From Mucilaginibacter sp. PAMB04168 (lineage in GTDB: Bacteria; Bacteroidota; Bacteroidia; Sphingobacteriales; Sphingobacteriaceae): a DNA stretch of 64,000 nucleotides. The notes beneath the pieces are model-generated. The model worked only from the letters and a program-made list of their open reading frames with translations, was not told the origin of the DNA and searched no databases. Every line of letters starts with the position of its first letter. Position 1 is the first letter of the stretch. Shown piece by piece: positions 1 through 64,000 of this stretch. The stretch lies in assembly GCF_039634365.2 (NCBI RefSeq), contig NZ_CP155079.2, positions 4,588,001-4,652,000 on the forward strand, in the 5' to 3' direction. The position numbers were made by a program, and so were the translations under genes.

Positions 1-92
1 GCGCTGTGCATTTACCGCACCGCGCTTATACTGTTGATGGTAACCTTTACTACAACGGTAAATTACTGATTGAAAAAGCTGCTACTGTTTAA
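1..92 (+). CDS. rpmF: Ribosomal protein L32, C-terminal end (partial)
   Basis: Only the last 29 codons are inside the window, read in the frame that begins at base 3. They give a tail containing HLPHRAYTVDG and ending in EKAATV, followed by TAA at 90-92. This fits the C-terminus of the small zinc-ribbon 50S protein L32, and rpmF directly upstream of plsX is a widely conserved gene order. plsX starts 15 bases downstream, so the two are probably co-transcribed. The zinc-binding part lies outside the window and cannot be checked here. Confidence 0.8.
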   Translation, partial: AVHLPHRAYTVDGNLYYNGKLLIEKAATV

Positions 93-107
93 GCCTAATT
101 TTCTGCA

Positions 108-1046
108 ATGAAGATAGGCTTAGATATTATGGGCGGCGATTATGCTCCAAAAGCCGCTGTTTTAGGAGCAATCGAAGCTTATAAAGCTTTACCAGGCAAT
201 CAAACCCTGGTACTGGTAGGCGATAAAGATGTTGCTGTAAGTATTCTTCAGGAAAATGATTTCAATCCTGATCACTTCGAGTTTATACACACAACCGAAG
301 TGATTGGAATGGGCGAGCACCCTACCAAGGCTATTACACAAAAGCCTGGTTCGAGCATTGCCACTGGTTTTAGGCTGCTAAAGGAAGACCATATTCAGGC
401 CTTCTCATCGGCAGGTAATACCGGAGCTATGCTGGTGGGCGCTATGTTCAGCGTAAAAACTATTCCGGGTGTTATTCGTCCGGCCATGACAACCATTGTA
501 CCCAAACTGAAAGGCGGTTTGGGTATTTTGTTGGATGTAGGTGCCAATGCCGATTGTAAGCCAGATGTGCTACTGCAGTTTGGCGTATTGGGCAGCCTAT
601 TGGCCGAAAATGTTTACCACCTTGAAAACCCTAAGGTTGCGCTGATGAACATTGGCGAAGAGGAAGAAAAAGGCAATATGCTTTGTCAGGCCACCTACCC
701 GCTTATGAAAGGCACATCGCTGTTTAACTTTGTGGGCAACGTAGAGGGCCGAGACCTTTTTGGCGATGCCGCCGACGTATTTGTTTGCGATGGCTTTACG
801 GGCAATGTTATCATAAAAATGGCAGAGTCCTATTACGTAATAGCCCGCAAAAAAGGATTCAACGATGAATTTTTTAACCGTTTCAATTACGAACAATACG
901 GAGGCAGCCCTATTTTAGGTGTAAATGCACCGGTGGTTGTAGGGCACGGCATTTCCAGCCCCGAAGCTATTAAGAACATGGTGCTCCTGTCGCTCAATAT
1001 GGCCGAGAGTAACCTGGTTGAAAAGATTAAACAGGCTTTCGTTTAA
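108..1046 (+). CDS. plsX: Phosphate acyltransferase PlsX
   Basis: PlsX converts acyl-ACP and phosphate to acyl-phosphate, the first step of the PlsX/PlsY route to phosphatidic acid; it acts at the inner face of the cytoplasmic membrane. The 312-residue length is normal for the family. The N-terminus has the characteristic IGLDIMGGDYAPKAAVLGA stretch. Other family signatures are the SSAGNTGAMLVGAMF segment, LLDVGANADCKP and, near the C-terminus, the VCDGFTGNVIIKMAES motif. It sits between rpmF and fabH with short spacers of about 15 bases, which points to one transcript coupling phospholipid and fatty acid synthesis. Confidence 0.96.
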   Translation: MKIGLDIMGGDYAPKAAVLGAIEAYKALPGNQTLVLVGDKDVAVSILQENDFNPDHFEFIHTTEVIGMGEHPTKAITQKPGSSIATGFRLLKEDHIQAFSSAGNTGAMLVGAMFSVKTIPGVIRPAMTTIVPKLKGGLGILLDVGANADCKPDVLLQFGVLGSLLAENVYHLENPKVALMNIGEEEEKGNMLCQATYPLMKGTSLFNFVGNVEGRDLFGDAADVFVCDGFTGNVIIKMAESYYVIARKKGFNDEFFNRFNYEQYGGSPILGVNAPVVVGHGISSPEAIKNMVLLSLNMAESNLVEKIKQAFV

Positions 1047-1060
1047 AACTAATTAGATAA

Positions 1061-2050
1061 ATGCATAAACTACAGGCTGCAATTACCGCTGTACATGGCT
1101 ATGCACCCGAATATGTGCTCACTAACCACGAGCTGGAAGCATTGGTAGATACCAATGACGAGTGGATCACCACCCGCACCGGCATCAAAGAGCGTCGTAT
1201 ACTAAAAGGCGAAGGCACCGCTACATCCGATTTGGCTGTGCCGGCCGTTGAAGGCTTGCTTAAAAAGCGTGGCATCGGCGCCGAAGAAATTGACCTGATT
1301 ATTTTTTGCACTACCACCCCCGATATGCCTTTCCCGGCTACGGCCAATATACTGGCGGATAAAATTGGCGCTAAAAACGCCTGGGGTTATGATTTGCAGG
1401 CGGCCTGCTCGGGCTTTGTATTTGGCTTGGCCACCGGCGCTGCATTTATAGAAAGTGGCAAGCATAAGAAGGTATTGGTAGTCGGCGGCGATAAAATGTC
1501 TTCGATTATTGATTATCATGACCGTGCCACCTGTATTATTTTTGGCGATGGTTGTGGCTGCGCCCTGCTTGAACCTAATACGGAAGGTTATGGCGTGGTT
1601 GATTCGGTGCTGAAAAGCGATGGCTCGGGCCGCGAATTTTTACACATGAAAGCAGGTGGCTCATTACGCCCAGCAACGCATGAAACCGTTACCAACCGCG
1701 AACATTACGCTTACCAGGAAGGTAAAACCGTATTTAAATTCGCCGTTACCAACATGGCCGACGTTGCTGCCGAAATAATGGAGCGTAACAACCTGGTTGC
1801 CGATGATATTGCCTGGCTGGTACCACACCAGGCCAACAAGCGTATTATCGATGCAACCGCAAGCCGTATGGGCATTAGTGATGAAAAAGTAGTAATTAAC
1901 ATTGAACGCTACGGCAACACTACCAACGGTACTATACCCCTATGCCTTTGGGAATGGGAAAGCAAATTTAAAAAAGGAGATAACATCGTGCTGGCTGCCT
2001 TTGGAGGCGGCTTCACGTGGGGCTCTCTTTATTTAAAATGGGCTTACTAA
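1061..2050 (+). CDS. fabH: 3-oxoacyl-ACP synthase III (FabH)
   Basis: FabH condenses acetyl-CoA (or a branched acyl-CoA) with malonyl-ACP to begin type II fatty acid synthesis in the cytosol. The 329-residue protein has the thiolase fold with the full Cys-His-Asn triad: C116 in [10 protein letters not shown]256 in [11 protein letters not shown] and N286 in [12 protein letters not shown]. It ends in the usual [14 protein letters not shown]. It follows plsX by 14 bases and precedes accB after an AT-rich 78-base spacer. Many soil Bacteroidota make iso-branched fatty acids, so branched primers are plausible, but substrate choice cannot be read from the sequence. Confidence 0.96.
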
Positions 2051-2128
2051 TTTTGGAAACAATTTTTATTTAATTTGTTATAACTTAGGTTTTTAATTTT
2101 CATTTTTAAAACCCAACTACACCTAAAT

Positions 2129-2608
2129 ATGGATATTAAACAGATACAAGATCTTATCCGCTTCGTTTCAAAATCTGGCGTAAACGAAGTATCCATTGAA
2201 CAGAACGATTTCAAAATCACCATAAAAACCAATCAGGCACCAACTATAGTTAATGCAACTATCCCTACAGGTCAACCTGCCGTACAAGCGGCAGTGCCAG
2301 CTGTACCGGTAGCTACTGTACATACACCAGCTGCAACAGAGGCTCCGGCCGCTGCTGATGTATCTAAATACGTAACTATCAAATCGCCTATGATTGGTAC
2401 TTTTTATCGTTCATCATCACCAGATAAGCCTTATTTTGTAAACGTTGGCGACGAAATTCAGGCTGGCAGCGTACTTTGCATTATCGAAGCCATGAAATTG
2501 TTCAATGAAATTGAATCAGAAGTATCTGGTAAAATTGTGAAAGTTCTGGTTGATAACTCATCTCCGGTTGAGTACGACCAACCCTTGTTTTTAGTTGAAC
2601 CTATGTAA
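2129..2608 (+). CDS. accB: Biotin carboxyl carrier protein of acetyl-CoA carboxylase
   Basis: AccB carries the biotin that shuttles carboxyl groups between biotin carboxylase and carboxyltransferase in acetyl-CoA carboxylase, which makes malonyl-CoA. The 159 residues divide into an N-terminal helix region (1-36), a flexible Ala/Pro/Val linker (about 37-80) and a biotinyl domain (81-159). The biotin attachment motif is EAMKLFNEIE with K123 as the expected biotinylated lysine; the protruding thumb sequence FYRSSSPDKPYF is also present. accC follows after 88 bases, the usual accBC pairing, but here an inverted repeat lies in that gap. Confidence 0.95.
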   Translation: MDIKQIQDLIRFVSKSGVNEVSIEQNDFKITIKTNQAPTIVNATIPTGQPAVQAAVPAVPVATVHTPAATEAPAAADVSKYVTIKSPMIGTFYRSSSPDKPYFVNVGDEIQAGSVLCIIEAMKLFNEIESEVSGKIVKVLVDNSSPVEYDQPLFLVEPM

Positions 2609-2610
2609 AT

Positions 2611-2690
2611 ATGCAAATGTGTGAATGTGCAGATGTGCAAATGAAATCAATCATCTGCCTGTCTGCACATCTGCATATCAGCACATCTAA
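2611..2690. repeat. Short-period inverted repeat between accB and accC
   Basis: The accB-accC spacer consists of repeated words of the kind TGTGCAAATG and TGTGCAGATG. A perfect 12-base inverted pair, TGCAGATGTGCA at 2628-2639 and TGCACATCTGCA at 2664-2675, can extend by three more pairs (one G-U) outward, with a 24-base loop. There is no T-run, so it is not a standard terminator. It looks like a decayed short-period intergenic element; it could also reduce or protect accC relative to accB mRNA. Confidence 0.6.
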
Positions 2691-2696
2691 AAAGAC

Positions 2697-4037
2697 ATGT
2701 TTAAAAAAATTCTGATTGCTAACCGGGGCGAAATAGCCCTGCGCATTATCCGTACCTGTAAGGAAATGGGCATAAAAACGGTAGCTGTATATTCAACCGC
2801 AGACCGCGACAGTTTGCACGTACGCTTCGCTGATGAAGCGGTATGTATTGGTCCGCCGGCAAGCCGCGATTCTTACTTAAATATACCAAACATCATTTCG
2901 GCAGCTGAGTTAACCAATGCTGATGCTATACATCCTGGTTACGGTTTCTTATCTGAGAATGCCAAGTTTTCGGCCATCTGCGCCGAGTACGGTATCAAGT
3001 TTATTGGTGCCACAGCCGATCAGATTAACGACATGGGCGATAAGGCAGCGGCCAAAGCAACCATGAAAAAAGCCGGTGTACCCACCATTCCGGGCTCTGA
3101 AGGCTTGCTGCACGACGTTAAAGAAGGCATACAAATAGCCAACAAAATAGGTTACCCTATTATACTGAAAGCTACCGCTGGAGGCGGCGGCCGTGGTATG
3201 CGTATTGTTTGGAACGATATGGAGTTTGAACCCGCCTGGGATTCGGCCCGTGCCGAGGCCGGCGCTGCCTTTGGTAACGATGGTATATACCTGGAAAAAT
3301 TTGTTGAAGATCCACGTCACATCGAGATACAAGTAGTAGGCGATCAGTACGGTAAAGTTTGCCACTTATCTGAACGCGATTGCTCTATCCAGCGTCGTCA
3401 CCAAAAATTGGTTGAAGAATCGCCTTCGCCTTTCATGACCGAAAAACTGCGTAAAAAAATGGGTGAAGCTGCCATTAAAGGCGCCAAAGCTGTTAGATAC
3501 GAAGGGGCTGGTACTATAGAGTTTTTGGTTGACAAACACCACAACTTCTATTTTATGGAGATGAACACCCGTATACAGGTAGAGCATCCGGTAACCGAAG
3601 AGGTAATCAATGTGGACCTTATTAAGGAGCAGATTAAAGTGGCAGCAGGTACACCTATATCGGGCAAAAATTACGAGCCTACTATGCATGCTATTGAGTG
3701 TCGTATTAACGCTGAGGATCCGTTTAACAACTTCCGTCCTTCGCCAGGCAAGATCACCAATTTCCACTCGCCGGGTGGCCATGGTGTTCGGGTTGATACG
3801 CACGTTTACAGTGGTTATGTAATTCCACCGAATTACGACTCCATGATAGCCAAACTCATTTGTGTTGCACAAACCCGCGAAGAAGCTTTAAATACCATGG
3901 AGCGTGCGCTAAGTGAATTTGTAATCGAGGGTATCAAAACAACTATTCCATTCCACTTACAGTTGTTGCAAGATCCTAATTTCAGGGCTGGCAACTTTAC
4001 TACCAAGTTTATGGAAAGCTTTGTGATAGCCGAATAA
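2697..4037 (+). CDS. accC: Acetyl-CoA carboxylase biotin carboxylase subunit
   Basis: AccC carboxylates the biotin on AccB using ATP and bicarbonate. The 446-residue length equals that of typical AccC. The Rossmann-like N-domain begins [17 protein letters not shown]; the ATP-grasp domain carries the glycine loop [11 protein letters not shown] at about 158-168, HIEIQVVGD at 208-216, and the catalytic cluster [14 protein letters not shown] at 288-301 with E288, N290, R292 and E296. The C-terminal lid includes [11 protein letters not shown]. It is the last gene of the fatty-acid initiation run and is followed by a hairpin at 4063. Confidence 0.97.
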
Positions 4038-4062
4038 TTTTCATGAAATAAAATTAAACTAC

Positions 4063-4098
4063 AATACCATTCGTATGTAATACAGAATGGTATTTTTG
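4063..4098 (+). terminator. Hairpin terminator after accC
   Basis: AATACCATTC (4063-4072) pairs with GAATGGTATT (4085-4094) around a 12-base loop and is followed by TTTTGTTT. The stem is AT-rich, so strength is probably moderate, and it ends only about 10 bases before the tatC start. Confidence 0.6.
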
Positions 4099-4108
4099 TT
4101 TGCAGTAC

Positions 4109-4981
4109 ATGAGCGATAATAAGATAATAAAAGCAATAAAGGATAAGAGTAAAGACCTTGAGGTCGAAATGTCGTTTTTTGACCATATTGAGGTGCTTCG
4201 CTGGCACTTGATACGTGCGTGTATAGCAATCCTCATATTTACTTCCCTGGCCTTTTATTATTATGATTTCTTATTCGATAAGATTATCATGGGCCCAATG
4301 CGCCCTGATTTTTGGACCTACCGCATGCTATGTAAACTGGGCGATTACCTCAACCGCCCGGGTTTTTGCGTAAAAGAAATTCAGGGAAAGATCATCAATA
4401 CTGAAATGGCCGGGCAGTTTACGCTGCAAATAAATTCGGCGCTTATAGTAGGTGTTACCCTCGGCTTTCCCTACCTGCTTTGGGAAATATGGCGCTTTAT
4501 TAAACCGGCCCTGCATGATAATGAACGCAAAGCGGCTTCAGGATTTGTGTTATATGCTTCATTGCTGTTTATACTGGGCATTCTGTTCGGTTACTTCATT
4601 ATAGCGCCTGAGTCGATAAGTTTTTTGGCCGGTTATAAAATCAGCGATATTATAGAAAATACGTTTACTATCGATTCATATCTATCATCAGTAGCTACGC
4701 TTACATTAGCTACAGGTGTAGTATTTCAGTTGCCAATCCTGGTTTATATCTTATCAACATTGGGTATCCTTACCCCCCAGTTTATGCGTTCGGGACGCCG
4801 CTATGCCATTGTAGCTATATTGATTATTGCGGCAGTTATTACCCCTACGCCCGATATGATGACCATGGCCATTGTTAGTTTACCGTTGTTTGTGCTTTAT
4901 GAAGTGGGCATTGTTGTAGCCGGTTCGGTTGAACGACGTAAGCTCAAAAAGCATAATGAGGTGATGAAGACCGGAAATTAA
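4109..4981 (+). CDS. tatC: Sec-independent protein translocase TatC
   Basis: TatC is the twin-arginine signal receptor and core channel component in the cytoplasmic membrane. I placed the start at the ATG at 4109 (MSDNKIIKAI); an upstream in-frame TTG at 4100 is less likely. The 290-residue product has the family N-terminus SFFDHIEVLRWHLIRA, with the conserved H-E-L/R pattern, about six hydrophobic segments, and a cytoplasmic basic tail. A long periplasmic insertion between the first two membrane segments (about residues 60-110) is typical of Bacteroidota TatC. No tatA/B is in the window. A likely client, an oxidoreductase with an RRKFIQ signal, is encoded at 53099-54430. Confidence 0.94.
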   Translation: MSDNKIIKAIKDKSKDLEVEMSFFDHIEVLRWHLIRACIAILIFTSLAFYYYDFLFDKIIMGPMRPDFWTYRMLCKLGDYLNRPGFCVKEIQGKIINTEMAGQFTLQINSALIVGVTLGFPYLLWEIWRFIKPALHDNERKAASGFVLYASLLFILGILFGYFIIAPESISFLAGYKISDIIENTFTIDSYLSSVATLTLATGVVFQLPILVYILSTLGILTPQFMRSGRRYAIVAILIIAAVITPTPDMMTMAIVSLPLFVLYEVGIVVAGSVERRKLKKHNEVMKTGN

Positions 4982-5020
4982 ACAGGTGATAGAATCTTTC
5001 CTGTCAATTCTATAAAATTC

Positions 5021-5455
5021 ATGAATACAGAATTTAAAATAGCCATAGGCTCCGATCATGCCGGCTTTAAGTATAAACAAGCCTTACTAGAGTGGTTGCC
5101 TCAAACTGCTATTAAGGATTTCGGCACTTACTCAACCGATTCAACCGATTATCCTGATTTTGCACACCCTGTGGCATCAGCTGTTGAGAGCGGCGAATTT
5201 GATTTTGGCATTCTCGTTTGTGGTAGTGCCAATGGTGTAGCTATCACAGCCAATAAACACCAGGGTATACGTGCCGCTATATGCTGGCAGCCCGAGCTGG
5301 CCAGTTTAGCACGCCAGCATAATAATGCCAATATTGTTTGCATACCCGAGCGCTTCATATCACTTGACGATGCCAAAGCCATTGTAGAGTTGTTTTTAAC
5401 AACCCAATTTGAAGGTGGCCGCCATGCTACACGGGTTGGTAAAATGTCTTGTTAG
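5021..5455 (+). CDS. rpiB: Ribose-5-phosphate isomerase B
   Basis: RpiB interconverts ribose-5-phosphate and ribulose-5-phosphate in the non-oxidative pentose phosphate pathway. The 144-residue protein matches the RpiB/LacAB family: IGSDHAGFKYK at the N-terminus, the catalytic loop GILVCGSANGVAITANK with C67, and the phosphate-binding RQHNNANIVCIPERFIS region around H100. It follows tatC by 39 bases on the same strand and may share its transcript. No sign of the allose-specific variant can be judged from sequence alone. Confidence 0.95.
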   Translation: MNTEFKIAIGSDHAGFKYKQALLEWLPQTAIKDFGTYSTDSTDYPDFAHPVASAVESGEFDFGILVCGSANGVAITANKHQGIRAAICWQPELASLARQHNNANIVCIPERFISLDDAKAIVELFLTTQFEGGRHATRVGKMSC

Positions 5456-5537
5456 CTTATTATAAAGTCACGCATTTGTTGCTCATGCAGTTGGTAAAGT
5501 TTCGTTACCTTGCTGCTTGTAATTGTTGTATTTGAAA

Positions 5538-7085
5538 ATGAGAAAAACATTATTATGTAGCGCTGCCTTAGTTGCAGCACTGGGGGCATGTGCCCAAAAA
5601 AATACCACTGCGGTTAAATATGCGCAGTATATAACTGTTGCCGATGCTAAAAAGCACTTAAGCATTATTGCTTCCGACGCTTTTGAGGGTCGTGAAACCG
5701 GCAAACCAGGCGCTGACAAAGCAGCCGCTTACCTAGCTGGCGAGTTCAAAAAGATGGGCCTTCAGGCTCCGGTTAATGAGTCATATTTTTTGGATATACC
5801 TTTAACCAATACAGCTTTCACTCTCAAATCGGTTACCTTAAACGGCACCACGCTTACTTATGGTAAAGACTATACATCGATGGGTGGTACAGGCACACAA
5901 ACTGTAAAAGCCAGCGAAGTAGTATTTGTGGGTTATGGTACCGAAGCTGAGTTAGCCAATGTTGACCTTGCCGGCAAAGTAGCCTTGGTTATAGCCGAGC
6001 CTAAACCAGGCACTACCGTTGATAATTCCAATCCTCGTGCAGCCATGATGGCCTTTACACGTTTGGTACAAGGTATACGTGCAAAAAATGCAGCTTTAGT
6101 ACTTGCAGTTGGCACTGTAACTCAAGGCAGCATGGCCGGTAAGCAAAGCGAGCGTATAACGCTTAAACAAGCTAACCCACGCCCTATCACGCCGCGTCCA
6201 CTGGCACTGACCGTTACATCTGCCGTTGCCGACCAGTTGCTTAAAGCAAGCGGTAAAACCTATGAGCAATTAAAAGCTTCACCTGCTGTACAAACCGTTA
6301 AGGCCGATGTTACAGCCGATTACGAAACCGTAGTAAAAGATGCCAAAGCAGTTGATGTTTTAGGCTTTTTACCAGGTTCGGACGCTAAATTAAAGGAAGA
6401 AGTTTTAGTTTTTTCGGCACACTATGACCATATTGGCATGGAACCCGAAGATACGCCTGGCGACCGCATTAACAACGGCGCTGATGATGACGGTTCGGGT
6501 ACTACCGGTATTTTGGAGATTGCCCGTGCATTCACACAAGCAAAAAAGGACGGTAAAGGCCCTCGCCGCAGTATCCTGTTCCTGGGTAACGTAGGTGAAG
6601 AAAAAGGTTTATTAGGTTCAGAGTATTACTCGGAGCACCCGGTATTTCCATTGGCTAATACCATTACCGATTTAAACATTGATATGATTGGCCGCCGCGA
6701 CCCTGCTCACGAAAAAACACCTGATTATTGCTACCTGATTGGTTCTGATAAACTGAGCACCACGCTGCACAAGATCAGCGAGAATGCCAACAACACTTAC
6801 ACCAAGTTAGCGGTAGATTATAAATATAATGACCCGAAAGACCCTGAGCGTATTTACTATCGCTCAGATCATTATAACTTTGCGAAGCACAATGTGCCAA
6901 TCGTATTTTATTTTGATGGTGTACACGCCGATTATCACCGTGTAAGCGATGAGGTAGATAAAATCGACTTTCCATTATTAGTTAAACGCGCACAGCTGGT
7001 ATTTTATACCGGTTGGGATTTAGCCAACCGCGATGAACGCCCCGTTGTTGATGTGAAAAACGACATGCCGGCAAACAGAAATTAA
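5538..7085 (+). CDS. Secreted M28 family zinc aminopeptidase (lipoprotein)
   Basis: The start is set at the ATG at 5538 because it gives a clean lipoprotein signal, MRKTLLCSAALVAALGAC, with C18 as the lipidated residue; an in-frame TTG at 5523 is less likely. A PA-like insert occupies roughly residues 90-270. The M28 catalytic domain has all five zinc ligands and the catalytic glutamate: H295 in FSAHYDHIGM, D316 in NNGADDDGSGTTG, E354/E355 in GNVGEEKGLLGSEYY, D382 in LNIDMIGR and H445 in YRSDHYNFA. It should remove N-terminal residues from peptides in the periplasm or at the cell surface. The gene ends before a strong terminator. Confidence 0.92.
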   Translation: MRKTLLCSAALVAALGACAQKNTTAVKYAQYITVADAKKHLSIIASDAFEGRETGKPGADKAAAYLAGEFKKMGLQAPVNESYFLDIPLTNTAFTLKSVTLNGTTLTYGKDYTSMGGTGTQTVKASEVVFVGYGTEAELANVDLAGKVALVIAEPKPGTTVDNSNPRAAMMAFTRLVQGIRAKNAALVLAVGTVTQGSMAGKQSERITLKQANPRPITPRPLALTVTSAVADQLLKASGKTYEQLKASPAVQTVKADVTADYETVVKDAKAVDVLGFLPGSDAKLKEEVLVFSAHYDHIGMEPEDTPGDRINNGADDDGSGTTGILEIARAFTQAKKDGKGPRRSILFLGNVGEEKGLLGSEYYSEHPVFPLANTITDLNIDMIGRRDPAHEKTPDYCYLIGSDKLSTTLHKISENANNTYTKLAVDYKYNDPKDPERIYYRSDHYNFAKHNVPIVFYFDGVHADYHRVSDEVDKIDFPLLVKRAQLVFYTGWDLANRDERPVVDVKNDMPANRN

Positions 7086-7100
7086 TGAATGTGTGAGTTG

Positions 7101-7200
7101 GAATGAATGAAAAGTTAACCGCTCAAACATTTTTGATCATAAAAAGGCAGCTTATACAAACTATAAGCTGCCTTTTTCTATTTTAACTACTCATTTATTC
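7101..7200. repeat. Inverted GAATGAATGA-type repeat flanking a terminator
   Basis: The 17-base segment at 7101-7117 and the reverse complement of 7184-7200 match at 14 of 17 positions. Both are built from GAATGA/GAGTGA-like words, and more such words continue outward on both sides (7087-7100, 7201-7217). The terminator hairpin lies in the middle, so the whole block is a nested inverted structure. Confidence 0.5.
7141..7177 (+). terminator. Strong intrinsic terminator after the M28 peptidase gene
   Basis: AAAAAGGCAGCTTATA at 7141-7156 pairs with TATAAGCTGCCTTTTT at 7162-7177 around a 5-base loop. The stem is GC-rich at its base and is followed by a T-run, so it ends transcription of the M28 gene before the LutB-like gene. 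Confidence 0.9.
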
Positions 7201-7221
7201 ACTAAGTACTCACTCACCAAT

Positions 7222-7229
7222 TATATTTG
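7222..7229 (+). promoter_or_regulatory. Bacteroidota -7 promoter box upstream of the LutB-like gene
   Basis: TATATTTG matches the TAnnTTTG consensus exactly. It ends only five bases before the ATG at 7235, so the transcript would start at or within a few bases of the start codon. No good -33 TTTG is visible at the expected distance, which lowers confidence. Confidence 0.45.
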
Positions 7230-7234
7230 CGGAT

Positions 7235-8626
7235 ATGGGAAGCACGGCCGAGAAATTTTTGGTGGATTCGGAAGAGAAGGCATTCAACCCTGAACATCGC
7301 CAGATTATTAATTATAACATGGGCAAGTACCACACGGCAGTTGCCCGTGGCACTGCCCGTTTAGTCAATTTAGAAACGGCTAAGCGTAAAGCACACGTAG
7401 TAAAATGGCGGGTGATGGAAAACCTCGACAAGTTTTTACCCGAGTTTGAAGCTAATTTTCAGCGCCGTGGTGGCAAGGTAATCTGGGCCAATGATGTAGC
7501 TGAGGCACAGCAGGAAATACTTAGTATTCTGCAAAGGGCAAACGCTAAAAAGGTGGTCAAATCCAAAACTATGGCTACTGAAGAGATTCATTTAAATGAG
7601 TTTTTGGAGCAAAACAACATAGAGTCGTTAGAGACCGATTTGGGTGAGTACATTGTACAATTGCTTGGCCAAAAGCCTTATCATATTGTAACACCGGCTA
7701 TGCACCTCTCTAAAGAGGATATAGCCAAACTGTTTCACGAAAAATTTGGCACTCCCATAGATGCCACACCCGAGCAACTTACCGCCAAAGCCCGCGAATT
7801 ACTGCGCGACAAATACCTTCAGGCTGATGCAGGTATTACCGGCGCCAACTTTCTGATATCAGACACGGGTAGCATAGCCTTAAGTGAAAACGAGGGTAAC
7901 ACCCGCTTAAGCACTACCTTTCCTAAAATACATATTGCCGTTGTAGGTATTGAGAAAATTATACCGTCTATTGCTGATCTCGACCTGTTTTGGCCACTCT
8001 TGTCCACTCATGGCACCGGGCAAAACCTAACCGTATACAATACTATTTTAACGGGTCCGCGCCAGCCGGGCGAAAAGGATGGACCGGAAGAAATGTATGT
8101 AATATTACTGGATAACGGCCGTACTGATTTGCTTGCTCAGAAAGACCAGCGGCAGGGTCTGTACTGCATTAGATGCGGGGCGTGCTTAAATGCCTGCCCG
8201 GTGTATCAAAATGTGGGTGGCCATACCTATAATACCACCTATAGCGGGCCTATTGGATCGGTAATTACACCGCATATGAAAGGCATGGAAGAGTTTAAAC
8301 ACTTAAGCTATGCCTCCAGTTTATGCGGGCGTTGTACCGAGGTATGCCCTGTTAAAATTGATATTCACAAAATGCTGTTACTTAACCGGCGTGATGCTGT
8401 AAAATCGGGCGTGGTGAATACGGTTGAGAAGTGGAGCTGGGCCGGCTGGAAAAAAGCTATGCTAAGCCGTAAACTAACCGATTTTTTCGGCGGTAAAATG
8501 AAGAACTTTTTATTGCGTACTTTCTTCAAAAAATCATGGGGGCATCACCGCGAAATGCCTACCGTAGCCGAAAAATCATTTGCACAACGCTGGGCCGAAG
8601 AGCACAACCAAACCGAAAAAGATTGA
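7235..8626 (+). CDS. lutB: LutB-like iron-sulfur protein (lactate utilisation family)
   Basis: LutB/YkgF proteins belong to the LutABC system that oxidises L-lactate and feeds electrons to the respiratory chain. The 463-residue protein has the LUD domain (about 60-300) and a ferredoxin-like domain with two cluster motifs: C311, C314, C317, C321 in CIRCGACLNACPVYQN, and C364, C367, C371 in CGRCTEVCPVKIDIHK. C-terminal DUF3390-like residues follow. Normally lutA and lutC adjoin; here neither is next to it. The downstream reductase gene starts two bases after its stop, so the two are translationally coupled. Lactate as substrate is inferred from the family only. Confidence 0.85.
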   Translation: MGSTAEKFLVDSEEKAFNPEHRQIINYNMGKYHTAVARGTARLVNLETAKRKAHVVKWRVMENLDKFLPEFEANFQRRGGKVIWANDVAEAQQEILSILQRANAKKVVKSKTMATEEIHLNEFLEQNNIESLETDLGEYIVQLLGQKPYHIVTPAMHLSKEDIAKLFHEKFGTPIDATPEQLTAKARELLRDKYLQADAGITGANFLISDTGSIALSENEGNTRLSTTFPKIHIAVVGIEKIIPSIADLDLFWPLLSTHGTGQNLTVYNTILTGPRQPGEKDGPEEMYVILLDNGRTDLLAQKDQRQGLYCIRCGACLNACPVYQNVGGHTYNTTYSGPIGSVITPHMKGMEEFKHLSYASSLCGRCTEVCPVKIDIHKMLLLNRRDAVKSGVVNTVEKWSWAGWKKAMLSRKLTDFFGGKMKNFLLRTFFKKSWGHHREMPTVAEKSFAQRWAEEHNQTEKD

Positions 8627-8628
8627 AA

Positions 8629-9207
8629 ATGAGAAAAGTTGTTTTAAACCTTGCCGTTAGCCTTGATGGATTTATTGAAGGCCCTAACGGCGAGTATGAC
8701 TGGTGCCTTGCCGATCAGGACTACGGCATGACTGAATTTTTTGCGCAGACCGATACCATATTTATTGGGCGTAAAAGCTATGAGATGATTGCAGGCATGG
8801 AGGATGAGTACTTTCCGCATATACAAAAGGTGTATGTTTTTTCAGATTCTTTGAATACAGCTGCCAATGCAAAGGTTGAGTTTATTAAAAGCGCAGATTT
8901 TGATGAGCGCGTAAAAGCCATTTTAGAACTTGATGGTTCCAACATTTGGTTATTTGGCGGAGCCAACCTGCTATCAACTTTTCTTCAACGCAGATTAGTT
9001 GCCGAGATGCTCCTATCTGTTCACCCGCTTATATTAGGTAGCGGCAAGCCTTTATTTACGGAGCTTAACAATCGGGTTGACCTGTTATTGCAAAACACCC
9101 AAACTTATGATACGGGTTTAGTACAGCTCAGGTATGCGCTAAAGCCTATGTTTGACAACAGCCTGCTAGACACGCCTTTTGTGCATTCGGGGTTGGATGA
9201 TTTTTGA
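8629..9207 (+). CDS. Dihydrofolate reductase-like / RibD C-terminal domain protein
   Basis: The start is the ATG at 8629, two bases after the LutB-like stop, giving 192 residues beginning MRKVVLNLAVSLDGFIEG. This SLDGFIEGPNGEYDW start, the IFIGRKSYEMI segment, VYVFSD, IWLFGGANLL and SVHPLILGSGKPLF are typical of the YyaP/YwjB branch of the DHFR/RibD_C superfamily. These are NADPH-dependent reductases of mostly unknown substrate, distinct from FolA, and some confer nothing on folate metabolism. Tight spacing to the Fe-S gene suggests co-expression; a functional link is not established. The gene ends before a long hairpin shared with the catalase gene. Confidence 0.85.
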   Translation: MRKVVLNLAVSLDGFIEGPNGEYDWCLADQDYGMTEFFAQTDTIFIGRKSYEMIAGMEDEYFPHIQKVYVFSDSLNTAANAKVEFIKSADFDERVKAILELDGSNIWLFGGANLLSTFLQRRLVAEMLLSVHPLILGSGKPLFTELNNRVDLLLQNTQTYDTGLVQLRYALKPMFDNSLLDTPFVHSGLDDF

Positions 9208-9240
9208 TGAGCAACCGATCACTGAAATTGCCAAACGGAT

Positions 9241-9285
9241 ATAAACAGAAAACGCCTGCAAATTTTGCAGGCGTTTTCTGTTTAT
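9241..9285. terminator. Bidirectional terminator between the reductase and catalase genes
   Basis: A near-perfect palindrome with 22 paired bases on each side of a single central T (9241-9262 with 9264-9285). The core GCCTGCAAA/TTTGCAGGC is flanked by A- and T-rich ends on both strands, so it can terminate the plus-strand reductase gene and the minus-strand catalase gene. Confidence 0.9.
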
Positions 9286-9297
9286 TTAAATAAGAGT

Positions 9298-10902
9298 TTA
9301 ATAAGGCTTTGATTCCTGCGCAACGTCTTCTGCCTGCTTAACAGCTTCGTCAGAATGGGTAGCACCGATGGGACCTTTTGAGATATTAGCGCTGGCGGCT
9401 CTAATTCCTTCGGCTACACGGCGGCCATAATCTGCATCGCACTGGGTAAATAGTTCGATCATCTTATCCTGTATATGTTTCTGAACAGGTGCTAAGGTGT
9501 TAACCAAGTTATTAATCAGGTCATCACGCTCCCAATCTTCAAGCAAGTGATAGCGTTCGCCGGCTTGGGCAAAATTGTTGGTGCGGTCAATTTTTTTTCG
9601 AACCAGTTTAGTGGTCTTGTATTCCGGCTCATGATCTGCACCTGCTTTTGGTGCTTCCTGCAAACCGTTTAAAGTTGAAGGTTCATAGTTCACGTGCGCA
9701 TTAGCACCTTGTGGTAAATCTACATGGTAAGCCATCTGTCCATCGCGCTGATTAGTAGCCACGTGGGTTTTAGGTGCATTTATTGGCAGTTGCAAATAGT
9801 TTGACCCTACCCGGTAACGCTGCGTATCGGAGTAAGAGAAGGTACGCCCCTGCAACATTTTATCATCGCTAAAATCTAATCCGTCAACCAACACACCTGT
9901 ACCAAAGGCCGATTGTTCAACCTCGGCAAAGTAATTAACCGGGTTGCGGTTGAGAGTCATTTTCCCTACAGGTAGCCAAGGGAACTGATCTTCAGGCCAT
10001 ATTTTGGTATCATCCAAAGGGTCAAAATCCAGCTCAGGATGTTCCTCATCACTCATAATTTGAACCAGCAATTCCCATTGCGGATAATTACCGGCTTCAA
10101 TAGCATCAAACAGATCTTGCGTAGCGTGGTTAAAGTTTTTAGCTTGTATGGCTTCGGCCTGCTCCTGTGTTAGGTTCTTAATGCCTTGTACCGGCTCCCA
10201 ATGGTATTTTACCAATACCCCGGTTCCTTCTTTATTCACCCACTTGTAAGTGTTTACGCCCGAACCCTGCATTTGGCGGTAGTTAGCCGGAATGCCATAG
10301 GGTGAAAACAAGAACGTAATCATGTGCATAGCCTCAGGCGTATTGCTGATAAAATCGAAAATACGCTCGCCGTCTTGCCTGTTGGTTACAGGATCGGGCT
10401 TAAAGGCATGGACAAGGTCGGGGAATTTCATCGCGTCGCGAATGAAAAACACTTTGAGGTTATTACCTACCAAATCCCAGTTACCATCCTCTGTATAAAA
10501 TTTAACGGCAAAACCACGCGGGTCGCGTAAGGTCTCGGGCGAGTTACCGCCGTGTATAACCGATGAAAAGCGTACGAACACGGGTGTTTGCTTGCCTTTC
10601 TCCTGAAATAACCTGGCACGGGTATACTTACCTACCGGCTCATCACCTACCGTTCCATAAGCTTCGAAGATACCGTGAGCACCTGCACCGCGGGCATGCA
10701 CTACCCGCTCGGGGATACGCTCCCGGTCGAAATGAGATATCTTCTCCAGGAACTGATAATTTTCGAGCGTTGCCGGTCCGCGGTTACCTACTGTACGAAT
10801 GTTCTGGTTATCCGTAACGGGGTGCCCTTGGCGGGTGGTTAAGGTTTTAGCACCTTCACCCTCCTGCTGGCTGTTTGAGTTTAAAATTTTTCCGTTGTCC
10901 AT
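9298..10902 (-). CDS. Monofunctional haem catalase (KatX/KatA-like)
   Basis: The enzyme dismutates hydrogen peroxide to water and oxygen. The 534 residues contain the distal haem histidine H69 in [13 protein letters not shown], the catalytic asparagine in [14 protein letters not shown] (about 147-148) and the proximal haem ligand Y356 in [14 protein letters not shown]. The length is that of small-subunit catalases with a C-terminal helical extension, without the extra flavodoxin-like domain of large KatE. No signal peptide is visible, so it is probably cytosolic. The gene is alone on the minus strand downstream of a sensor kinase; no oxyR- or perR-type gene is adjacent. The exact subfamily name is not certain. 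Confidence 0.95.
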
Positions 10903-11069
10903 AATGTTAAGTTTTGCTGGCGTAAGAATTAACGGTTTAGATCAATTATAATCTGTTTATTCTTTGAATCTACTTATAAAAGTACAGCTACACTTTGTAA
11001 AAGTTCAGGGTATCAAATAATAAGATAATGTATAGTATTTGTCTATATAAAATATCAAGTGATTAGACG

Positions 11070-11083
11070 ACGTTTATAAACGT
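11070..11083. promoter_or_regulatory. Perfect 14-base palindrome between kinase and catalase genes
   Basis: ACGTTTATAAACGT is fully self-complementary and lies about 170 bases upstream of the catalase start; TTTATAAACG recurs at about 11145-11154. It could be a regulator binding site for catalase, but the distance from the start is large and no regulator is known here. Confidence 0.3.
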
Positions 11084-11183
11084 ACATGTGCCTATTTGTA
11101 ATCACAGCATAAGGCTTATTACAAACAAGCCAGATAAACGGAAGTTTTATAAACGAATAATTAATACGCCGTTCTTCTTGGCA

Positions 11184-12971
11184 TTAGATATTCCGTAAAA
11201 GTTTGAAGTAGAATGTAGTGCCTTCGCCCGGCTCGCTCTCAAACCATATTTTACCGTCCAAATGTTTAACAATCTCCTTGCACAAGTACAGCCCAATGCC
11301 CAAGCCTGGTGCTTTATAAACATCGTTCACCTGGTAAAATCTGTCAAAAATATACGGCTGCTGCTCCCGCGGTATACCTCGCCCAAAATCCTGAATACTA
11401 AATGTCAGGTACGCTTCATCACACACCAGGTTAATAAATATTTCATTGCCTAACGGTGAGTACTTAACGGCGTTATCTATTAAATTGGTAATGAGCTGAA
11501 TTGTACGGTTACGATCGGCGTTGATCTTGCAAGGCTGATTTTTGGTTATTACTAAGCGATGGGATGTAAATACCAATTGCAGGTCGCTAACCAGATCGGC
11601 AAGCAGCACATCCATTTCCAGTTCAGTTGCATTGAATGTTAATTTACCCGATTCTATACGTGATATATCAAGCAGGTCTTGCACTAATGCATCCAGTCTG
11701 CTTATTTGTAGTCGCATGCGCCCTAAGAAGCTAACTGCTTTAGGGTCATCTACGGTTTTTAAGCGCGATATTAGCTGCTCATAAGCTTTAATAGAGGTAA
11801 TCGGCGTTTTCAGTTCATGGCTTACAGTGCTTATAAACTCATCCTTTTGCAACTCCAGGTACTTTTGCCTGGTAATATCGGTACACGAACCCACAAAGCC
11901 CAAAAATTCATCTTCCTGATAACGGGGCAAACCAGTTGAAGTTAGCCAGTGCAGTGAACCATCTTTCAATATAATACGGTAATCAACGTTGTACTCAACC
12001 CGGTTAATATGCGCCTTTGTGAAACGGTCAACAACCATCTCCAGGTCATCCGGATGAATGATCCGGCTCCACTGGCCTCGCAAATCCTCATTGCCTTGTA
12101 CATCACACCAGTCTTTCCATTTTTGGTTGGCGTAAATGATAGCCCCGTCGTGATCTGACATCCATAAAGCTGTGGGCGATGCTGATGTAAGGGTATGCAA
12201 GCGCGCCTCCGTATCTAACCGGGCCTGCAACAATTCAACCTGTTCGCTGGTATCCATCATAGACCCTACCATACGCAGAGCTTTGCCATCTTTAAACAGG
12301 GTATAACCACGATCCAAAATGTAGGCATAACTACCGTCAGCTCTTAAGAAGCGGTACTGCCCGGTCCAGTTCTTCTCTTGGGTGTTAATTACCTCATATA
12401 TACTGCTCATTACCCGGTCCCGGTCATCGGGGTGGATACGGGCCGACCAGAATTTTGAACTTGACTCGATATCACTGGCCGTATAGCCGAACATCTGCGT
12501 AAACGATTTGCTCCACAAAACCTCGTCGCTTTCCAGGTTCCAGTCCCAAATAGCATCATGGGTAGCCTTTGAAATCAGATTAAACCGCTCAATAAGCAGT
12601 TCTTGTTCGGTAACATCATGCACCATCACTAGGCGGGCATTATAACCCTCATATGCAACAGGATAAGAAATAAGTTGTACGTGAATGATGGCGCCATCGC
12701 CTTTTATATGCCTGAACGGGCGTTGCATTGTGTTGGCACCATTCAGGGCCCGCCTTACCTCCTCAAATCTTTCCAGATCTTCCTCCGGACGAATGTCACG
12801 TACCGTCATGCTTAAAAAAGCTTCACGACTGTAACCATAGTGCTTGGTAGCGGCATCATTCACTTCAAGAAATCGCAAAGTAACGGTATCGAAAAACCAC
12901 ATGGGTTGTGGGTTTTGATAAAAAAGGATCTTAAAAAATGGCTCTACGCCTTGGTTTACAATTCCATCCAT
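11184..12971 (-). CDS. Three-PAS sensor histidine kinase (orphan)
   Basis: A 595-residue soluble kinase without evident membrane segments. Three PAS/PAC units are visible: about 10-125 (WFFDTVTLRFLEVNDAATKHYGYS), 130-245 (WDWNLESDEVLWSKSFTQMFGY) and 255-370. The HisKA domain has phospho-acceptor H385 in STVSHELKTPITS. The HATPase domain shows the N box with N496 in LITNLIDNAVKYSP, the G1 box DFGRGIP, the F box YIFDRFYQ and the G2 box GLGIGLYLCKEIV. No response regulator is adjacent. Cytosolic PAS domains suggest sensing of redox, light or small ligands, and proximity to catalase makes redox attractive but unproven. Confidence 0.93.
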   Translation of the reverse strand: MDGIVNQGVEPFFKILFYQNPQPMWFFDTVTLRFLEVNDAATKHYGYSREAFLSMTVRDIRPEEDLERFEEVRRALNGANTMQRPFRHIKGDGAIIHVQLISYPVAYEGYNARLVMVHDVTEQELLIERFNLISKATHDAIWDWNLESDEVLWSKSFTQMFGYTASDIESSSKFWSARIHPDDRDRVMSSIYEVINTQEKNWTGQYRFLRADGSYAYILDRGYTLFKDGKALRMVGSMMDTSEQVELLQARLDTEARLHTLTSASPTALWMSDHDGAIIYANQKWKDWCDVQGNEDLRGQWSRIIHPDDLEMVVDRFTKAHINRVEYNVDYRIILKDGSLHWLTSTGLPRYQEDEFLGFVGSCTDITRQKYLELQKDEFISTVSHELKTPITSIKAYEQLISRLKTVDDPKAVSFLGRMRLQISRLDALVQDLLDISRIESGKLTFNATELEMDVLLADLVSDLQLVFTSHRLVITKNQPCKINADRNRTIQLITNLIDNAVKYSPLGNEIFINLVCDEAYLTFSIQDFGRGIPREQQPYIFDRFYQVNDVYKAPGLGIGLYLCKEIVKHLDGKIWFESEPGEGTTFYFKLLRNI

Positions 12972-13250
12972 ACACGGGCTTAATTAGGGAGTACTTATAC
13001 ATAGATAGATGCAAGCAAATATATCATTACGACTAACAATACAGCATCCCTATAAAGCTTATTTACGTATAGACTACAAAAGAAGTTATGGCCGGAAAAA
13101 AAGAATCCTGCTGTTAGCTGATAGGACAGCAAAAGCAGAGAGCCGGTTTCTTAATTATTCCGATACACCAAACCTAAGAGCAAAGTGCTGCATATTACCC
13201 GCTATCATTTTGCCGTGCTTTGTTAATGCAAACATTTTTATTTGTATAAG

Positions 13251-13283
13251 AACAAAAAAGGGTACGGCATATGCCGTACCCTT
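13251..13283 (-). terminator. Terminator for the DUF6515 gene
   Basis: A 26-base perfect palindrome at 13258-13283 (arms AAGGGTACGGCAT and its complement). On the minus strand it is followed by TTTTTTGTT, giving a classical intrinsic terminator 27 bases beyond the DUF6515 stop codon. Confidence 0.85.
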
Positions 13284-13309
13284 AGAAAAAAACTATTATC
13301 ATTTATTAA

Positions 13310-14434
13310 TTAATTCTGATCATCATTATCGTCATTACCGGGTACGCTGGTTACTACGAAAATCTTTTTGCCGCTGGCATCGCGTTGCTCGTGTAAATAA
13401 ACGCCCTCGGGAGTTACGTAATATTTTTCGCCATCTACCTTCACCTTACGGGCGCCATCAGGCAATTCTTCAATAACGTCTCCTATTTGCGGATAATCAC
13501 CATTATCGTCGCCATTGTATTGGCTGTTGTTATTATCGGTATTCAACTCGCCGTCTTTACCGGCTACACGGTAAGCAATGCGGCCGTTGTCTTTAGTAAC
13601 CGGCTGGTAGTATACACCATTCGATTCATAATACTGCTGACCATCAATGGTGATGGCTTCGGCATCATCAGGTAAACGATCTATCTCGGCACCTACCGGC
13701 GGTTCAACCACAGTATATTGATTGTTATACTGTTGATAATAAAAACCATTGCTGTAAAAATACGGGTTCCCTCCCCAATTAAATGAGTAATAACCAAAAG
13801 GTAACACACCAAGACTAAAACCTAAACGTGGGTAATAATAACTGTTGTAATAACCCCGGTAGTTATGGTAGAAGCCAGTATACGGACGACCGTAGTAACC
13901 TCTTATACCACCACGATAGTACGAACGGCCATAAAAATAGCTGCGCCCAACACTGCCTCTGTAACCCGGACGACCATAGAAACCCTGACGGCCTACATTG
14001 CCGCGGTAGCTGTAATTGCCGCGTGGATAACCAAAAGAACCTCTGGGTGCGCTGTAAGTACGGTTACGATCAAAGCTTCCGCGAGGTGTAATGCCTTGCC
14101 TGTCGCCAAAATTTGGACGCATGCCGTAACTCTGGCGGCCTGGGCCTGAATTACCTCGTGGCGTATTGTAACTGCCCCGATTACCAAAATCGCCACCCCG
14201 TGGAGAAAAGCTGCCACCTGAGCGGCCCTGGAAACCACCGCCTGAACGACCTTGAAAACCGCCACCGCCAAAACCACCATCACGAGACCCGCCAAAACTG
14301 CCGCCGCCGCCGCGGTTGCCACCACCAAAACCACCGCCTCTTCCGCCGCGTTGTGCATCTGCAGTTAAGGAAAGGGACAGTGTTGTTAAAACGCTAAGTC
14401 CCAGTGTAAGCAAATATTTATTAAGTTTTTTCAT
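13310..14434 (-). CDS. Secreted glycine-rich DUF6515 family protein
   Basis: A 374-residue exported protein. Residues 1-28 form a signal peptide ending in LTADAQ. Residues 29-200 are low complexity: Gly/Arg/Phe-rich (GGGFGGGNRGGGG-like) then Tyr/Arg/Gly-rich (RGYYGRPYTGF). A hydrophobic stretch near 200-225 follows. The C-terminal part contains two copies of a roughly 50-residue unit, each with a leucine-proline-aspartate turn and tandem tyrosines: the first around RLPDDAEAITIDGQQYYES and the second around ELPDGARKVKVDGEKYYVT. The unit matches DUF6515, whose role is unknown. A surface or outer-membrane-associated role is likely. The gene is monocistronic with its own terminator. Confidence 0.85.
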   Translation of the reverse strand: MKKLNKYLLTLGLSVLTTLSLSLTADAQRGGRGGGFGGGNRGGGGSFGGSRDGGFGGGGFQGRSGGGFQGRSGGSFSPRGGDFGNRGSYNTPRGNSGPGRQSYGMRPNFGDRQGITPRGSFDRNRTYSAPRGSFGYPRGNYSYRGNVGRQGFYGRPGYRGSVGRSYFYGRSYYRGGIRGYYGRPYTGFYHNYRGYYNSYYYPRLGFSLGVLPFGYYSFNWGGNPYFYSNGFYYQQYNNQYTVVEPPVGAEIDRLPDDAEAITIDGQQYYESNGVYYQPVTKDNGRIAYRVAGKDGELNTDNNNSQYNGDDNGDYPQIGDVIEELPDGARKVKVDGEKYYVTPEGVYLHEQRDASGKKIFVVTSVPGNDDNDDQN

Positions 14435-14631
14435 GTATGATATGAGGAGTTTAAAGCTTACCTAAGCAAGCTGTTGTTTTTGTTTATTTGATTAGTTTGA
14501 CTGTATAAACTACCTACGGTTTAACAGCGCTCTATTAATTTTTACTAAACATTAATTCCCTGCGCACACCCCTTGTTAACTTAAAGTAAAACCAGTAACA
14601 GCTTTGTACGTTGTTTAATAAAACTATATAT

Positions 14632-14958
14632 ATGACAGAATATGATGATGCTGGTTTAACTAATCAGGACGATTATTTAAACACCGATAACGATAAAATA
14701 CAAGATATGGCCAACAGCGATGCTGCAAAGTTTAACACAGATGAGCAGGAAGAGGCCGTAAATGAACGCGAAGAGACCGAATACGGAGATGCTGAAAACA
14801 TTGACGCCGGTAGCGCAGTGCAACATAATGAAACGCAGCCTCCTTTAACTACCCAAGGTGATATTGGCGAGGTTGAAGAAAATATGGGCGGCACCACAAA
14901 CCTGTCGCTTGACCAGCTGAAGCAGGAAGGTGACCCGGAAGGACTTGATGGCGAATAA
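14632..14958 (+). CDS. Small acidic, probably disordered protein
   Basis: I do not recognise a family. The ATG at 14632 gives 108 residues (an upstream TTG at 14611 is in frame but less likely). The product is rich in Asp, Glu, Asn and Gln, has no cysteine, no hydrophobic segment and no signal peptide, so it should be a soluble and flexible cytosolic protein. The end DQLKQEGDPEGLDGE is preceded by GDIGEVEENMGG. A perfect terminator follows, so the gene is transcribed alone. It resembles in composition the 81-residue protein at 41629 but shares no obvious sequence motif with it. Confidence 0.7.
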   Translation: MTEYDDAGLTNQDDYLNTDNDKIQDMANSDAAKFNTDEQEEAVNEREETEYGDAENIDAGSAVQHNETQPPLTTQGDIGEVEENMGGTTNLSLDQLKQEGDPEGLDGE

Positions 14959-14970
14959 CCGGAATTGTTT

Positions 14971-15010
14971 TAAACAAAAAAGGAGCAGTTACCTGCTCCT
15001 TTTTTGTTTA
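14971..15010. terminator. Bidirectional terminator between the acidic-protein gene and the Sus cassette
   Basis: 18 perfectly paired bases on each side (14971-14988 and 14993-15010) around TTAC, with core AGGAGCAG/CTGCTCCT and A-run and T-run on the two sides. It serves the plus-strand small gene and the convergent minus-strand Sus cassette. Confidence 0.92.
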
Positions 15011-15023
15011 ATGTGGTAAACGA

Positions 15024-15497
15024 TTAATGATCGTCTGATAAAAATTTGGTTCTCCGGTAGCCGGTGTAAGTAACTTGGTTGTTACCAGAAGCATTTGAAA
15101 ACGTAGCAGTAAACGTAATCAAGTCGGTAGGAACACCAGAGCCAGGTGCCTTTGTGCCATTTTTTACAATTTTACCAGCTGTTATAACTATTGGCTTAGC
15201 TATATAACCTCCTGTAATATCGGTGCCGTTTGGCTGAGAAAACGTACCATCAGTTAAATTTACGTTGACCAAAGTTTGGTACCCGTAATCTTCTTCTTTT
15301 AGCCACATTTGGGTAGAAGAATTAGATGCAGTATTAAAGGTGGTAATTTTATAAAAAGAATCATCGCCATCATTGGCCTGAACCCAAAATTCACCAGCCA
15401 TCTCTTGCACGTTTGTGCCTCCAGCTTCTACTTCATCTTTGCGACAAGAGCTAAACGCAAACGCAAATGCTACCAGTATATAAACTATCTTTTTCAT
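15024..15497 (-). CDS. Lipid-binding putative hydrolase family lipoprotein of the Sus cassette
   Basis: 157 residues from the ATG at 15497 (MKKIVYILVAFAFAFSSC), a lipoprotein signal with lipidated cysteine at position 18; an ATG three codons upstream is also possible. The mature part begins with the EMAGEFWVQANDG stretch seen in Bacteroidota lipid-binding putative hydrolase (PF12888-type) proteins, and is predicted to be mostly beta. It is the last gene of the susC-susD-DUF5011 run, where such proteins regularly occur, and probably sits on the outer membrane. Biochemical function is not known, and the name hydrolase is a family label only. Confidence 0.7.
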   Translation of the reverse strand: MKKIVYILVAFAFAFSSCRKDEVEAGGTNVQEMAGEFWVQANDGDDSFYKITTFNTASNSSTQMWLKEEDYGYQTLVNVNLTDGTFSQPNGTDITGGYIAKPIVITAGKIVKNGTKAPGSGVPTDLITFTATFSNASGNNQVTYTGYRRTKFLSDDH

Positions 15498-15516
15498 AAT
15501 GTTCATCAATAATTTG

Positions 15517-16170
15517 TTATTGTTTTAACCATCTGCGAGTTGAGCCGGCTATACCTTGATCAAGCAAATCAACAGAGTAATTCAAAGTACTACCCGATGT
15601 AAATCCGGCTAACTTTGCTGTCCCCTGCAAGCGGCCATAGGCTGTACTTTGCAGCGGAATAGTCCAGCTTAAACCATCGCTTGTAATAACGTATGCAGGA
15701 ATTGTTGTAGCTGCTGAATACAAATTACTTGTTCTGTAAAAACCTGGAGCTAGTTTAGTAACCGTAGCAGTAGTACCTCCGGAAGCATAATCATAACTTC
15801 CGGCAACATTCACACCAGCCACTTCAGCAGTAGGTATTACAGCAACGTAACGGGTTACACTTGCAGGGAAACCATCGCTGTTGGTTGCACTGTAGCTGAT
15901 GGTATATAAGCCAACAACAGCTGTGTTAACTGTACCGGTTGCAGTTACTTTCAAATCCGAACTACCTTCTTTTGCAGCCGCTCCGGCATCAGTGTAAGTA
16001 CTACCCTTTACTACAGAAGTATAAGTATCCCCTTTCATGGTAAACGTCGCGTAGTTCGTTATTTTCGACTCGCCAACGTACCCTTCCTTATAATCGAATT
16101 TATCTTTTTGGCATGAGTATACCGAAATACAAACTAATGCTATTCCAATAAGCTTTATATATTTTTTCAT
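15517..16170 (-). CDS. DUF5011-type immunoglobulin-like lipoprotein of the Sus cassette
   Basis: 217 residues from the ATG at 16170 (MKKYIKLIGIALVCISVYSC), with a lipoprotein signal. After a short linker a bacterial Ig-like DUF5011 domain occupies about residues 40-115, with the hallmark YTDAGAAAKEG, followed by VNTAVVGLYTISYSATNSDG and the closing RYVAVIP strand. The C-terminal 100 residues form a second beta-rich domain. Proteins of this kind sit beside SusD and are thought to help bind ligand at the cell surface. It lies 26 bases after susD and 20 bases before the lipid-binding gene, as expected in an operon. Confidence 0.8.
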   Translation of the reverse strand: MKKYIKLIGIALVCISVYSCQKDKFDYKEGYVGESKITNYATFTMKGDTYTSVVKGSTYTDAGAAAKEGSSDLKVTATGTVNTAVVGLYTISYSATNSDGFPASVTRYVAVIPTAEVAGVNVAGSYDYASGGTTATVTKLAPGFYRTSNLYSAATTIPAYVITSDGLSWTIPLQSTAYGRLQGTAKLAGFTSGSTLNYSVDLLDQGIAGSTRRWLKQ

Positions 16171-16196
16171 AATAAGAATCAATTTTTTTTGAACAA

Positions 16197-17660
16197 TTAT
16201 TTACCCCACCATACCGGTGTAGTTATAGGCACCTCGGCCGGAGTATTGTTGTTACGGCTACGCTCAACATCAGGAAACACCAGGCGCTTAGGGAACAATT
16301 TGCCAGTAGTTACACCAGTGGCAGAATAAACCCACTGACCAGGTACATAAGCAAGGGCAGTTGAGTACACAGGGCTAATTCTTGGATAGCCTGTACGCTC
16401 CTGCTCAAAAAAGCCTTCTAAAGTATGGCCGGTTTTAGGCAAAGAGGCCCATTTTTGTACAATGATAGCTTCAATCTTTTGTTCCGTTGTTCCTGCAGTT
16501 GGGAAAGGATAAAGGTTACCGCGCACAGCACCAACTTGTTCAAAAGCTGCGTTAACACCTTCGTTGTACAAAGCAGCAGTATTTACACCTCCATTAAACC
16601 GCAAATCAGCTTCAGCCTGCAAAAAATAAGACTCAGCAGCAGTCAGGAAAAAAACAGGATCTGTAGCGTCCTGATTAGGAGTATTAGCAGTTGAGTATTC
16701 AGGGCGTGCCGCAGGTGTTGCATTAAAATCGCCCTGATTAATTGAGGTAGTGGTAGCTGAGGTAAAATAAGGCACTATACGTGGGTCGCCATTGGTTTTC
16801 AAGTAAGAAACCAACGTAGTACTGGCCCTTAAGTTAGTTGAACTGTTTAAGGCAAATACGTTATAAGTGTAAAAAGGATTACGTTTATCTGTGGCATCAG
16901 TGTACTGCGTAACGCCAGCATTTACTGTAAGGTAATCAGCTTTTCGGGCTACCAGCTTTTGGTATCCGGCTTGTGCTTCAGCCGGCTTGGCATTAATCAT
17001 ACGTAAATACATTCTTAATTCTAATGTATTTGCAAATTGGCGCCACTTATCCATATCACCGCCAAGTACTAGGTCGGCGGTAGCAGCTGATCCAACCAGC
17101 TTACCATTGTAGTTCGTAGCCAAAGCCGCATCAATTTCGGCTAATAAACCTTTGTAAATGCTATAACCGTCATCAAACTTTGGTTGTATGTTCTCAATTC
17201 CCTTAAATGCCTCGGTATACGGAACCTGGTCATACAAATCAACCAGTGTTTCATATACAACAGCTTTCATCACCGTACACATTAAATAGTACTGATTGTT
17301 ATTCGCGGCTTTTGCCTGCGTAATAGCTAACTGCAAATCGCTTAACGAGCCAGCAAATAATTCGCTATAGTTCGCATTTAGATCGGTACGTATCAGATTG
17401 TAAGAATCAATACTGCGGTATTGGGCTGAACTGTTGGATTGTGTCCAATACTGTGACCAAACGCCTCCTAATATATTTAACTCGCCGCCAATGCGGCCCG
17501 CTGCTGAAAGAACAGCCGAAGGAAACAAAATTTGTGGTGTAGCCGCATCAACCGAAGGGTTGTTGGGGCTAACGTTTATATCAGCAATTTTGCTACAGCC
17601 AAATGACAAAAATGCTATGCCAAATGTAAGCGCTGATTTATATAATGTATTTCTTTTCAT
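16197..17660 (-). CDS. SusD/RagB-like outer-membrane nutrient-binding lipoprotein
   Basis: 487 residues with a lipoprotein signal MKRNTLYKSALTFGIAFLSFGC (lipidated C22). The mature start SKIADINVSPNNPSVDAATP and the ILGGVWSQYWTQSNSS region place it in the SusD-like_2 branch. SusD proteins cap the SusC channel, capture the ligand, and pass it into the transporter. The gene lies 15 bases downstream of the susC-like gene. No glycoside hydrolase, peptidase or sulfatase is part of the run, so the ligand (glycan, peptide or other) cannot be deduced. Confidence 0.93.
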   Translation of the reverse strand: MKRNTLYKSALTFGIAFLSFGCSKIADINVSPNNPSVDAATPQILFPSAVLSAAGRIGGELNILGGVWSQYWTQSNSSAQYRSIDSYNLIRTDLNANYSELFAGSLSDLQLAITQAKAANNNQYYLMCTVMKAVVYETLVDLYDQVPYTEAFKGIENIQPKFDDGYSIYKGLLAEIDAALATNYNGKLVGSAATADLVLGGDMDKWRQFANTLELRMYLRMINAKPAEAQAGYQKLVARKADYLTVNAGVTQYTDATDKRNPFYTYNVFALNSSTNLRASTTLVSYLKTNGDPRIVPYFTSATTTSINQGDFNATPAARPEYSTANTPNQDATDPVFFLTAAESYFLQAEADLRFNGGVNTAALYNEGVNAAFEQVGAVRGNLYPFPTAGTTEQKIEAIIVQKWASLPKTGHTLEGFFEQERTGYPRISPVYSTALAYVPGQWVYSATGVTTGKLFPKRLVFPDVERSRNNNTPAEVPITTPVWWGK

Positions 17661-17675
17661 GTTTTTCAGATCAAA

Positions 17676-20600
17676 TTAAAATGAAACTTTCAATGACGCT
17701 CCGAAATATCTTAACGGAGGTGCTGTTCTAAACTCTCCAAACTCACTGGTCAAATCTATACCCTGGTTAGACACTTCCGGATCAATAGTTTGATTACGTT
17801 TTGGCAACCATGTATATAGGTTGCGGCCAAATACCGTAAACATTGCTCTTTGTGCACCTATCTTTTGAGCAATAGCTACTGGGAGAGTGTAAGACAATGT
17901 AAGTTCACGCAACTTAACGAAGGTTTTGTCCAAAATACGGTTTTGGTAAGCTATCCCCTTGTTTTGGTTAGTATAGTAGTAATCGTCGTAATTGATTTCG
18001 CTGATAGGTGTAGTGTTTTCTACATACGTTGTCGTACCATTTGGGCCTGCAACAGCTTGTACCGAATTAGGAACGATGAACGGACGACGATCATTATATA
18101 ATGTTTTTTGATCAGCACCCACAAAATTCAACAAATCTGCAGTTCCAGAATAGAAACGGCCACCCTGACGCCAGTCAAATGTAAAACTTAGTGCAAAGTT
18201 TTTTACGCGGATACTGTTGCTTAAGCCCATCTGAAAATCAGATTGTGATGTACCATAGTTACCCAACGCTGTAGAAGTAACCGGGAAGCCCTGGTTGTTA
18301 ACTACAATACGGCCTTCTGGATCATAAACTGGTACAGGTGCCAGGAAAACTCCCAATGGTTGGCCAGCTATAGCAGCAAATTGAGCATCATAGGCAGAAG
18401 TCAATACAGCTTTTTCAAGACCGTTATTTAATTCAAGTACCAAGTTGCGGTTGCGTGTAAAATTGTAGTTTACATCCCAGGTAACTGTTTTGGTCTGTAT
18501 TGGGGTGCCATGAATGGCAAGCTCAATACCACGGTTTCTTACTTTACCAAAGTTCAATATCGCAGTGGTGTATCCTGATGAAGGAGCTGTAGCAACCGGT
18601 AATATTTGATCTTTTTTAACACGGGCGTAGTAGGTAAAATCAAAACCTAAACGGTTTTTAAAGAAGTTAGCTTCGGCACCCAACTCGAGCTCGGTTTGCG
18701 TTTCAGGCTTCAGCGTGCCGTTGTTTAACTGGTTATTGATGGTATAACCTGGAACTCCATTAAAAGGTAATGTATTATTACCAAAGCCCAAAACCACGTT
18801 TGTAGCGTTAAGCGTGTTAATAATACGATATGGATCTGTATCACTACCGGTTTTACCATAGCTCGCTCTTAATTTAGCGCTCGAAACAGCAGTGTTTTGT
18901 AAACCTAACGACTCAATTATGTTATACGCTAAGCTAGCTCCTGGATAAAAATAGCTGTTACCACCTTTAGGTAGTGTTGAAGACCAGTCGTTACGGCCTG
19001 TAAGGGTTAAATAAAGGTAACGTTTGTAGCCAAATGTTGCCTGTCCGTATACACCTAATAAACGGCGATGTGTTTCTGATTCACTAGCAGTTGGCAAGTT
19101 AGAAGTATTAGATAGTTGATAGAATCCAGGAATAGTTAATCCTTGAACTTCAGTATACAGGCTACGGGTACCTCTGTCATTATAGTTCACACCTACCAAG
19201 CCATTCACGTCAAAGTCTGATGTAATTGTTGTATTGAATAAGGCGTTAAGTTTTGAATCATATTCAAATTGCTTAAACGATTCCTCAATAACGTTACCAA
19301 CATCAGCTGCGCGCTTAGCGCCTTCCGGATTGGTTGGATCTATTGTATCATCTCCACCGTTCCAGCTGCCCGGCACAGGGCTGTTTACATTATGCCAGAT
19401 TTTGTCGCCGGCATTATTAACGTCAACACCTTGCTGTATCTGGAATGACAGCCATTTGTTGGCTTTGTAATTCAGGTTAATGTTACCGTAAATCCTGTCA
19501 CTGCGATAACGGCTGCCGTTTTCGTTTAAAACGTAGTATGGGTTTTCAGCAAATGGCGTAAAGTAATTATCTACGTTGAAATACCGGTTCTTGTAATCGC
19601 GTAAGTCACGGATTGGAATGTTACCCGGAATTTGCAGTATTTCCTCATAAAAACCAGCACCAATACCAGAATCACCCTGGCCGGTAGCTACAAACCTCGA
19701 AGCTTTGCTTACGTAGTTCATTGAAGCCTCGGCAGTAAAGCCTTTGTAAGAGGTAGATCCTTTTAAGCTGAAGTTGTTTCTTTTATAGCTATCGTTGCTG
19801 GTTGGCAGAATACCATTGCTATATACATTACCGTATGACATGTAATAGGTAGACGTTTCGTTACCACCGCTTAAGGCAATCTGGTTGTTGGTTTCAAAAC
19901 CAGTATCAAAAGCATTCTTTACGTTATTATCTACATAAGAAAATGGCTTAAGCAATTGTGAGTTATTTACAATAGCACCCCAAGGCCTTACTACACCATC
20001 AAATTTGGGGCCCCAGTTACCATTTTCAGATATGTAAGATTGAGAATCCCAGCCCTGTCCAAAAACCTTTTGAGGGTTATATACTGAAGCCAAGCTTGTT
20101 AGGGTAGTACCCAGTGTAACGTCAACAACAGGCTTGCCTGCTTTACCTCTTTTAGTAGTAATTAAAATAACACCGTTTGAACCACGAGAGCCGTATAGAG
20201 CAGTTGCAGCTGAACCTTTCAGAATGCTCATGCTCTCAATAGAGTTAGGATCGATGTCGTTCGCGTTGTTACCAAAGTCGAAGTTATTATCAGAGCCGGG
20301 GCGAGAGTTGTCAATTGGCACACCATCAACGATGTATAAAGGCTGGTTACTTCCAGTGATAGAAGAGAAACTACGGATAATCACCTTAGTTGAACCACCG
20401 GGTGAACCCGAAGTGTTAGAAATGTTAACACCAGCTACTTTACCTTGTATACCACTAAACAGGTTTATTGATGATGAAGCATTAATTTGCTCAGCAGTAA
20501 CTGTTGTTTGGGCATAGCCTAATGATTTCTTTTCGCGGCGTGTACCTAAAGCTGTTACCACTACCTCACCTAGTTGCTTTACGTTAGGCTCCAAGGCAAC

Positions 20601-20873
20601 ATTCAGTACGTTGCCTTTAGCTGCAGCCTCAAGTTGAACGTAGCCGATAAATGAAAACACCAAAGCACTGTTGGCTGGCGCCTTGATAGAGTATTTACCG
20701 AACCCATCCGTACTAACCGCAGATTGGGTCCCTTTAATTTTCACAACAACGCCAGGTAGGGGTTGTCCGTCGTCTTTACCTGTAACCGTACCTGTTACTG
20801 TACGGTCTTGCGCATAACTCTGCCCAAAAAAGAGCAAAACCATGCACAAACTCAGAAGTAGAAGTTTCTTCAT
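17676..20873 (-). CDS. SusC/RagA-family TonB-dependent outer-membrane transporter
   Basis: 1065 residues. A signal peptide (1-21, ending SYA-Q) is followed by a CarboxypepD_reg-like domain (about 24-95), the conserved segment EVVVTALGTRREKKSLGY (103-120), the plug domain with LYIVDGVPID, the SusC signature LKGSAATALYGSRGSNGVI, and a large beta-barrel that ends in the aromatic-terminated FGASLKVSF. It imports a ligand delivered by the SusD partner, using proton motive force through TonB-ExbBD. It is the first gene of the cassette. No ECF sigma/anti-sigma pair or hybrid two-component regulator lies upstream, so control is probably by a distant regulator. Confidence 0.96.
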   Translation of the reverse strand: MKKLLLLSLCMVLLFFGQSYAQDRTVTGTVTGKDDGQPLPGVVVKIKGTQSAVSTDGFGKYSIKAPANSALVFSFIGYVQLEAAAKGNVLNVALEPNVKQLGEVVVTALGTRREKKSLGYAQTTVTAEQINASSSINLFSGIQGKVAGVNISNTSGSPGGSTKVIIRSFSSITGSNQPLYIVDGVPIDNSRPGSDNNFDFGNNANDIDPNSIESMSILKGSAATALYGSRGSNGVILITTKRGKAGKPVVDVTLGTTLTSLASVYNPQKVFGQGWDSQSYISENGNWGPKFDGVVRPWGAIVNNSQLLKPFSYVDNNVKNAFDTGFETNNQIALSGGNETSTYYMSYGNVYSNGILPTSNDSYKRNNFSLKGSTSYKGFTAEASMNYVSKASRFVATGQGDSGIGAGFYEEILQIPGNIPIRDLRDYKNRYFNVDNYFTPFAENPYYVLNENGSRYRSDRIYGNINLNYKANKWLSFQIQQGVDVNNAGDKIWHNVNSPVPGSWNGGDDTIDPTNPEGAKRAADVGNVIEESFKQFEYDSKLNALFNTTITSDFDVNGLVGVNYNDRGTRSLYTEVQGLTIPGFYQLSNTSNLPTASESETHRRLLGVYGQATFGYKRYLYLTLTGRNDWSSTLPKGGNSYFYPGASLAYNIIESLGLQNTAVSSAKLRASYGKTGSDTDPYRIINTLNATNVVLGFGNNTLPFNGVPGYTINNQLNNGTLKPETQTELELGAEANFFKNRLGFDFTYYARVKKDQILPVATAPSSGYTTAILNFGKVRNRGIELAIHGTPIQTKTVTWDVNYNFTRNRNLVLELNNGLEKAVLTSAYDAQFAAIAGQPLGVFLAPVPVYDPEGRIVVNNQGFPVTSTALGNYGTSQSDFQMGLSNSIRVKNFALSFTFDWRQGGRFYSGTADLLNFVGADQKTLYNDRRPFIVPNSVQAVAGPNGTTTYVENTTPISEINYDDYYYTNQNKGIAYQNRILDKTFVKLRELTLSYTLPVAIAQKIGAQRAMFTVFGRNLYTWLPKRNQTIDPEVSNQGIDLTSEFGEFRTAPPLRYFGASLKVSF

Positions 20874-21003
20874 TTGTTTGTTAATATAAGATCAGTTAAT
20901 AGTTAATTAATAAAAGTAGGCTGAAGTTCCCAAATACACAAGTATTAGTTAAAAATTATTAAAAATTTATAAACATTCCATTTAAGAAAAATAATTTAGT
21001 ACT

Positions 21004-21021
21004 ATGTATTGCATAATACAT
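21004..21021. promoter_or_regulatory. Probable PadR operator
   Basis: ATGTATT and AATACAT form a 7-base inverted repeat around GCAT. The ATGT...ACAT dyad is the type bound by PadR-family repressors. It lies 12 bases upstream of the -7 box of the padR gene, overlapping the region of the -33 element, which suggests autorepression of padR-pspC. Confidence 0.6.
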
Positions 21022-21032
21022 TACAAAACATA

Positions 21033-21040
21033 TATCTTTG
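21033..21040 (+). promoter_or_regulatory. Bacteroidota -7 promoter box of padR
   Basis: TATCTTTG is an exact TAnnTTTG match. A TTG at 21009-21011, 21 bases upstream, can act as the -33 element. The box ends four bases before the ATG at 21045, implying a leaderless or nearly leaderless mRNA. Confidence 0.6.
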
Positions 21041-21044
21041 TATT

Positions 21045-21377
21045 ATGCTTGTAGAAAACACCCAAACCCAAATGCGAAAAGGCATACTCGAGTACTGCAT
21101 ACTGAGTATAATTGCCAGAGGCGAAATATACGCGTCGGATATAATTGCCGAATTGAAAAAAGCGCAACTTCTTGTAGTTGAGGGAACTCTATACCCTTTG
21201 CTTACCCGATTAAAAAACAACGGCCTGCTCAGTTACAACTGGGTCGAATCTACTTCGGGGCCTCCACGAAAATATTATGTACTGTCTGACGAGGGCCGCC
21301 ACGTGCTCCAACAGCTAGACAAAACCTGGCAGGAACTGGCATTTGCCGTGCAATCCTCTATCGAAGGAAGAAAATAA
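21045..21377 (+). CDS. PadR family transcriptional repressor
   Basis: 110 residues from the ATG at 21045 (MLVENTQTQMRKGILEYCIL); the longer TTG-initiated frame from 21009 would run through the promoter and operator and is rejected. It has the PadR winged helix: MRKGILEYCILSIIARGEIY, the recognition region VVEGTLYPLLTRLKNNGLLSY, the wing STSGPPRKYYVLSDEG, and a short C-terminal helix as in the two-domain-lacking PadR-s1 class. The pspC-type gene follows after 25 bases. A PadR regulator next to a PspC protein is a common pairing in Bacteroidota and suggests response to envelope stress or a hydrophobic compound. Confidence 0.92.
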   Translation: MLVENTQTQMRKGILEYCILSIIARGEIYASDIIAELKKAQLLVVEGTLYPLLTRLKNNGLLSYNWVESTSGPPRKYYVLSDEGRHVLQQLDKTWQELAFAVQSSIEGRK

Positions 21378-21402
21378 AAACCTTAGTAAACTATAAATCA
21401 TC

Positions 21403-23160
21403 ATGAACAAAACAATCATTATCAATATAAACGGCACTGTATTTCACATAGAGGAGCAGGCTTACGAGCTACTTAAGGAGTACATGACCGACGTAAAACG
21501 TCATTTTTTCAACTCGGCCGACAGTTTGGAGATTACAACCGACATCGAAAACCGCATTGCCGAAATGTTTACTGAAATCCTTGCTCGGGAAAATCGCCAG
21601 GCACTGGTTGATCAGGATGTACAAGCAGTTATAGAGCAGATGGGGTCGGTAAAGGATTTTGAAACCCTTGATGAAACAGGTACTGCAGGCTTTAGTGAGC
21701 CCGTTTTCGAAACGCCTGTTGGTACCCGCCGTTTGTTTCGCGATCAGGATGACCATTTAATAGGCGGCGTTTGCGCTGGTATTGCTAACTACTTTGATAT
21801 ACAGCCAGTTTGGGTAAGGTTATTCTTTGCCGTAGCTTTCGTATTTGCCGGCACCGGTTTCCTTGTGTATGTTATATTATGGCTAATCGTTCCGAAGGCA
21901 GTTACCCGTGCCGACAGGATGGCCATGAAAGGTGAACCTTTAGATTTACAAGGCTTTAAACGAAACTTTGAAGCTGAATTGAGTGCAGTTGGGGGCCGTT
22001 TACATGATGTAAAGCAGGAAGCCCGCCCCTTAGCTTATAAAACCCGCGATTTTGTGAGCGATTTTTTCCATCACCTTGGCAAGTTTTTAGGAGGTGCTGG
22101 CAGTGTGCTGGTAAAGGTGCTGGGTATCGGCATCATCTTGTCATGTATTGCCGGTATTATAGCCATTATAGTATTATTAATAGGCACCATGTTTTTTGGG
22201 AACACCAATTTCTCCGTACCCGACATGTTTTTTAGCTACGAGTACATCAACCAGGTGAGAGTTGCCTTTGCCTTGTTAACTATTATACCGCTTACAGCGC
22301 TTATTGTAGTTATTTCAACTGCTGTGTTTAATACCGTATCGTTAAACAGGTCTGCTGGTTATACCTTGCTTATTATATGGGTAAGCTCCTTGTTTGTGTT
22401 GCTTTACCATGGTGCACGTGCGGCCGCAGAGTTCAAAGAATCAGCCGGGTTTACGCAAACTATAAATATAAAGCCTAATGCTAAACAGATATACTACCTG
22501 GAACTGAACGATGCCATGTTTTTAACCGCAGAAGACAGCGCCCGTTTAGACATCAAAAACAAGTTTAAAAACCTAACGCTGACCGATGAGGGCGATGATG
22601 ACTTTGAGCCGCGTAACGTTAGGATTGACATCGAAAAAGGTGATGTACCTTACCCTGTATTAATTGAAGAATTTACCGCCCGGGGCAAAAATTTTGAGGA
22701 TGCACTGGATCATGCCCGCAACACCCGCTATGTTTTTGTTCAGCAGGATTCTATCTTAAAATTTGATTCAAAACTTCGCAGATTGAAGAACAATCAGTGG
22801 TACAATGAAGAAGTAAAACTTACTTTACGCATTCCGCTTAACGCAACCATAATGGTAAGCAATAAGATGAATGAATTTATCTCCAACTATATGGATGTTG
22901 ATGCTTGCTTTCCGGGTCAACGAAACCATTCCCGCACTGAACCCGCACCATTCATCATGACCGAGGAAGGTTTAAAGTGTAAGTTAGACAGCGCAATAAC
23001 AGCTGTAAAACAAGACGCTCCTGTTAAAGATACAACCATAGCTCAAATGGATACCACAGTTAAGGTATCAACAGATACGGTTTATATAGATAGCACTGTG
23101 GCTCCGGCACCAGTGCGCAAAAAAACGGTGGTAATACGCCGCTTACACAAAAAGCAATAA
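21403..23160 (+). CDS. PspC-domain membrane protein
   Basis: 585 residues. The N-terminal cytosolic part (1-100) begins MNKTIIININGTVFHIEEQA and carries the conserved DIENRIAEMFTE helix found with PspC in Bacteroidota. The PspC domain is at about 107-168, with LIGGVCAGIANYFDIQPVWV and the membrane segment ending VILWLIVPKA. Further hydrophobic segments lie near 232-265, 290-315 and 322-345, followed by a C-terminal periplasmic or cytosolic domain with beta-rich character up to a Val/Lys-rich tail. PspC proteins take part in the phage-shock type membrane stress response. It is co-transcribed with padR and followed by a hairpin. Confidence 0.9.
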   Translation: MNKTIIININGTVFHIEEQAYELLKEYMTDVKRHFFNSADSLEITTDIENRIAEMFTEILARENRQALVDQDVQAVIEQMGSVKDFETLDETGTAGFSEPVFETPVGTRRLFRDQDDHLIGGVCAGIANYFDIQPVWVRLFFAVAFVFAGTGFLVYVILWLIVPKAVTRADRMAMKGEPLDLQGFKRNFEAELSAVGGRLHDVKQEARPLAYKTRDFVSDFFHHLGKFLGGAGSVLVKVLGIGIILSCIAGIIAIIVLLIGTMFFGNTNFSVPDMFFSYEYINQVRVAFALLTIIPLTALIVVISTAVFNTVSLNRSAGYTLLIIWVSSLFVLLYHGARAAAEFKESAGFTQTINIKPNAKQIYYLELNDAMFLTAEDSARLDIKNKFKNLTLTDEGDDDFEPRNVRIDIEKGDVPYPVLIEEFTARGKNFEDALDHARNTRYVFVQQDSILKFDSKLRRLKNNQWYNEEVKLTLRIPLNATIMVSNKMNEFISNYMDVDACFPGQRNHSRTEPAPFIMTEEGLKCKLDSAITAVKQDAPVKDTTIAQMDTTVKVSTDTVYIDSTVAPAPVRKKTVVIRRLHKKQ

Positions 23161-23165
23161 AACCG

Positions 23166-23218
23166 GCGCCCTGCCTGTGTACTAAGGTTCATGATGACAT
23201 GGGCAGGGCGCTAATTTT
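23166..23218 (+). terminator. Possible terminator after the PspC gene
   Basis: GCGCCCTGCC (23166-23175) pairs perfectly with GGCAGGGCGC (23202-23211), followed by TAATTTTG. The loop is long (26 bases) with some internal pairing, so it is a weaker candidate. Confidence 0.6.
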
Positions 23219-23490
23219 GCTAACACCGATTATTTACCATAACGTAGAGGAAGTGTGTTGTTAAAAAATTATGGTTGAAAGCTGGTGACGATAGTATTTT
23301 AAAAAATTTCATTTTTTGTGTAACCAGAAGCCCCCTTTCTGCATCTTACTATCAAATAACAGAACACAAGCTGCCCGCACTGGCAGATAAATCAAAAACA
23401 ATCAGGTTTAATAAATTAAAAAAAGACTATAAATCTTTAGCTGGATATCTATTGCCCAAACTTTACAAATCACATAAACCCTAACCCCAC
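23219..23490. other. Intergenic region upstream of the outer-membrane barrel gene
   Basis: AT-rich spacer that, with the terminator before it, makes about 330 bases without a convincing gene. An open frame of 69 codons at 23275-23484 has no recognisable motif and an unremarkable composition, so I do not call it. No exact TAnnTTTG box was found; promoter elements for the next gene should lie here. Confidence 0.4.
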
Positions 23491-25941
23491 ATGAAATCAA
23501 TATTATATAACACACTTTTACTTTTAGGGCTTACAACCTGCCTAGGTACAGTAAAAGCACAAAATACAGCCCCTACCGGCAAAATCACCGGTTCGGTAAT
23601 TACAGAACAAGGAAAACCTGCCGATTTTGCTACCGTTAGCCTGTTACGCGTTAAAGACTCTTCTATAGTAAAAAGCAGCCTAACCAACGAAAGCGGCCAA
23701 TACGCTATTGAGCGTGTTGTAGCCGGTACTTATTTAATTAAAGCCACCATTATAGGGTATGATAAATCAGTTAGCGGACCAGTAACCGTTGCTGCAAACG
23801 CTGTAGTAAGCGTGCCCGTGCTGAAACTTGTACCAGGCAGCAACAGCTTAAAAGCTGTAAGTGTTGTAGCCACCAAGCCCTTAATTGAACGCAAGATAGA
23901 CCGCACCGTAATGAATGTGGAGAACAGTGTGTTGGCCGCCGGCAATTCTGCCATGGAGATTTTGGAGCGCGCCCCTGGTGTTACGGTTGATAAGGATGAC
24001 AACATAAGCTTAAAAGGCAAACAAGGTGTTACTGTGATGATTGATGGTAAGCTTACCTACCTTTCGGCACAACAGCTATCAAGCCTGCTGCGTTCTACTG
24101 ATGGCAACTCTATTCAATCCATAGAAATTATCACCAACCCATCGGCTAAATATGATGCTGCCGGTAATTCAGGCATCATTAACATTAAGATGAAAAAGAA
24201 CCGCAACGCCGGTACTAACGGCAGTATTGCAGCTACAGGCGGTTATGGCAACAATCACAAAGCCAGTTCATCATTAAACTTAAACCATAAAGATGGTAAG
24301 CTAAATGTTTTTGGTAACTACAGCTACTTTAACAACAAACGTCCGCAGGATATAAACCTGAACCGGACTATAAACAATGCCGGTGTTAATACATTTTTTA
24401 ACGAGTCGACCGATATGTTAGGCAGTCGTAGCGCTCACAATTATAAATTAGGTGCAGACTATGATTTGAGCAAAACCAACACGCTTGGCATTCAACTAAC
24501 CGGATACAACTCATCGTTTGATGCCAATACTTTCAATAACACACTAATTAGTCTGGATCGGATCAATAACAGTGCGGTGACCACAACCCGCAACACATCT
24601 GCCGAGAGATATAACAACATTACCGCTAATATTAACAACCGGATTGTTTTAGACACTTTAGGCAAAGAGTTAAGTATGGATGCCGATTATTCACACTTCG
24701 CTAACAGGCAGAGTAATAATTACACCAACAACTTTTTCCAGGCTGATGGCAGCACTTTGAAATATGGCTCGTTGCTTAGAAACAACCTGCCTACCAAAAT
24801 AAACATTGCCACCTACAAAGCCGATTATACCAACCCAATTGGCAAAACCATGAAGTTGGAAGCAGGTATAAAATTTAGCTATGTGGGTACTGATAATGAT
24901 TTACGTACCGACTCGATATTGAACGGTAATTGGGTAACAGATGCCGGACGCACTAACCTGTACAAGTACACTGAAAACATTAATGCCGGTTATTTTAACT
25001 TTAGTAAGAGCTGGAAAAAAACCTCAGTTCAGGCTGGTTTGCGTGCGGAGCAAACGAACTCTAAAGGCGATTCACGCGACATTTACAATGTAGCCACCGT
25101 GAACGACAGACATTACCTGAGCTTATTTCCAAGCGTGTTTGTAAACCATGAATTTTCGGACAATCACAGCCTCGGGTTAAATTACAGCCGCCGTATAGAT
25201 CGCCCAAGTTATGATGACCTGAACAGCTTTACCCAGATACTGAACGCTTACACTTATGTGCAAGGTAATCCTAATTTAAAGCCACAGTACACCAACTCTT
25301 ATGAATTGTCATACACTTTTAAAAAGAGGTTTAATGCTACTTTAGGCTACAGCCTAACAACCGATGTAATGGCTGAGGTACCTAGACAAATTGACGATAA
25401 AAAGATAACTTTTATTACCCGCGAAAACCTGGCCGAGCAAAATTCATTTAACCTGAACCTAAGCCTACCGTTCGGTATCACCAAATGGTGGAACATGAAT
25501 AACAACGTTACCGGTTTTTACCTGGGCTTTAAATCTGCTGCACTTGAATTAGATAACGGGCAGTATGCCCTTCAAGGCAATTCAATCAACACCTTTACCT
25601 TAAGTAAAACCGTAAAATTTGAAGGAACCTTTAACTATCAGTCTCCGTTAACCTACGCTTTATTCCATATTGGTCATCAATATAACTTTGATGCAGGTAT
25701 CAGTAAATCTTTTGCGCAGAAAAAAGCTAATTTGAAATTTTCGGTTAGCGATGTGTTTAACACCCGTAAGCAAAACTTAACAGTGCGCCAGGGCAACTTA
25801 AACTTCAACGTGTTCCAAAAGAATGAAACGCGTGTGGCCCGCTTAACTTTCACTTATAATTTTGGTAACAGCAAAATACAAGCTCGCAAACGCACTACGG
25901 GTTCTGATGCGGAGAAAAGCCGTGTAAAATCGGGTAACTAA
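23491..25941 (+). CDS. TonB-dependent receptor-like outer-membrane beta-barrel protein
   Basis: 816 residues. A signal peptide (1-23, ending TVKA-Q) precedes a carboxypeptidase-regulatory beta-sandwich (about 30-115, GKITGSVITEQGKPADFATV) and a plug region (about 125-230) with MEILERAPGVTVDKDDNISLKG-like sequence, including the short MIDGKLTYLS motif. The remainder is the OMP_b-brl_3 barrel. It is related to TonB receptors but not SusC: the C-terminus is a basic tail after TFTYNFGNSKIQ, not a terminal phenylalanine. Such genes often stand alone and the ligand is not known. It is convergent with the M14 peptidase gene. Confidence 0.9.
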   Translation: MKSILYNTLLLLGLTTCLGTVKAQNTAPTGKITGSVITEQGKPADFATVSLLRVKDSSIVKSSLTNESGQYAIERVVAGTYLIKATIIGYDKSVSGPVTVAANAVVSVPVLKLVPGSNSLKAVSVVATKPLIERKIDRTVMNVENSVLAAGNSAMEILERAPGVTVDKDDNISLKGKQGVTVMIDGKLTYLSAQQLSSLLRSTDGNSIQSIEIITNPSAKYDAAGNSGIINIKMKKNRNAGTNGSIAATGGYGNNHKASSSLNLNHKDGKLNVFGNYSYFNNKRPQDINLNRTINNAGVNTFFNESTDMLGSRSAHNYKLGADYDLSKTNTLGIQLTGYNSSFDANTFNNTLISLDRINNSAVTTTRNTSAERYNNITANINNRIVLDTLGKELSMDADYSHFANRQSNNYTNNFFQADGSTLKYGSLLRNNLPTKINIATYKADYTNPIGKTMKLEAGIKFSYVGTDNDLRTDSILNGNWVTDAGRTNLYKYTENINAGYFNFSKSWKKTSVQAGLRAEQTNSKGDSRDIYNVATVNDRHYLSLFPSVFVNHEFSDNHSLGLNYSRRIDRPSYDDLNSFTQILNAYTYVQGNPNLKPQYTNSYELSYTFKKRFNATLGYSLTTDVMAEVPRQIDDKKITFITRENLAEQNSFNLNLSLPFGITKWWNMNNNVTGFYLGFKSAALELDNGQYALQGNSINTFTLSKTVKFEGTFNYQSPLTYALFHIGHQYNFDAGISKSFAQKKANLKFSVSDVFNTRKQNLTVRQGNLNFNVFQKNETRVARLTFTYNFGNSKIQARKRTTGSDAEKSRVKSGN

Positions 25942-25960
25942 ACTTAGCCGGCCAACAACA

Positions 25961-26010
25961 AGAGCCAAGAGACTTTGAAAATCAGCTCGCCTGTCTCCTG
26001 GCTCTTTTTT
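25961..26010. terminator. Terminator between the barrel gene and the M14 peptidase gene
   Basis: AGAGCCAAGAGAC (25961-25973) pairs with GTCTCCTGGCTCT (25993-26005), one mismatch, then TTTTTTG. The left arm is preceded by AACAACA; the purine-rich wording (ACAAGAGCCAAGA) recurs at 39360-39375. Confidence 0.85.
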
Positions 26011-26019
26011 GTATCTATC

Positions 26020-28536
26020 TTAATTTACCATAAATACAGCGTTACTAAACAACAGCTTACCGTTTTCCCAAAAACTGCGGAACAGAGGATCATCGGTCAG
26101 GTAAACTATAGATCCACGGCCCATTGATTGTACGCCGAACAATAAACCGTTACTTAATTTTTCTTTGGCTTTTTGACCAGCAAAGCCTGATACATAACTA
26201 TCCTTTTTAAGCACACCCACATTTACGCCGCTGTTATCCAAATAATCGTAAATATCATCCCCTAATTTTAAAGTATAGTAAAAAGGAGGGTAACCATAAC
26301 CCAAAGGGTGTGTATTATCAAGGTAAACCTTAAATATAGCGCCCGGCACATTGTACTTTATCGATTCGCGGTCGCGGCTGTTATAGGCCGAAAGATCGGG
26401 CGTCTTTTTGCCGTCTTTATCATCCTTTTTTTCGTCCTTACTTTTTAAGGCAAATCCTTTTTTGTCAGCAAACTGGCGGATAGCACCTCCCATGGCAATC
26501 AGTTTGCCTCCATCATTAACCCAATCCTGCAAACGATCTAACGGAAAATTTGAGTAGCGGCCATCGGGCAATATTGCTACGTCAAAATCGCTCAGTTTAA
26601 TCCTGCCTAAATCCTGGTAACGTACAATAGATACCGGGTAACCAATCTGCTGTTCAAAAAAGTGCCATACCTCGCCCATATCATTGGCTGAGACGCCCTC
26701 GCCTGATACCAACATTACACGTGGCTTGGTTATAAAACCTACTGCGCTGGAACCCAAATCGGCACCGGTATCGGCAAAACCCGTGGCTAAAGGTGTAAGC
26801 GTGCGCGAGTAGCGTTCACTTATCTCGTTAATCATCCGGTCAAAATTGGGCTGACTGTTACTGGCACGTGTGATAATGATAGAACCGGCATTGAACTTCT
26901 TATTGCCCACTGTAAACGCATCTGATGCATAGCGCACCTTAATACCGTTTTGCAGCAATGCCGATAAAAACTTCACGTCTTCTACAGAGGTCCACTGCGC
27001 TACATAAGCATAGGCCTTTCCAGTTTGTACAGGTTTGGCTGGCTGATGTGCTAACACAACTTCTTCATTTTTGCCGGGTGCCGGTTTATTAATGGCGTCC
27101 TTTAATCCGTAAGCTTTTAAGCCATACGCATAAGGTAACGACCATGCGGTGATGTCATAGGTGTTAGAGTCTGCAATGAAAGTTTTGGGTTCTAACAGCA
27201 CATTCAACAATACCGCTTTGGGTTGGTAAGCGCTAATAACCATATCGTTTTTATTAATAGTAAAACTTTCGTTTTTACCATTAAAGTAGTTATAACCGCT
27301 GGCCTGTCGGCTTGTGCCTACCGAAAACGTAATTTGATTAGCGTACAATAGCTCTTGCAGCTTCCTCATCTTATCCTCATTGTCGTTTTTAACAACGTAA
27401 GTTTTATATATGCCGGGAGGGTTGTTTTGCCCATCATCAAAATACTTTTTATACTCCGCAAGTATTTTAGACGCATTATTAGATGCCGTTTCTACGGTAC
27501 TTAGCCCATTTGAGTGATGGTGAGCAATACGGTCGGCCAGGGTTAAGGTATCGCCGCTACGCATAGTAACTGCCAAACCACCTGTAGGCCCGCCACCCTG
27601 TTCGTAGGTCATACCAATAGAGCCGTTATAAAGCGGATAAGTATCACCGTATGATGGATAAAGTAAATCAAACACTTCTTTAGTAAAGTATAGCCAGCCA
27701 TTTTGGTCAAAGTACTTAGCGTTATTTTTGCCAATGGTAGTCTGAAACTCGCGTTGCCATGGCGTGATATCTTTATGAAAAGGCTCTGCAGCAGGTGCAA
27801 AATAATATGGGTTATTGAAGCCCTGCTCGTGAAAATCCACATGAATTTGCGGCAGCCATTGGTTGTACAACCCTACCCTGCCTTGCACTTCTTTTTGTGT
27901 TTGCCAGGCCCAGTCGCGGTTTAAGTCAAAATAATAATGATTTACGCGCCCGCCCGGCCAGGGTTCAATATGCTCGCGCGATGATGAATTGGGATCGGGC
28001 AGTAAGCCGCGTGTTTGGTTATAATAGTTTACGTACCGGTCGCGCCCGTCGGGGTTAAGGCAGGGGTCAATTACGATAACTGTATTTTTTAGCCAGGCTT
28101 GCGTACGCGTGTTAGCGGGGTTAACTAAATCATACAACGTTTGGAGCGCAGCCTCACTGCTGCTGGGCTCGTTGCCATGCACGTTATAGCTCAACCAAAC
28201 AATAGCAGGTGCGTTGCTCAAGGTTGCGGGTCCGTTACTTAAGCCGGCCAGGTAAAGATTGTGCTTTCGGATATCATCCAACCGGGCTATATTCTCTTCA
28301 CTGCCTACAAAAGCTACCATAAGCGGGCGCCCCTCATTAGTGGTGCCATAAGACTGTAACTTAACCAGTTTAGAGTTTTGTGCAACATGCCTTACATACT
28401 CTGCAATGCGGTAATGGTAAGTGTACTGACTACCCAGCTCATACCCTAAAAATTGCGCTGGAGACTGCAAGCCCTGGGCGGAAACTGAACGGATTAAGCT
28501 TGAACACAGCAATAAAAGCGTAAAGATTTTCTTCAT
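26020..28536 (-). CDS. Secreted M14 family zinc carboxypeptidase
   Basis: 838 residues with a signal peptide ending SVSAQG. The M14 catalytic domain is at about 35-370: zinc ligands H120 and E123 in SYNVHGNEPSS, H236 in IHVDFHEQGF, the substrate-binding DLNRDW (204-209) and catalytic E312 in GMTYEQGGG. The following 450 residues form a C-terminal region with a GATase1-like fold feel (VMLVSGEGVSANDMGEVW, LPDGRYSNF). It is the large Bacteroidota type of M14 enzyme, probably periplasmic or surface-bound, cleaving C-terminal residues or cell-wall peptides. It stands alone on the minus strand. Confidence 0.92.
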   Translation of the reverse strand: MKKIFTLLLLCSSLIRSVSAQGLQSPAQFLGYELGSQYTYHYRIAEYVRHVAQNSKLVKLQSYGTTNEGRPLMVAFVGSEENIARLDDIRKHNLYLAGLSNGPATLSNAPAIVWLSYNVHGNEPSSSEAALQTLYDLVNPANTRTQAWLKNTVIVIDPCLNPDGRDRYVNYYNQTRGLLPDPNSSSREHIEPWPGGRVNHYYFDLNRDWAWQTQKEVQGRVGLYNQWLPQIHVDFHEQGFNNPYYFAPAAEPFHKDITPWQREFQTTIGKNNAKYFDQNGWLYFTKEVFDLLYPSYGDTYPLYNGSIGMTYEQGGGPTGGLAVTMRSGDTLTLADRIAHHHSNGLSTVETASNNASKILAEYKKYFDDGQNNPPGIYKTYVVKNDNEDKMRKLQELLYANQITFSVGTSRQASGYNYFNGKNESFTINKNDMVISAYQPKAVLLNVLLEPKTFIADSNTYDITAWSLPYAYGLKAYGLKDAINKPAPGKNEEVVLAHQPAKPVQTGKAYAYVAQWTSVEDVKFLSALLQNGIKVRYASDAFTVGNKKFNAGSIIITRASNSQPNFDRMINEISERYSRTLTPLATGFADTGADLGSSAVGFITKPRVMLVSGEGVSANDMGEVWHFFEQQIGYPVSIVRYQDLGRIKLSDFDVAILPDGRYSNFPLDRLQDWVNDGGKLIAMGGAIRQFADKKGFALKSKDEKKDDKDGKKTPDLSAYNSRDRESIKYNVPGAIFKVYLDNTHPLGYGYPPFYYTLKLGDDIYDYLDNSGVNVGVLKKDSYVSGFAGQKAKEKLSNGLLFGVQSMGRGSIVYLTDDPLFRSFWENGKLLFSNAVFMVN

Positions 28537-28648
28537 AACGTTGTATGCATTAAAACTAACAAACTATTGTCAATTACCTTACGGGTTGCTATAAATAATT
28601 GACCGTTTGCCCAATTTTGAGTATCTTTAATACCCTTTATTTATATAC

Positions 28649-30799
28649 ATGACCCCTATACAAGCCCTGCAAAAATATTTTGGTTATACTCAATTTCGTC
28701 ATCAGCAGGAAGCCATTATACAACAACTGCTAAACGGAGGCGATGCCATGGTGCTGATGCCCACCGGCGGCGGTAAATCCTTATGCTATCAGTTACCGGC
28801 CGTATTGCTGCCCGGCCTAACCATTGTTATTTCGCCACTTATTGCTTTGATGAAAGATCAGGTAGACAGCCTGAACATTAACGGCATACCCGCGGCCTAT
28901 TTAAATTCAACACAAAGCAACGGTGAGCAGCAAGACATTATTAACCGGTTAAAAGCCGGGCAGATTAAGTTGTTGTACCTGGCACCTGAGCGCTTGTTTA
29001 GCTCTGAAAGCCGATTGGTAGGATTTCTAAAGTCGCTGCCCGTAAGCTTGATTGCCATTGATGAGGCACACTGTATTTCACACTGGGGGCACGATTTCAG
29101 GCCCGAATACCTGATGCTGTCGCATTTTAAAACGGAGTTCCCAGCCATTCCGGTTATAGCGCTTACCGCTACCGCCGACACCCTTACCCGGCAGGATATT
29201 AAAGAAAAGCTAGCCCTGCACCGGCCTGCCGAATTCGTATCCTCATTTAACCGCCCCAATATAAGTTATACTGTAGCGCCCAAGAAAAACAGTTACGCAC
29301 AACTGCTCGATTTTTTGGCTTCCCGTAAGGATGACTCGGGCATCATTTACTGTCTATCCCGTTCTTCTACCGAAGATGTAGCAGCCGACCTGCGTAGCCA
29401 GGGATATGCAGCCAAGGCTTACCACGCGGGTTTGGATAACGAAACCAAAGCCCGTAACCAGGAACAATTTCTGCGCGATGAGGTTAAAATTATGGTGGCT
29501 ACTATTGCTTTTGGTATGGGCATCAATAAATCGAACGTGCGCTATGTGGTACATTATGACCTGCCCAAGAACATAGAAGGTTATTACCAGGAAACCGGCC
29601 GCGCCGGGCGCGACGGCCTACCATCGGAGGCACTGCTGTTCTTTTCGGCTGGTGATGCGTTTAAGCTGCAGCGCTTTGCCAAGGTAGATGGCAATGAGGA
29701 GCAGAGCCGCATAATGCTTAAAAAGCTGGATGATATGGTTAAGTACTGCCAGCTACAAACTTGCCGCCGCCAGTACCTCATGCACTACTTTAATGAACAG
29801 TTCCCTGAGCATTGTGGCTCCTGCGATGTTTGTTTAACGGAGTTTAAAAGGTCCGACGGCACTATATTGGCGCAAAAAGCACTATCGGCAGTGGTGCGGC
29901 TTCATCAGCGGTTTGGCACTACCTACGTGATTGACCTGTTGCGCGGCTCCAAAAGCGAGAAGATCAGGGAAGAACACAAGCAACTGAAAACATACGGCAT
30001 TGGAGCCGACGTGAGCAAGGCCGATTGGCAGCGCTACTTAAACCAACTGGTTACCCAAGGCTACCTGCAGGTTACTGATGACGCTTACCCGGTGCTTAAG
30101 CTAACCCCTGCCAGTGATGCTGTGCTGAAAGGCCATCAAAAAGTGGAATTTATTGAAGCAAAAGCAATAGAAGTTGCGGCCGATATACAAACACCGGCAT
30201 ATGAGGGTGGCCTTTTGGAGGATTTGAAAACTGTACGCTACAATATGGCCATGAACGAAAATGTACCTGCTTATATCATTCTCTCAGATGCTACGCTGCT
30301 GGAAATGGCTACCTATTTGCCGCAAACGGCTCAGGAGCTTGGCCGGATATCGGGCTTTGGTGAGGTGAAACTAAACCGTTACGGTGCCGGATTTTTGCAG
30401 GCCATTAACGCTTACTGTGAGCAGCATGGGTTGTCGTCTCAAATAAGCAGCAAGCGGGCTAAGCCACCAGCGCGTGCCAAAACTAAAACAGCCCGTGCGC
30501 CTAAAAGTGGCACGCAGCGCGAGAGTTTTGAGCTTTACCGCTCAGGCAAAACCATAGCCGAGATTGCGGCCCAGCGCAGCTTGTCGGTCAATACCATCGA
30601 GTCGCACTTGTGCAGTTTTATACAAACCGGCGAAATGGATGTAACGGAGATAGTACCCCAGCAAAAAATGCAGGCGATACAAAAGGTGATAGAAAATTAC
30701 GGTGCAGACCGACTGGCCCCGCTTAAAGAAGTGTTAGGCGACGGCTTTAGCTATGCCGAAATTAAGGCGATGGTGAGCTGGACAAAGCGCGAAGAATAA
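28649..30799 (+). CDS. recQ: ATP-dependent DNA helicase RecQ with C-terminal HTH_40
   Basis: A 3'-5' DNA helicase for recombination and repair. The 716 residues include motif I MPTGGGKSLCYQLP (K43), DEAH at 138-141 in AIDEAHCISHWGHDF, motif III TATAD, motif VI ETGRAGRDGLPSE, a zinc site with C372, C389, C392 and C395, the RQC winged helix (about 405-510), an HRDC domain (520-592) and, after a basic linker (600-622), a helix-turn-helix HTH_40 domain (625-712, SGKTIAEIAAQRSLSVNTIE). The last domain is absent in the 609-residue E. coli enzyme but is common in Bacteroidota and Firmicutes RecQ. The gene is monocistronic. Confidence 0.96.
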   Translation: MTPIQALQKYFGYTQFRHQQEAIIQQLLNGGDAMVLMPTGGGKSLCYQLPAVLLPGLTIVISPLIALMKDQVDSLNINGIPAAYLNSTQSNGEQQDIINRLKAGQIKLLYLAPERLFSSESRLVGFLKSLPVSLIAIDEAHCISHWGHDFRPEYLMLSHFKTEFPAIPVIALTATADTLTRQDIKEKLALHRPAEFVSSFNRPNISYTVAPKKNSYAQLLDFLASRKDDSGIIYCLSRSSTEDVAADLRSQGYAAKAYHAGLDNETKARNQEQFLRDEVKIMVATIAFGMGINKSNVRYVVHYDLPKNIEGYYQETGRAGRDGLPSEALLFFSAGDAFKLQRFAKVDGNEEQSRIMLKKLDDMVKYCQLQTCRRQYLMHYFNEQFPEHCGSCDVCLTEFKRSDGTILAQKALSAVVRLHQRFGTTYVIDLLRGSKSEKIREEHKQLKTYGIGADVSKADWQRYLNQLVTQGYLQVTDDAYPVLKLTPASDAVLKGHQKVEFIEAKAIEVAADIQTPAYEGGLLEDLKTVRYNMAMNENVPAYIILSDATLLEMATYLPQTAQELGRISGFGEVKLNRYGAGFLQAINAYCEQHGLSSQISSKRAKPPARAKTKTARAPKSGTQRESFELYRSGKTIAEIAAQRSLSVNTIESHLCSFIQTGEMDVTEIVPQQKMQAIQKVIENYGADRLAPLKEVLGDGFSYAEIKAMVSWTKREE

Positions 30800-31130
30800 C
30801 AGGCTTTTCACCAATCATAGTTATCCCAATGGGGTGTTCGATACTGCGGGAAGCTGTTATGAAAAAGCTGATTACCCAAACCATAAAAGGTTAATGACAA
30901 CATTGTGTCAGTAAGGTGAACCTTATTAATCCTCAATTTTAGCTCAGCAGGTGTCCGTAAAGTACTATGCGAACACTTGTTCAGGACGAGACAGACAGTT
31001 GTAATTGATAGCCGGGCAATCACCCTTCAAGCATTATGAAGTTCTTTTTTGCCGCTAACATATCACCAATGACCGCTTTGTTGCAAGGGCCTAAAAATTT
31101 AGAAGAAAAGGGTGGCTTGAGCCTTACCAA
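30800..31130. other. Intergenic region downstream of recQ
   Basis: About 330 bases without a convincing gene. A 71-codon minus-strand frame at 30808-31023 ends in FPQYRTPHWDNYDW, which looks protein-like, but it has no recognised family, and its start and neighbours offer no support; it may be a gene remnant. Nothing else was seen. Confidence 0.35.
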
Positions 31131-31167
31131 TGCAAAACAAAAAAGCCACTGCCCCGCGGCAGTGGCT
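31131..31167 (-). terminator. Terminator of the ABC-GntR operon
   Basis: AGCCACTGCC (31144-31153) and GGCAGTGGCT (31158-31167) pair perfectly around CCGC; on the minus strand the stem is followed by TTTTTTGTTTTG. It lies about 24 bases beyond the stop of the last gene. Confidence 0.9.
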
Positions 31168-31190
31168 ATGAATACAAAACTAAAACTAAA

Positions 31191-31910
31191 TTATTGTTGC
31201 GGCACCAGTTTCAGCGCTTGGCCCGATAAGGTAACCATAGTGCTGTCGCCAAAGTGGTAGTTACCTTTTACAATGGTTGGGTTATCTAAATTTAACTGGC
31301 TGCGGCCTTTAAGTTGCAGGTTAGCCACCTGTATGGAGTTGCTGTTATAGATGAATAGTTCGGCTCTGTCTTTTGCTGTACCTAAATTAACGTTAAGCAT
31401 ACCCAGCTTATTCTTAGATAGGAGGATATCAACGCCCTTGTCTGCCGTGATACTAAGTGGCACGGTTTGGTTTAACCCTATTATTTCTATTCTTCCATCG
31501 CCGTTAGCGTTGTCCTCATCATGTGCAGTTTTCAATTGGTGCGTACTTAAGCCTTTTAATTTAGGACAGGTTATTACAATGCTAGCGTAGTATGGACGCC
31601 TGCGAAGATCTTTAGTAGTATCACAATTGATGTTGAGGGTTGTGCCCTGCTGTTCAATTTTTACCTGATCTTTCATATTGTCATCAACCCACACGCCATA
31701 CTTATCGCCCTGCTCTATTTTAACCCCTGCAATGTTAGTAGTGTTATGACTAATAGAATCAAAGTTACTCACTTTGAACTCTGTCATTCTGTAAAATTTG
31801 TTTTTGTAAGCACCCTTATCGTACTCGGCTTTCAGGGCAAAGTCGTACCCTACGGTGTAGGCTACTACAATAAGCACAGCTGCAAGCAATATTTTATTAC
31901 TGGTTTTCAT
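31191..31910 (-). CDS. GIN-domain-like (DUF2807) exported or anchored protein
   Basis: 239 residues from the ATG at 31910 (MKTSNKILLAAVLIVVAYTV), seven bases after the GntR stop. Residues 6-22 form a signal anchor. The rest is beta-rich, with FKVSNFDSISHNTTNIAGVK, VWVDDNMKDQVKIEQQG and repeating short strands such as VNLGTAKDRAELFIYNS and LQLKGRSQLNLDN, as in the right-handed beta-helix of head-GIN/DUF2807 proteins. It is the last gene of the ABC-ATPase, permease, GntR operon. Function is unknown; a periplasmic partner of the transporter or a stress-linked scaffold is plausible. Confidence 0.7.
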   Translation of the reverse strand: MKTSNKILLAAVLIVVAYTVGYDFALKAEYDKGAYKNKFYRMTEFKVSNFDSISHNTTNIAGVKIEQGDKYGVWVDDNMKDQVKIEQQGTTLNINCDTTKDLRRRPYYASIVITCPKLKGLSTHQLKTAHDEDNANGDGRIEIIGLNQTVPLSITADKGVDILLSKNKLGMLNVNLGTAKDRAELFIYNSNSIQVANLQLKGRSQLNLDNPTIVKGNYHFGDSTMVTLSGQALKLVPQQ

Positions 31911-31917
31911 GATGTGT

Positions 31918-32292
31918 TTAGTTTGAAAAGTTTTGGGCTTTAAAGGTTTCGTAATGCTGTTGTACCTCATTAAGGCTTATATCTAACAGGTACAGGCTCC
32001 TGAAAAAATCGGGTAGTTCCTGTTGTAAAAAACGCTCCTTACGTATTACTTTAATTTTCTCTAAAGCATCGGGCGCTACAAACAAGCCAAGTCCACGCTT
32101 ATTAAAAACCACTTCCTGATTTTGTAAATGTTCGTAAGTACGCATAACGGTGTTAGGATTTACTTGCAGCTCGCCTGCCAGCTCTCTTACAGAAGGCAAC
32201 TTTTGCTCGGGCTGCCATTTACCCAGTGATATATGTTCGCTCACATACGCTGCTATTTGCAGATATATGGCTTCTTTGTCTTTAAAATTCAT
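31918..32292 (-). CDS. GntR family regulator (YtrA subfamily)
   Basis: 124 residues, MNFKDKEAIYLQIAAYVSEHI. It has the GntR winged helix (about 10-75) with KLPSVRELAGELQVNPNTV and MRTYEHLQNQEVVFNKRGLGLFV, and a short C-terminal helical region rather than a large effector domain, which is the layout of YtrA-type regulators that control ABC transporter operons. It is the third gene here, after the ATPase and permease, four bases downstream of the permease stop. A dyad AGTGTA...TACACT lies at the head of the operon, matching the type reported for YtrA, so it probably represses its own operon. Confidence 0.9.
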   Translation of the reverse strand: MNFKDKEAIYLQIAAYVSEHISLGKWQPEQKLPSVRELAGELQVNPNTVMRTYEHLQNQEVVFNKRGLGLFVAPDALEKIKVIRKERFLQQELPDFFRSLYLLDISLNEVQQHYETFKAQNFSN

Positions 32293-32296
32293 GTAA

Positions 32297-33076
32297 TTAA
32301 ACCTCCTTTTCTCTAAGCTTAAAGTAAGCGCATCCCCACACTAAAACTGAAATGAGCATGGTAATAATAAAGTGAACCACAGGTGCATCAAAGCCAGGTT
32401 CAATACTGCGATAGTGCCCGCCATCGTCAAACCGCAAGTTTTCAAAAAGCACACCTTTGAAAATATCCCTGCCTATTATAGCCCGCAAAACAGGCTGGTT
32501 AATAAGCGTTAATACCAGTACAAAAATGAAGAACAAAAAAGCTGTTTTGATAAAATGCAGTTTCTCGAACCAAATTGCGCCGCAAAGTGTAAGTGCGTTA
32601 AATAATGCGTAGATGGTAAATACATAGTAAAACTTGCTGTTATCATCAAAAAGATCAACCAACTGCAATTTACCGGATGGAGACGTATTACTGATACTAA
32701 GTACAATACCATCAACAGCATAAAATAGACCAATGTACACCAATTGATAGATGATGAAAGAGTACACCCAACCAATTAAATATTTTTCGAGATGTGAAGC
32801 CGGCAGCGTTAGTACAGGTACTGCCTTCTTTTTATCACCTAGCTCCGCAAAGATTAAGCTGGTGAATATACTGCCGGCAAACAATAAAAAAATGACAAAG
32901 ATTACTCCTTGGGCGCCCGGTTGAAGATCTCCATGGTTTATGTAAGAAATAAAACCCAGGCTTATAAAAAACAAGCCGGCCAGCACAGCCGATGATAAAA
33001 GATAGGTTTTGCCATGCTCAAGCGTGTGCTTTTTAAACAGCATGATGAAACGCTTAAAACTAAATGTATTGCTCAT
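32297..33076 (-). CDS. ABC transporter permease (membrane subunit)
   Basis: 259 residues with about six hydrophobic segments (near 22-45, 55-75, 100-125, 145-165, 172-192 and 228-250), starting MSNTFSFKRFIMLFKKHTLE. It resembles the ABC-2 type membrane subunits encoded next to YtrA-like regulators. The loop between helices 2 and 3 has KKKAVPVLTLPASHLEKYLIGW, a motif recurrent in this Bacteroidota group. It overlaps no gene: seven bases separate it from the ATPase stop and four from gntR. Substrate is unknown; such exporters are often linked to cell-wall-active compounds. Confidence 0.8.
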   Translation of the reverse strand: MSNTFSFKRFIMLFKKHTLEHGKTYLLSSAVLAGLFFISLGFISYINHGDLQPGAQGVIFVIFLLFAGSIFTSLIFAELGDKKKAVPVLTLPASHLEKYLIGWVYSFIIYQLVYIGLFYAVDGIVLSISNTSPSGKLQLVDLFDDNSKFYYVFTIYALFNALTLCGAIWFEKLHFIKTAFLFFIFVLVLTLINQPVLRAIIGRDIFKGVLFENLRFDDGGHYRSIEPGFDAPVVHFIITMLISVLVWGCAYFKLREKEV

Positions 33077-33083
33077 GATAAGG

Positions 33084-33908
33084 TTATTTTAAAATTTCGG
33101 TTAGTTGTTTATTATTGCTGATAATGGCATTAAATAGTATTTCCATATCTACCTTGCCGTAATCGCCGTCCGTGTTCGGCGTAATGGCATTTAAACCCAG
33201 CATACTCTCTTCGGCATAAATAAAATCAGTACGGGTGGTTGGTATGTTGCCGAAAGTTAGCTTCTCGGCAATTTCATCAAGTGATTTGTTAACCACAATT
33301 TGGCGGTTATGTACTACCACTATGGTGTCAATCAAGTTATCTAAATCGCGTACCTGGTGGGTTGATATAATTACACACTGCTCATCACTTAAAGCCGAGG
33401 CAATAATTTTTCGGAACTGGCTTTTTGAAGGAATATCGAGTCCGTTAGTTGGCTCATCCATAATAAGCAGTGCCGTGTTGGTAGCTAAACCAAAGGCAAT
33501 CATTACCTTTTTTTGCTGACCGAATGAAAGCTTGGTTAAAAGCTTATCGGGCAGTACATCAAACTCCGATAAAAAGTTGGCAAACTGCTGTGGGTTAAAA
33601 TTTGGATAAAAGTGCCCGGTGCTTTCGGCAAACTGCGTAGCGGTTACCGCCGGCATGTAAATTTCCTCGGGTACAAAAAATACCTCCTGCAAAAAATCTG
33701 GCTGGCGTTTGGCGGCGTTGTACCCTTTTACGGTACACTTACCACTCCAAGGAAAAACCAACCCTGCCATGTTTTTTAGCAGGGTTGATTTGCCTGCACC
33801 ATTTTTGCCTAATAACCCATATATATGGCCGGGCTTTAAGGTTAGGTTTAGGTTATCGAAAAGCTTTTGCTTGCCATAACCAAATGTTAATTGTGATAAT
33901 TCAACCAT
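33084..33908 (-). CDS. ABC transporter ATP-binding protein
   Basis: 274 residues. Walker A is GLLGKNGAGKSTLL with K40, the signature is LSFGQQKKV near residue 140, Walker B with the catalytic glutamate is LLIMDEPTNGLD, and the switch histidine is in VIISTHQVRDLDN. The C-terminal 60 residues are a variable domain. It is the first gene of the operon, with its promoter and operator immediately upstream, and pairs with the permease next to it. The ATPase-first order with the regulator third is unusual relative to Bacillus ytr, where the regulator leads. Confidence 0.95.
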   Translation of the reverse strand: MVELSQLTFGYGKQKLFDNLNLTLKPGHIYGLLGKNGAGKSTLLKNMAGLVFPWSGKCTVKGYNAAKRQPDFLQEVFFVPEEIYMPAVTATQFAESTGHFYPNFNPQQFANFLSEFDVLPDKLLTKLSFGQQKKVMIAFGLATNTALLIMDEPTNGLDIPSKSQFRKIIASALSDEQCVIISTHQVRDLDNLIDTIVVVHNRQIVVNKSLDEIAEKLTFGNIPTTRTDFIYAEESMLGLNAITPNTDGDYGKVDMEILFNAIISNNKQLTEILK

Positions 33909-33911
33909 AAT

Positions 33912-33937
33912 AGTGTATTAGTTATATAGTACACTAC
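33912..33937. promoter_or_regulatory. Operator dyad of the ABC-GntR operon
   Basis: TAGTGTA (33912-33918) and TACACTA (33931-33937) form a perfect 7-base inverted repeat with a 12-base AT-rich spacer. It lies between the -7 box and the ATPase start codon, where a bound GntR/YtrA-type protein would block initiation. AGTGTA...TACACT is the dyad type known for YtrA. Confidence 0.75.
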
Positions 33938-33967
33938 AAATGTAGGTAAGTAATTTACATTAACAAA
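33938..33967 (-). promoter_or_regulatory. Promoter of the ABC-GntR operon
   Basis: On the minus strand TACATTTG (complement of 33938-33945) fits the TAnnTTTG -7 box exactly, and TTTG (complement of 33964-33967) lies about 18 bases upstream as the -33 element. The transcript would start inside the operator dyad. Confidence 0.75.
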
Positions 33968-34053
33968 TAATTTTTTAAATATTTTTATTCTCAGTTAAGA
34001 GGTGTAGTAGAATGGCCTATAAGAGCCGTAGTAGACACAGAATTTGAAGGGCC

Positions 34054-34878
34054 TCAGGCGTATAGGTTAGAACCGCAATACTTACAGTAATTGGCATCGC
34101 CATCATGCCCTTCGCGGCCGCAATTGGGGCATGACTCGGGCAATTCCTTCTTCTGCCGGGCTGCCATAGCCAGGTCATGCGTTAATATACCGGTGGGTAC
34201 CGCTATAATGGCATAACCAATAAGCATTACTACTGAGGCCACAAATTTACCAACAGGCGTAACGGGCGATATGTCTCCATATCCAACCGTGGTGATCGTA
34301 ACAATGGCCCAGTAAACACTCTCGGGGATGTTTGAAAAACCGTTCTCGCGTCGTTCCACCAGGTACATTATTGATCCTAATATTACGGCCAGCGTAAGCA
34401 CGGTAAGCAGGAAGATGCTGATTTTACGCAAGCTGCTTTTCAACGCCACGGTTAAAAAGTTAATTTCTGTAAGAAAGCGGCTTAATTTAAATATCCGGAA
34501 AACACGCAGCAACCGAAGCGCCCTGAATACCAGCAGTGATTGCGCGCCAACGAAAAATATGCTTAAATAAGAGGGAATTAATGCCAGCAAATCAATTATA
34601 CCCAGCGGACTAACAACATAGCTGAGCGGCCGTTTAATGCTTACTAACCTTAAAACATACTCTATAGTGAAAAGTATGGAGTAAGCCCATTCGAGATAAT
34701 AGAACAATTCGCCATACTTTTGGTGAATGTTTTGTACGCTATCCAGCATTACCACAATAATGCTGGTGAAAATAGCTATCAGCAAGGCTACGTCGAATGC
34801 CTTACCTGCCCGCGTGTTCGACTCATAAATAACCTCATGCAGTTTAAAGCGCCAGTCTTGAGGTTCGGGTAATGCCAT
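34054..34878 (-). CDS. Voltage-gated-type potassium channel with C-terminal zinc ribbon
   Basis: 274 residues with six membrane segments. S4 carries regularly spaced arginines (R119, R122, R125, R128 in FRALRLLRVFRIFKL). The pore has the K+ selectivity filter TTVGYGD at 196-202 and a following S6 with GYAIIAVPTGILTHDL. The cytosolic C-terminus is short and ends in a four-cysteine zinc ribbon: C250, C253, C265 and C268 in CPNCGREG and CKYCGSN. The family normally has no such ribbon in the better known members such as KvAP, so it may act in tetramer assembly or redox/metal sensing. The gene is single and preceded by a strong terminator. Confidence 0.92.
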   Translation of the reverse strand: MALPEPQDWRFKLHEVIYESNTRAGKAFDVALLIAIFTSIIVVMLDSVQNIHQKYGELFYYLEWAYSILFTIEYVLRLVSIKRPLSYVVSPLGIIDLLALIPSYLSIFFVGAQSLLVFRALRLLRVFRIFKLSRFLTEINFLTVALKSSLRKISIFLLTVLTLAVILGSIMYLVERRENGFSNIPESVYWAIVTITTVGYGDISPVTPVGKFVASVVMLIGYAIIAVPTGILTHDLAMAARQKKELPESCPNCGREGHDGDANYCKYCGSNLYA

Positions 34879-34958
34879 TTTTTTAAAGTAGAAGCCGTTG
34901 TGAAAAATGATTGTAACAGGTAACTAACACCCACATACGCAGCTTTGTGTTAGCACAG

Positions 34959-35011
34959 CCATTTATAACAAAAAAGCCCCGCTAACTGCGGGGCTTTTTT
35001 GTTATAAATGG
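34959..35011. terminator. Strong terminator between the S74-like gene and the K+ channel gene
   Basis: 24 perfectly paired bases (34959-34982 with 34988-35011) around TAACT, core AAGCCCCGC/GCGGGGCTT, with A- and T-runs in the stem on both strands. It ends the minus-strand S74-like transcript. Confidence 0.92.
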
Positions 35012-35020
35012 GTACTTACA

Positions 35021-35470
35021 TTACCTCACAGCGGCAGATGTAGTTCGGTTTTGTTTAAGCGATTGCACTTCAGCTTTTAGCGCGTCTATTTGCTGTTGCT
35101 GTTCTTTAATAGCGCCCAGCAACACCGGGATAAGGCTTTGCACATCAACCTTGCTTATATCGGCCGAGCGGTACTGATTTTTACCTGCTGGGTATAAAAT
35201 ACTTTCGGTTTTAACCAAACCAGGTAACGCCGATTGTACACTGGCTGCATTAAAGCCATATTGTGTTCCGGTAGGTAACTTGGTATTTTTAATTGCCTGC
35301 TGATTGTACTGGTAAGTAATAGGCTCAATCAAATTTACAGTAGCTAATGCACCGGTTATAGGTGTAGTGTTTTCTTTAAGCTGACTTTCGCTAACTTTTG
35401 TTTGGGCGTATCCTACAGTGGTGAAAGAGGCTAACGCTAATAATGCTATAACAAATTTTGAAGTTTTCAT
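35021..35470 (-). CDS. Exported mini-protein with endosialidase-chaperone (S74-like) domain
   Basis: 149 residues from the ATG at 35470 (MKTSKFVIALLALASFTTVG). A signal peptide ends at GYAQ. The remainder resembles the intramolecular chaperone of endosialidase and tail-fibre proteins: YGFNAASVQSALPGLVKTES, a YRSADISKVDVQSLIPVLLG segment, then a coiled coil IKEQQQQIDALKAEVQSLK. In phage proteins this domain trimerises the upstream fibre and is then cleaved off. Here there is almost no fibre part (about 60 residues), so it may simply form secreted coiled-coil trimers. Function unknown. Confidence 0.75.
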   Translation of the reverse strand: MKTSKFVIALLALASFTTVGYAQTKVSESQLKENTTPITGALATVNLIEPITYQYNQQAIKNTKLPTGTQYGFNAASVQSALPGLVKTESILYPAGKNQYRSADISKVDVQSLIPVLLGAIKEQQQQIDALKAEVQSLKQNRTTSAAVR

Positions 35471-35562
35471 GATTTTAATAATTATATAACACAACATTCC
35501 CTCCTTGTTCAAAGGAAGAACATTATTACTTTATTTTAGATGATTACAGATGCTAATGAAAC

Positions 35563-35907
35563 TTAGCAGTTTGGCGGGGGCGTAAGTACGTCGGGACAAA
35601 AGCTATACCACAGCTTTGCTAAATAGCCAATGGGCTGACTTACCGGCAAGGAAAATACAGGTTCGTTAAAATTATAAATAACGGTGTGGTGCAGCCAGGG
35701 CTTAATCGTTTCAACCCTAAAATTTTCAGATTCCTTAACCGGATCCTCAGCGCTTTTATCGTCTGCCTGTTTGGTAGTATTAACAGATTTGCCAAAAACA
35801 GACAGCACACGGATTCCGTTGCTCTCGAGTATACCAATAAGCAAGCAAAATATTATTCCGTATGTAAAAGCTTTGGCTCTCACGTCAATTCGTTTTATGT
35901 ACTGCAA
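35563..35907 (-). CDS. Small exported or membrane-anchored protein of unknown function
   Basis: 114 residues, not recognised. A basic start MQYIKRIDVRAKAFTYG is followed by one hydrophobic segment (about 15-28), then a charged linker with KQADDKSAEDPVKESENF, and a C-terminus with aromatic residues ending VLTPPPNC. The terminal Pro-Pro-Pro-Asn-Cys is distinctive. Frame, length and neighbours on the same strand support a real gene, but no function can be given. An alternative is that it is a spurious open frame; the strong hydrophobic/polar pattern argues against this. Confidence 0.5.
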   Translation of the reverse strand: MQYIKRIDVRAKAFTYGIIFCLLIGILESNGIRVLSVFGKSVNTTKQADDKSAEDPVKESENFRVETIKPWLHHTVIYNFNEPVFSLPVSQPIGYLAKLWYSFCPDVLTPPPNC

Positions 35908-36005
35908 ATTTACAATACTCTTTGGTTTAACTGTTTAAAAGTGTATTTGTTTTTTACACGGAAATGTAAGCTTTGCAGCATTAAATCCTAATGAGCTTCT
36001 AATAA

Positions 36006-37043
36006 TTATTGGGTATCCAGGTTCCAAATTTTCTCTGCTTTACGTCCAATAAACCAAAACGATACGGCCAGTATGGCAAAGAATAAGGTATACGGTATGT
36101 GGTTCCACAAGTACTCAAAATACTTGGTATATATAAAGATGAGTACAAAGGTAATTCCAAACTCGCGGGCAATGCCGTCCTTGGTTTTCAGGCCGTACAA
36201 GGTAAAAGCCCCTGCTACAGCTAACGATATGATACCCCAATAGTATAAGCTCAGTTGTTTTACCTGCAGCCACTCCTCCAGCTGGCCGTAATTGCCAAAA
36301 ATACTAAGCAGCCAAAGCGATAAAAACAGGTACAGCAAACCAACTACATACGTAAGCTCCCAAAAAGGTTGTATCCATTTACGGCCTTTAAGCATATAGC
36401 AGCCCACCAGTAACACCAGGCCAAATAGCACAAAACGCAGAGGATAGTTCATGCCCAAAAAGTAATAGCTCCATTTGGTTTGGTAACCGGTTTCGGTGCC
36501 AAACCAGCTCCCCAGCGATACCAGCGCAAACAGCCATATTAAGCGGGAATTGAGCCTGATTCCTAAAAAACCATACACAAACACCGAAAGTAAAAAGAGC
36601 AGGGAGTAATGCCCTGAGCCGTTATCGAAAGTTTTGCCTAGGTAAGCAATACAACATGCTGTAAACAGTATACCGGTAAATATAGTAGCCTCATTACTAA
36701 AAACACGCTCGGGGGTAAGTTTTTGACGCCGCCTGCCCAGGTAAAAAGCGCCTGCCGCAATTATACCGGCACCCATGCTAATAATAATATCGGGCGTATA
36801 ATACAAGCTTTTAAGCCAGTTAATAACCTTATCGCTAATGATGAGCGAGCCGATGGCAATGGCGCCGCAAACCAGAGCTACCCAAAAAGAGTACTTAGCC
36901 AGGCGCATCCAATCAAATCCCTTAACCTCGGCCGAATTACGCAGAACCTGTGCCTGGTCTTCCGAAATAAGCTGTTCTTTTTCCCAGTGTGCAATCACCC
37001 GGTTTAAAAATTCGCTTTCCTGTTTATCGAGGTTAAGTTTCAT
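36006..37043 (-). CDS. DUF2157-type multipass membrane protein
   Basis: 345 residues. The N-terminal 45 residues (LDKQESEFLNRVIAHWEKEQ) are a helical cytosolic region typical of DUF2157 proteins, with the motif LISEDQAQVL. About nine or ten hydrophobic segments follow, separated by very short loops, and the C-terminus ends IGRKAEKIWNLDTQ. Such proteins sit in the cytoplasmic membrane and their role is not known. The gene is single on the minus strand with 111 bases to the small exported-protein gene downstream. Confidence 0.75.
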   Translation of the reverse strand: MKLNLDKQESEFLNRVIAHWEKEQLISEDQAQVLRNSAEVKGFDWMRLAKYSFWVALVCGAIAIGSLIISDKVINWLKSLYYTPDIIISMGAGIIAAGAFYLGRRRQKLTPERVFSNEATIFTGILFTACCIAYLGKTFDNGSGHYSLLFLLSVFVYGFLGIRLNSRLIWLFALVSLGSWFGTETGYQTKWSYYFLGMNYPLRFVLFGLVLLVGCYMLKGRKWIQPFWELTYVVGLLYLFLSLWLLSIFGNYGQLEEWLQVKQLSLYYWGIISLAVAGAFTLYGLKTKDGIAREFGITFVLIFIYTKYFEYLWNHIPYTLFFAILAVSFWFIGRKAEKIWNLDTQ

Positions 37044-37218
37044 GGAGTTAATTCAGGAGTTGGTAGCCGAAGGTAAGGTGTTTAAACCCCAGTCAACTGC
37101 AACTAAAATTCGAATTTAATAACTTTGAACAATTTGCAGCAATGTAATAAAAATTAATAGGGTGATGGTTGATTGTTCATCGTTGATAGTATATCTACTC
37201 TGGTAGGACTACTATAAT

Positions 37219-38151
37219 CTACTCATTCTCCAGCAACTTTAGCACATCAATCTTATCCTGTGCCAACTGCTCCTTCAAGCCTTCCAGCGAAGTAAACTTA
37301 ACATCGTGCCTTACAAAATATAAAAAGTTCATTCGTAAGGTTTGGTTGTAAATATCACGGTTAAAATCAAAAATATTAACCTCAATATTACGGGTCATGC
37401 CGTTGATGGTTGGCCTGTGACCAATGTAGGCCATGCCTTTAAATACTTCATCGCCCAATTGCACAGTAACCGCAAATATGCCATCGGCCGGTATGAGCTT
37501 GTAGCTTTCTTCTATCAGTAAGTTAGCCGTAGGATACCCCAGCTGCCTTCCAATTTGGTTGCCGCGTATTACGCCGCCGGTTAAAAAGAAAGGATACCCT
37601 AAAAAAGCATTAGCCTGTGCAATATCGGCCTTAAGTAAGGCCTGCCGTATACGGGTGGAGCTTATGGCAACGTGGTCAATATCCTGCTCGGGTATTTCAA
37701 TCACCTCGAAGCCGTAAACCGGCGCAGCATTTTGCAAATCGGCCAGTCCGCCCTGGCGGTCTTTGCCAAAACGATGATCGTAACCAATTATGATTTTGCG
37801 TGTACCGATCTTATTAACCAATATATCGCGTATATAAGCCTCAGCAGTTTGGTTAGAAAAATCACGGGAAAAAGGCGTTATAATCAAATGATCTACGCCT
37901 AACTGCTCCAACAACGTAGCGCGTTCCTGTATGGTGGTAATCAGCTTCAGGTCCTGCTGCTCAGGGTGGATGATCATACGCGGATGCGGAAAGAAAGTCA
38001 GGATGACTGTTTCGCCGCCGGTTTGCCGTGCCAGTTCTTTAAGTCCGGCTATAATTTGCCGGTGCCCCTGGTGTACACCATCAAACGTACCAATGGTTAC
38101 CACTGCATTGGTCAGCGGTTTAAACTCATCTATATGGTGGTAGATCTTCAT
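37219..38151 (-). CDS. ribF: Bifunctional riboflavin kinase / FAD synthetase
   Basis: RibF phosphorylates riboflavin to FMN and adenylylates FMN to FAD. The 310-residue protein has the nucleotidyltransferase N-domain with IGTFDGVHQGHRQII (HxGH-like), YDHRFGKDRQGG and ISSTRIRQALLKADI, and the C-terminal kinase domain with GGVIRGNQIGRQLGYPTANL and YIGHRPTINGMTRNIEVNIF. The ATG overlaps the truB stop by four bases (ATGA), so translation is coupled to truB, a conserved neighbour in many bacteria. Despite the fusion of truB to another domain the ribF start is intact. Confidence 0.96.
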   Translation of the reverse strand: MKIYHHIDEFKPLTNAVVTIGTFDGVHQGHRQIIAGLKELARQTGGETVILTFFPHPRMIIHPEQQDLKLITTIQERATLLEQLGVDHLIITPFSRDFSNQTAEAYIRDILVNKIGTRKIIIGYDHRFGKDRQGGLADLQNAAPVYGFEVIEIPEQDIDHVAISSTRIRQALLKADIAQANAFLGYPFFLTGGVIRGNQIGRQLGYPTANLLIEESYKLIPADGIFAVTVQLGDEVFKGMAYIGHRPTINGMTRNIEVNIFDFNRDIYNQTLRMNFLYFVRHDVKFTSLEGLKEQLAQDKIDVLKLLENE

Positions 38152-39323
38152 AAAGATGCCCCTCCCCGACCCTCCCCACTAGGGAGAGTGTTTTGATGAT
38201 CAGGCATGCTACCTATTTTAGTTTTAATCGTTTCAAAGACTTGCTGTGGAAATTTCAACACCTCATCATTAGTAAAGCGCACAGCTTCGAATCCCCAATG
38301 ATTTAACATGCCGGTTCTTATAGCATCAGCTTCTTTAGTTAGCTCGTGATACCCGCCGTCTACCTCAATAACTAAGCCCTTTTGCAGGCATACGAAATCG
38401 GCAATATAATTATCTATTGCATGTTGCCTGCAAATTTCATAACCTGTACTATCTTGTCTTAATAACTGCCATAAAACATTTTCTGCCTCAGCAGAGAAAT
38501 GGAGATTTGCTCTATTATTATCTTTCAGAGGTTCATAACGGATGGAATCGGCATTCTCCCTAAAACTGGAAGCATTTGTATTCTTTTCTAGAAGTTCCCC
38601 TTTTTGGGGGGGGGGTGGGAGGGGCTGATTTCTGATTACATTCACCAACTCCATTACCTCCCAGGCATCCTCAACTTTATAGTTACCACTCCGGGTGCGC
38701 CTGAGCCTGGATAGATAGGCTCCACTGTTCACTGCTTTGCCAAAATCGTTTACTAAGGAGCGTATATAAGTGCCCTTACTGCACACTACCCTAAAATCAA
38801 TTTCAGGGAGTTCAATACGCGTAAGTTCAAATTCGGTTATGGTTAAGGTACGTGCTTTTAGTTCCACGTCTTCGCCACGGCGGGCTTTTTCGTACAAGCG
38901 CTCGCCGTTTACTTTAATGGCCGAGTGCGCCGGCGGGTATTGCTGTATCTCGCCAATAAACTGGCTGCAGGCATCTTTTAAAGATTGCTCATTCAGATGA
39001 GCAGTTTCAAATTGCTGATCTGCCTCAGTTTCCATATCATAAGACGGCGTGGTGGCACCGAGCGTCATCGTGCCGGTGTATTCCTTTTCCTCCGCCTGGA
39101 AGGTATCAATTTGCTTGGTCATTTTACCGGTGCAAACAATAAGCAAACCGGTAGCCAGCGGGTCTAATGTACCAGCATGACCAACTTTGAGCTTTAAGGG
39201 CTTAAACGCGTTGCGAACTTTGCCTACAACATCAAAGCTGGTCCAGCGATAGGGTTTGTTGATGAGCAGCAGCTCACCTTCGGCAAAGTTAAAGTCTGTA
39301 TGTTTGGGATGTGATTCGCTCAA
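38148..39323 (-). CDS. truB: tRNA pseudouridine-55 synthase TruB fused to a DUF559 endonuclease-like domain
   Basis: 391 residues, against about 230-245 for normal Bacteroidota TruB. Residues 1-231 are complete TruB, with the catalytic aspartate D54 in HAGTLDPLATGLL, YPPAHSAIKVNGERLYEKAR and CSKGTYIRSLVNDFG; it makes pseudouridine at position 55 of tRNA. A Pro-rich joint (PLPPPPQKGE, 234-243) leads into a DUF559/VSR-like nuclease domain (about 265-372) with FSAEAENVLWQLLRQ, YIADFVC (D309), VIEVDGGYHE (E320, D322, H326) and the closing FTNDEVLKF. The tail PSGEGRGGASL comes from the repeat end. All core residues of both parts look intact. No stop or frameshift separates them, so a fusion protein is expected unless it is processed. 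Confidence 0.9.
   Translation of the reverse strand: MSESHPKHTDFNFAEGELLLINKPYRWTSFDVVGKVRNAFKPLKLKVGHAGTLDPLATGLLIVCTGKMTKQIDTFQAEEKEYTGTMTLGATTPSYDMETEADQQFETAHLNEQSLKDACSQFIGEIQQYPPAHSAIKVNGERLYEKARRGEDVELKARTLTITEFELTRIELPEIDFRVVCSKGTYIRSLVNDFGKAVNSGAYLSRLRRTRSGNYKVEDAWEVMELVNVIRNQPLPPPPQKGELLEKNTNASSFRENADSIRYEPLKDNNRANLHFSAEAENVLWQLLRQDSTGYEICRQHAIDNYIADFVCLQKGLVIEVDGGYHELTKEADAIRTGMLNHWGFEAVRFTNDEVLKFPQQVFETIKTKIGSMPDHQNTLPSGEGRGGASL
38158..38625. mobile_element. Candidate DUF559-carrying insertion with inverted C/G-rich ends
   Basis: A segment of about 468 bases covering the DUF559 part of the truB fusion. Its ends are GCCCCTCCC (38158-38166) and GGGAGGGGC (38617-38625), a perfect 9-base inverted pair. 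Just inside each end is a small hairpin: CTCCC-CACTA-GGGAG on the left and CCCC-TTTTT-GGGG on the right, the latter next to a run of ten G (38606-38615). No target duplication is obvious. The interior looks more AT-rich than the truB core. Whether it moves is unknown; DUF559 genes in many genomes lie next to similar C/G-rich repeats. Confidence 0.55.
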
Positions 39324-39423
39324 AATTTAATAGTAAAGTGCAAAAGTAACTATTAGAAACAAGAAACAAGAGCCAGTAACGAGCACCTTGTTGCGCAATA
39401 GTTTATAGAGGATATTACAAAAA

Positions 39424-39449
39424 CAAAAAGCCCGCTTAAAGCGGGCCTT
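39424..39449 (-). terminator. Hairpin after uppP
   Basis: GCCCGCTT (39430-39437) and AAGCGGGC (39439-39446) pair; on the minus strand the stem is followed by TTTTTGTTT. It separates uppP from truB. Confidence 0.8.
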
Positions 39450-39484
39450 ATATATTCTTAGCTCTCGTTCTGTTAAGTTTATTA

Positions 39485-40279
39485 TTATATAACTTCCAAG
39501 TTATGCCCGGTCATGTACAAGCCGATGATGACAGCGCCTACAATAATGCGGTACCAGCCAAAAAGAACGAAGCCCTTACGTTCTAAGAAGGTAATAAAAG
39601 TACGGATAGCCAACAGCGCGACTATAAAAGCAATTACATTACCAATGGCCAACAACTTAACTTCTTCGCCCGTAAAAACGTGACCTTCTTTGTAGAAGTC
39701 GTACAGTTTTTTGGCGGTAGCTGCAAACATGGTGGGTACAGCCAAAAAGAAGGAGAACTCAGCGGCTGCAGTACGGCTCAGCTTTTGCGACATACCCCCA
39801 ACAATGGTGGATGCCGAACGTGAGGTACCCGGTATCATAGCTATACACTGAAAGAAACCAATTTTTAGTGCAGTAAGATAACTGATATCTTCTTCCTTCT
39901 CGATAATAGGGTTGTTAAACCATTTATCTACAAAAAGCAAAATGATGCCACCTATAAATAAGGTTATGCCCACAGTAAGGGCGCTTTCCATCAGCTCGTC
40001 AATCTTATGGCTAAATAATAAACCAAACACTGCGGCTGGTATAAAGGCCACCAGCAGTTTAATATAAAAATCGAACGACCGGAAAAAGCGCTTAAAGTAT
40101 AGCACCACTACCGATAAGATTGCGCCTAACTGGATGGCTACAGTGAATAGCTTTACAAAATCGTTATTGGCAATACCCATGGCCGATGAGGCAATGATCA
40201 TGTGCCCGGTTGATGACACCGGCAAAAACTCTGTTAGGCCCTCAATAATGGCCAGGATAATAGCATGTATTAAATTCAT
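39485..40279 (-). CDS. uppP: Undecaprenyl-diphosphatase UppP (BacA)
   Basis: UppP dephosphorylates undecaprenyl diphosphate to recycle the lipid carrier for peptidoglycan and O-antigen synthesis, and its overexpression gives bacitracin resistance. The 264-residue integral membrane protein has the two conserved motifs: [17 protein letters not shown] (11-27, E13 and E17) and [15 protein letters not shown] (148-162). About eight hydrophobic segments are visible. Its start overlaps the DUF3098 stop by four bases, so the two are translationally coupled in the ftsX-DUF3098-uppP run. Confidence 0.96.
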
Positions 40280-40557
40280 GCCTCAGCACCTGATTTTTTA
40301 AAGATAGCATAAAAGCCTAAGCCAAAACCGGCTAGTACCACCAGTGGTGCTATTACAATTTTAGTAGTGCTGTAAATATCGGTAGTGCCCGACATGATTA
40401 CGAAGCCGAAAGCGACAACCAGAACGCTGGCCAGCAGCAACTGGTAATTAGCCTTTCCGAATACAAAATGCACCGGCGCAGCAGCCGTTGTTTTAGTTTC
40501 ACCTAAAATGGATGGGCGGGTAGTGGTAGCCGTTGGCTTCACATATTTTTGTGCCAT
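40276..40557 (-). CDS. DUF3098 small membrane protein
   Basis: 93 residues with a polar Thr/Ala-rich N-terminus ([20 protein letters not shown]), then [19 protein letters not shown], a family signature, and two membrane segments (about 36-55 and 66-86). DUF3098 proteins occur between ftsX and uppP throughout Bacteroidota. Four bases separate it from ftsX and it overlaps uppP by four. The location suggests a role with cell division or cell-wall lipid recycling; no function is known. Confidence 0.85.
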
Positions 40558-40561
40558 AATA

Positions 40562-41440
40562 TTATCTGTATAGTTGATAAATTTTTAAACGTAAAAAGCG
40601 GTTAACGGCCAAAAAGGTGCTAAAACCGGCTATAAATATCCCCAGCAATACAATGCCTAAAAATACCAAGGCAAACTCGTAAGGGTTTTGCAAAATTACA
40701 AGGTCGGGTATTTGGCGGTAGGCCAGGTATAAGCTGCCTACCAATAGTATAGTTGCAATAAGCGCCCCTAACAAACCATGCCATATACCGTAAAGTAAAA
40801 ATGGTTTGCGTATAAAGGCTTTGGTTGCCCCCACCAGCTGCATGGATTTAATCAAGAACCTTTGCGAGTAGATTGCCAAACGAATGGTATTATTAATTAA
40901 AGCAACCGATACCACCAGGAATATACCAGTAAAACCTAATATGATCAGCGTAATATTGGTCATGTTACGGTTCATCTGGTCAACCAGCGAAGTTTGGTAT
41001 TTAACTTCTTTAACCAGCGGGTTTTGACGCAGTTGGTTGGCAAACCTAACCAAATCTGCATTGTTGGTATACTCCGCTTTCATGTATACATCAATAGACT
41101 GCGAGAGCGGGTTTACGCCTAAAAACTTCACAAAATCGCTGCCCAGGTCTTTTTGCAGATTACGTGCAGCCAGTTCCTTGCTCACATACTGGGTACGTTT
41201 TACATACTTATTGGCATCCAGCTGCCGTTGAAATTGCAGTACATCCGTTTCGCGAGCGCCTTCATCCACAAAAACGTTAACTACCATGTTTTCTTTAATG
41301 TAGCGCGAAACACCGTTAATGTGCACAATAATCAACCCCAGCATACCCACCATCAGTAATACCATAGCAATACCCAAAACCGTTGAGATATAAATGGCTT
41401 TGGTTTTTTTGGCGGCCGTGCTTGCTTCAAATTCTTCCAT
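40562..41440 (-). CDS. ftsX: Cell division protein FtsX
   Basis: FtsX is the permease-like partner of FtsE that activates cell-wall hydrolases during division. I chose the ATG at 41440 (MEEFEASTAAKKTKAIYIST), matching Bacteroidota FtsX, rather than the in-frame start 24 codons upstream. The 292 residues contain a first membrane segment (about 18-42), a large extracellular domain (45-165) with VNVFVDEGARETDVLQFQRQ, and three C-terminal membrane segments of the FtsX permease fold. ftsE is not in the window. It starts the conserved ftsX-DUF3098-uppP group. Confidence 0.93.
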   Translation of the reverse strand: MEEFEASTAAKKTKAIYISTVLGIAMVLLMVGMLGLIIVHINGVSRYIKENMVVNVFVDEGARETDVLQFQRQLDANKYVKRTQYVSKELAARNLQKDLGSDFVKFLGVNPLSQSIDVYMKAEYTNNADLVRFANQLRQNPLVKEVKYQTSLVDQMNRNMTNITLIILGFTGIFLVVSVALINNTIRLAIYSQRFLIKSMQLVGATKAFIRKPFLLYGIWHGLLGALIATILLVGSLYLAYRQIPDLVILQNPYEFALVFLGIVLLGIFIAGFSTFLAVNRFLRLKIYQLYR

Positions 41441-41628
41441 ATAGTACCAGTTGGAATGCGAAATTAAAAAACGCGTGGTTAAAGGTAAAACTTTATTGGT
41501 TATTAATACCATTTAGGTAAGCAGGGCGCTATGGTTTTAACAAAATTTAACGCATAATGCCTGTTACGCCGCACTGCCACATCTAAACAAAGCCGCATTG
41601 CGGCTGTTATTCAAAAAAACAATGATAT

Positions 41629-41874
41629 ATGACAACCCCAGCTAACTCTCATAACAAACCCTCTCCTTCAGACACGCCTACCGACAGGCCGGACGACAAT
41701 GGCAACAAAACCGTAAGACGTGAAGAGGATGAAGAATACCATGCTGATAATGCAGATTTTGGCAACGTAGCCAAACAGCACGAGCAGGACGAAGAACCCG
41801 TAAATCCGATTAAAACGCCACCCGACGAATTTCAGGATCCGGAGAAGGATAATCCACCCATTCCGAAAAGTTAG
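41629..41874 (+). CDS. Small charged, probably disordered protein
   Basis: 81 residues, unknown family. The composition is extreme: Asp/Glu/Pro/Asn-rich, no cysteine, no aromatic core and no signal peptide, with segments such as RREEDEEYHADNADFGN and KQHEQDEEPVNPI. It should be unfolded in solution. A small hairpin (AGCCGCA/TGCGGCT, 41591-41605) lies just upstream of the start. It resembles the 108-residue acidic protein at 14632 only in composition. Proteins of this kind are abundant in Sphingobacteriaceae and often stress-linked, but no role is shown here. Confidence 0.6.
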   Translation: MTTPANSHNKPSPSDTPTDRPDDNGNKTVRREEDEEYHADNADFGNVAKQHEQDEEPVNPIKTPPDEFQDPEKDNPPIPKS

Positions 41875-41884
41875 CTTCGGAACC

Positions 41885-41973
41885 AAGAGTATAGAGTAGG
41901 GAATACAAGCAGAAGCCGTATTGCTCAATGTTCAATATACAATTCGCAATCGAAATCTTGACTCTATACTCTT
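41885..41973. repeat. Inverted AAGAGTATAGAGT repeat
   Basis: AAGAGTATAGAGT (41885-41897) and ACTCTATACTCTT (41961-41973) are perfect 13-base complements. Inside are further short words (CAATGTTCAATATACAATTCGCAAT). It fills the gap between the small charged-protein gene and the ABC exporter gene and looks like a MITE-like or decayed short-period intergenic element. Confidence 0.55.
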
Positions 41974-41983
41974 TACTCTAAAA

Positions 41984-43789
41984 CTACCTCTCTATTCCTG
42001 CTGAGTTAAATTGCAGGTCGTAGAGTTTGCGGTAGTAGCCATCTTCTATACGCAAGAGTTCCTGGTGGGTGCCTACTTCTTTAATTTCGCCGTGGTCCAG
42101 CACTATAATTTTATCGGCTTTTTGAATGGTGGATAGCCGGTGGGCAATCACAATAGCTGTACGGCCTTGCATCAGCTTATCAATAGCGTTTTGAATGAGT
42201 ATCTCCGTTTCGGTATCTACCGATGAGGTAGCCTCATCAAGCACCAGGATGGCCGGGTTGTAAACCAGCGCCCGTACAAATGAAATAAGCTGCGCCTGCC
42301 CTGCCGAAAGCGTAGCGCCGCGTTCCATCACATTATAATCATACCCGCCGGGTAAACGTTCTATAAACTCGTGTGCGCCTACATCGGTAGCCGCAGCGAT
42401 GATCTGCTCACGGGTTATGGTCGGATTGTTAAGGCTGATGTTATTGGCAATAGTATCCGAAAACAAGAACACATCCTGTATAACGGTAGCAATCTGCGAG
42501 CGCAAAAAACCCAGCTCGAAATTTTCAATATCTACGCCATCAACCTGTACGCTGCCCTGCCCTATCTCGTAAAAACGGTTCAGTATGTTAATGGTTGACG
42601 ATTTGCCTGCGCCTGTAGCCCCTACCAATGCCAGGGTTTCGCCGGGTTGGATGCTAAAGTTAATATTTTTGAGTACCCAGTTATCATCAATATAAGCAAA
42701 CCAAACATTTTTAAATTCAATTTGCCCCTTTAAGGTGCCGGTTGTAATGGTGCCGGTGTTGGGTGCCGTCTCATCAGTATCCAGCACTTTAAAAATACGG
42801 TCGGCGCCAACCATACCCATTTGCAGGGTATTAAATTTATCGGCCAGCTGGCGTACGGGCCTAAACAGTAAGTTTAAAAAAGTCATGAACGCCAAAATTT
42901 TGCCCGGCGTTATGCCATGCTCATCGGCCGTTAAAGATGCCATTTGCTGATCGCTCAGGATACGTTTACAGCCATACCAAACCAGCAGGCCAATGGAGCA
43001 GGCCACAAAAACCTCCACCACCGGAAAAAAGATAGAGTAATACCAGTTGGAGCGAATATTAGCATCGCGGTACTTTTCATTTACGCCCCTGAATTTGCGC
43101 ATTTCCTGCGCCTCGCGGGCAAAGTACTGGATAATGCTAACCCCCGATATATGTTCTTGTAAAAAGGTATTCAGTTGTGCCACATGGGTACGCACATCCT
43201 GAAACGACGATTTAATGGCCTCCTTAAACACATACGTCGCCCCCAATAAAAAAGGCAGCGGTATAAGGGTGATCAGCGTTAGTTTCCAGTCCTTTACCAG
43301 CATGCAAATAATGATAGCAAACAACAGCAGTATATCACCTATAATGGAAATCAGCCCTTCTGAAAAAATATCGGCTATGGTTTCCAGATCAGACACGGTA
43401 CGGGTAATGAGCATGCCTATAGGCGTACGGTCAAAATACCGCAAACGCAAGCTCATGATATGGTTAAACACATGAATACGCAAATCGCGGATCACAGACT
43501 GGCCCAGTGCATTGGTAGAGTAAGTTTGATAATACTGGGCAACGGTTTGGATACCCAGTTGCAGGATCATTAAAATAACAATAAACACCAACCCATTGTA
43601 ATTACCCGAGAGGATGTATTTATCCATCGCTGTTTCCATGAGGATGGGCTGCGCCAAAGTGATGATGGCTAAAAATATAGTAAGAGCAGCCGCAATGATA
43701 AACGTACGCTTGTATGGCTTTACATACTGCATAATGCGTTTAAGCAGCTCCCAATCAAATGCTTTACCGGTTACTTGAGCTTGAGACAT
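41984..43789 (-). CDS. ABC exporter (type IV, MsbA-like half transporter)
   Basis: 601 residues: an N-terminal membrane domain with six segments (about 30-330) and a C-terminal ATPase. Walker A is LVGATGAGKSSTINIL, the Q loop is VIQDVFLFSDTIANNI, the signature is LSAGQAQLISFVRAL, Walker B is LVLDEATSSVD and the H loop is IVIAHRLSTIQ. The signature differs from canonical LSGGQ. It is a lipid or drug exporter homodimer or heterodimer; no partner ABC gene is adjacent. A homologue pair with one degenerate site is common in this family, but this copy has all catalytic residues including the Walker B glutamate. Confidence 0.93.
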   Translation of the reverse strand: MSQAQVTGKAFDWELLKRIMQYVKPYKRTFIIAAALTIFLAIITLAQPILMETAMDKYILSGNYNGLVFIVILMILQLGIQTVAQYYQTYSTNALGQSVIRDLRIHVFNHIMSLRLRYFDRTPIGMLITRTVSDLETIADIFSEGLISIIGDILLLFAIIICMLVKDWKLTLITLIPLPFLLGATYVFKEAIKSSFQDVRTHVAQLNTFLQEHISGVSIIQYFAREAQEMRKFRGVNEKYRDANIRSNWYYSIFFPVVEVFVACSIGLLVWYGCKRILSDQQMASLTADEHGITPGKILAFMTFLNLLFRPVRQLADKFNTLQMGMVGADRIFKVLDTDETAPNTGTITTGTLKGQIEFKNVWFAYIDDNWVLKNINFSIQPGETLALVGATGAGKSSTINILNRFYEIGQGSVQVDGVDIENFELGFLRSQIATVIQDVFLFSDTIANNISLNNPTITREQIIAAATDVGAHEFIERLPGGYDYNVMERGATLSAGQAQLISFVRALVYNPAILVLDEATSSVDTETEILIQNAIDKLMQGRTAIVIAHRLSTIQKADKIIVLDHGEIKEVGTHQELLRIEDGYYRKLYDLQFNSAGIER

Positions 43790-43852
43790 GTATCATATAA
43801 TGAATGAGTGAAGGAGTGAATGGATGATTTGTTTTGTAAACACCACTCCTCC

Positions 43853-43933
43853 TGTCATTTTGAACGTTAGCGAGAAATCTCTTTTAGGCGATAGTTTGTA
43901 TTGCCCGGAAACCCAATACCGTTCGAGATGACA
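43853..43933. repeat. Imperfect palindromic intergenic repeat (TGTCATTTTGAACG type)
   Basis: TGTCATTTTGAACG (43853-43866) and CGTTCGAGATGACA (43920-43933) are inverted copies with 12 of 14 matches, framing an 81-base block that also contains AGCGAGAAATCTC. Elements starting TGTCATTnnGAACG are familiar, frequent intergenic repeats in Bacteroidota. GAATGAGTGAAGGAGTG words lie just outside at 43801-43820. Confidence 0.65.
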
Positions 43934-43975
43934 AAGTTAATCATATATCATTCCGAAATCCTTAAATCAGCTGTT

Positions 43976-44740
43976 TTAAAGATACGGGTACTTTACTTCG
44001 GTTAAGTACAAACCACAGGCTGGCACAGATGTTCCGGCGTTGCTGCGGTTTTTACTTTCTATAATCTCGCGGATACGTTCGGGCTCAATTTCATGACGGC
44101 CAACCATCATGCAGGTGCCTACAATGGCCCGTACCATGTTGCGCAAAAAGCGGTCGGCCGAGATATGGAACACCAGTCCATAGTTCTTGCGTATCCACTC
44201 GGTCCGCATTAGCTTGCAGTTATTGGTAAATACCTGCGTATTTGATTTGCTGAAGCAACTAAAATCGGTGTACGCCATCATTATTTGTGCAGCTTGGTTC
44301 ATGGCATCCACATCTAACTCACCTTTAACCAGCCATGAGTAATTTTGCTTAAACGGATCCTTATGAAAGTGCAGGTGATACTCATAAGAGCGCATAGTAG
44401 CATCAAACCGTGCATGCGCCTCATCGTGTACCGGTACAATGCGCTTTACGGCAATATCATATGGCAGTAACGCGTTCAGGCTCGCTTCAAATTTTACATT
44501 TGCAATGCCAGGCGCTGCGTCCAAGTGCGCAAATAACTGCCTGGCATGTACGCCCGTATCAGTACGGCCTGCGCCTGTGGTTTCAACCGGGTGGCGCAAC
44601 AGGGTAGTCAGCGCATCATTTAATTTTTGTTGTACTGTTACGGCATTGGGTTGCAGTTGCCAGCCGTGGTAAGCGGTACCCTGGTAAGCCAGTTCTAAAA
44701 AATAACGTTGTAGTTGAGCCACGGCGACAAATTTAGGCAA
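43976..44740 (-). CDS. truA: tRNA pseudouridine-38-40 synthase
   Basis: TruA modifies uridines 38-40 in the anticodon arm of many tRNAs. The 254-residue reading frame has the catalytic aspartate D61 in TTGAGRTDTGVHARQL, LELAYQGTAYHGWQLQP at the N-terminus, and the conserved SFSADRFLRNMVR-like segment (FHISADRFLRNMVRAIVG). There is no ATG near the start: initiation would be at the TTG at 44740 or the GTG at 44722, which begins VAQLQRYFLEL. The gene is divergent from DUF4293. Confidence 0.95.
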   Translation of the reverse strand: MPKFVAVAQLQRYFLELAYQGTAYHGWQLQPNAVTVQQKLNDALTTLLRHPVETTGAGRTDTGVHARQLFAHLDAAPGIANVKFEASLNALLPYDIAVKRIVPVHDEAHARFDATMRSYEYHLHFHKDPFKQNYSWLVKGELDVDAMNQAAQIMMAYTDFSCFSKSNTQVFTNNCKLMRTEWIRKNYGLVFHISADRFLRNMVRAIVGTCMMVGRHEIEPERIREIIESKNRSNAGTSVPACGLYLTEVKYPYL

Positions 44741-44747
44741 ACAATTT

Positions 44748-44755
44748 TATCTTTG
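44748..44755 (+). promoter_or_regulatory. Bacteroidota -7 promoter box of the DUF4293 gene
   Basis: TATCTTTG is an exact TAnnTTTG match, 19 bases before the ATG at 44775. No clear -33 TTTG lies at the usual spacing. Confidence 0.5.
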
Positions 44756-44774
44756 CCCTGCTAATACGCTTACC

Positions 44775-45242
44775 ATGATACAACGTGTACAAAGTATATA
44801 CCTGTTTTTAGCCAGCCTGGCTATGTTTGCTCTTTACCTGGTTACCATTGCCAATAATGTGTATTTAAACAATGTACCTACCAGTGTTAAAGTAACCGGC
44901 CTGTTTCAGGATGTGAACGGCGCACAAACACATACCCAAAACTTCGTGGCGCTTACGGCCGTTACCGCTGTTGTAGCTTTGCTGCCATTGGTGATTATAT
45001 TTTTGTTCCGTAACCGCAAACAGCAGGTTACACTTAGCTACAGCACTATACTGGTAATTATTGGCCACAGCTTTTGGCTGGCCCAAACGGTAAAAGCAGC
45101 TACCGGCGGTGCTATATTAGGCACCAACAACTTTGGCGTAGGTTTATTTCTGCCGCCTATAGCCATCCTGTTAATTCTTGCAGCCATTAAAGCTATTAAG
45201 CGCGATGATGCGCTGGTGCGGTCGGCAGACAGGTTGAGGTAA
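44775..45242 (+). CDS. DUF4293 membrane protein
   Basis: 155 residues with the family N-terminus MIQRVQSIYLFLASLAMFAL and four membrane segments (about 7-28, 58-78, 88-107 and 122-142), separated by a polar extracellular loop near 30-55. The tail is basic and short (AIKAIKRDDALVRSADRLR). DUF4293 is a Bacteroidota-specific family commonly found beside truA and is without known function. It precedes a 160-base spacer with a strong promoter for the next gene. Confidence 0.85.
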   Translation: MIQRVQSIYLFLASLAMFALYLVTIANNVYLNNVPTSVKVTGLFQDVNGAQTHTQNFVALTAVTAVVALLPLVIIFLFRNRKQQVTLSYSTILVIIGHSFWLAQTVKAATGGAILGTNNFGVGLFLPPIAILLILAAIKAIKRDDALVRSADRLR

Positions 45243-45332
45243 ATATCGGCGTCATTGATTGGCAATAGTTAAGTATTTGTCAATCAAAAACTTATTACGG
45301 CGAGTCACTACAGTCTCATTTTAGAATGGTGG

Positions 45333-45363
45333 TTTGAAATGGTGCATATTTTTCGTACCTTTG
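45333..45363 (+). promoter_or_regulatory. Consensus Bacteroidota promoter of the DEAD-box helicase gene
   Basis: TTTG (45333-45336), 19-base spacer, then TACCTTTG (45356-45363), a perfect match to the TTTG-N19-TAnnTTTG pattern. The implied transcript start near 45367 leaves a leader of about 38 bases before the ATG at 45405. Confidence 0.85.
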
Positions 45364-45404
45364 CACCCGATTTGACGATGTTGTCAAATTCGTTATTTTA
45401 ATTC

Positions 45405-47213
45405 ATGAACAACCCATTTATTGAACTGGGAATCCGTCATGATATTGTTAATGCCATCACTGAGTTAGGATTTGAAAATCCTACACCAATCCAGGAACAG
45501 TCAATTCCGGTATTGTTAACAGGCAGCAACGATTTTGTCGGATTAGCCCAAACCGGGACCGGAAAAACTGCTGCTTTTGGCTTACCATTATTGGAACTGC
45601 TGGATTTTGAAGAAAATTATCCACAGGCACTAATTCTGTGCCCTACACGTGAACTTTGTTTACAAATCACCAATGATTTGAAAAACTACTCCAAAAACAT
45701 GAACAACGTAAATGTTGTGGCTGTTTATGGAGGCGCCAGTATTTCAGATCAGTTACGCCAAATTAAACGCGGCGTACAGATTGTTGTTGCTACACCGGGC
45801 CGTATGCTCGATATTATCAACCGCAAGGCTATTGATTTTTCGCAGGTACAATTTGTAGTACTGGATGAAGCTGATGAAATGCTCAACATGGGCTTTCAGG
45901 AAGACATTGACAGTATCTTATCCACCACGCCCGAGGATAAAAAAACATGGCTGTTTTCAGCCACCATGCCAAGCGAGGTACGCCGCATCTCTAAAAAGTA
46001 CATGACCGACCCTTTTGAGTTGACCATGGGCGAAAAGAATACCGGCAATGCCAATATTGAACACGAGTACTACATTGTACGTGCCCGTGATAAATATGCT
46101 GCATTTAAACGTATTGTTGACTTTAACCCCGAGATTTTTGGTATCGTATTTTGCCGTACCAAAATAGAAACTCAAGAAATTGCCGAGGCCCTGGTAAAAG
46201 ACGGTTACAATGCCGACTCTTTACACGGAGACCTTTCGCAGCAACAACGTGATAAGGTAATGAAACGCTACCGTGAGCGTAACCTGCAGTTGCTTATTGC
46301 TACTGACGTTGCCGCCCGTGGTATCGACGTTAACGACGTTACACACGTTATTAACTACTCGTTACCTGATGAGATTGAGAACTACACCCACCGTAGCGGC
46401 CGTACAGCCCGTGCCGGTAAAACTGGTGTATCTATCGCTATCATCAACGCCAAAGAAGTTGGTAAAATACGCCAGATTGAGCGTGTTATTGGTAAAAAGT
46501 TTATTAAAGCTGAGATACCTACCGGTTTTGACGTTTGCGAAAAACAACTGTTTGGCCTGATACACAAGGTGCATAACGTTGAAGTAAACGAGCAGCAGAT
46601 TGAGCAGTACTTACCACGCATTATGGATGAGTTTGCCGATTTAAGCAAAGAAGATATCATTAAGCGTTTTGCATCTATTGAGTTTAACAGCTTTTTGGAA
46701 TACTATAAAAATGCTCCGGATCTTAACGTTGCCGAAGATACCCGCATGGGTCGCGATTCGGGTGATAAATTTGCCCGCACAGGTGGTTCACGCGGAGATT
46801 TTACCCGCTTGTTTATTAACCTGGGTTCGGTTGATGGCTTTACCCGTGGCGATTTGTTAGGGTATTTTTGTAACCAAACCGGTATTGTTGGCCGCACCAT
46901 TGGCAAAATTGATGTAAAGGGTGTTTACTCTTTTCTGGAAGTTGCCAATGAGGATAAAGACAAAGCTTTTGAAAGCTTTAAATCTGCCGAATTTAAAGGC
47001 CGCGAGGTTAGGATAGAAGTATCTGCCGATGGCGACCGTGGTGAAAGCCGTGGCGGATTTGGCGGCGGCTACAAAAAACGCGAAGGTGGTGGCAACCGTC
47101 GTGATGGAGGTAGCAGCAGCAACCGCGGAGGCGAAAGAAGCAGCGGCGGTGGTTTCCGCGATTTTTCAGGCAAGCGTCGTGAAGACCGTGGCGAACGTCG
47201 TAAAAGATACTAG
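45405..47213 (+). CDS. DEAD-box RNA helicase (CsdA/DeaD-like) with RGG tail
   Basis: 602 residues. The helicase core has the Q motif NPTPIQEQSIP, motif I AQTGTGKTA (K54), PTREL at 80-84, DEAD at 154-157, SAT at 185-187 and HRSGRTARAGKTG. The region about 470-545 is a DbpA-type RNA-binding domain (TRLFINLGSVDGFTRGDLLG, GVYSFLEV). The tail (545-602) is Gly/Arg-rich with RGG-like repeats that bind RNA nonspecifically. Such enzymes unwind rRNA in ribosome assembly and mRNA decay and are often cold-induced. It has its own promoter and terminator. Confidence 0.94.
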   Translation: MNNPFIELGIRHDIVNAITELGFENPTPIQEQSIPVLLTGSNDFVGLAQTGTGKTAAFGLPLLELLDFEENYPQALILCPTRELCLQITNDLKNYSKNMNNVNVVAVYGGASISDQLRQIKRGVQIVVATPGRMLDIINRKAIDFSQVQFVVLDEADEMLNMGFQEDIDSILSTTPEDKKTWLFSATMPSEVRRISKKYMTDPFELTMGEKNTGNANIEHEYYIVRARDKYAAFKRIVDFNPEIFGIVFCRTKIETQEIAEALVKDGYNADSLHGDLSQQQRDKVMKRYRERNLQLLIATDVAARGIDVNDVTHVINYSLPDEIENYTHRSGRTARAGKTGVSIAIINAKEVGKIRQIERVIGKKFIKAEIPTGFDVCEKQLFGLIHKVHNVEVNEQQIEQYLPRIMDEFADLSKEDIIKRFASIEFNSFLEYYKNAPDLNVAEDTRMGRDSGDKFARTGGSRGDFTRLFINLGSVDGFTRGDLLGYFCNQTGIVGRTIGKIDVKGVYSFLEVANEDKDKAFESFKSAEFKGREVRIEVSADGDRGESRGGFGGGYKKREGGGNRRDGGSSSNRGGERSSGGGFRDFSGKRREDRGERRKRY

Positions 47214-47268
47214 TGATTTAGTTTAAGCTTCAAAGCTTATTGAAGCAGTTAGTTTTAGTTTAGTTTTT

Positions 47269-47300
47269 AAGGCCTCCCGTTTGGGAGGCCTTATTTATTT
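47269..47300. terminator. Terminator after the DEAD-box gene
   Basis: AAGGCCTCCC (47269-47278) and GGGAGGCCTT (47283-47292) pair perfectly around GTTT; followed by ATTTATTT on plus and TAAAAACTA on minus. It lies between convergent genes. Confidence 0.9.
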
Positions 47301-47305
47301 ATAGC

Positions 47306-47914
47306 TTAGTTGGTAAAATGATAATTGACGCCCAAGATCATCCCCTGATTAACGTTAAAACCAAATGTATTATAAGAAGCTGTAGTGCCCAAGGCCGTAT
47401 CTTTGTTAGTTTGATGCAGGTATCTCAAACCGCCGTAGCCAAAGGTGATTGCAATATGCTTGGTTGGAAAAAAAGCCATATTGGGAGTGATATTCATATT
47501 GTAACTCTTAGCACTTGCGCCCGCATCCCCTACTGAAAATAAATAACTCCCCGATAACTCTGGAAATAAGGCTAACTGGGGTATAATCATCCAGTAATGC
47601 CTTACCGACAAGCCAATACCTAAGAGTTTGGACTTGTGCCCTGATTTACTTGAATAATCGTCGTACTTGTAAAATGATGAATCTCTTGCGTAGGAATACT
47701 GTGGAGTAAGGCCAATGCTCCAGTTATTCCCCAAAAACACGCCAACAGTAGGAAGCAAATCCATGTTAATGTGTTTGCTGTGGTTGGTTGGGTCTTTTGA
47801 TGTTTGTGAATTATAGGAAATGCCACCGCCTACAAAAACGGTTCCCTTGTCGGTTTGTGCCTTAACGGCAATGGTTGAGATAATAAGAATTAAGGTTGAA
47901 ATAAATTTGTTCAT
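47306..47914 (-). CDS. Outer-membrane beta-barrel protein (porin-type fold)
   Basis: 202 residues. A signal peptide (1-19, ending AVKAQ) is followed by alternating strands rich in Gly, Tyr and aromatic residues: KGTVFVGGGISYNSQTSK, NNWSIGLTPQYSYAR, KLLGIGLSVRHYWMI, and a last strand ending FTN that gives the usual near-C-terminal aromatic residue. It fits the OMP_b-brl fold of eight-stranded barrels. No partner or regulator is evident, and the function is unknown. Confidence 0.75.
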   Translation of the reverse strand: MNKFISTLILIISTIAVKAQTDKGTVFVGGGISYNSQTSKDPTNHSKHINMDLLPTVGVFLGNNWSIGLTPQYSYARDSSFYKYDDYSSKSGHKSKLLGIGLSVRHYWMIIPQLALFPELSGSYLFSVGDAGASAKSYNMNITPNMAFFPTKHIAITFGYGGLRYLHQTNKDTALGTTASYNTFGFNVNQGMILGVNYHFTN

Positions 47915-47984
47915 GTATTTTATGTTTCATCAAGAACGATAAAAGCATAAGAGATATATGACAAACCAAAAACTTAATAATTCC

Positions 47985-48305
47985 TTAACGCATAAAGGCC
48001 ACACTCACTGAATCGGGATACAAAAGTTTGAGATTGTGGTCGTCGAGCTGCTGTATCACAAAGCGGGTATAAGGCTGGTTGCCTTCAAAAGAGGTGAAAA
48101 TGGTATCGCCTTTTAAGAAATAGTCTTCGGCAATGGGTGCATCTTCGGTCAGGATAAACTGCTTGCCTGTAATTTCAAGCTTTGTACTTCCATCGGATGT
48201 ATGCCACTTACCTTTTAAATTACTTTTGGGAGAGTCGGAACAAGCGGCGAATAACAGTATAAATGCACATACAACGTGCACTGCAACTAACAAAGAATTT
48301 TTCAT
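47985..48305 (-). CDS. Small lipoprotein of unknown function
   Basis: 106 residues from the ATG at 48305 (MKNSLLVAVHVVCAFILLFAAC). The lipobox is LFAAC. The mature protein is beta-rich: LKGKWHTSDGSTKLEITGKQ, QFILTEDAP, KGDTIFTSFEGNQPYTRFVI and ends in SVAFMR. It may have a lipocalin-like or DUF-type small sandwich fold (the GKW start is reminiscent of extracellular lipocalin-like proteins), but this is only a resemblance. It lies 59 bases downstream of the Lys/Ala-rich protein gene on the minus strand. Confidence 0.6.
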   Translation of the reverse strand: MKNSLLVAVHVVCAFILLFAACSDSPKSNLKGKWHTSDGSTKLEITGKQFILTEDAPIAEDYFLKGDTIFTSFEGNQPYTRFVIQQLDDHNLKLLYPDSVSVAFMR

Positions 48306-48364
48306 GGCAAACGGTAGAAATAAGAACACGAGCGCCTGCTTTACAAGCGCCCGTGGTAAAGGTA

Positions 48365-48721
48365 TTACATAGGTTTAACAACCAAATCAGCTTCTCTCAC
48401 ATAAATGTGACGGCCTTTTTTGTTAACGTAATAATAAGCCGAGTTTTTATCGATATAGATGGTTTGTCCGCCCGGACCAACCTTGCTATCATACTTTTTA
48501 TCAACAACGGCCGATTTACCTTTTGAGGCTACCTCGGCGGTTTTATTTCCGGCTTTTTTTGCACCTTTGCCTACAGCTTTTGCGCCGTCTTCGGCAGTAT
48601 TACCTACCGCTTTAGCACCTTTTTTAATGGCTGTTCCGGTTTTTTTAACAACTTGAGCTTGAGTATCGGCAGCTACAAATAATCCCGCTGCCAGTAAAGC
48701 AACTTTAATTACGTTTTTCAT
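48365..48721 (-). CDS. Secreted Lys/Ala-rich helical protein with C-terminal basic-adaptor-like motif
   Basis: 118 residues. A signal peptide ends at DTQAQ. Residues 24-78 repeat GAKAVG/GKGAKKAGN-like units with period near 11, rich in Lys, Ala, Gly and Thr, reminiscent of LEA-type or amphipathic helical proteins. The C-terminal 35 residues (GPGGQTIYIDKNSAYYYVNK) are close in pattern to the short PBCV-basic-adaptor domain, which has G-x-x-G and tandem tyrosines. The role is unknown; a cell-envelope or desiccation-protection protein is a guess. Confidence 0.65.
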   Translation of the reverse strand: MKNVIKVALLAAGLFVAADTQAQVVKKTGTAIKKGAKAVGNTAEDGAKAVGKGAKKAGNKTAEVASKGKSAVVDKKYDSKVGPGGQTIYIDKNSAYYYVNKKGRHIYVREADLVVKPM

Positions 48722-48747
48722 GGTTTCAATTGAATTAATTTGTATAA

Positions 48748-49755
48748 CTAACTCAATTGTTCTGCCAAACGTCTCATTTCCAGTACGGGGGCTTGTTTTT
48801 TATATAAAATACGGTAAACAGCCTCGCAAATAGGCATTCTTACGGTGTATTGTTTATTTATTTGGTGTAGGCAATTTACTGCATAATAGCCCTCAGCAAC
48901 CATATTCATCTCCAACTGTGCAGAGGTTACCGTATAGCCTTTGCCTATCATGTTGCCAAAAGTACGGTTACGGCTAAATTGCGAATAGGCAGTTACCAGC
49001 AAATCGCCCAGGTAAGCCGATTCTTTAATATCCCGATCAATAGGATGTACGGCATCTACAAAATCTTTCATCTCGCGGATAGCGTTGGAAATCAGCACGG
49101 CCTGAAAGTTATCGCCATACCCTACTCCGTGGCAAATACCGCTGGCAACGGCATAAATATTTTTTAATACGGCCGCGTACTCGGTACCGTATATATCGTC
49201 GGATACGATGGTTTTGAGGTAACGGGTGTTTAACAAACCAGCCAGTTGCGTGGCCAATTCTGCATCGGCCGAGGCGATGGTTAAATAAGACAATTTCTCC
49301 AGCGCCACCTCCTCAGCATGGCAAGGCCCGCTGATTACCACCAGATCATTAAAAGGGATGTTATAAAACTTGTGTAAAAACTCGCCGATGATTAAATTCT
49401 CATCGGGTACAATGCCCTTAATAGCCGATATAATTTTTTTGCCGGCCAGGTCGGCAGGTGTAATTTCGGCCAAGGCTGTTTTTAGGAACGCGGCCGGTAC
49501 GTTTAATAATACAAAATCGGCTTTGGCTACCAGGCTCTTCAGATCGGTCGAAATATTATCGGCAGGTACTTTAATTTCTACCGAGCTTAGGTAATTAGGA
49601 TTACGCCTAAACCTTTGCACATCCTCCACAGCCTGCGGGTTACGCATCCACCAAAATATTTCCTTTTGCGTAGTATTGTCGGTAAGCATTTTTATGTTGG
49701 CGGTGGCCCAACTGCCCCCTCCTACTACCAAAATTTTATATGGTTCGCCTTGCAT
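48748..49755 (-). CDS. gpsA: Glycerol-3-phosphate dehydrogenase [NAD(P)+]
   Basis: GpsA reduces dihydroxyacetone phosphate to sn-glycerol-3-phosphate, the backbone precursor for phospholipids, and so feeds the PlsX/PlsY route. The 335-residue enzyme has the Rossmann motif VVGGGSWATANIKML, VISGPCHAEEVALE, catalytic lysine in AAVLKNIYAVASGICHG, and the C-terminal DLLVTAYSQFSRNRTFGN. The glycine motif reads GGGSWATA rather than the more usual GxGxWGTA. The gene is single on the minus strand. Confidence 0.95.
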   Translation of the reverse strand: MQGEPYKILVVGGGSWATANIKMLTDNTTQKEIFWWMRNPQAVEDVQRFRRNPNYLSSVEIKVPADNISTDLKSLVAKADFVLLNVPAAFLKTALAEITPADLAGKKIISAIKGIVPDENLIIGEFLHKFYNIPFNDLVVISGPCHAEEVALEKLSYLTIASADAELATQLAGLLNTRYLKTIVSDDIYGTEYAAVLKNIYAVASGICHGVGYGDNFQAVLISNAIREMKDFVDAVHPIDRDIKESAYLGDLLVTAYSQFSRNRTFGNMIGKGYTVTSAQLEMNMVAEGYYAVNCLHQINKQYTVRMPICEAVYRILYKKQAPVLEMRRLAEQLS

Positions 49756-49966
49756 GGTTTATTTATAGGCCGTAAAATAGTTAAACGGATGGCAAAGATA
49801 TAAGTTTTGGTGTGCAAATGTGCGTAAACGCCTGTGCGACGCTAAAAGACGCATGCAATGATGTAAAGTTTATGTTACGGTGGCATAGCCAATAAAATTG
49901 GGCCGTTTAATTACCCCTGTAACTGACTAATTAAACTACTTAAGCATAAAATAACTTACTTTGTGC

Positions 49967-50584
49967 ATGTACCTGGTTAAAACGCCCTGGCTGCTCAAAA
50001 AGCTTTATCCAAAACTGGTTTGGAACCAAGACCGCACTGAGCCGGTATTGTACTTAACCTTTGATGATGGCCCCATACCCATTGTAACGCCATTTGTGCT
50101 TAGAACACTAAAAGAGCACCATGCTAAAGCTACCTTTTTTTGCATTGGCGATAATGTACAGAAACACCCGGATATTTTTAAGCAATTACAAGCCGATGGA
50201 CATGCCATTGGCAACCATACTTTTAACCACCTGAAAGGATGGAAGACCGAAGATGCCGTTTACAGGCAGAATTTCCTACGGGCCGACGAGTTATTACATT
50301 CCTCCCTGTTTCGCCCGCCCTATGGTCGCATTAAGCGCTCGCAAATAAAGCAACTCAAAGCCTTACGACCTGATTTACAAATTATAATGTGGGATGTACT
50401 AAGCGGCGATTTTGATATGACCTTAAAACCACACGACTGCCTGAAGGGGGTGCTAAAACACACCGGCAACGGTGCTATCATTGTATTTCATGATAGTTTA
50501 AAAGCCTTTAACCGGCTAGAATATGTGCTGCCAAGAGCGTTAGAAGAGTGGAGTAAGGCAGGTTACAGGTTTGAGACGTTGTGA
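49967..50584 (+). CDS. Polysaccharide deacetylase (NodB family)
   Basis: 205 residues from the ATG at 49967 (MYLVKTPWLLKKLYPKLVWN). The NodB domain has motif 1 TFDDGP at 31-36, zinc histidines H84 and H88 in HTFNH, motif 3 LFRPPYGR, motif 4 WDVLSGDFD and motif 5 IIVFHDS. It should deacetylate N-acetylglucosamine in peptidoglycan or a surface polysaccharide. No signal peptide is clear, but a short hydrophobic start could anchor it. A TTACTTTG sequence (one mismatch to the -7 box) ends three bases before the ATG. It is convergent with a small lipoprotein gene. Confidence 0.9.
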   Translation: MYLVKTPWLLKKLYPKLVWNQDRTEPVLYLTFDDGPIPIVTPFVLRTLKEHHAKATFFCIGDNVQKHPDIFKQLQADGHAIGNHTFNHLKGWKTEDAVYRQNFLRADELLHSSLFRPPYGRIKRSQIKQLKALRPDLQIIMWDVLSGDFDMTLKPHDCLKGVLKHTGNGAIIVFHDSLKAFNRLEYVLPRALEEWSKAGYRFETL

Positions 50585-50675
50585 GGCTATAAGCCTTATA
50601 ATTGCAACGTACAATTGATGCGCAGCACCAACACAAACTATTGCAGGCAACTATTATAAAAGAGCGCATACATTC

Positions 50676-50726
50676 AATTACGCTATGTTAAGCACTCGTT
50701 GCACAAGCGCTTAACATAGCGTAATT
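50676..50726. terminator. Long hairpin between the deacetylase and lipoprotein genes
   Basis: 18 perfectly paired bases (50676-50693, 50709-50726; arm AATTACGCTATGTTAAGC) with a 15-base loop, between convergent genes. The flanks are AT-rich but lack a clear T-run. Confidence 0.6.
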
Positions 50727-50746
50727 ATAACGCCCTAATCCCATGT

Positions 50747-51184
50747 TTAAAACGACTTTGTGGTCATGACCACTTGCGAACCTGGTGATTGCGCGGTGGC
50801 ATCATCTTCGGCGGTAATAAACACCCGTTTTGGCTTCAAGGGCGAAACCGCTCTTAATGTTGCTTTTAACGAATTGGTAAAAAAGCCGCTTATGCTTTTT
50901 AACTGCCCTATGTTTTTAGTCCCTTCACTCTCGGTCTCTAACCAGGTTACGTAAGTTTTTTTAGGTGGCGTAAGTCTCGACGGATCAGCAAGACGTATAA
51001 CTTCTATATCGATGGTATAATTTTTATTTTCGTCCCGGTCTATATCTATCTTACCCTCGGCAGCAGGCACAACTGTTGAGTTGATAAAAGCCACCTTTTT
51101 AGAGCATGCCGAAAAAGAAAAAGTCGCCAGAATTAAGAGCGAGTAAACAATTACATTTTTAAGTTGAGTAACAACAATCTTCAT
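50747..51184 (-). CDS. Lipoprotein of unknown function
   Basis: 145 residues from the ATG at 51184. The signal VYSLLILATFSFSAC has a lipobox FSAC. The mature part is a beta-rich domain with TVVPAAEGKIDIDRDENKNY, TIDIEVIRLADPSRL, PPKKTYVTWLETESEGT and KRVFITAEDDATAQSPGSQV, like a DUF4397- or adhesion-type Ig sandwich. No family is firmly recognised. The C-terminus QVVMTTKSF ends in phenylalanine. The neighbour upstream on the same strand is another lipoprotein gene, 128 bases away. Confidence 0.6.
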   Translation of the reverse strand: MKIVVTQLKNVIVYSLLILATFSFSACSKKVAFINSTVVPAAEGKIDIDRDENKNYTIDIEVIRLADPSRLTPPKKTYVTWLETESEGTKNIGQLKSISGFFTNSLKATLRAVSPLKPKRVFITAEDDATAQSPGSQVVMTTKSF

Positions 51185-51311
51185 AAGAATAACTTTATTT
51201 ATAACTGCTAATACAGCAGATTGAAAGACGCTTTGTTTCAACTTAAAAGAAAATTATTTAACCAATTTTATACACAGTGCTACATTTTATTTCACAATCA
51301 ATTAAAAAAGG

Positions 51312-52127
51312 TTAATAATTGAAGGTAACCTCCAAACCATCCTTCAGATATTGAATTTTTTGTAGTTGCTTACTTACAATGGTGTAATTAAATTCTTTTA
51401 CCACCGTTTCTTGCACCGCGTTATCCACTAAAAGCTTTCGGGTAATCTTTCCTGGCAACTGGTTTAAACGGCTTAGTACGGGGTAATTGTAATAGGCATA
51501 ATCAACCATCAATAAATCCCAGCTACTAAGCAAGGCCCAGGGGTTAAATTGCACATCCGTGCTGTAATCGCTAAACGTATAAACCAGTTGTTGCTGGGGC
51601 TGACCCGGGTAAGTCACAGTAGCTTTCTGTAACTGATTCTGGGCGTCATAATCATAATTGGTCTGGGCTTTTATTACGCTTTTAAACTCATCATATGCCA
51701 TATATTTCATGGCTTTAACGGTACCTGTGGTGTTGTACTCAAACTCCAACCGGGTGCCGTGGTAATCGCTGCTCATTACAAATTCTTTTATTGTAATGAT
51801 TTGCCCCGCAGTGTTATAAGCTATTTCATCCTTTTTGATATCATCTTTTACTACACCAACAAGTTTACCATTCTGATAGGTTAAGTTGCGGGTATGGCCC
51901 CATGAAGCGGCCAGGCCGCCAATCGTTTTTTTCAGCGTTCCATCAACGTTATAGGTAAATTCTTCGGTTGCGGTATTGCTCCAGGTAGTTGATTTAAGGG
52001 CCGGGCCTACCGGCTGAGCATTAACAATAGGAATAGTATTAGTTTGTGGCTGCTGCGTACTTTTTTGACAACTGCTTTGTGAAATGAGAAGCGACAATAA
52101 GGCCGCGATGGATCGTGTGAGTTTCAT
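51312..52127 (-). CDS. Lipoprotein with DUF4595/YD-like beta repeats
   Basis: 271 residues from the ATG at 52127 (MKLTRSIAALLSLLISQSSC), with lipobox QSSC. The mature protein has repeating short beta units of the DUF4595 type, with pieces such as EEFTYNVDGTLKKTIGGLA, LTYQNGKLVGVVKDDIKKD, LEFEYNTTGTVKAMKYMAYD and QTNYDYDAQNQLQKATVTYP, each with a tyrosine-aspartate-like turn resembling YD repeats. Lipoproteins of this type are abundant in Bacteroidota, are probably surface-exposed, and have no known function. The gene is divergent from map. Confidence 0.7.
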   Translation of the reverse strand: MKLTRSIAALLSLLISQSSCQKSTQQPQTNTIPIVNAQPVGPALKSTTWSNTATEEFTYNVDGTLKKTIGGLAASWGHTRNLTYQNGKLVGVVKDDIKKDEIAYNTAGQIITIKEFVMSSDYHGTRLEFEYNTTGTVKAMKYMAYDEFKSVIKAQTNYDYDAQNQLQKATVTYPGQPQQQLVYTFSDYSTDVQFNPWALLSSWDLLMVDYAYYNYPVLSRLNQLPGKITRKLLVDNAVQETVVKEFNYTIVSKQLQKIQYLKDGLEVTFNY

Positions 52128-52200
52128 AAAATTGTGATAAGTATACCTCATGACGCAGACAACGGTTCATTTGTAACAGCAAACTATATTATTTCACAAT

Positions 52201-52216
52201 TCATACCGAGGTATGA
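52201..52216. promoter_or_regulatory. Dyad in the lipoprotein-map intergenic region
   Basis: TCATACC and GGTATGA flank GA, a 7-base inverted repeat, about 23 bases upstream of the -7 box of map. ATGACGCA occurs both here and near the lipoprotein start at 52150. A regulator site for the divergent pair is possible, without further evidence. Confidence 0.3.
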
Positions 52217-52238
52217 CGCAACTTGGCAATACACTTTT

Positions 52239-52246
52239 TACTTTTG
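52239..52246 (+). promoter_or_regulatory. -7 promoter box of map
   Basis: TACTTTTG fits TAnnTTTG exactly, 21 bases before the ATG at 52268. TTG at 52213-52215 is 23 bases upstream, slightly wide for a -33 element. Confidence 0.5.
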
Positions 52247-52267
52247 TTAATTCTTATATATTTTGAT

Positions 52268-53035
52268 ATGTCTATAACATCAGATGCAGAATTTACTGGT
52301 ATGCAAAAAATTAGCGAGTGCGTAGCCCAGGTATTAAAGGCTATGCGTGAGTATTGCAAGCCAGGCATTAACACTTTGGAGCTTGACGAGTTCGGTGGCA
52401 GACTATTAAGCCAAATGGGCGCAAAATCTGCTCCTAAACTAACTTATGGTTTTCCGGGTCATACCTGTATCAGTGTGAATGAGGTTGTTGCTCACGGCCT
52501 GCCCTCAGCCAGTATGGTTTTGCAAGAAGGAGATTTGATTAATATTGATGTATCGGCCGAGTTGGACGGTTACTGGGCCGATAACGGCGGATCTTTTGTG
52601 TTGGGAGAAGACAAGCATAATCATGCTGCGTTGGTTAAGGCTTCAAAAGAAATACTGGAAAGCGCTTTAAGCCAGATACGCGGCGGGGTGAAGATAGCCG
52701 ACATTGGCCGGCTTATAGAAACCCAGGCAGCCAAAAGAGGCTACAAGGTTATCAAAAACCTGGCTGGCCATGGTGTAGGCAGAAGCTTACATGAGGAGCC
52801 GCACGATATATTGAATTGTTATGATCGCTACAACACTACCCGCTTTAAAAAGAACAGCATTGTAGCCATTGAAACCTTTATAGCCACTCAATCGACCTAC
52901 GCGCAAACTGCAGAGGGCGATAAATGGACCTTAAAAGGCAACAAAGGCGGCTTTGTGGCACAGCACGAGCATACCATTATGGTTACCGGCGGCCTCCCTG
53001 TCATTTTAACGCAGGCAAACGAAATTTTAGATTAA
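52268..53035 (+). CDS. map: Methionine aminopeptidase, type I
   Basis: Map removes the initiator methionine from nascent proteins. The 255-residue protein from the ATG at 52268 (MSITSDAEFTGMQKISECVA) has all five metal ligands: D94 in INIDVSAELDGY, D105 in YWADNGGSF, H168 in AGHGVGRSLHEEP, E202 in VAIETFI and E234 in QHEHTI, plus the substrate histidine H76. The longer frame from 52223 has a hydrophobic, unconserved start and is rejected. It differs from the copy usually found in the ribosomal-protein spc operon, so this may be a second paralogue. The gene ends before a strong terminator. Confidence 0.94.
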   Translation: MSITSDAEFTGMQKISECVAQVLKAMREYCKPGINTLELDEFGGRLLSQMGAKSAPKLTYGFPGHTCISVNEVVAHGLPSASMVLQEGDLINIDVSAELDGYWADNGGSFVLGEDKHNHAALVKASKEILESALSQIRGGVKIADIGRLIETQAAKRGYKVIKNLAGHGVGRSLHEEPHDILNCYDRYNTTRFKKNSIVAIETFIATQSTYAQTAEGDKWTLKGNKGGFVAQHEHTIMVTGGLPVILTQANEILD

Positions 53036-53041
53036 GATTTT

Positions 53042-53080
53042 AAAACCGAAGGCTCCTAAAAATCAGGAGCCTTCGGTTTT
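53042..53080. terminator. Terminator between map and the oxidoreductase gene
   Basis: AAAACCGAAGGCTCCT (53042-53057) pairs with AGGAGCCTTCGGTTTT (53065-53080) around AAAAATC, 16 bases, followed by CTTTTT on plus. Flanking A- and T-runs let it work on both strands. Confidence 0.92.
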
Positions 53081-53098
53081 CTTTTTACTGGCAGAACA

Positions 53099-54430
53099 TC
53101 ATACACTCCCCCTTGTAGGATGCGGCTTAATGGAAACTAAATCCTGAACCTTTACCGGCTTGCCACTATCGATACTATTACGGGCTGCAATGCCAACCAT
53201 AATAGACATGGCCCCATCACGGCTGCCTGCCCCCTGCTTGTAAGGATCGGCACCCGGGTTAAAAATCTGTTTACGCAAACGCATATCGCCTCCGCCATGC
53301 CCGGCTTCGGTATTATCTATGCGGATGTATTCTGTTTTACCAAAATTTTTGGTGAGCTGTATTTCATCATACTTTTCCATTGGCCAGGGCTGCTTTTCGT
53401 GTATCCAGGCATCCAGCTTACCTTTGGTACCGCTAAAGGAAATACGATAACCCTCGTAAGGCGAGTATGCCGTTAGCGAGTAACTAACCTGTACTTTATT
53501 GGCATACTTAATCTGTACAGCCATCTTATCAAAAATATCTATATCCTCCTTCCAAACGCAGCCATCGCGGTGGTAGCCGTCGTATTTCTCATTATCGGCA
53601 TACAGCTTCATCAGCCGCTCGTCTTTGGTCATGTCAAAATAAAACTGACACTTGTCTTTATAAGGGCAAGGCCTGCAATGGGTATACCTGAATGGATTGT
53701 TTTTACCATAAAAGTCTAAGGAACCGTAGGCAAATACTTCTTCCGGATCAGAGTTAAGCCACCAGTTCAGTAAATCAAAATGGTGGGTTGCTTTATGCAC
53801 CAGCAGCGATCCGCTGTTTTCGCGCTTGCGGTGCCAGCGGCGAAAGTAATCAGCTCCGTGCGAGGTGTCCAGGTACCAGTGAAAATCAACCGAGGTTACT
53901 TTTCCTATTTCACCGCTATTTAGCAATTCCCAAATTTTTTGCCGGTGGGGTGAGTAACGGTAGTTAAAGGTAACGTATACTTTTTTGCCGGTACGCTTTT
54001 CGGCATCCAATATAGTTTGGCATTTATCTTCGTCGGTGGTCATAGGTTTTTCGGTTACGATATTGCAACCGGCTTCCAGACCTTTAACAATCATTTCGTG
54101 GTGGGTGCTGTCCATAGTGGTCACAATGAGCACCTCTGGCTTAGTTTCCTTCAGCATCTTATCCAAATCAGTATAAGTGGGGCAGGTTACTTTTAACATC
54201 TTTTTGGCAGTTTCTACCCGGCCGGGGTTCTTATCGCACAGGCCTACAAACTCCATACGGCTACTGTGCTCGCTTAGCACTTCGGTGCCCCACATGCCCG
54301 TACCCCGGTGACCGGTACCCACCATAGCCACCCGTTGTTTAGCCAGCGTGGCCGATGCTAATAAAGTTTCAGATAGCAAAGTACCGGCCGCAACGGCGCC
54401 CGTTTGCTGTATAAATTTTCTGCGAAGCAT
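53099..54430 (-). CDS. Tat-exported Gfo/Idh/MocA family oxidoreductase
   Basis: 443 residues. The N-terminus MLRRKFIQQTGAVAAGTLL is a twin-arginine signal, so the protein is probably folded with its NAD(P) and exported to the periplasm. The Rossmann domain has VAMVGTGHRGTGMWG, the EKPMTT motif (family catalytic lysine) and FNYRYSPHRQ. The C-terminal domain has DFHWYLDTSHGADYFRRW, and a cysteine cluster C-x2-C-x5-C in HCRPCPYKDKCQFY, plus a nearby cysteine in DGCVWKED. These may bind a metal or form disulfides. Periplasmic members act on glycosides and sugar acids, but the substrate cannot be named. Confidence 0.92.
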   Translation of the reverse strand: MLRRKFIQQTGAVAAGTLLSETLLASATLAKQRVAMVGTGHRGTGMWGTEVLSEHSSRMEFVGLCDKNPGRVETAKKMLKVTCPTYTDLDKMLKETKPEVLIVTTMDSTHHEMIVKGLEAGCNIVTEKPMTTDEDKCQTILDAEKRTGKKVYVTFNYRYSPHRQKIWELLNSGEIGKVTSVDFHWYLDTSHGADYFRRWHRKRENSGSLLVHKATHHFDLLNWWLNSDPEEVFAYGSLDFYGKNNPFRYTHCRPCPYKDKCQFYFDMTKDERLMKLYADNEKYDGYHRDGCVWKEDIDIFDKMAVQIKYANKVQVSYSLTAYSPYEGYRISFSGTKGKLDAWIHEKQPWPMEKYDEIQLTKNFGKTEYIRIDNTEAGHGGGDMRLRKQIFNPGADPYKQGAGSRDGAMSIMVGIAARNSIDSGKPVKVQDLVSIKPHPTRGSV

Positions 54431-54563
54431 ATAATTGGTTTACTTGGTTAGTAGAAACTAAGCTAAATTTTTACCGGTTAAGTTGCTACTTTACCAGGAA
54501 TAAAATTTGCGCAATCGTTTGCGTAAAGATTAACGCGACTGAGGGTATGCTGTGCTAACTTGC

Positions 54564-55451
54564 TTAAAAGCTGCGGTGCTGAAAGTAAGCTTCGGCCAAT
54601 TGCTGCCAGTCGGCAATCGTTTCTCCAACACCTAACTGCCGGGCTATTTGCTGGTACACATCTGCCGGCTTATAACCCTGCTCCCTCAAATAACGGATTG
54701 AAGTAGCGCCAGCCGATTTGGATAGTTTTGCATGACCATCCCCCAATAGCAGATCATGGTGATGGAACTTTATTTGCTGAAAGCTATCCTCCTTTAATAT
54801 CCCCGACAGGTAAAGTTGAGCCAGTGTTGATGCCCACAAATCAGCTCCCCGCATAATATGCGTAATACCAAAATGCACATCATCAACCAGTGAACTTAAT
54901 TGGTAAGCCGGATAGCCATCCCTTTTACGTACCACAAAGTGTTGAATTGCCGCAGGCAACGAGGCTGATTGAATGCCCTCCGGCCAGTTGTTTATCAGCA
55001 CTGGCTCGCCTGTAGCAGTGAGTAAACGCCAGCTGGCTGCATCGGTTGTAAGCGGCAACACTTTCATACAACAGGTACCAGGATAACTTTCATCGGCACT
55101 TAAACTGCGTATTTGTGAGCGGGAACAGGTACAGGCAAATACCTGTCCGCTTTGCTGCAATTGGATTAGGGCTTGCTGATACAAATCCATCCGGTGCAGT
55201 TGCGACCACTCGCTTTCAAAATCCTGCATATTGCGCGGACCCTCATGCCAGGGAATCTCCAGAAAGTTAAGCGTATCAAACACATCCTGCACGTACGCCG
55301 GGTTGGCGCGCTGCCTATCCAGGTCATCAATACGCAGCAGTATACTGGCGTTTACACGCTGGGCGAGCGCAGCCGTTAAAGCAAACGACAACACGTTGCC
55401 CAAGTGCAGGAAACCACTTGGAGTGGGCGCTATGCGTATTTTATTCACCAT
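54564..55451 (-). CDS. gluQ: Glutamyl-Q tRNA(Asp) synthetase
   Basis: GluQ-RS attaches glutamate to queuosine in tRNA(Asp) rather than to the 3' end. The 295 residues from the ATG at 55451 (MVNKIRIAPTPSGFLHLG) match a GluRS catalytic domain alone, without the anticodon-binding domain. HIGH-like PSGFLHLGN, KMSKS-like GHAKLSKSAG, a zinc-site cysteine set in FACTCSRSQIR and YPGTCC, and the segment YQLSSLVDDVHFGITHIMRG are present. The full GluRS would be about 500 residues. It lies 34 bases after a DinB-like gene on the same strand. Confidence 0.9.
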   Translation of the reverse strand: MVNKIRIAPTPSGFLHLGNVLSFALTAALAQRVNASILLRIDDLDRQRANPAYVQDVFDTLNFLEIPWHEGPRNMQDFESEWSQLHRMDLYQQALIQLQQSGQVFACTCSRSQIRSLSADESYPGTCCMKVLPLTTDAASWRLLTATGEPVLINNWPEGIQSASLPAAIQHFVVRKRDGYPAYQLSSLVDDVHFGITHIMRGADLWASTLAQLYLSGILKEDSFQQIKFHHHDLLLGDGHAKLSKSAGATSIRYLREQGYKPADVYQQIARQLGVGETIADWQQLAEAYFQHRSF

Positions 55452-55485
55452 GTAATTAACGGGTAAAAGCAATTACAGCACCTGC

Positions 55486-56007
55486 TTATCTCTTCAAACC
55501 AAAATCAAATCTTTCATCAACAACCCGCTTAAGCATACCCAGCTGACCACAATGCCACATGGTATGCTTTATGTTCCAGTCTAAGGCTTCAAATTTATTA
55601 TGAGCGATGGGGTGTGGCGTGGGCGACGGCTCCAATGCATTATCCAGTCCCGATTCAGGCAATGCGCTAAGTGTTTGAATAGATTTTTGCTGCATAAAAA
55701 GCAACTGCTCATATAACTCCTCCGGATTTACATTTTCAGCTGCCTCATTTGGAGATTTATCCATAAAACGGTCTGCATAATCTTTTAACGGAATCTTTTG
55801 CAATACATCCATTTGATGACCAACAACCACCATGATAGAATGAAAATAAATGCCAACCAATATATGCCCCGCCTGCCAACAAATGTTAGAATCCATAACC
55901 TTGGGCGTATCCTTCCATTTATGATAAGGGACAGAGTTTAATAGCTTATTCGTCCAGTTGTAAGCATCGTTGGTTTGCTTAACAAGCATTTCAATTTGAT
56001 TCATCAT
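55486..56007 (-). CDS. DinB/YfiT-like metal-binding protein
   Basis: 173 residues. A four-helix bundle is suggested, with metal histidines in SNICWQAGHILVG (H near 48) and WNIKHTMWHCGQLGMLKRV (H near 147 and 151), the DinB/YfiT pattern. Related enzymes are thiol-dependent S-transferases (bacillithiol or mycothiol type) or hydrolases, and many have no known reaction. The start could also be the next ATG, one codon downstream. It precedes gluQ on the minus strand. Confidence 0.85.
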   Translation of the reverse strand: MMNQIEMLVKQTNDAYNWTNKLLNSVPYHKWKDTPKVMDSNICWQAGHILVGIYFHSIMVVVGHQMDVLQKIPLKDYADRFMDKSPNEAAENVNPEELYEQLLFMQQKSIQTLSALPESGLDNALEPSPTPHPIAHNKFEALDWNIKHTMWHCGQLGMLKRVVDERFDFGLKR

Positions 56008-56288
56008 TGTGAGTTGAATATATCCAGTTTTATGCCTAAAACAGATGACAAGATGCGTAAGCTACGCTCACCCGAATGCAATATGCAAAACATCAATCTG
56101 AGATAACAGCATAATTAATTTTTCTAATATAATGCTAATTAACCAACCACTATTCAGAACAAATCTAAATAGCATTTGCGCAAACCTGTACTACCATTTG
56201 GGCGTTAAATTTTGTACATTCGCGGCGTTCCCCCTTTACAGGGCTTTCGAACAGCAAATTGTTCATTTTTTACCTAAAAATCAATCAA

Positions 56289-58556
56289 ATGGCTTTTGAT
56301 TTAGATATGATTAAAAAGGTGTACGACCGCTACAGCAGCCGTATTGAAGCTGCCCGCCAAGCGACCGGCAAACCTTTGACTTTAACTGAGAAAATTTTAT
56401 ATGCCCACCTAACTGAAGGCGATGCTAAAGCAGCCTATCAGCGTGGTGTTGACTATGTAGATTTTGCACCTGACCGCGTGGCTATGCAAGATGCAACAGC
56501 GCAGATGGCGTTGCTGCAATTTATGCAAGCTGGGCGTCCGCAGGTGGCTGTACCTTCAACTGTACATTGTGACCACTTAATACAAGCTAAAATTGGCGCT
56601 GCAGAAGATTTAAGCACCGCTAAAGATATTAATAGCGAAGTTTATGACTTCCTGGCTTCTGTTTCTGATAAATACGGCATTGGTTTCTGGAAACCGGGTG
56701 CAGGTATTATTCACCAGGTAGTATTAGAGAACTATGCTTTCCCGGGTGGTATGATGATCGGTACCGATTCGCATACACCTAATGCAGGTGGTTTAGGTAT
56801 GATTGCCATTGGTGTGGGCGGTGCCGATGCTTGCGACGTAATGGCTGGTTTACCATGGGAGCTTAAATTCCCGAAACTGATTGGTGTTCACTTAACCGGT
56901 AAACTATCGGGCTGGGCATCAGCAAAAGACGTTATCCTGAAAGTGGCTGGTATATTAACCGTAAAAGGTGGTACCGGTGCTATTGTGGAGTACTTTGGTG
57001 AAGGCGCACGTTCACTATCAGCAACTGGTAAAGGTACTATCTGTAACATGGGTGCCGAGATTGGTGCAACTACATCCATCTTTGGTTACGATGAAAAAAT
57101 GGCTGCTTACTTACGCGGCACGCAACGTGAAGATATTGCGGGCTTAGCCGATGCAGTTAGAGAGCACTTAACCGGCGATGCTGAAGTTTATGCAACGCCT
57201 GAGCAATACTTTGACCAGGTGATCGAAATTAACCTGAGCGAGCTTGAGCCACACGTTAACGGCCCGTTTACTCCGGATTTGGCGTGGCCTATTTCTAAAT
57301 TTGCTACTGCAGTTAAAGAAAACGGCTGGCCTACCGAGCTGGAAGTTGGCTTGATTGGTTCATGTACCAACTCATCTTATGAGGATATTACCCGTGCCGC
57401 TTCTATTGCAAAGCAAGCTACCGATAAAAACTTAAAAACCAAAGCTGAGTACACCGTAACGCCAGGTTCAGAGCTGGTACGTTATACTGTAGAGCGCGAT
57501 GGTTACTTAAATACGTTTGAGCAAATTGGTGGTGTAGTACTGGCTAACGCCTGCGGTCCTTGTATTGGCCAATGGTCACGTCATACCGATGATCCAACCC
57601 GCAAGAACTCTATCATCACTTCGTTTAACCGTAACTTCGCTAAACGTCAGGATGGTAACCCTAACACACACGCATTCGTAGCCTCTCCGGAGATTGTTAC
57701 CGCGTTTGCTATTGCAGGTGATTTAACCTTTAACCCGTTAACCGATACCCTTACCAACGAAAACGGCGAGCAGGTGAAACTAGACGAGCCACTAGGTATT
57801 GAATTACCGGTAAAAGGCTTTGCGGTTGAAGATGCCGGTTACCAGGCCCCGGCCGAAGATGGCAGCCAGGTGGAGGTTTTGGTTGATCCGAAATCATCAC
57901 GTTTGCAACTGCTTGATCCATTTGCAGCATGGGAAGGTACCGACATTAAAGACCTGCGCTTGTTAATTAAAGCTAAAGGTAAATGTACTACCGACCACAT
58001 TTCTATGGCTGGTCCATGGTTAAAATTCCGTGGTCACCTGGATAACATCAGTAACAACATGCTGATTGGCGCTATTAACTATTATAACAACACTGCCGAC
58101 AGCGTTAAAAACCAATTGACCGGCGAGTACGGCCCGGTTCCTGCTACACAGCGCGATTACAAGGCTAACGGCATCGGTTCAATCGTTGTAGGAGACGAGA
58201 ACTATGGCGAAGGTTCATCACGCGAGCATGCTGCAATGGAGCCACGTCACCTGGGCGTTCGTGTAATCCTGGTAAAATCATTTGCCCGTATCCACGAAAC
58301 CAACCTGAAAAAACAAGGTATGCTGGGTATCACCTTTGCTGATACTGCCGACTACGATAAAGTTCAGGAAGATGACCGCGTTGACGTTTTAGGTTTAACT
58401 GAGTTTGCTCCGGGCAAACAGTTAACTGTGGTATTACACCATGCTGATGGTACTGAGGATTCTTTCCTGGTGAACCATACCTACAATGCTCAGCAAATTG
58501 AGTGGTTTAAAGCAGGTGGTGCGTTAAACATCATCCGTAAACAACAAGTTGCTTAA
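56289..58556 (+). CDS. Aconitate hydratase (mitochondrial-type)
   Basis: Aconitase interconverts citrate and isocitrate in the TCA cycle through a [4Fe-4S] cluster. The start is the ATG at 56289 ([20 protein letters not shown]); the upstream frame from 56259 is not conserved. The 755 residues equal the length of the mitochondrial-type enzyme rather than the longer AcnA/IRP type. Cluster ligands are C359 in [12 protein letters not shown]422 and C425 in [10 protein letters not shown]. The swivelling domain has the substrate serine in [17 protein letters not shown]. It is a single gene with its own terminator. Confidence 0.96.
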
Positions 58557-58576
58557 TCAGGCAGCTTTTACAATAC

Positions 58577-58610
58577 AAAGGCCGCTGCATAATGCAGCGG
58601 CCTTTTTATT
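58577..58610 (+). terminator. Terminator after the aconitase gene
   Basis: AAAGGCCGCTGCAT (58577-58590) pairs with ATGCAGCGGCCTTT (58592-58605), followed by a T-run. About 20 bases beyond the stop codon. Confidence 0.92.
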
Positions 58611-58638
58611 TGAGGCATAGTTTTGTTAGCTTTATTAC

Positions 58639-59826
58639 ATGCAATCCGTCAATTTTCAGAAATGTGCTTTATGGCTGGTTATAGTTATGGGAATTTACTC
58701 AAACAGCTGTAGCCAAAGGATCAATTACAACGAGGGCGGTACCGAGTCTAAAGACTATTATCAGGAAATCCCTTATGAAATGATTGCTGGAAGAATATTT
58801 GTTCAGGCAAGCATCAACCATCGTAAAGCCAGGTTTTTATTTGATACCGGTGCGCCTACACAGCTCAGTCCGGCATTGGCTAAAGAGTTAAACAGCTCGT
58901 TTATATCTGGCACCGTGGTGTCGGATGCCAATGGCAACCAGGATTCTCTTAAACTGGTGCGTGCGGGTAATATAACGTTGGGCAACATCACCTTTTCAAA
59001 CATACCTGCTTTATTAGTAACTAACGAGTTATACAACTGCTGGAAAATTGAAGGTGTAATTGGAAGTAACTTATTAAGAAATGCCATCGTTAAAATAGAC
59101 CCGGTAAAAAAGATACTGATTTTAACCGACAATGAGAAAAGGCTCGGCTTAAATAAAAGTTACAGTACAAAACTAAACCTCCTTCGCACCGGGCAAAGCA
59201 GCCCTATCCTCAAGGTTGATTTAAACAACCGGGTTAACCTTGAGGCAGAGTTCGACTCGGGCGATAACGGTTTTCTGATGCTTTCTCCAAAGCACATGAA
59301 ACAATTAGACAAATTCAGTGCATTTACAGTAGTTGGAAAAGGCTTTGGCGCAGTACACCGCAGTATTTACGGCTTGCAAAAAATGGATTCGACTTACCGG
59401 CTTGTATTTCCAACAGTAACCGTTGCAGGTGTTACCTTTAAGCATGCAGCGGTAGAAACCATAGCCAATACAACACCCCGTTTAGGCACTACCCTACTGC
59501 AATATGGCGCTGTTACCTTAGATTATAAACACGGCAAGTTTTACTTTGACCCAAACTCCAGCAATATAGACTTGACCGAAAAACAATGGCCGGTTGATTT
59601 TACCACACAAGGAGAAAAACTTATTGCCGGTGTAGTATGGGGTAATCTGCAAAATCAGATTACTCCCGGCGACCATATCACAGCCATCAATGATGTCCCC
59701 TTCCCCAAAACTAACCTGTGCCAATGGCTCAATGGCAAACCCATTTTAGAAAATGTAGAACAGGTTACTTTAACTATCAAAAACACAAAAGGTGAGATTA
59801 GAAAAGTGCAAATAACTAAACAGTAA
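58639..59826 (+). CDS. Retropepsin-like aspartyl protease with C-terminal PDZ (lipoprotein)
   Basis: 395 residues. The N-terminus MQSVNFQKCALWLVIVMGIY leads to the lipobox NSC (C24), less classical than most. The first protease half has the motif FLFDTGAPTQLS with D69; a second half has EAEFDSGDNGFLML, a DSG motif like the second lobe of pepsins. The C-terminal region (about 340-390) has the PDZ-like sequence QITPGDHITAINDVPF. It is the PF13650/PDZ type of envelope-located aspartyl protease in Bacteroidota, substrates unknown. A TAGCTTTA box (one mismatch to the -7 element) lies just upstream of the ATG. Confidence 0.85.
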   Translation: MQSVNFQKCALWLVIVMGIYSNSCSQRINYNEGGTESKDYYQEIPYEMIAGRIFVQASINHRKARFLFDTGAPTQLSPALAKELNSSFISGTVVSDANGNQDSLKLVRAGNITLGNITFSNIPALLVTNELYNCWKIEGVIGSNLLRNAIVKIDPVKKILILTDNEKRLGLNKSYSTKLNLLRTGQSSPILKVDLNNRVNLEAEFDSGDNGFLMLSPKHMKQLDKFSAFTVVGKGFGAVHRSIYGLQKMDSTYRLVFPTVTVAGVTFKHAAVETIANTTPRLGTTLLQYGAVTLDYKHGKFYFDPNSSNIDLTEKQWPVDFTTQGEKLIAGVVWGNLQNQITPGDHITAINDVPFPKTNLCQWLNGKPILENVEQVTLTIKNTKGEIRKVQITKQ

Positions 59827-59835
59827 TTGCTGCCG

Positions 59836-60255
59836 TTACCTGTTCATTCGGTTAGGGTCAAAATGCAAATTGGGCGTTAACCAGTATAACAATATCACCC
59901 GCGAAAAACGAAAGTTGAAAGGGGCCAGTATTAAAGCCACGCTCAACAATATACTAATGTATAACCAGGGCGATTCCAGATTGCCGGTTAGTATATAAGT
60001 TGCCACAGCCAGGGTAACCATTTCGGCCACGTTCATAGCGTAGCTTATAAACATCGCTACATAAAAGTAACCGGGTTCTATTTCAAAGTGGAAACCACAG
60101 TGCGGACATTGGTTGTGCATTTTTTGCCCGCCAAAGCTGTACATGCCGTTGGCAAACATGTTGCCGGTGCGGCATTTTGGGCACTTGGCATGTACGGCTG
60201 ATTTAATTTCTGATGGATGGGCCATACCTGTTTTATCTAAGCTTAACGTTTTCAT
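59836..60255 (-). CDS. DUF983 zinc-ribbon membrane protein
   Basis: 139 residues with a start at the ATG at 60255, or the ATG at 60225 (MAHPSEIKS) which would avoid overlap with the AraC gene. The N-terminal region has two CxxC pairs, CPKCRTGNMF and CPHCGFHFEI, forming a zinc ribbon, followed by the DUF983 signature GYFYVAMFISYAMN and two or three membrane segments (about 60-80, 90-110). Function unknown. Its start region overlaps the 3' end of the AraC gene by up to 23 bases, which suggests co-transcription. Confidence 0.85.
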   Translation of the reverse strand: MKTLSLDKTGMAHPSEIKSAVHAKCPKCRTGNMFANGMYSFGGQKMHNQCPHCGFHFEIEPGYFYVAMFISYAMNVAEMVTLAVATYILTGNLESPWLYISILLSVALILAPFNFRFSRVILLYWLTPNLHFDPNRMNR

Positions 60256-61135
60256 GGTTTATTGATTTTAAGGCCTCTTTCCTGAATTCCTCAGGTGTGA
60301 TGCCCGTGTGTTTCTTAAAAAATTTGGTAAAATAAGAGTTATCGTCAAAATGCAGGCGCCCGGCTATTTCGGCTATGGTAAGCTCCAGGTTAATAAGCAG
60401 GCGCTTTGCTTCCAGCACAATGCGGTTACGGATCACCTCGCCGGCCGGTATTCCCAGCACATCCTTACAAAGCGCATTTAAATGGTTGGGCGTAATGTAA
60501 AGCAGTTCGGCGTAATCTTTGGGCAAACGCAGTTCAGCATAATGCTGCTCAATCAGCTTCTGAAAGTTTTTGAGCAAGGTATAATTATAGGCATTAGGCT
60601 GTTTAACGTTTTGCTCAAAACCCAGCCTACCAATGCTGATGAACAGTTGTAATAGTAATGCACGTACCATATCCACACCCATGCGCTGCGCGTTATCGCT
60701 TTCATTAACAAGTTGCTCAAACAATTGTATAACGGCTGCCTGCACAGCTTGCGGCAGGTTAATAACAGCATCGGTAATGTTGCCGCTAAAAAAAGGGAAC
60801 TGCTCCAGGTAATCGGGCTTTAACAGGAATGATTGAAAGAACAGTGTAGAAAAATTGATGACATAACCATCAACCTTACCGGCAAAGCCCCAGCTGTGTA
60901 CCTGTCCGGGCACCATAAAATAAATTTGGTAAGGTTTCACCTTAAACTGCTCAAAATCTATAGCGTGTGTACCCGCCCCTTCGGTAAAAAGTACCAAATG
61001 GTAAAAAGTATGTTTATGCGCCAAGTGAAGCTTGTGGTGTTGTGCCAGGTAAGGTGCAAACCGGCTTATTAGTATATCTTCCTGCTTAAAGTCAGAGAGT
61101 GTGCATATATCATAAACTGGTATTTCCTTTTTCAT
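60233..61135 (-). CDS. AraC family transcriptional regulator
   Basis: 300 residues from the ATG at 61135 (MKKEIPVYDICTLSDFKQ). The N-terminal cupin-type sensing domain (about 10-170) has LHLAHKHTFYHLVLFTEG and YQIYFMVPGQVHSWGF. The C-terminal AraC DNA-binding domain (200-300) has two helix-turn-helix motifs: YAELLYITPNHLNALCKDVL and IAGRLHFDDNSYFTKFFKKH, with the hallmark GITPEEFRK. It is the likely regulator of a nearby operon or itself; the ligand is not known. A -7 promoter box lies just upstream of the start codon. Confidence 0.93.
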   Translation of the reverse strand: MKKEIPVYDICTLSDFKQEDILISRFAPYLAQHHKLHLAHKHTFYHLVLFTEGAGTHAIDFEQFKVKPYQIYFMVPGQVHSWGFAGKVDGYVINFSTLFFQSFLLKPDYLEQFPFFSGNITDAVINLPQAVQAAVIQLFEQLVNESDNAQRMGVDMVRALLLQLFISIGRLGFEQNVKQPNAYNYTLLKNFQKLIEQHYAELRLPKDYAELLYITPNHLNALCKDVLGIPAGEVIRNRIVLEAKRLLINLELTIAEIAGRLHFDDNSYFTKFFKKHTGITPEEFRKEALKSINHENVKLR

Positions 61136-61142
61136 AACATTA

Positions 61143-61150
61143 CAAATGTA
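61143..61150 (-). promoter_or_regulatory. -7 promoter box of the AraC gene
   Basis: On the minus strand TACATTTG matches TAnnTTTG exactly and ends seven bases before the ATG at 61135, so the mRNA leader would be only a few bases. Confidence 0.5.
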
Positions 61151-61291
61151 CACTACAAATTACCACCAACTATGGTAGTATTCAGGGTCGTTATGGTACT
61201 ATTTACTGATGGTTTTATTTTTCGATTATATCTTATACACTTCTTTTAATTACATCCCGTTAAACTTTCTTTCTAACTTGTTCATTTACAT

Positions 61292-61299
61292 TAACTTTG
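61292..61299 (+). promoter_or_regulatory. -7 promoter box of the DUF6624 gene
   Basis: TAACTTTG fits TAnnTTTG exactly and lies 22 bases before the ATG at 61322. The -33 region contains TTTC at the right distance rather than TTTG. Confidence 0.5.
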
Positions 61300-61321
61300 C
61301 TTATATCTAGCCTTAAGCGTT

Positions 61322-61969
61322 ATGAAAAAAGTTGCTTTGCTTTTTTTACTGATTGCCGGCCTGCATGCCGGGGCACAAACCAACCCTCAGTTGAAACACC
61401 AACTGGACAGCATTATGGTGCTCGACCAAAAGTACCGCGATACGTTAATGCAATTAATGATGCCGGTCACTAAAGATGCGATGTTGAGAAAATTAGGGAT
61501 GGGACCTGCACAAGCTAGCGCACATTACTGGAAGCTACAAGGCAGGATTGACTCGCTTAACTTAATCTTTATTGAGAACACATTTAAGCAGTATGGCTAC
61601 CCAGGTAAAAAGCTGGTAGGTGAGCCGGCTAACGAGTCGGCTTGGAATGTGATACAACACTCGGGTAAAATAGCCCGCTATATTACTGTTATTGAAACTG
61701 CCGCCAACCACCGCGAGCTACCCTACCGTTTGTACGCCATGATGCTGGACCGCCACCTGATGGACGAAGGTAAAGAGCAGATATACGGCACCCAGGCAAC
61801 CTGCCGTAACCTTAAAAATGGGAAGCAGGATTGCTTTATATGGCCGGTAAAAAATCCGTCCACGGTAAATGCCCGCCGCATTAATGCAGGCTTTACCACA
61901 ACCGTTGAGGAGAATGCCAAGCGTTTAGGCGTTAACTACCGGGTGGTAAACATAAAAGAAGTAAAATAG
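61322..61969 (+). CDS. Exported DUF6624 family protein
   Basis: 215 residues. A signal peptide ends HAGAQT. The mature protein is helical at first (LKHQLDSIMVLDQKYRD), then carries the DUF6624 signature: YPGKKLVGEPANESAWNVIQ, YRLYAMMLDRHLMDEGKEQ and YGTQ, near the C-terminus. Members are secreted or periplasmic and have no known function; two cysteines (CRNLKNGKQDC) may form a disulfide. It is a single gene with its own promoter, 66 bases upstream of the SDR gene. Confidence 0.8.
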   Translation: MKKVALLFLLIAGLHAGAQTNPQLKHQLDSIMVLDQKYRDTLMQLMMPVTKDAMLRKLGMGPAQASAHYWKLQGRIDSLNLIFIENTFKQYGYPGKKLVGEPANESAWNVIQHSGKIARYITVIETAANHRELPYRLYAMMLDRHLMDEGKEQIYGTQATCRNLKNGKQDCFIWPVKNPSTVNARRINAGFTTTVEENAKRLGVNYRVVNIKEVK

Positions 61970-62035
61970 CCTTATTACCGTTTTTAAACAAAGTTATGGT
62001 AAGTCTGTACTTAACGGTATAAAATCAGGGAGCTT

Positions 62036-62719
62036 ATGAACCAAACATCAACACTTCTGCGGGTTATTATAACAGGAGCCACTGGCATGGTAGGCGAAGG
62101 CGTGCTGCACGAATGCATGGAAGCTGCCGAGGTAGCGGAAGTGCTGCTGCTTAACCGCCGCCCATCGGGCATTCAGCACCCTAAAATTACCGAAGTTGTG
62201 CATGCCGATCTGTTTGATCTTACAGCTGTTGAAAACCAGTTGATAGGTTACAACGCTTGTTTCTTTTGCCTCGGTATGTCATCAGTTGGTGTAAGCAAGG
62301 AAGAATATTACAAAACCACTTATGAACTGACCATAAAAGTGGCTACCACACTGAGCCGATTAAATGGTAACATGACATTTAGCTACATATCGGGCGCTGG
62401 TACCAATAGCAGCGAGCAAGGTGGCAGTAATTGGAGCCGGGTAAAAGGTAAAACCGAGAACGATTTAAAGCTGCTGCCCTTTAAGCAAGTGTACAACTTT
62501 AGGCCCGGCTTTATGCTGCCCACACCCGGGCTGAAAAATACGCTCAACTTTTACAAGTACATTAATTGGTTATATCCGGTGTTACGGCCATTGTTTCCGG
62601 GCGCTTTTGGTACCTTAAAAGAGCTTGGGCAAGGAATGATTAATGCTACTGCCTACGGTTATCCAAAACAAACGCTGGAGGTTAAAGATATACGGGCGGC
62701 GGCAGAGCGTAAGCCTTAA
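62036..62719 (+). CDS. NAD(P)-binding SDR/NmrA-like protein
   Basis: 227 residues. The Rossmann dinucleotide motif is VIITGATGMVGEGVL near the N-terminus, followed by LLLNRRPSG, and FFCLGMSSVGVSKEEYYKTT and a tail of FRPGFMLPTPG. It is an extended/atypical short-chain dehydrogenase family member of the NAD-dependent epimerase/dehydratase or NmrA group; without the YxxxK in a clean context the substrate and even catalytic activity are uncertain. Its stop overlaps that of the convergent transporter gene by four bases. Confidence 0.85.
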   Translation: MNQTSTLLRVIITGATGMVGEGVLHECMEAAEVAEVLLLNRRPSGIQHPKITEVVHADLFDLTAVENQLIGYNACFFCLGMSSVGVSKEEYYKTTYELTIKVATTLSRLNGNMTFSYISGAGTNSSEQGGSNWSRVKGKTENDLKLLPFKQVYNFRPGFMLPTPGLKNTLNFYKYINWLYPVLRPLFPGAFGTLKELGQGMINATAYGYPKQTLEVKDIRAAAERKP

Positions 62720-64000
62720 AGCCTTACGCCTATTACTAAAAACACCGCACAAACTATCAGCAGTATAGCCATTAATGGCCAAACAAACTTCCACCATGAT
62801 TTAAGGCTGATGCCTACCAGTGCGAGCGAAGGTAACAGCAAGCCAGTTGGGGTAATGAAGCCCATAATGCCCATACCAAACAAGTAGCTATTTACAATCT
62901 CTCTACCGGGCACGTGTGCTGCGGCGGCCAACCCACCCATAATGGGCATCGTAACTACCGCCATACCCGACGAGCTCGAAATAAATATGGTGAACAAACA
63001 ATACAACACCAGCATCATCACCATAAACACGCCCGATGGCATACCACTCACCAATTGGGACGCCTCGTAAACAATGGTATCGCTAATGTTGCCGCCATCC
63101 AGTATAGCGGTAACGCCCCGGGCCGCCCCAATAATGAAAGCTACGCTTAATAAACCTTCGGCACCTTTAATAAACGTTTCTATAAAATCCTTTTGCCCCA
63201 TGCGCTGCAGTATGGCAATTAACACAGCAGCTACCAAAAACACGGCCGACATTTCCAACAGCCACCAGTGCCATACCACAACACCCGTTATCATGGTGGC
63301 AAATGCCAAAAAGAAAACGATTAGCAATAAAATAGTGCGTGATGTTAGTGGGCTGCCGCCGCCCTGTTCGCTAAATGCTGGGAACGGGCTTTGCACAGCG
63401 CCATCAAACCGGTAAACCAGCGAAGCAGAAGGATTATTACGCACTTTCTGCGCGTACCGGAACACGTAAGTGATGTATATAGCGGATGACAAGACAAACA
63501 TCAACAAGCGGCCATTCAGGCCATCGGTCCAGCTGATACCACAGGCATTTGATGCAATTATGGTAGAGAAAGGATTGGAGAATGAAGATAGCGTACCCAA
63601 TTGCGTACCACCAAATATAACCGCTACCGGAACCAGCAAATCATACCCCGCAGCTAAAAACAAGGGTACCAGTACAGGGTAAAATGCAAAGGCTTCCTCG
63701 GCCATACCGTAAGATGCGCCGCCAAAAGTGAGCAGGAATGTAATAATGATAATGAGCCAGCCCTCACGGCCGCGCATGGTTGCAGATAAGCTCTTTAGAC
63801 CGGCCTCCAAAGCGCCGGTAGCGTTAAAAACCTGAATAAAGCCGCCAATGAGCAGCACAAACAAAATAATATCAATAGTATCATAAATACCTTTAATGGG
63901 AGCCTCAATTACACTTACTACCCCCTGAGAATTTCCGGGTAGCCGATGATAACTGCCGGGCACAGATACCGGCTTGCGTATAGTTCCATTGGTAAAAGCC
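62716..64000 (-). CDS. YfcC family ion/amino-acid transporter, C-terminal part (partial)
   Basis: About 428 residues are inside the window; the frame stays open to the window edge (the GTG at 63963 is an internal valine, as the upstream codons continue in frame). Family signatures include SVPGSYHRLPGNSQGVVS near the start, FGGASYGMAEEAFAFYPVLV, and FGGTQLGTLSSFSNPFSTI. About ten membrane segments are visible. YfcC/DcuC-like proteins are putative basic-amino-acid antiporters or C4-dicarboxylate-type carriers. It is convergent with the SDR gene and the two stop codons overlap. Confidence 0.85.
   Translation of the reverse strand, partial: AFTNGTIRKPVSVPGSYHRLPGNSQGVVSVIEAPIKGIYDTIDIILFVLLIGGFIQVFNATGALEAGLKSLSATMRGREGWLIIIITFLLTFGGASYGMAEEAFAFYPVLVPLFLAAGYDLLVPVAVIFGGTQLGTLSSFSNPFSTIIASNACGISWTDGLNGRLLMFVLSSAIYITYVFRYAQKVRNNPSASLVYRFDGAVQSPFPAFSEQGGGSPLTSRTILLLIVFFLAFATMITGVVVWHWWLLEMSAVFLVAAVLIAILQRMGQKDFIETFIKGAEGLLSVAFIIGAARGVTAILDGGNISDTIVYEASQLVSGMPSGVFMVMMLVLYCLFTIFISSSSGMAVVTMPIMGGLAAAAHVPGREIVNSYLFGMGIMGFITPTGLLLPSLALVGISLKSWWKFVWPLMAILLIVCAVFLVIGVRL

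Follow-up and report, generated by a model that had tools for sequence, protein, structure and literature searches.

Homing endonucleases are able to invade conserved genes thanks to self-splicing introns or inteins, as set out in the available part of a review (PMC3943268). Rickettsia palindromic elements (RPEs) are described as short palindromes of about 150 bp inserted in frame in unrelated genes, and the part of their review that was at hand does not contain the word endonuclease (PMC10969869). Published RAYT genes have REP sequences alongside, according to the portion of the article that was accessible (PMC3116915). Finally, in Caulobacter cells devoid of a cytosine methylase, a DNA damage response is reported, in the excerpt available, to depend on VsrA, a DUF559 protein (PMC12907096).

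The 64-kb stretch of DNA analysed here as a whole, hereafter the window, contains a truB gene continued in frame by a DUF559 domain (Table 1). The original prediction described a single 391-codon frame with no stop or frameshift, in which a complete TruB (residues 1-231, with catalytic D54) is followed by a DUF559 domain with D309, E320, D322 and H326, and a truB stop that overlaps the ribF ATG by four bases. All of this was recovered. Translation of the open reading frame, from 39323 to 38148 on the minus strand, gave 391 codons plus the stop, and the plus strand over the same interval gave stops throughout; the minus strand and the TTG start had not been stated before. Pfam placed TruB_N at residues 46-187 (3.6e-53), TruB_C_2 at 188-228 and DUF559 (PF04480) at 277-369 (8.6e-26, 90.4 bits for a gathering cut-off of 20.6), and the NCBIfam TruB equivalog matched residues 18-226 with 211 bits, for a cut-off of 151. 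The five residues named above were all found in the window protein, and the overlap takes the form ATGA, the neighbour being RibF. When the window protein was scanned with Pfam and NCBIfam, neither an intein nor a further known domain was detected, and the frame is continuous.

Table 1. Positions of the features of the truB-ribF region in the window.
Feature	Position	Strand	Remarks
TruB + DUF559 cassette, single open frame	38148..39323	-	TTG start, TGA stop
TruB part	38631..39323	-	residues 1-231, catalytic D54
Cassette, outer edge to outer edge of the two ends	38158..38625	-	468 bp
Left (truB-side) inverted-repeat end	38591..38625	-	degenerate, translated PLPPPPQKGE ("Pro-rich joint")
DUF559 nuclease domain	38217..38495	-	residues 277-369; D309/E320/D322/H326, C298
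Right (ribF-side) inverted-repeat end	38158..38192	-	translated TLPSGEGRGG
truB stop TGA / ribF start ATG overlap	38148..38151	-	ATGA
ribF, riboflavin kinase/FAD synthetase	37219..38151	-	downstream neighbour, outside the cassette

The nuclease part is flanked by inverted repeats (38148-38187 and 38596-38635), which are 70% complementary in the window copy. The end is cleaner in relatives: in their truB-site alleles it measures about 36 bp and reads AAGCCCCTCCCAAACCCTCCCCGGNAGGGAGGGCTT on the left, with its complement on the right. A pattern derived from these relatives, searched with up to 3 mismatches, gave exactly 2 matches in the window, both at the cassette edges, and none in 100 shuffles. 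The Pro-rich joint that had been noticed between the two domains is indeed present; that it corresponds to the translated inverted-repeat end of a cassette had not been seen. From edge to edge, the cassette consists of two partly self-complementary inverted-repeat ends with a Vsr-like nuclease frame between them. Its DUF559 core has a G+C content of 0.38, compared to 0.48 for the truB part. Domain scores, the open frame, the relatives described below, the bracketing repeats and the end-pattern test rule out a chance or frameshift artefact.

The truB-type consensus end contains no stop in any of the three frames, whether it is placed as a left or as a right end, and for three other end types 3 to 5 of the 6 frames are open. 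Folding of the ends as single-stranded DNA gave results that were unremarkable compared to shuffles for the truB-type consensus and for the end carried by the window copy (65 and 60 of 200 being as good, respectively); one end type did better than 195 of 200 shuffles, and another better than 189 of 200. The window copy carries a cysteine at residue 298, where an arginine stands in at least 90% of the aligned DUF559 rows. Because of this altered, nearly invariant residue and of its degraded ends, the copy looks old and may be decaying.

A TruB match was found in 141 of the 149 genomes of the genus, and 8 of these 141 carry a DUF559 at the truB site (the window genome, G005, G143, G086, G019, G012, G140 and G021), all 8 being checked in sequence. 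The census was made on frame length, and would miss a DUF559 placed behind a stop or a contig end; nine truB frames exceeded 330 aa, all were inspected, and G058 was the only one without DUF559. In three other genomes (G139, G141 and G123) only the repeat ends were retained, in frame, leaving what we call a scar. A short two-ended insert was present at the same place in G116, and a short end-like tail in G142. In the empty truB alleles of relatives that were inspected, TruB terminates soon past the point corresponding to residue 231.

A DNA tree of truB was built with 29 of 30 loci (L045, cut by a contig end, was omitted, and G021, G116 and G142 are not part of it). One clade, supported at 100/99, gathers 12 genomes with 7 full, 3 scar and 2 empty alleles, and contains sister pairs made of a full and a scar allele (G005 with G139, G140 with G123); the fusion is therefore not universal among close kin. 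Since full, scar and empty alleles occur together in one supported clade, comparison of these sequences gives good support to the view that some members of the genus acquired the cassette between truB and ribF, and that it was lost repeatedly. The claim that a DUF559 segment had entered truB at its 3' end, with the frame preserved, thus held, both through these three sorts of alleles and through the inverted-repeat edges. One gain before the 12-genome clade is the simplest account. More than one gain at the truB site is possible, because G021, whose TruB is only 76% identical to that of the window, carries a DUF559 and lies outside the tree.

DUF559 matches were present in 132 of the 149 genomes of the genus, with 1 to 7 matches each, and of the 150 matches listed, 104 belong to frames that are 300 aa long or longer. 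Scanning species genomes yielded at least 542 confirmed relatives, and the figures given for the wider family concern the best 80 of these. Seven of the 80 stand alone, and the other 73 are embedded in longer frames. The host of the embedded copies is LeuS at 31 loci, with two main sites, IcmF at 12, RecG at 11, ValS at 6, sugar aminotransferases at 3, TruB and MetH at 2 each and IleS at 1. A ligase-associated helicase, PurL, CinA and an MmeI-like methylase were each found once, and one frame has no name. HisF, with an N-terminal DUF559, was added from the loci of the genus. Host names come from profile matches of one to five members of each cluster, and were extended to the rest of that cluster; truB loci L063, from Mucilaginibacter galii, and L064, from M. 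aquatilis, were named through their identity to L040 and L034. Insertion in frame into unrelated coding genes was thus found in 13 host gene families, TruB included, three of them being tRNA synthetases of one class, and it was found for short inserts of icmF as well (see below). The presence of DUF559 in many other hosts rules out an architecture unique to TruB, and the window fusion, which had first been read as an isolated event of this genome, belongs to a widespread family.

An inverted repeat scoring well above all 100 shuffles surrounded 50 of the 73 embedded copies and 5 of the 7 stand-alone ones (L086 is counted as embedded in this test, and labelled as stand-alone in the DUF559 tree below). 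The test failed for the other 23 embedded copies. Among these are all 11 found in recG; they have no ends, form a single supported clade and seem to be long established there. Only 18 of the 73 embedded copies have an ATG in frame close to the start of the domain, from 90 nt before it to 30 nt inside it (GTG and TTG being uncounted), in keeping with translation from the host gene.

The TruB-DUF559 protein might be a selected bifunctional enzyme, in which the tethered nuclease serves the host, for instance in tRNA or DNA surveillance. In favour of this reading, its frame is open, and its catalytic residues are kept despite saturated synonymous change at truB. The overlap of the truB stop and the ribF start, present in 7 full alleles, could be taken in the same sense, but the 3 scars have it too, as does G018 (L062), whose allele is empty. 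We regard such an enzyme as most improbable, given that the same domain occurs in frame with 12 other host gene families and that close kin have reduced the insert to scars. Moreover, residues 233-274, which join the two domains, have a predicted pLDDT below 50 in the model of the full fusion, whose mean pLDDT of 62 is too poor for judging contacts between domains. Of the two outcomes first envisaged, a cargo nuclease or a hybrid RNA/DNA enzyme, the former is favoured by the 13 host families and by the loss of the insert to scars with TruB intact, and the latter, as a purpose-built enzyme, is not supported. TruB is presumed to retain its normal role.

Residues D309, E320 and D322 are invariant in 64 aligned rows (the window copy and 63 of the 80 best relatives), and H326 is present in at least 90% of them. 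For the DUF559 copies of the truB site, dN was 0.11-0.27 with dS saturated, compared to a dN of 0.04-0.11 for TruB; the domain is faster-evolving than TruB and, judging from these substitution rates, appears to be under purifying selection. A structure model of the DUF559 domain (pLDDT 79) matched 3hrl with a Z of 14.3, 3r3p, the catalytic domain of homing endonuclease I-Bth0305I, with a Z of 12.3 over 91 residues, and 1cw0 (Vsr) with a Z of 9.8. The Vsr-like fold that had been attributed to DUF559 is in agreement with these three matches of the predicted structure. The DUF559 proteins of the NF007294 type and NGO0050/3hrl are encoded by separate genes.

A nuclease with these features could also be a defence or repair enzyme of benefit to the host, spread by ordinary gene transfer and unrelated to the repeats. 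The role of VsrA in the damage response of Caulobacter, as far as the accessible part of that study describes it (PMC12907096), is a precedent, and PADLOC returned matches, which were weak (DpdF at 0.0032 for the window domain, and a homing endonuclease model for 2 of 5 scanned domains). This seems to us very unlikely, as the repeats are located at the cassette edges, and selection of a gene for its own function would hardly account for its insertion in the middle of conserved enzymes. Two further origins were considered and rejected. For membership in a defence system, there were only the weak PADLOC matches just mentioned; for a phage origin, only 2 weak matches were obtained among 50,697 records, and PHROGs matches were weak and mostly to families of unknown function.

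Relationships between the nucleases were analysed with a DUF559 tree of 113 rows, made of the 80 best relatives, 26 of 30 genus loci (L008, L017, L028 and L030 (icmF) being omitted) and 7 truB-site loci. It is built on few columns, many of its forks are open, and some genomes appear twice (e.g. L063/L040 and L064/L034). A starred group in which 9 rows come from truB and 8 from leuS includes the window copy, and the copy that G140 has in truB is placed with leuS copies (support 92). The label "LeuS site 1" requires 11 changes on the best tree, and the starred branches force only 1. Copies found at one site are mostly kin, and jumps between genes are the simplest reading of the tree. Movement among genes is supported by the diversity of hosts together with the grouping of nucleases that belong to different genes.

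The icmF site gave a more complete series of alleles. A query with the icmF flank matched in 95 of the 149 genomes of the genus. In 48 cases the match is interrupted by an insert, which is of DUF559 size in 30, short and open in 17, and in a broken frame in one (G022), so that 47 of the 48 inserted alleles are open; 12 of the 30 DUF559-size alleles and all 17 short ones were inspected in sequence. Depending on the allele, one and the same icmF linker is empty or holds a solo end, a short insert with two ends, a DUF559 insert, or a DUF559 insert with adjacent short ones. Among the short inserts, L202 retains a remnant of the DUF559 leader, and L216 has no recognisable end. That 47 of 48 frames are open suggests that the icmF insert is translated, since splicing or ribosomal skipping would make the frame irrelevant.

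As for short copies and ends, the end core CCTCTCCAAAGGAGAGG was detected in 131 of the 149 genomes, up to 128 times in one of them, and 0 times in the window genome. Read backwards as a control, the same core gave no match in 148 genomes and a single match in one. Two end patterns read the same backwards, which makes this control uninformative for them, and their counts may include unrelated sequences. In 19 of 20 close end pairs, hand-picked as close pairs, the two ends were inverted, with a start-to-start distance mostly of 34 to 51 nt (66 and 82 in two cases). Inverted pairs form elements of about 75 to 125 bp, often with two differing end types. Around one short copy, a 17-nt direct repeat was found, with 7 nt between its left copy and the element; it is single in 4 empty relatives, and corresponds to what a staggered break followed by fill-in could leave. 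No constant target duplication was observed. In a first set of flanks from nine loci, no clean one was seen at the two aligned sites (other contiguous matches, e.g. those for L191, fall outside the alignment), and in a second set of nine loci, three of which were aligned, two sites had no readable duplication and one is the site of the 17-nt repeat just described.

These elements open an alternative, in which Y1 (RAYT-like) transposases move a REPIN/MITE family that includes the palindromic ends, with DUF559 as a passenger caught between two of them; mobility of the cassette is common to this account and to the one that we favour. The inverted palindrome pairs resemble REPINs, as these appear in the available part of the article (PMC3116915), and a Y1_Tnp match was present in 133 of the 149 genomes of the genus. 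Over 120 non-independent genomes at least 90% complete (117 of them also with contamination of at most 5%), the number of end-like sequences correlated with that of Y1 matches (rho 0.38) nearly as well as with that of DUF559 matches (rho 0.44). Furthermore, 14 of the 120 genomes have no DUF559 and contain 1 to 96 end-like sequences, among them G054 with 96, and G081 with 57 and neither DUF559 nor Y1. Conversely, no Y1 match was found in the window genome, G012, G018 and G090, which yet have DUF559, and the last three contain 39-41 end-like sequences. In contrast to published RAYT genes, these palindromes were seen in the flanks of 0 of 6 Y1 loci, a small and biased sample made of the best-scoring loci only, one of which is cut by a contig end. 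Conservation of the catalytic residues across many sites would not be explained either if DUF559 were a mere passenger. We consider this alternative unlikely as an account of the whole; the Y1/RAYT route remains a rival above all for the short copies.

We propose instead that the cassette is probably an element of the homing type, which can do without an intron or intein since it can be read through, its nuclease being made as a piece of the host protein. Within this proposal, there is good support for gain, for loss and for frames open to read-through; the driving role of DUF559 in the movement is what we infer. A cassette of about 470 bp has entered the site between truB and ribF. Because no frame of the truB-type ends contains a stop and the body is open, the ribosome could pass from the host gene through the cassette, and the open frames suggest that the nuclease would be made as the tail or as an internal piece of the host protein. 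The nuclease would cut empty sites, or else the ends of the cassette itself, and repair would copy the cassette in, as with a homing endonuclease. In-frame read-through, at sites where the host protein tolerates it, would stand in for the intron or intein. Going further, and tentatively, these cassettes could constitute a new class of autonomous elements. A Vsr-fold nuclease and its own ends would in this case move the element itself, as well as short two-ended copies in trans; the ends would have been shaped to lack stops in several frames, the element would reside unspliced in conserved genes and be translated with the host protein, and domestication would occur occasionally (recG, Flavobacteriaceae).

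If true, this would amount to a system similar to RAYT/REPIN, with a different enzyme and a lifestyle of insertion into proteins, and a nuclease able to move itself and short copies through the ends would deserve a class of its own. The cassettes appear to reach conserved genes by being translated through, without splicing. It thereby becomes testable how large an insertion conserved enzymes can bear, and the in-frame palindromes of Rickettsia gain a counterpart that carries a nuclease. Among the titles and abstract openings searched, we did not find a description of DUF559 as an in-frame mobile cassette. There is also a warning for annotation: fusions of DUF559 with tRNA synthetases, RecG, MetH or TruB call for more evidence before they are taken as functional partnerships. 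Should the nuclease prove to act on empty sites, a compact tool for insertion could be made of it.

The in-frame, nuclease-bearing cassettes found in conserved genes combine features of homing endonucleases, RPEs and REPINs. With the EDxHD/Vsr-like homing endonucleases (I-Bth0305I), they share the fold of the nuclease, residence in conserved genes, and a patchy presence with empty alleles (truB and icmF); unlike the I-Bth0305I type, they have inverted-repeat ends and a frame continuous with that of the host gene. The short icmF inserts are in frame as RPEs are, a likeness by description in the available part of the RPE review and not by sequence, and they differ from the RPEs described there in that long copies encode a DUF559 as well. 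As for REPIN/RAYT systems, to the extent that the consulted part of the article presents them, both have inverted palindrome pairs, copies that number in the tens in a genome, and palindromes on either side of the gene for a candidate enzyme. The flanked enzyme here is a PD-(D/E)XK nuclease of the Vsr type, however, not a Y1 HUH transposase, and copies of the cassette are also found inside coding frames, whereas REPs are mostly extragenic (PMC3116915, same part). Lastly, the domain belongs to the same Pfam family, or has the same fold, as the stand-alone DUF559 proteins (NF007294 type, NGO0050/3hrl, and Caulobacter VsrA as far as its report was available), but most of the relatives gathered here are embedded in the frames of host genes, and many are flanked by repeats.

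An internal DUF559 domain lies within the RecG helicase at 11 loci, mostly from Flavobacteriaceae, the host being identified by profile at one of them and by cluster membership at the other 10. These 11 copies form one supported clade in the DUF559 tree, and significant inverted repeats, as judged against shuffles, were found around none of them (0 of 11 loci). The RecG DUF559 is a candidate domesticated insert. Among the synthetases, the strand TTR..TIFG comes just after the insert at L011 and L135, both at site 1 of LeuS (one of its two main DUF559 insertion sites), and at the ValS locus L113; judged by eye, these inserts may occupy equivalent positions of the two enzymes.

Several arrangements of the ends themselves were also observed. 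In relatives, two end types have a mirror repeat as their outer part (CCCCTCTAAATCTCCCC and CCCCTCCCAAACCCTCCCC), with one strand rich in pyrimidines. In genome G060, one end with its spacer is present in three tandem copies spaced 69 bp, and a 17-nt direct repeat lies on either side of a short two-ended copy (a pair of inverted ends without DUF559); four relatives with an empty site have this 17-nt sequence once.

Loci and positions of the features described
Feature	Loci	Position	Context
RecG with DUF559	L094, L097, L102, L108, L110, L111, L124, L127, L133, L140, L142		
Ends with mirror-repeat outer part (examples)	L065, L070 and L037, L038		relatives
Tandem ends	L274-L276	G060:C1 near 3978001-3978155	
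Short two-ended copy	L268	G060:C1 near 2001549	upstream of conserved gene

In genome G007, another palindromic repeat, starting with GTCATTGCGAGGA, encloses the short two-ended copies L194 and L195, an arrangement of repeats nested in repeats.
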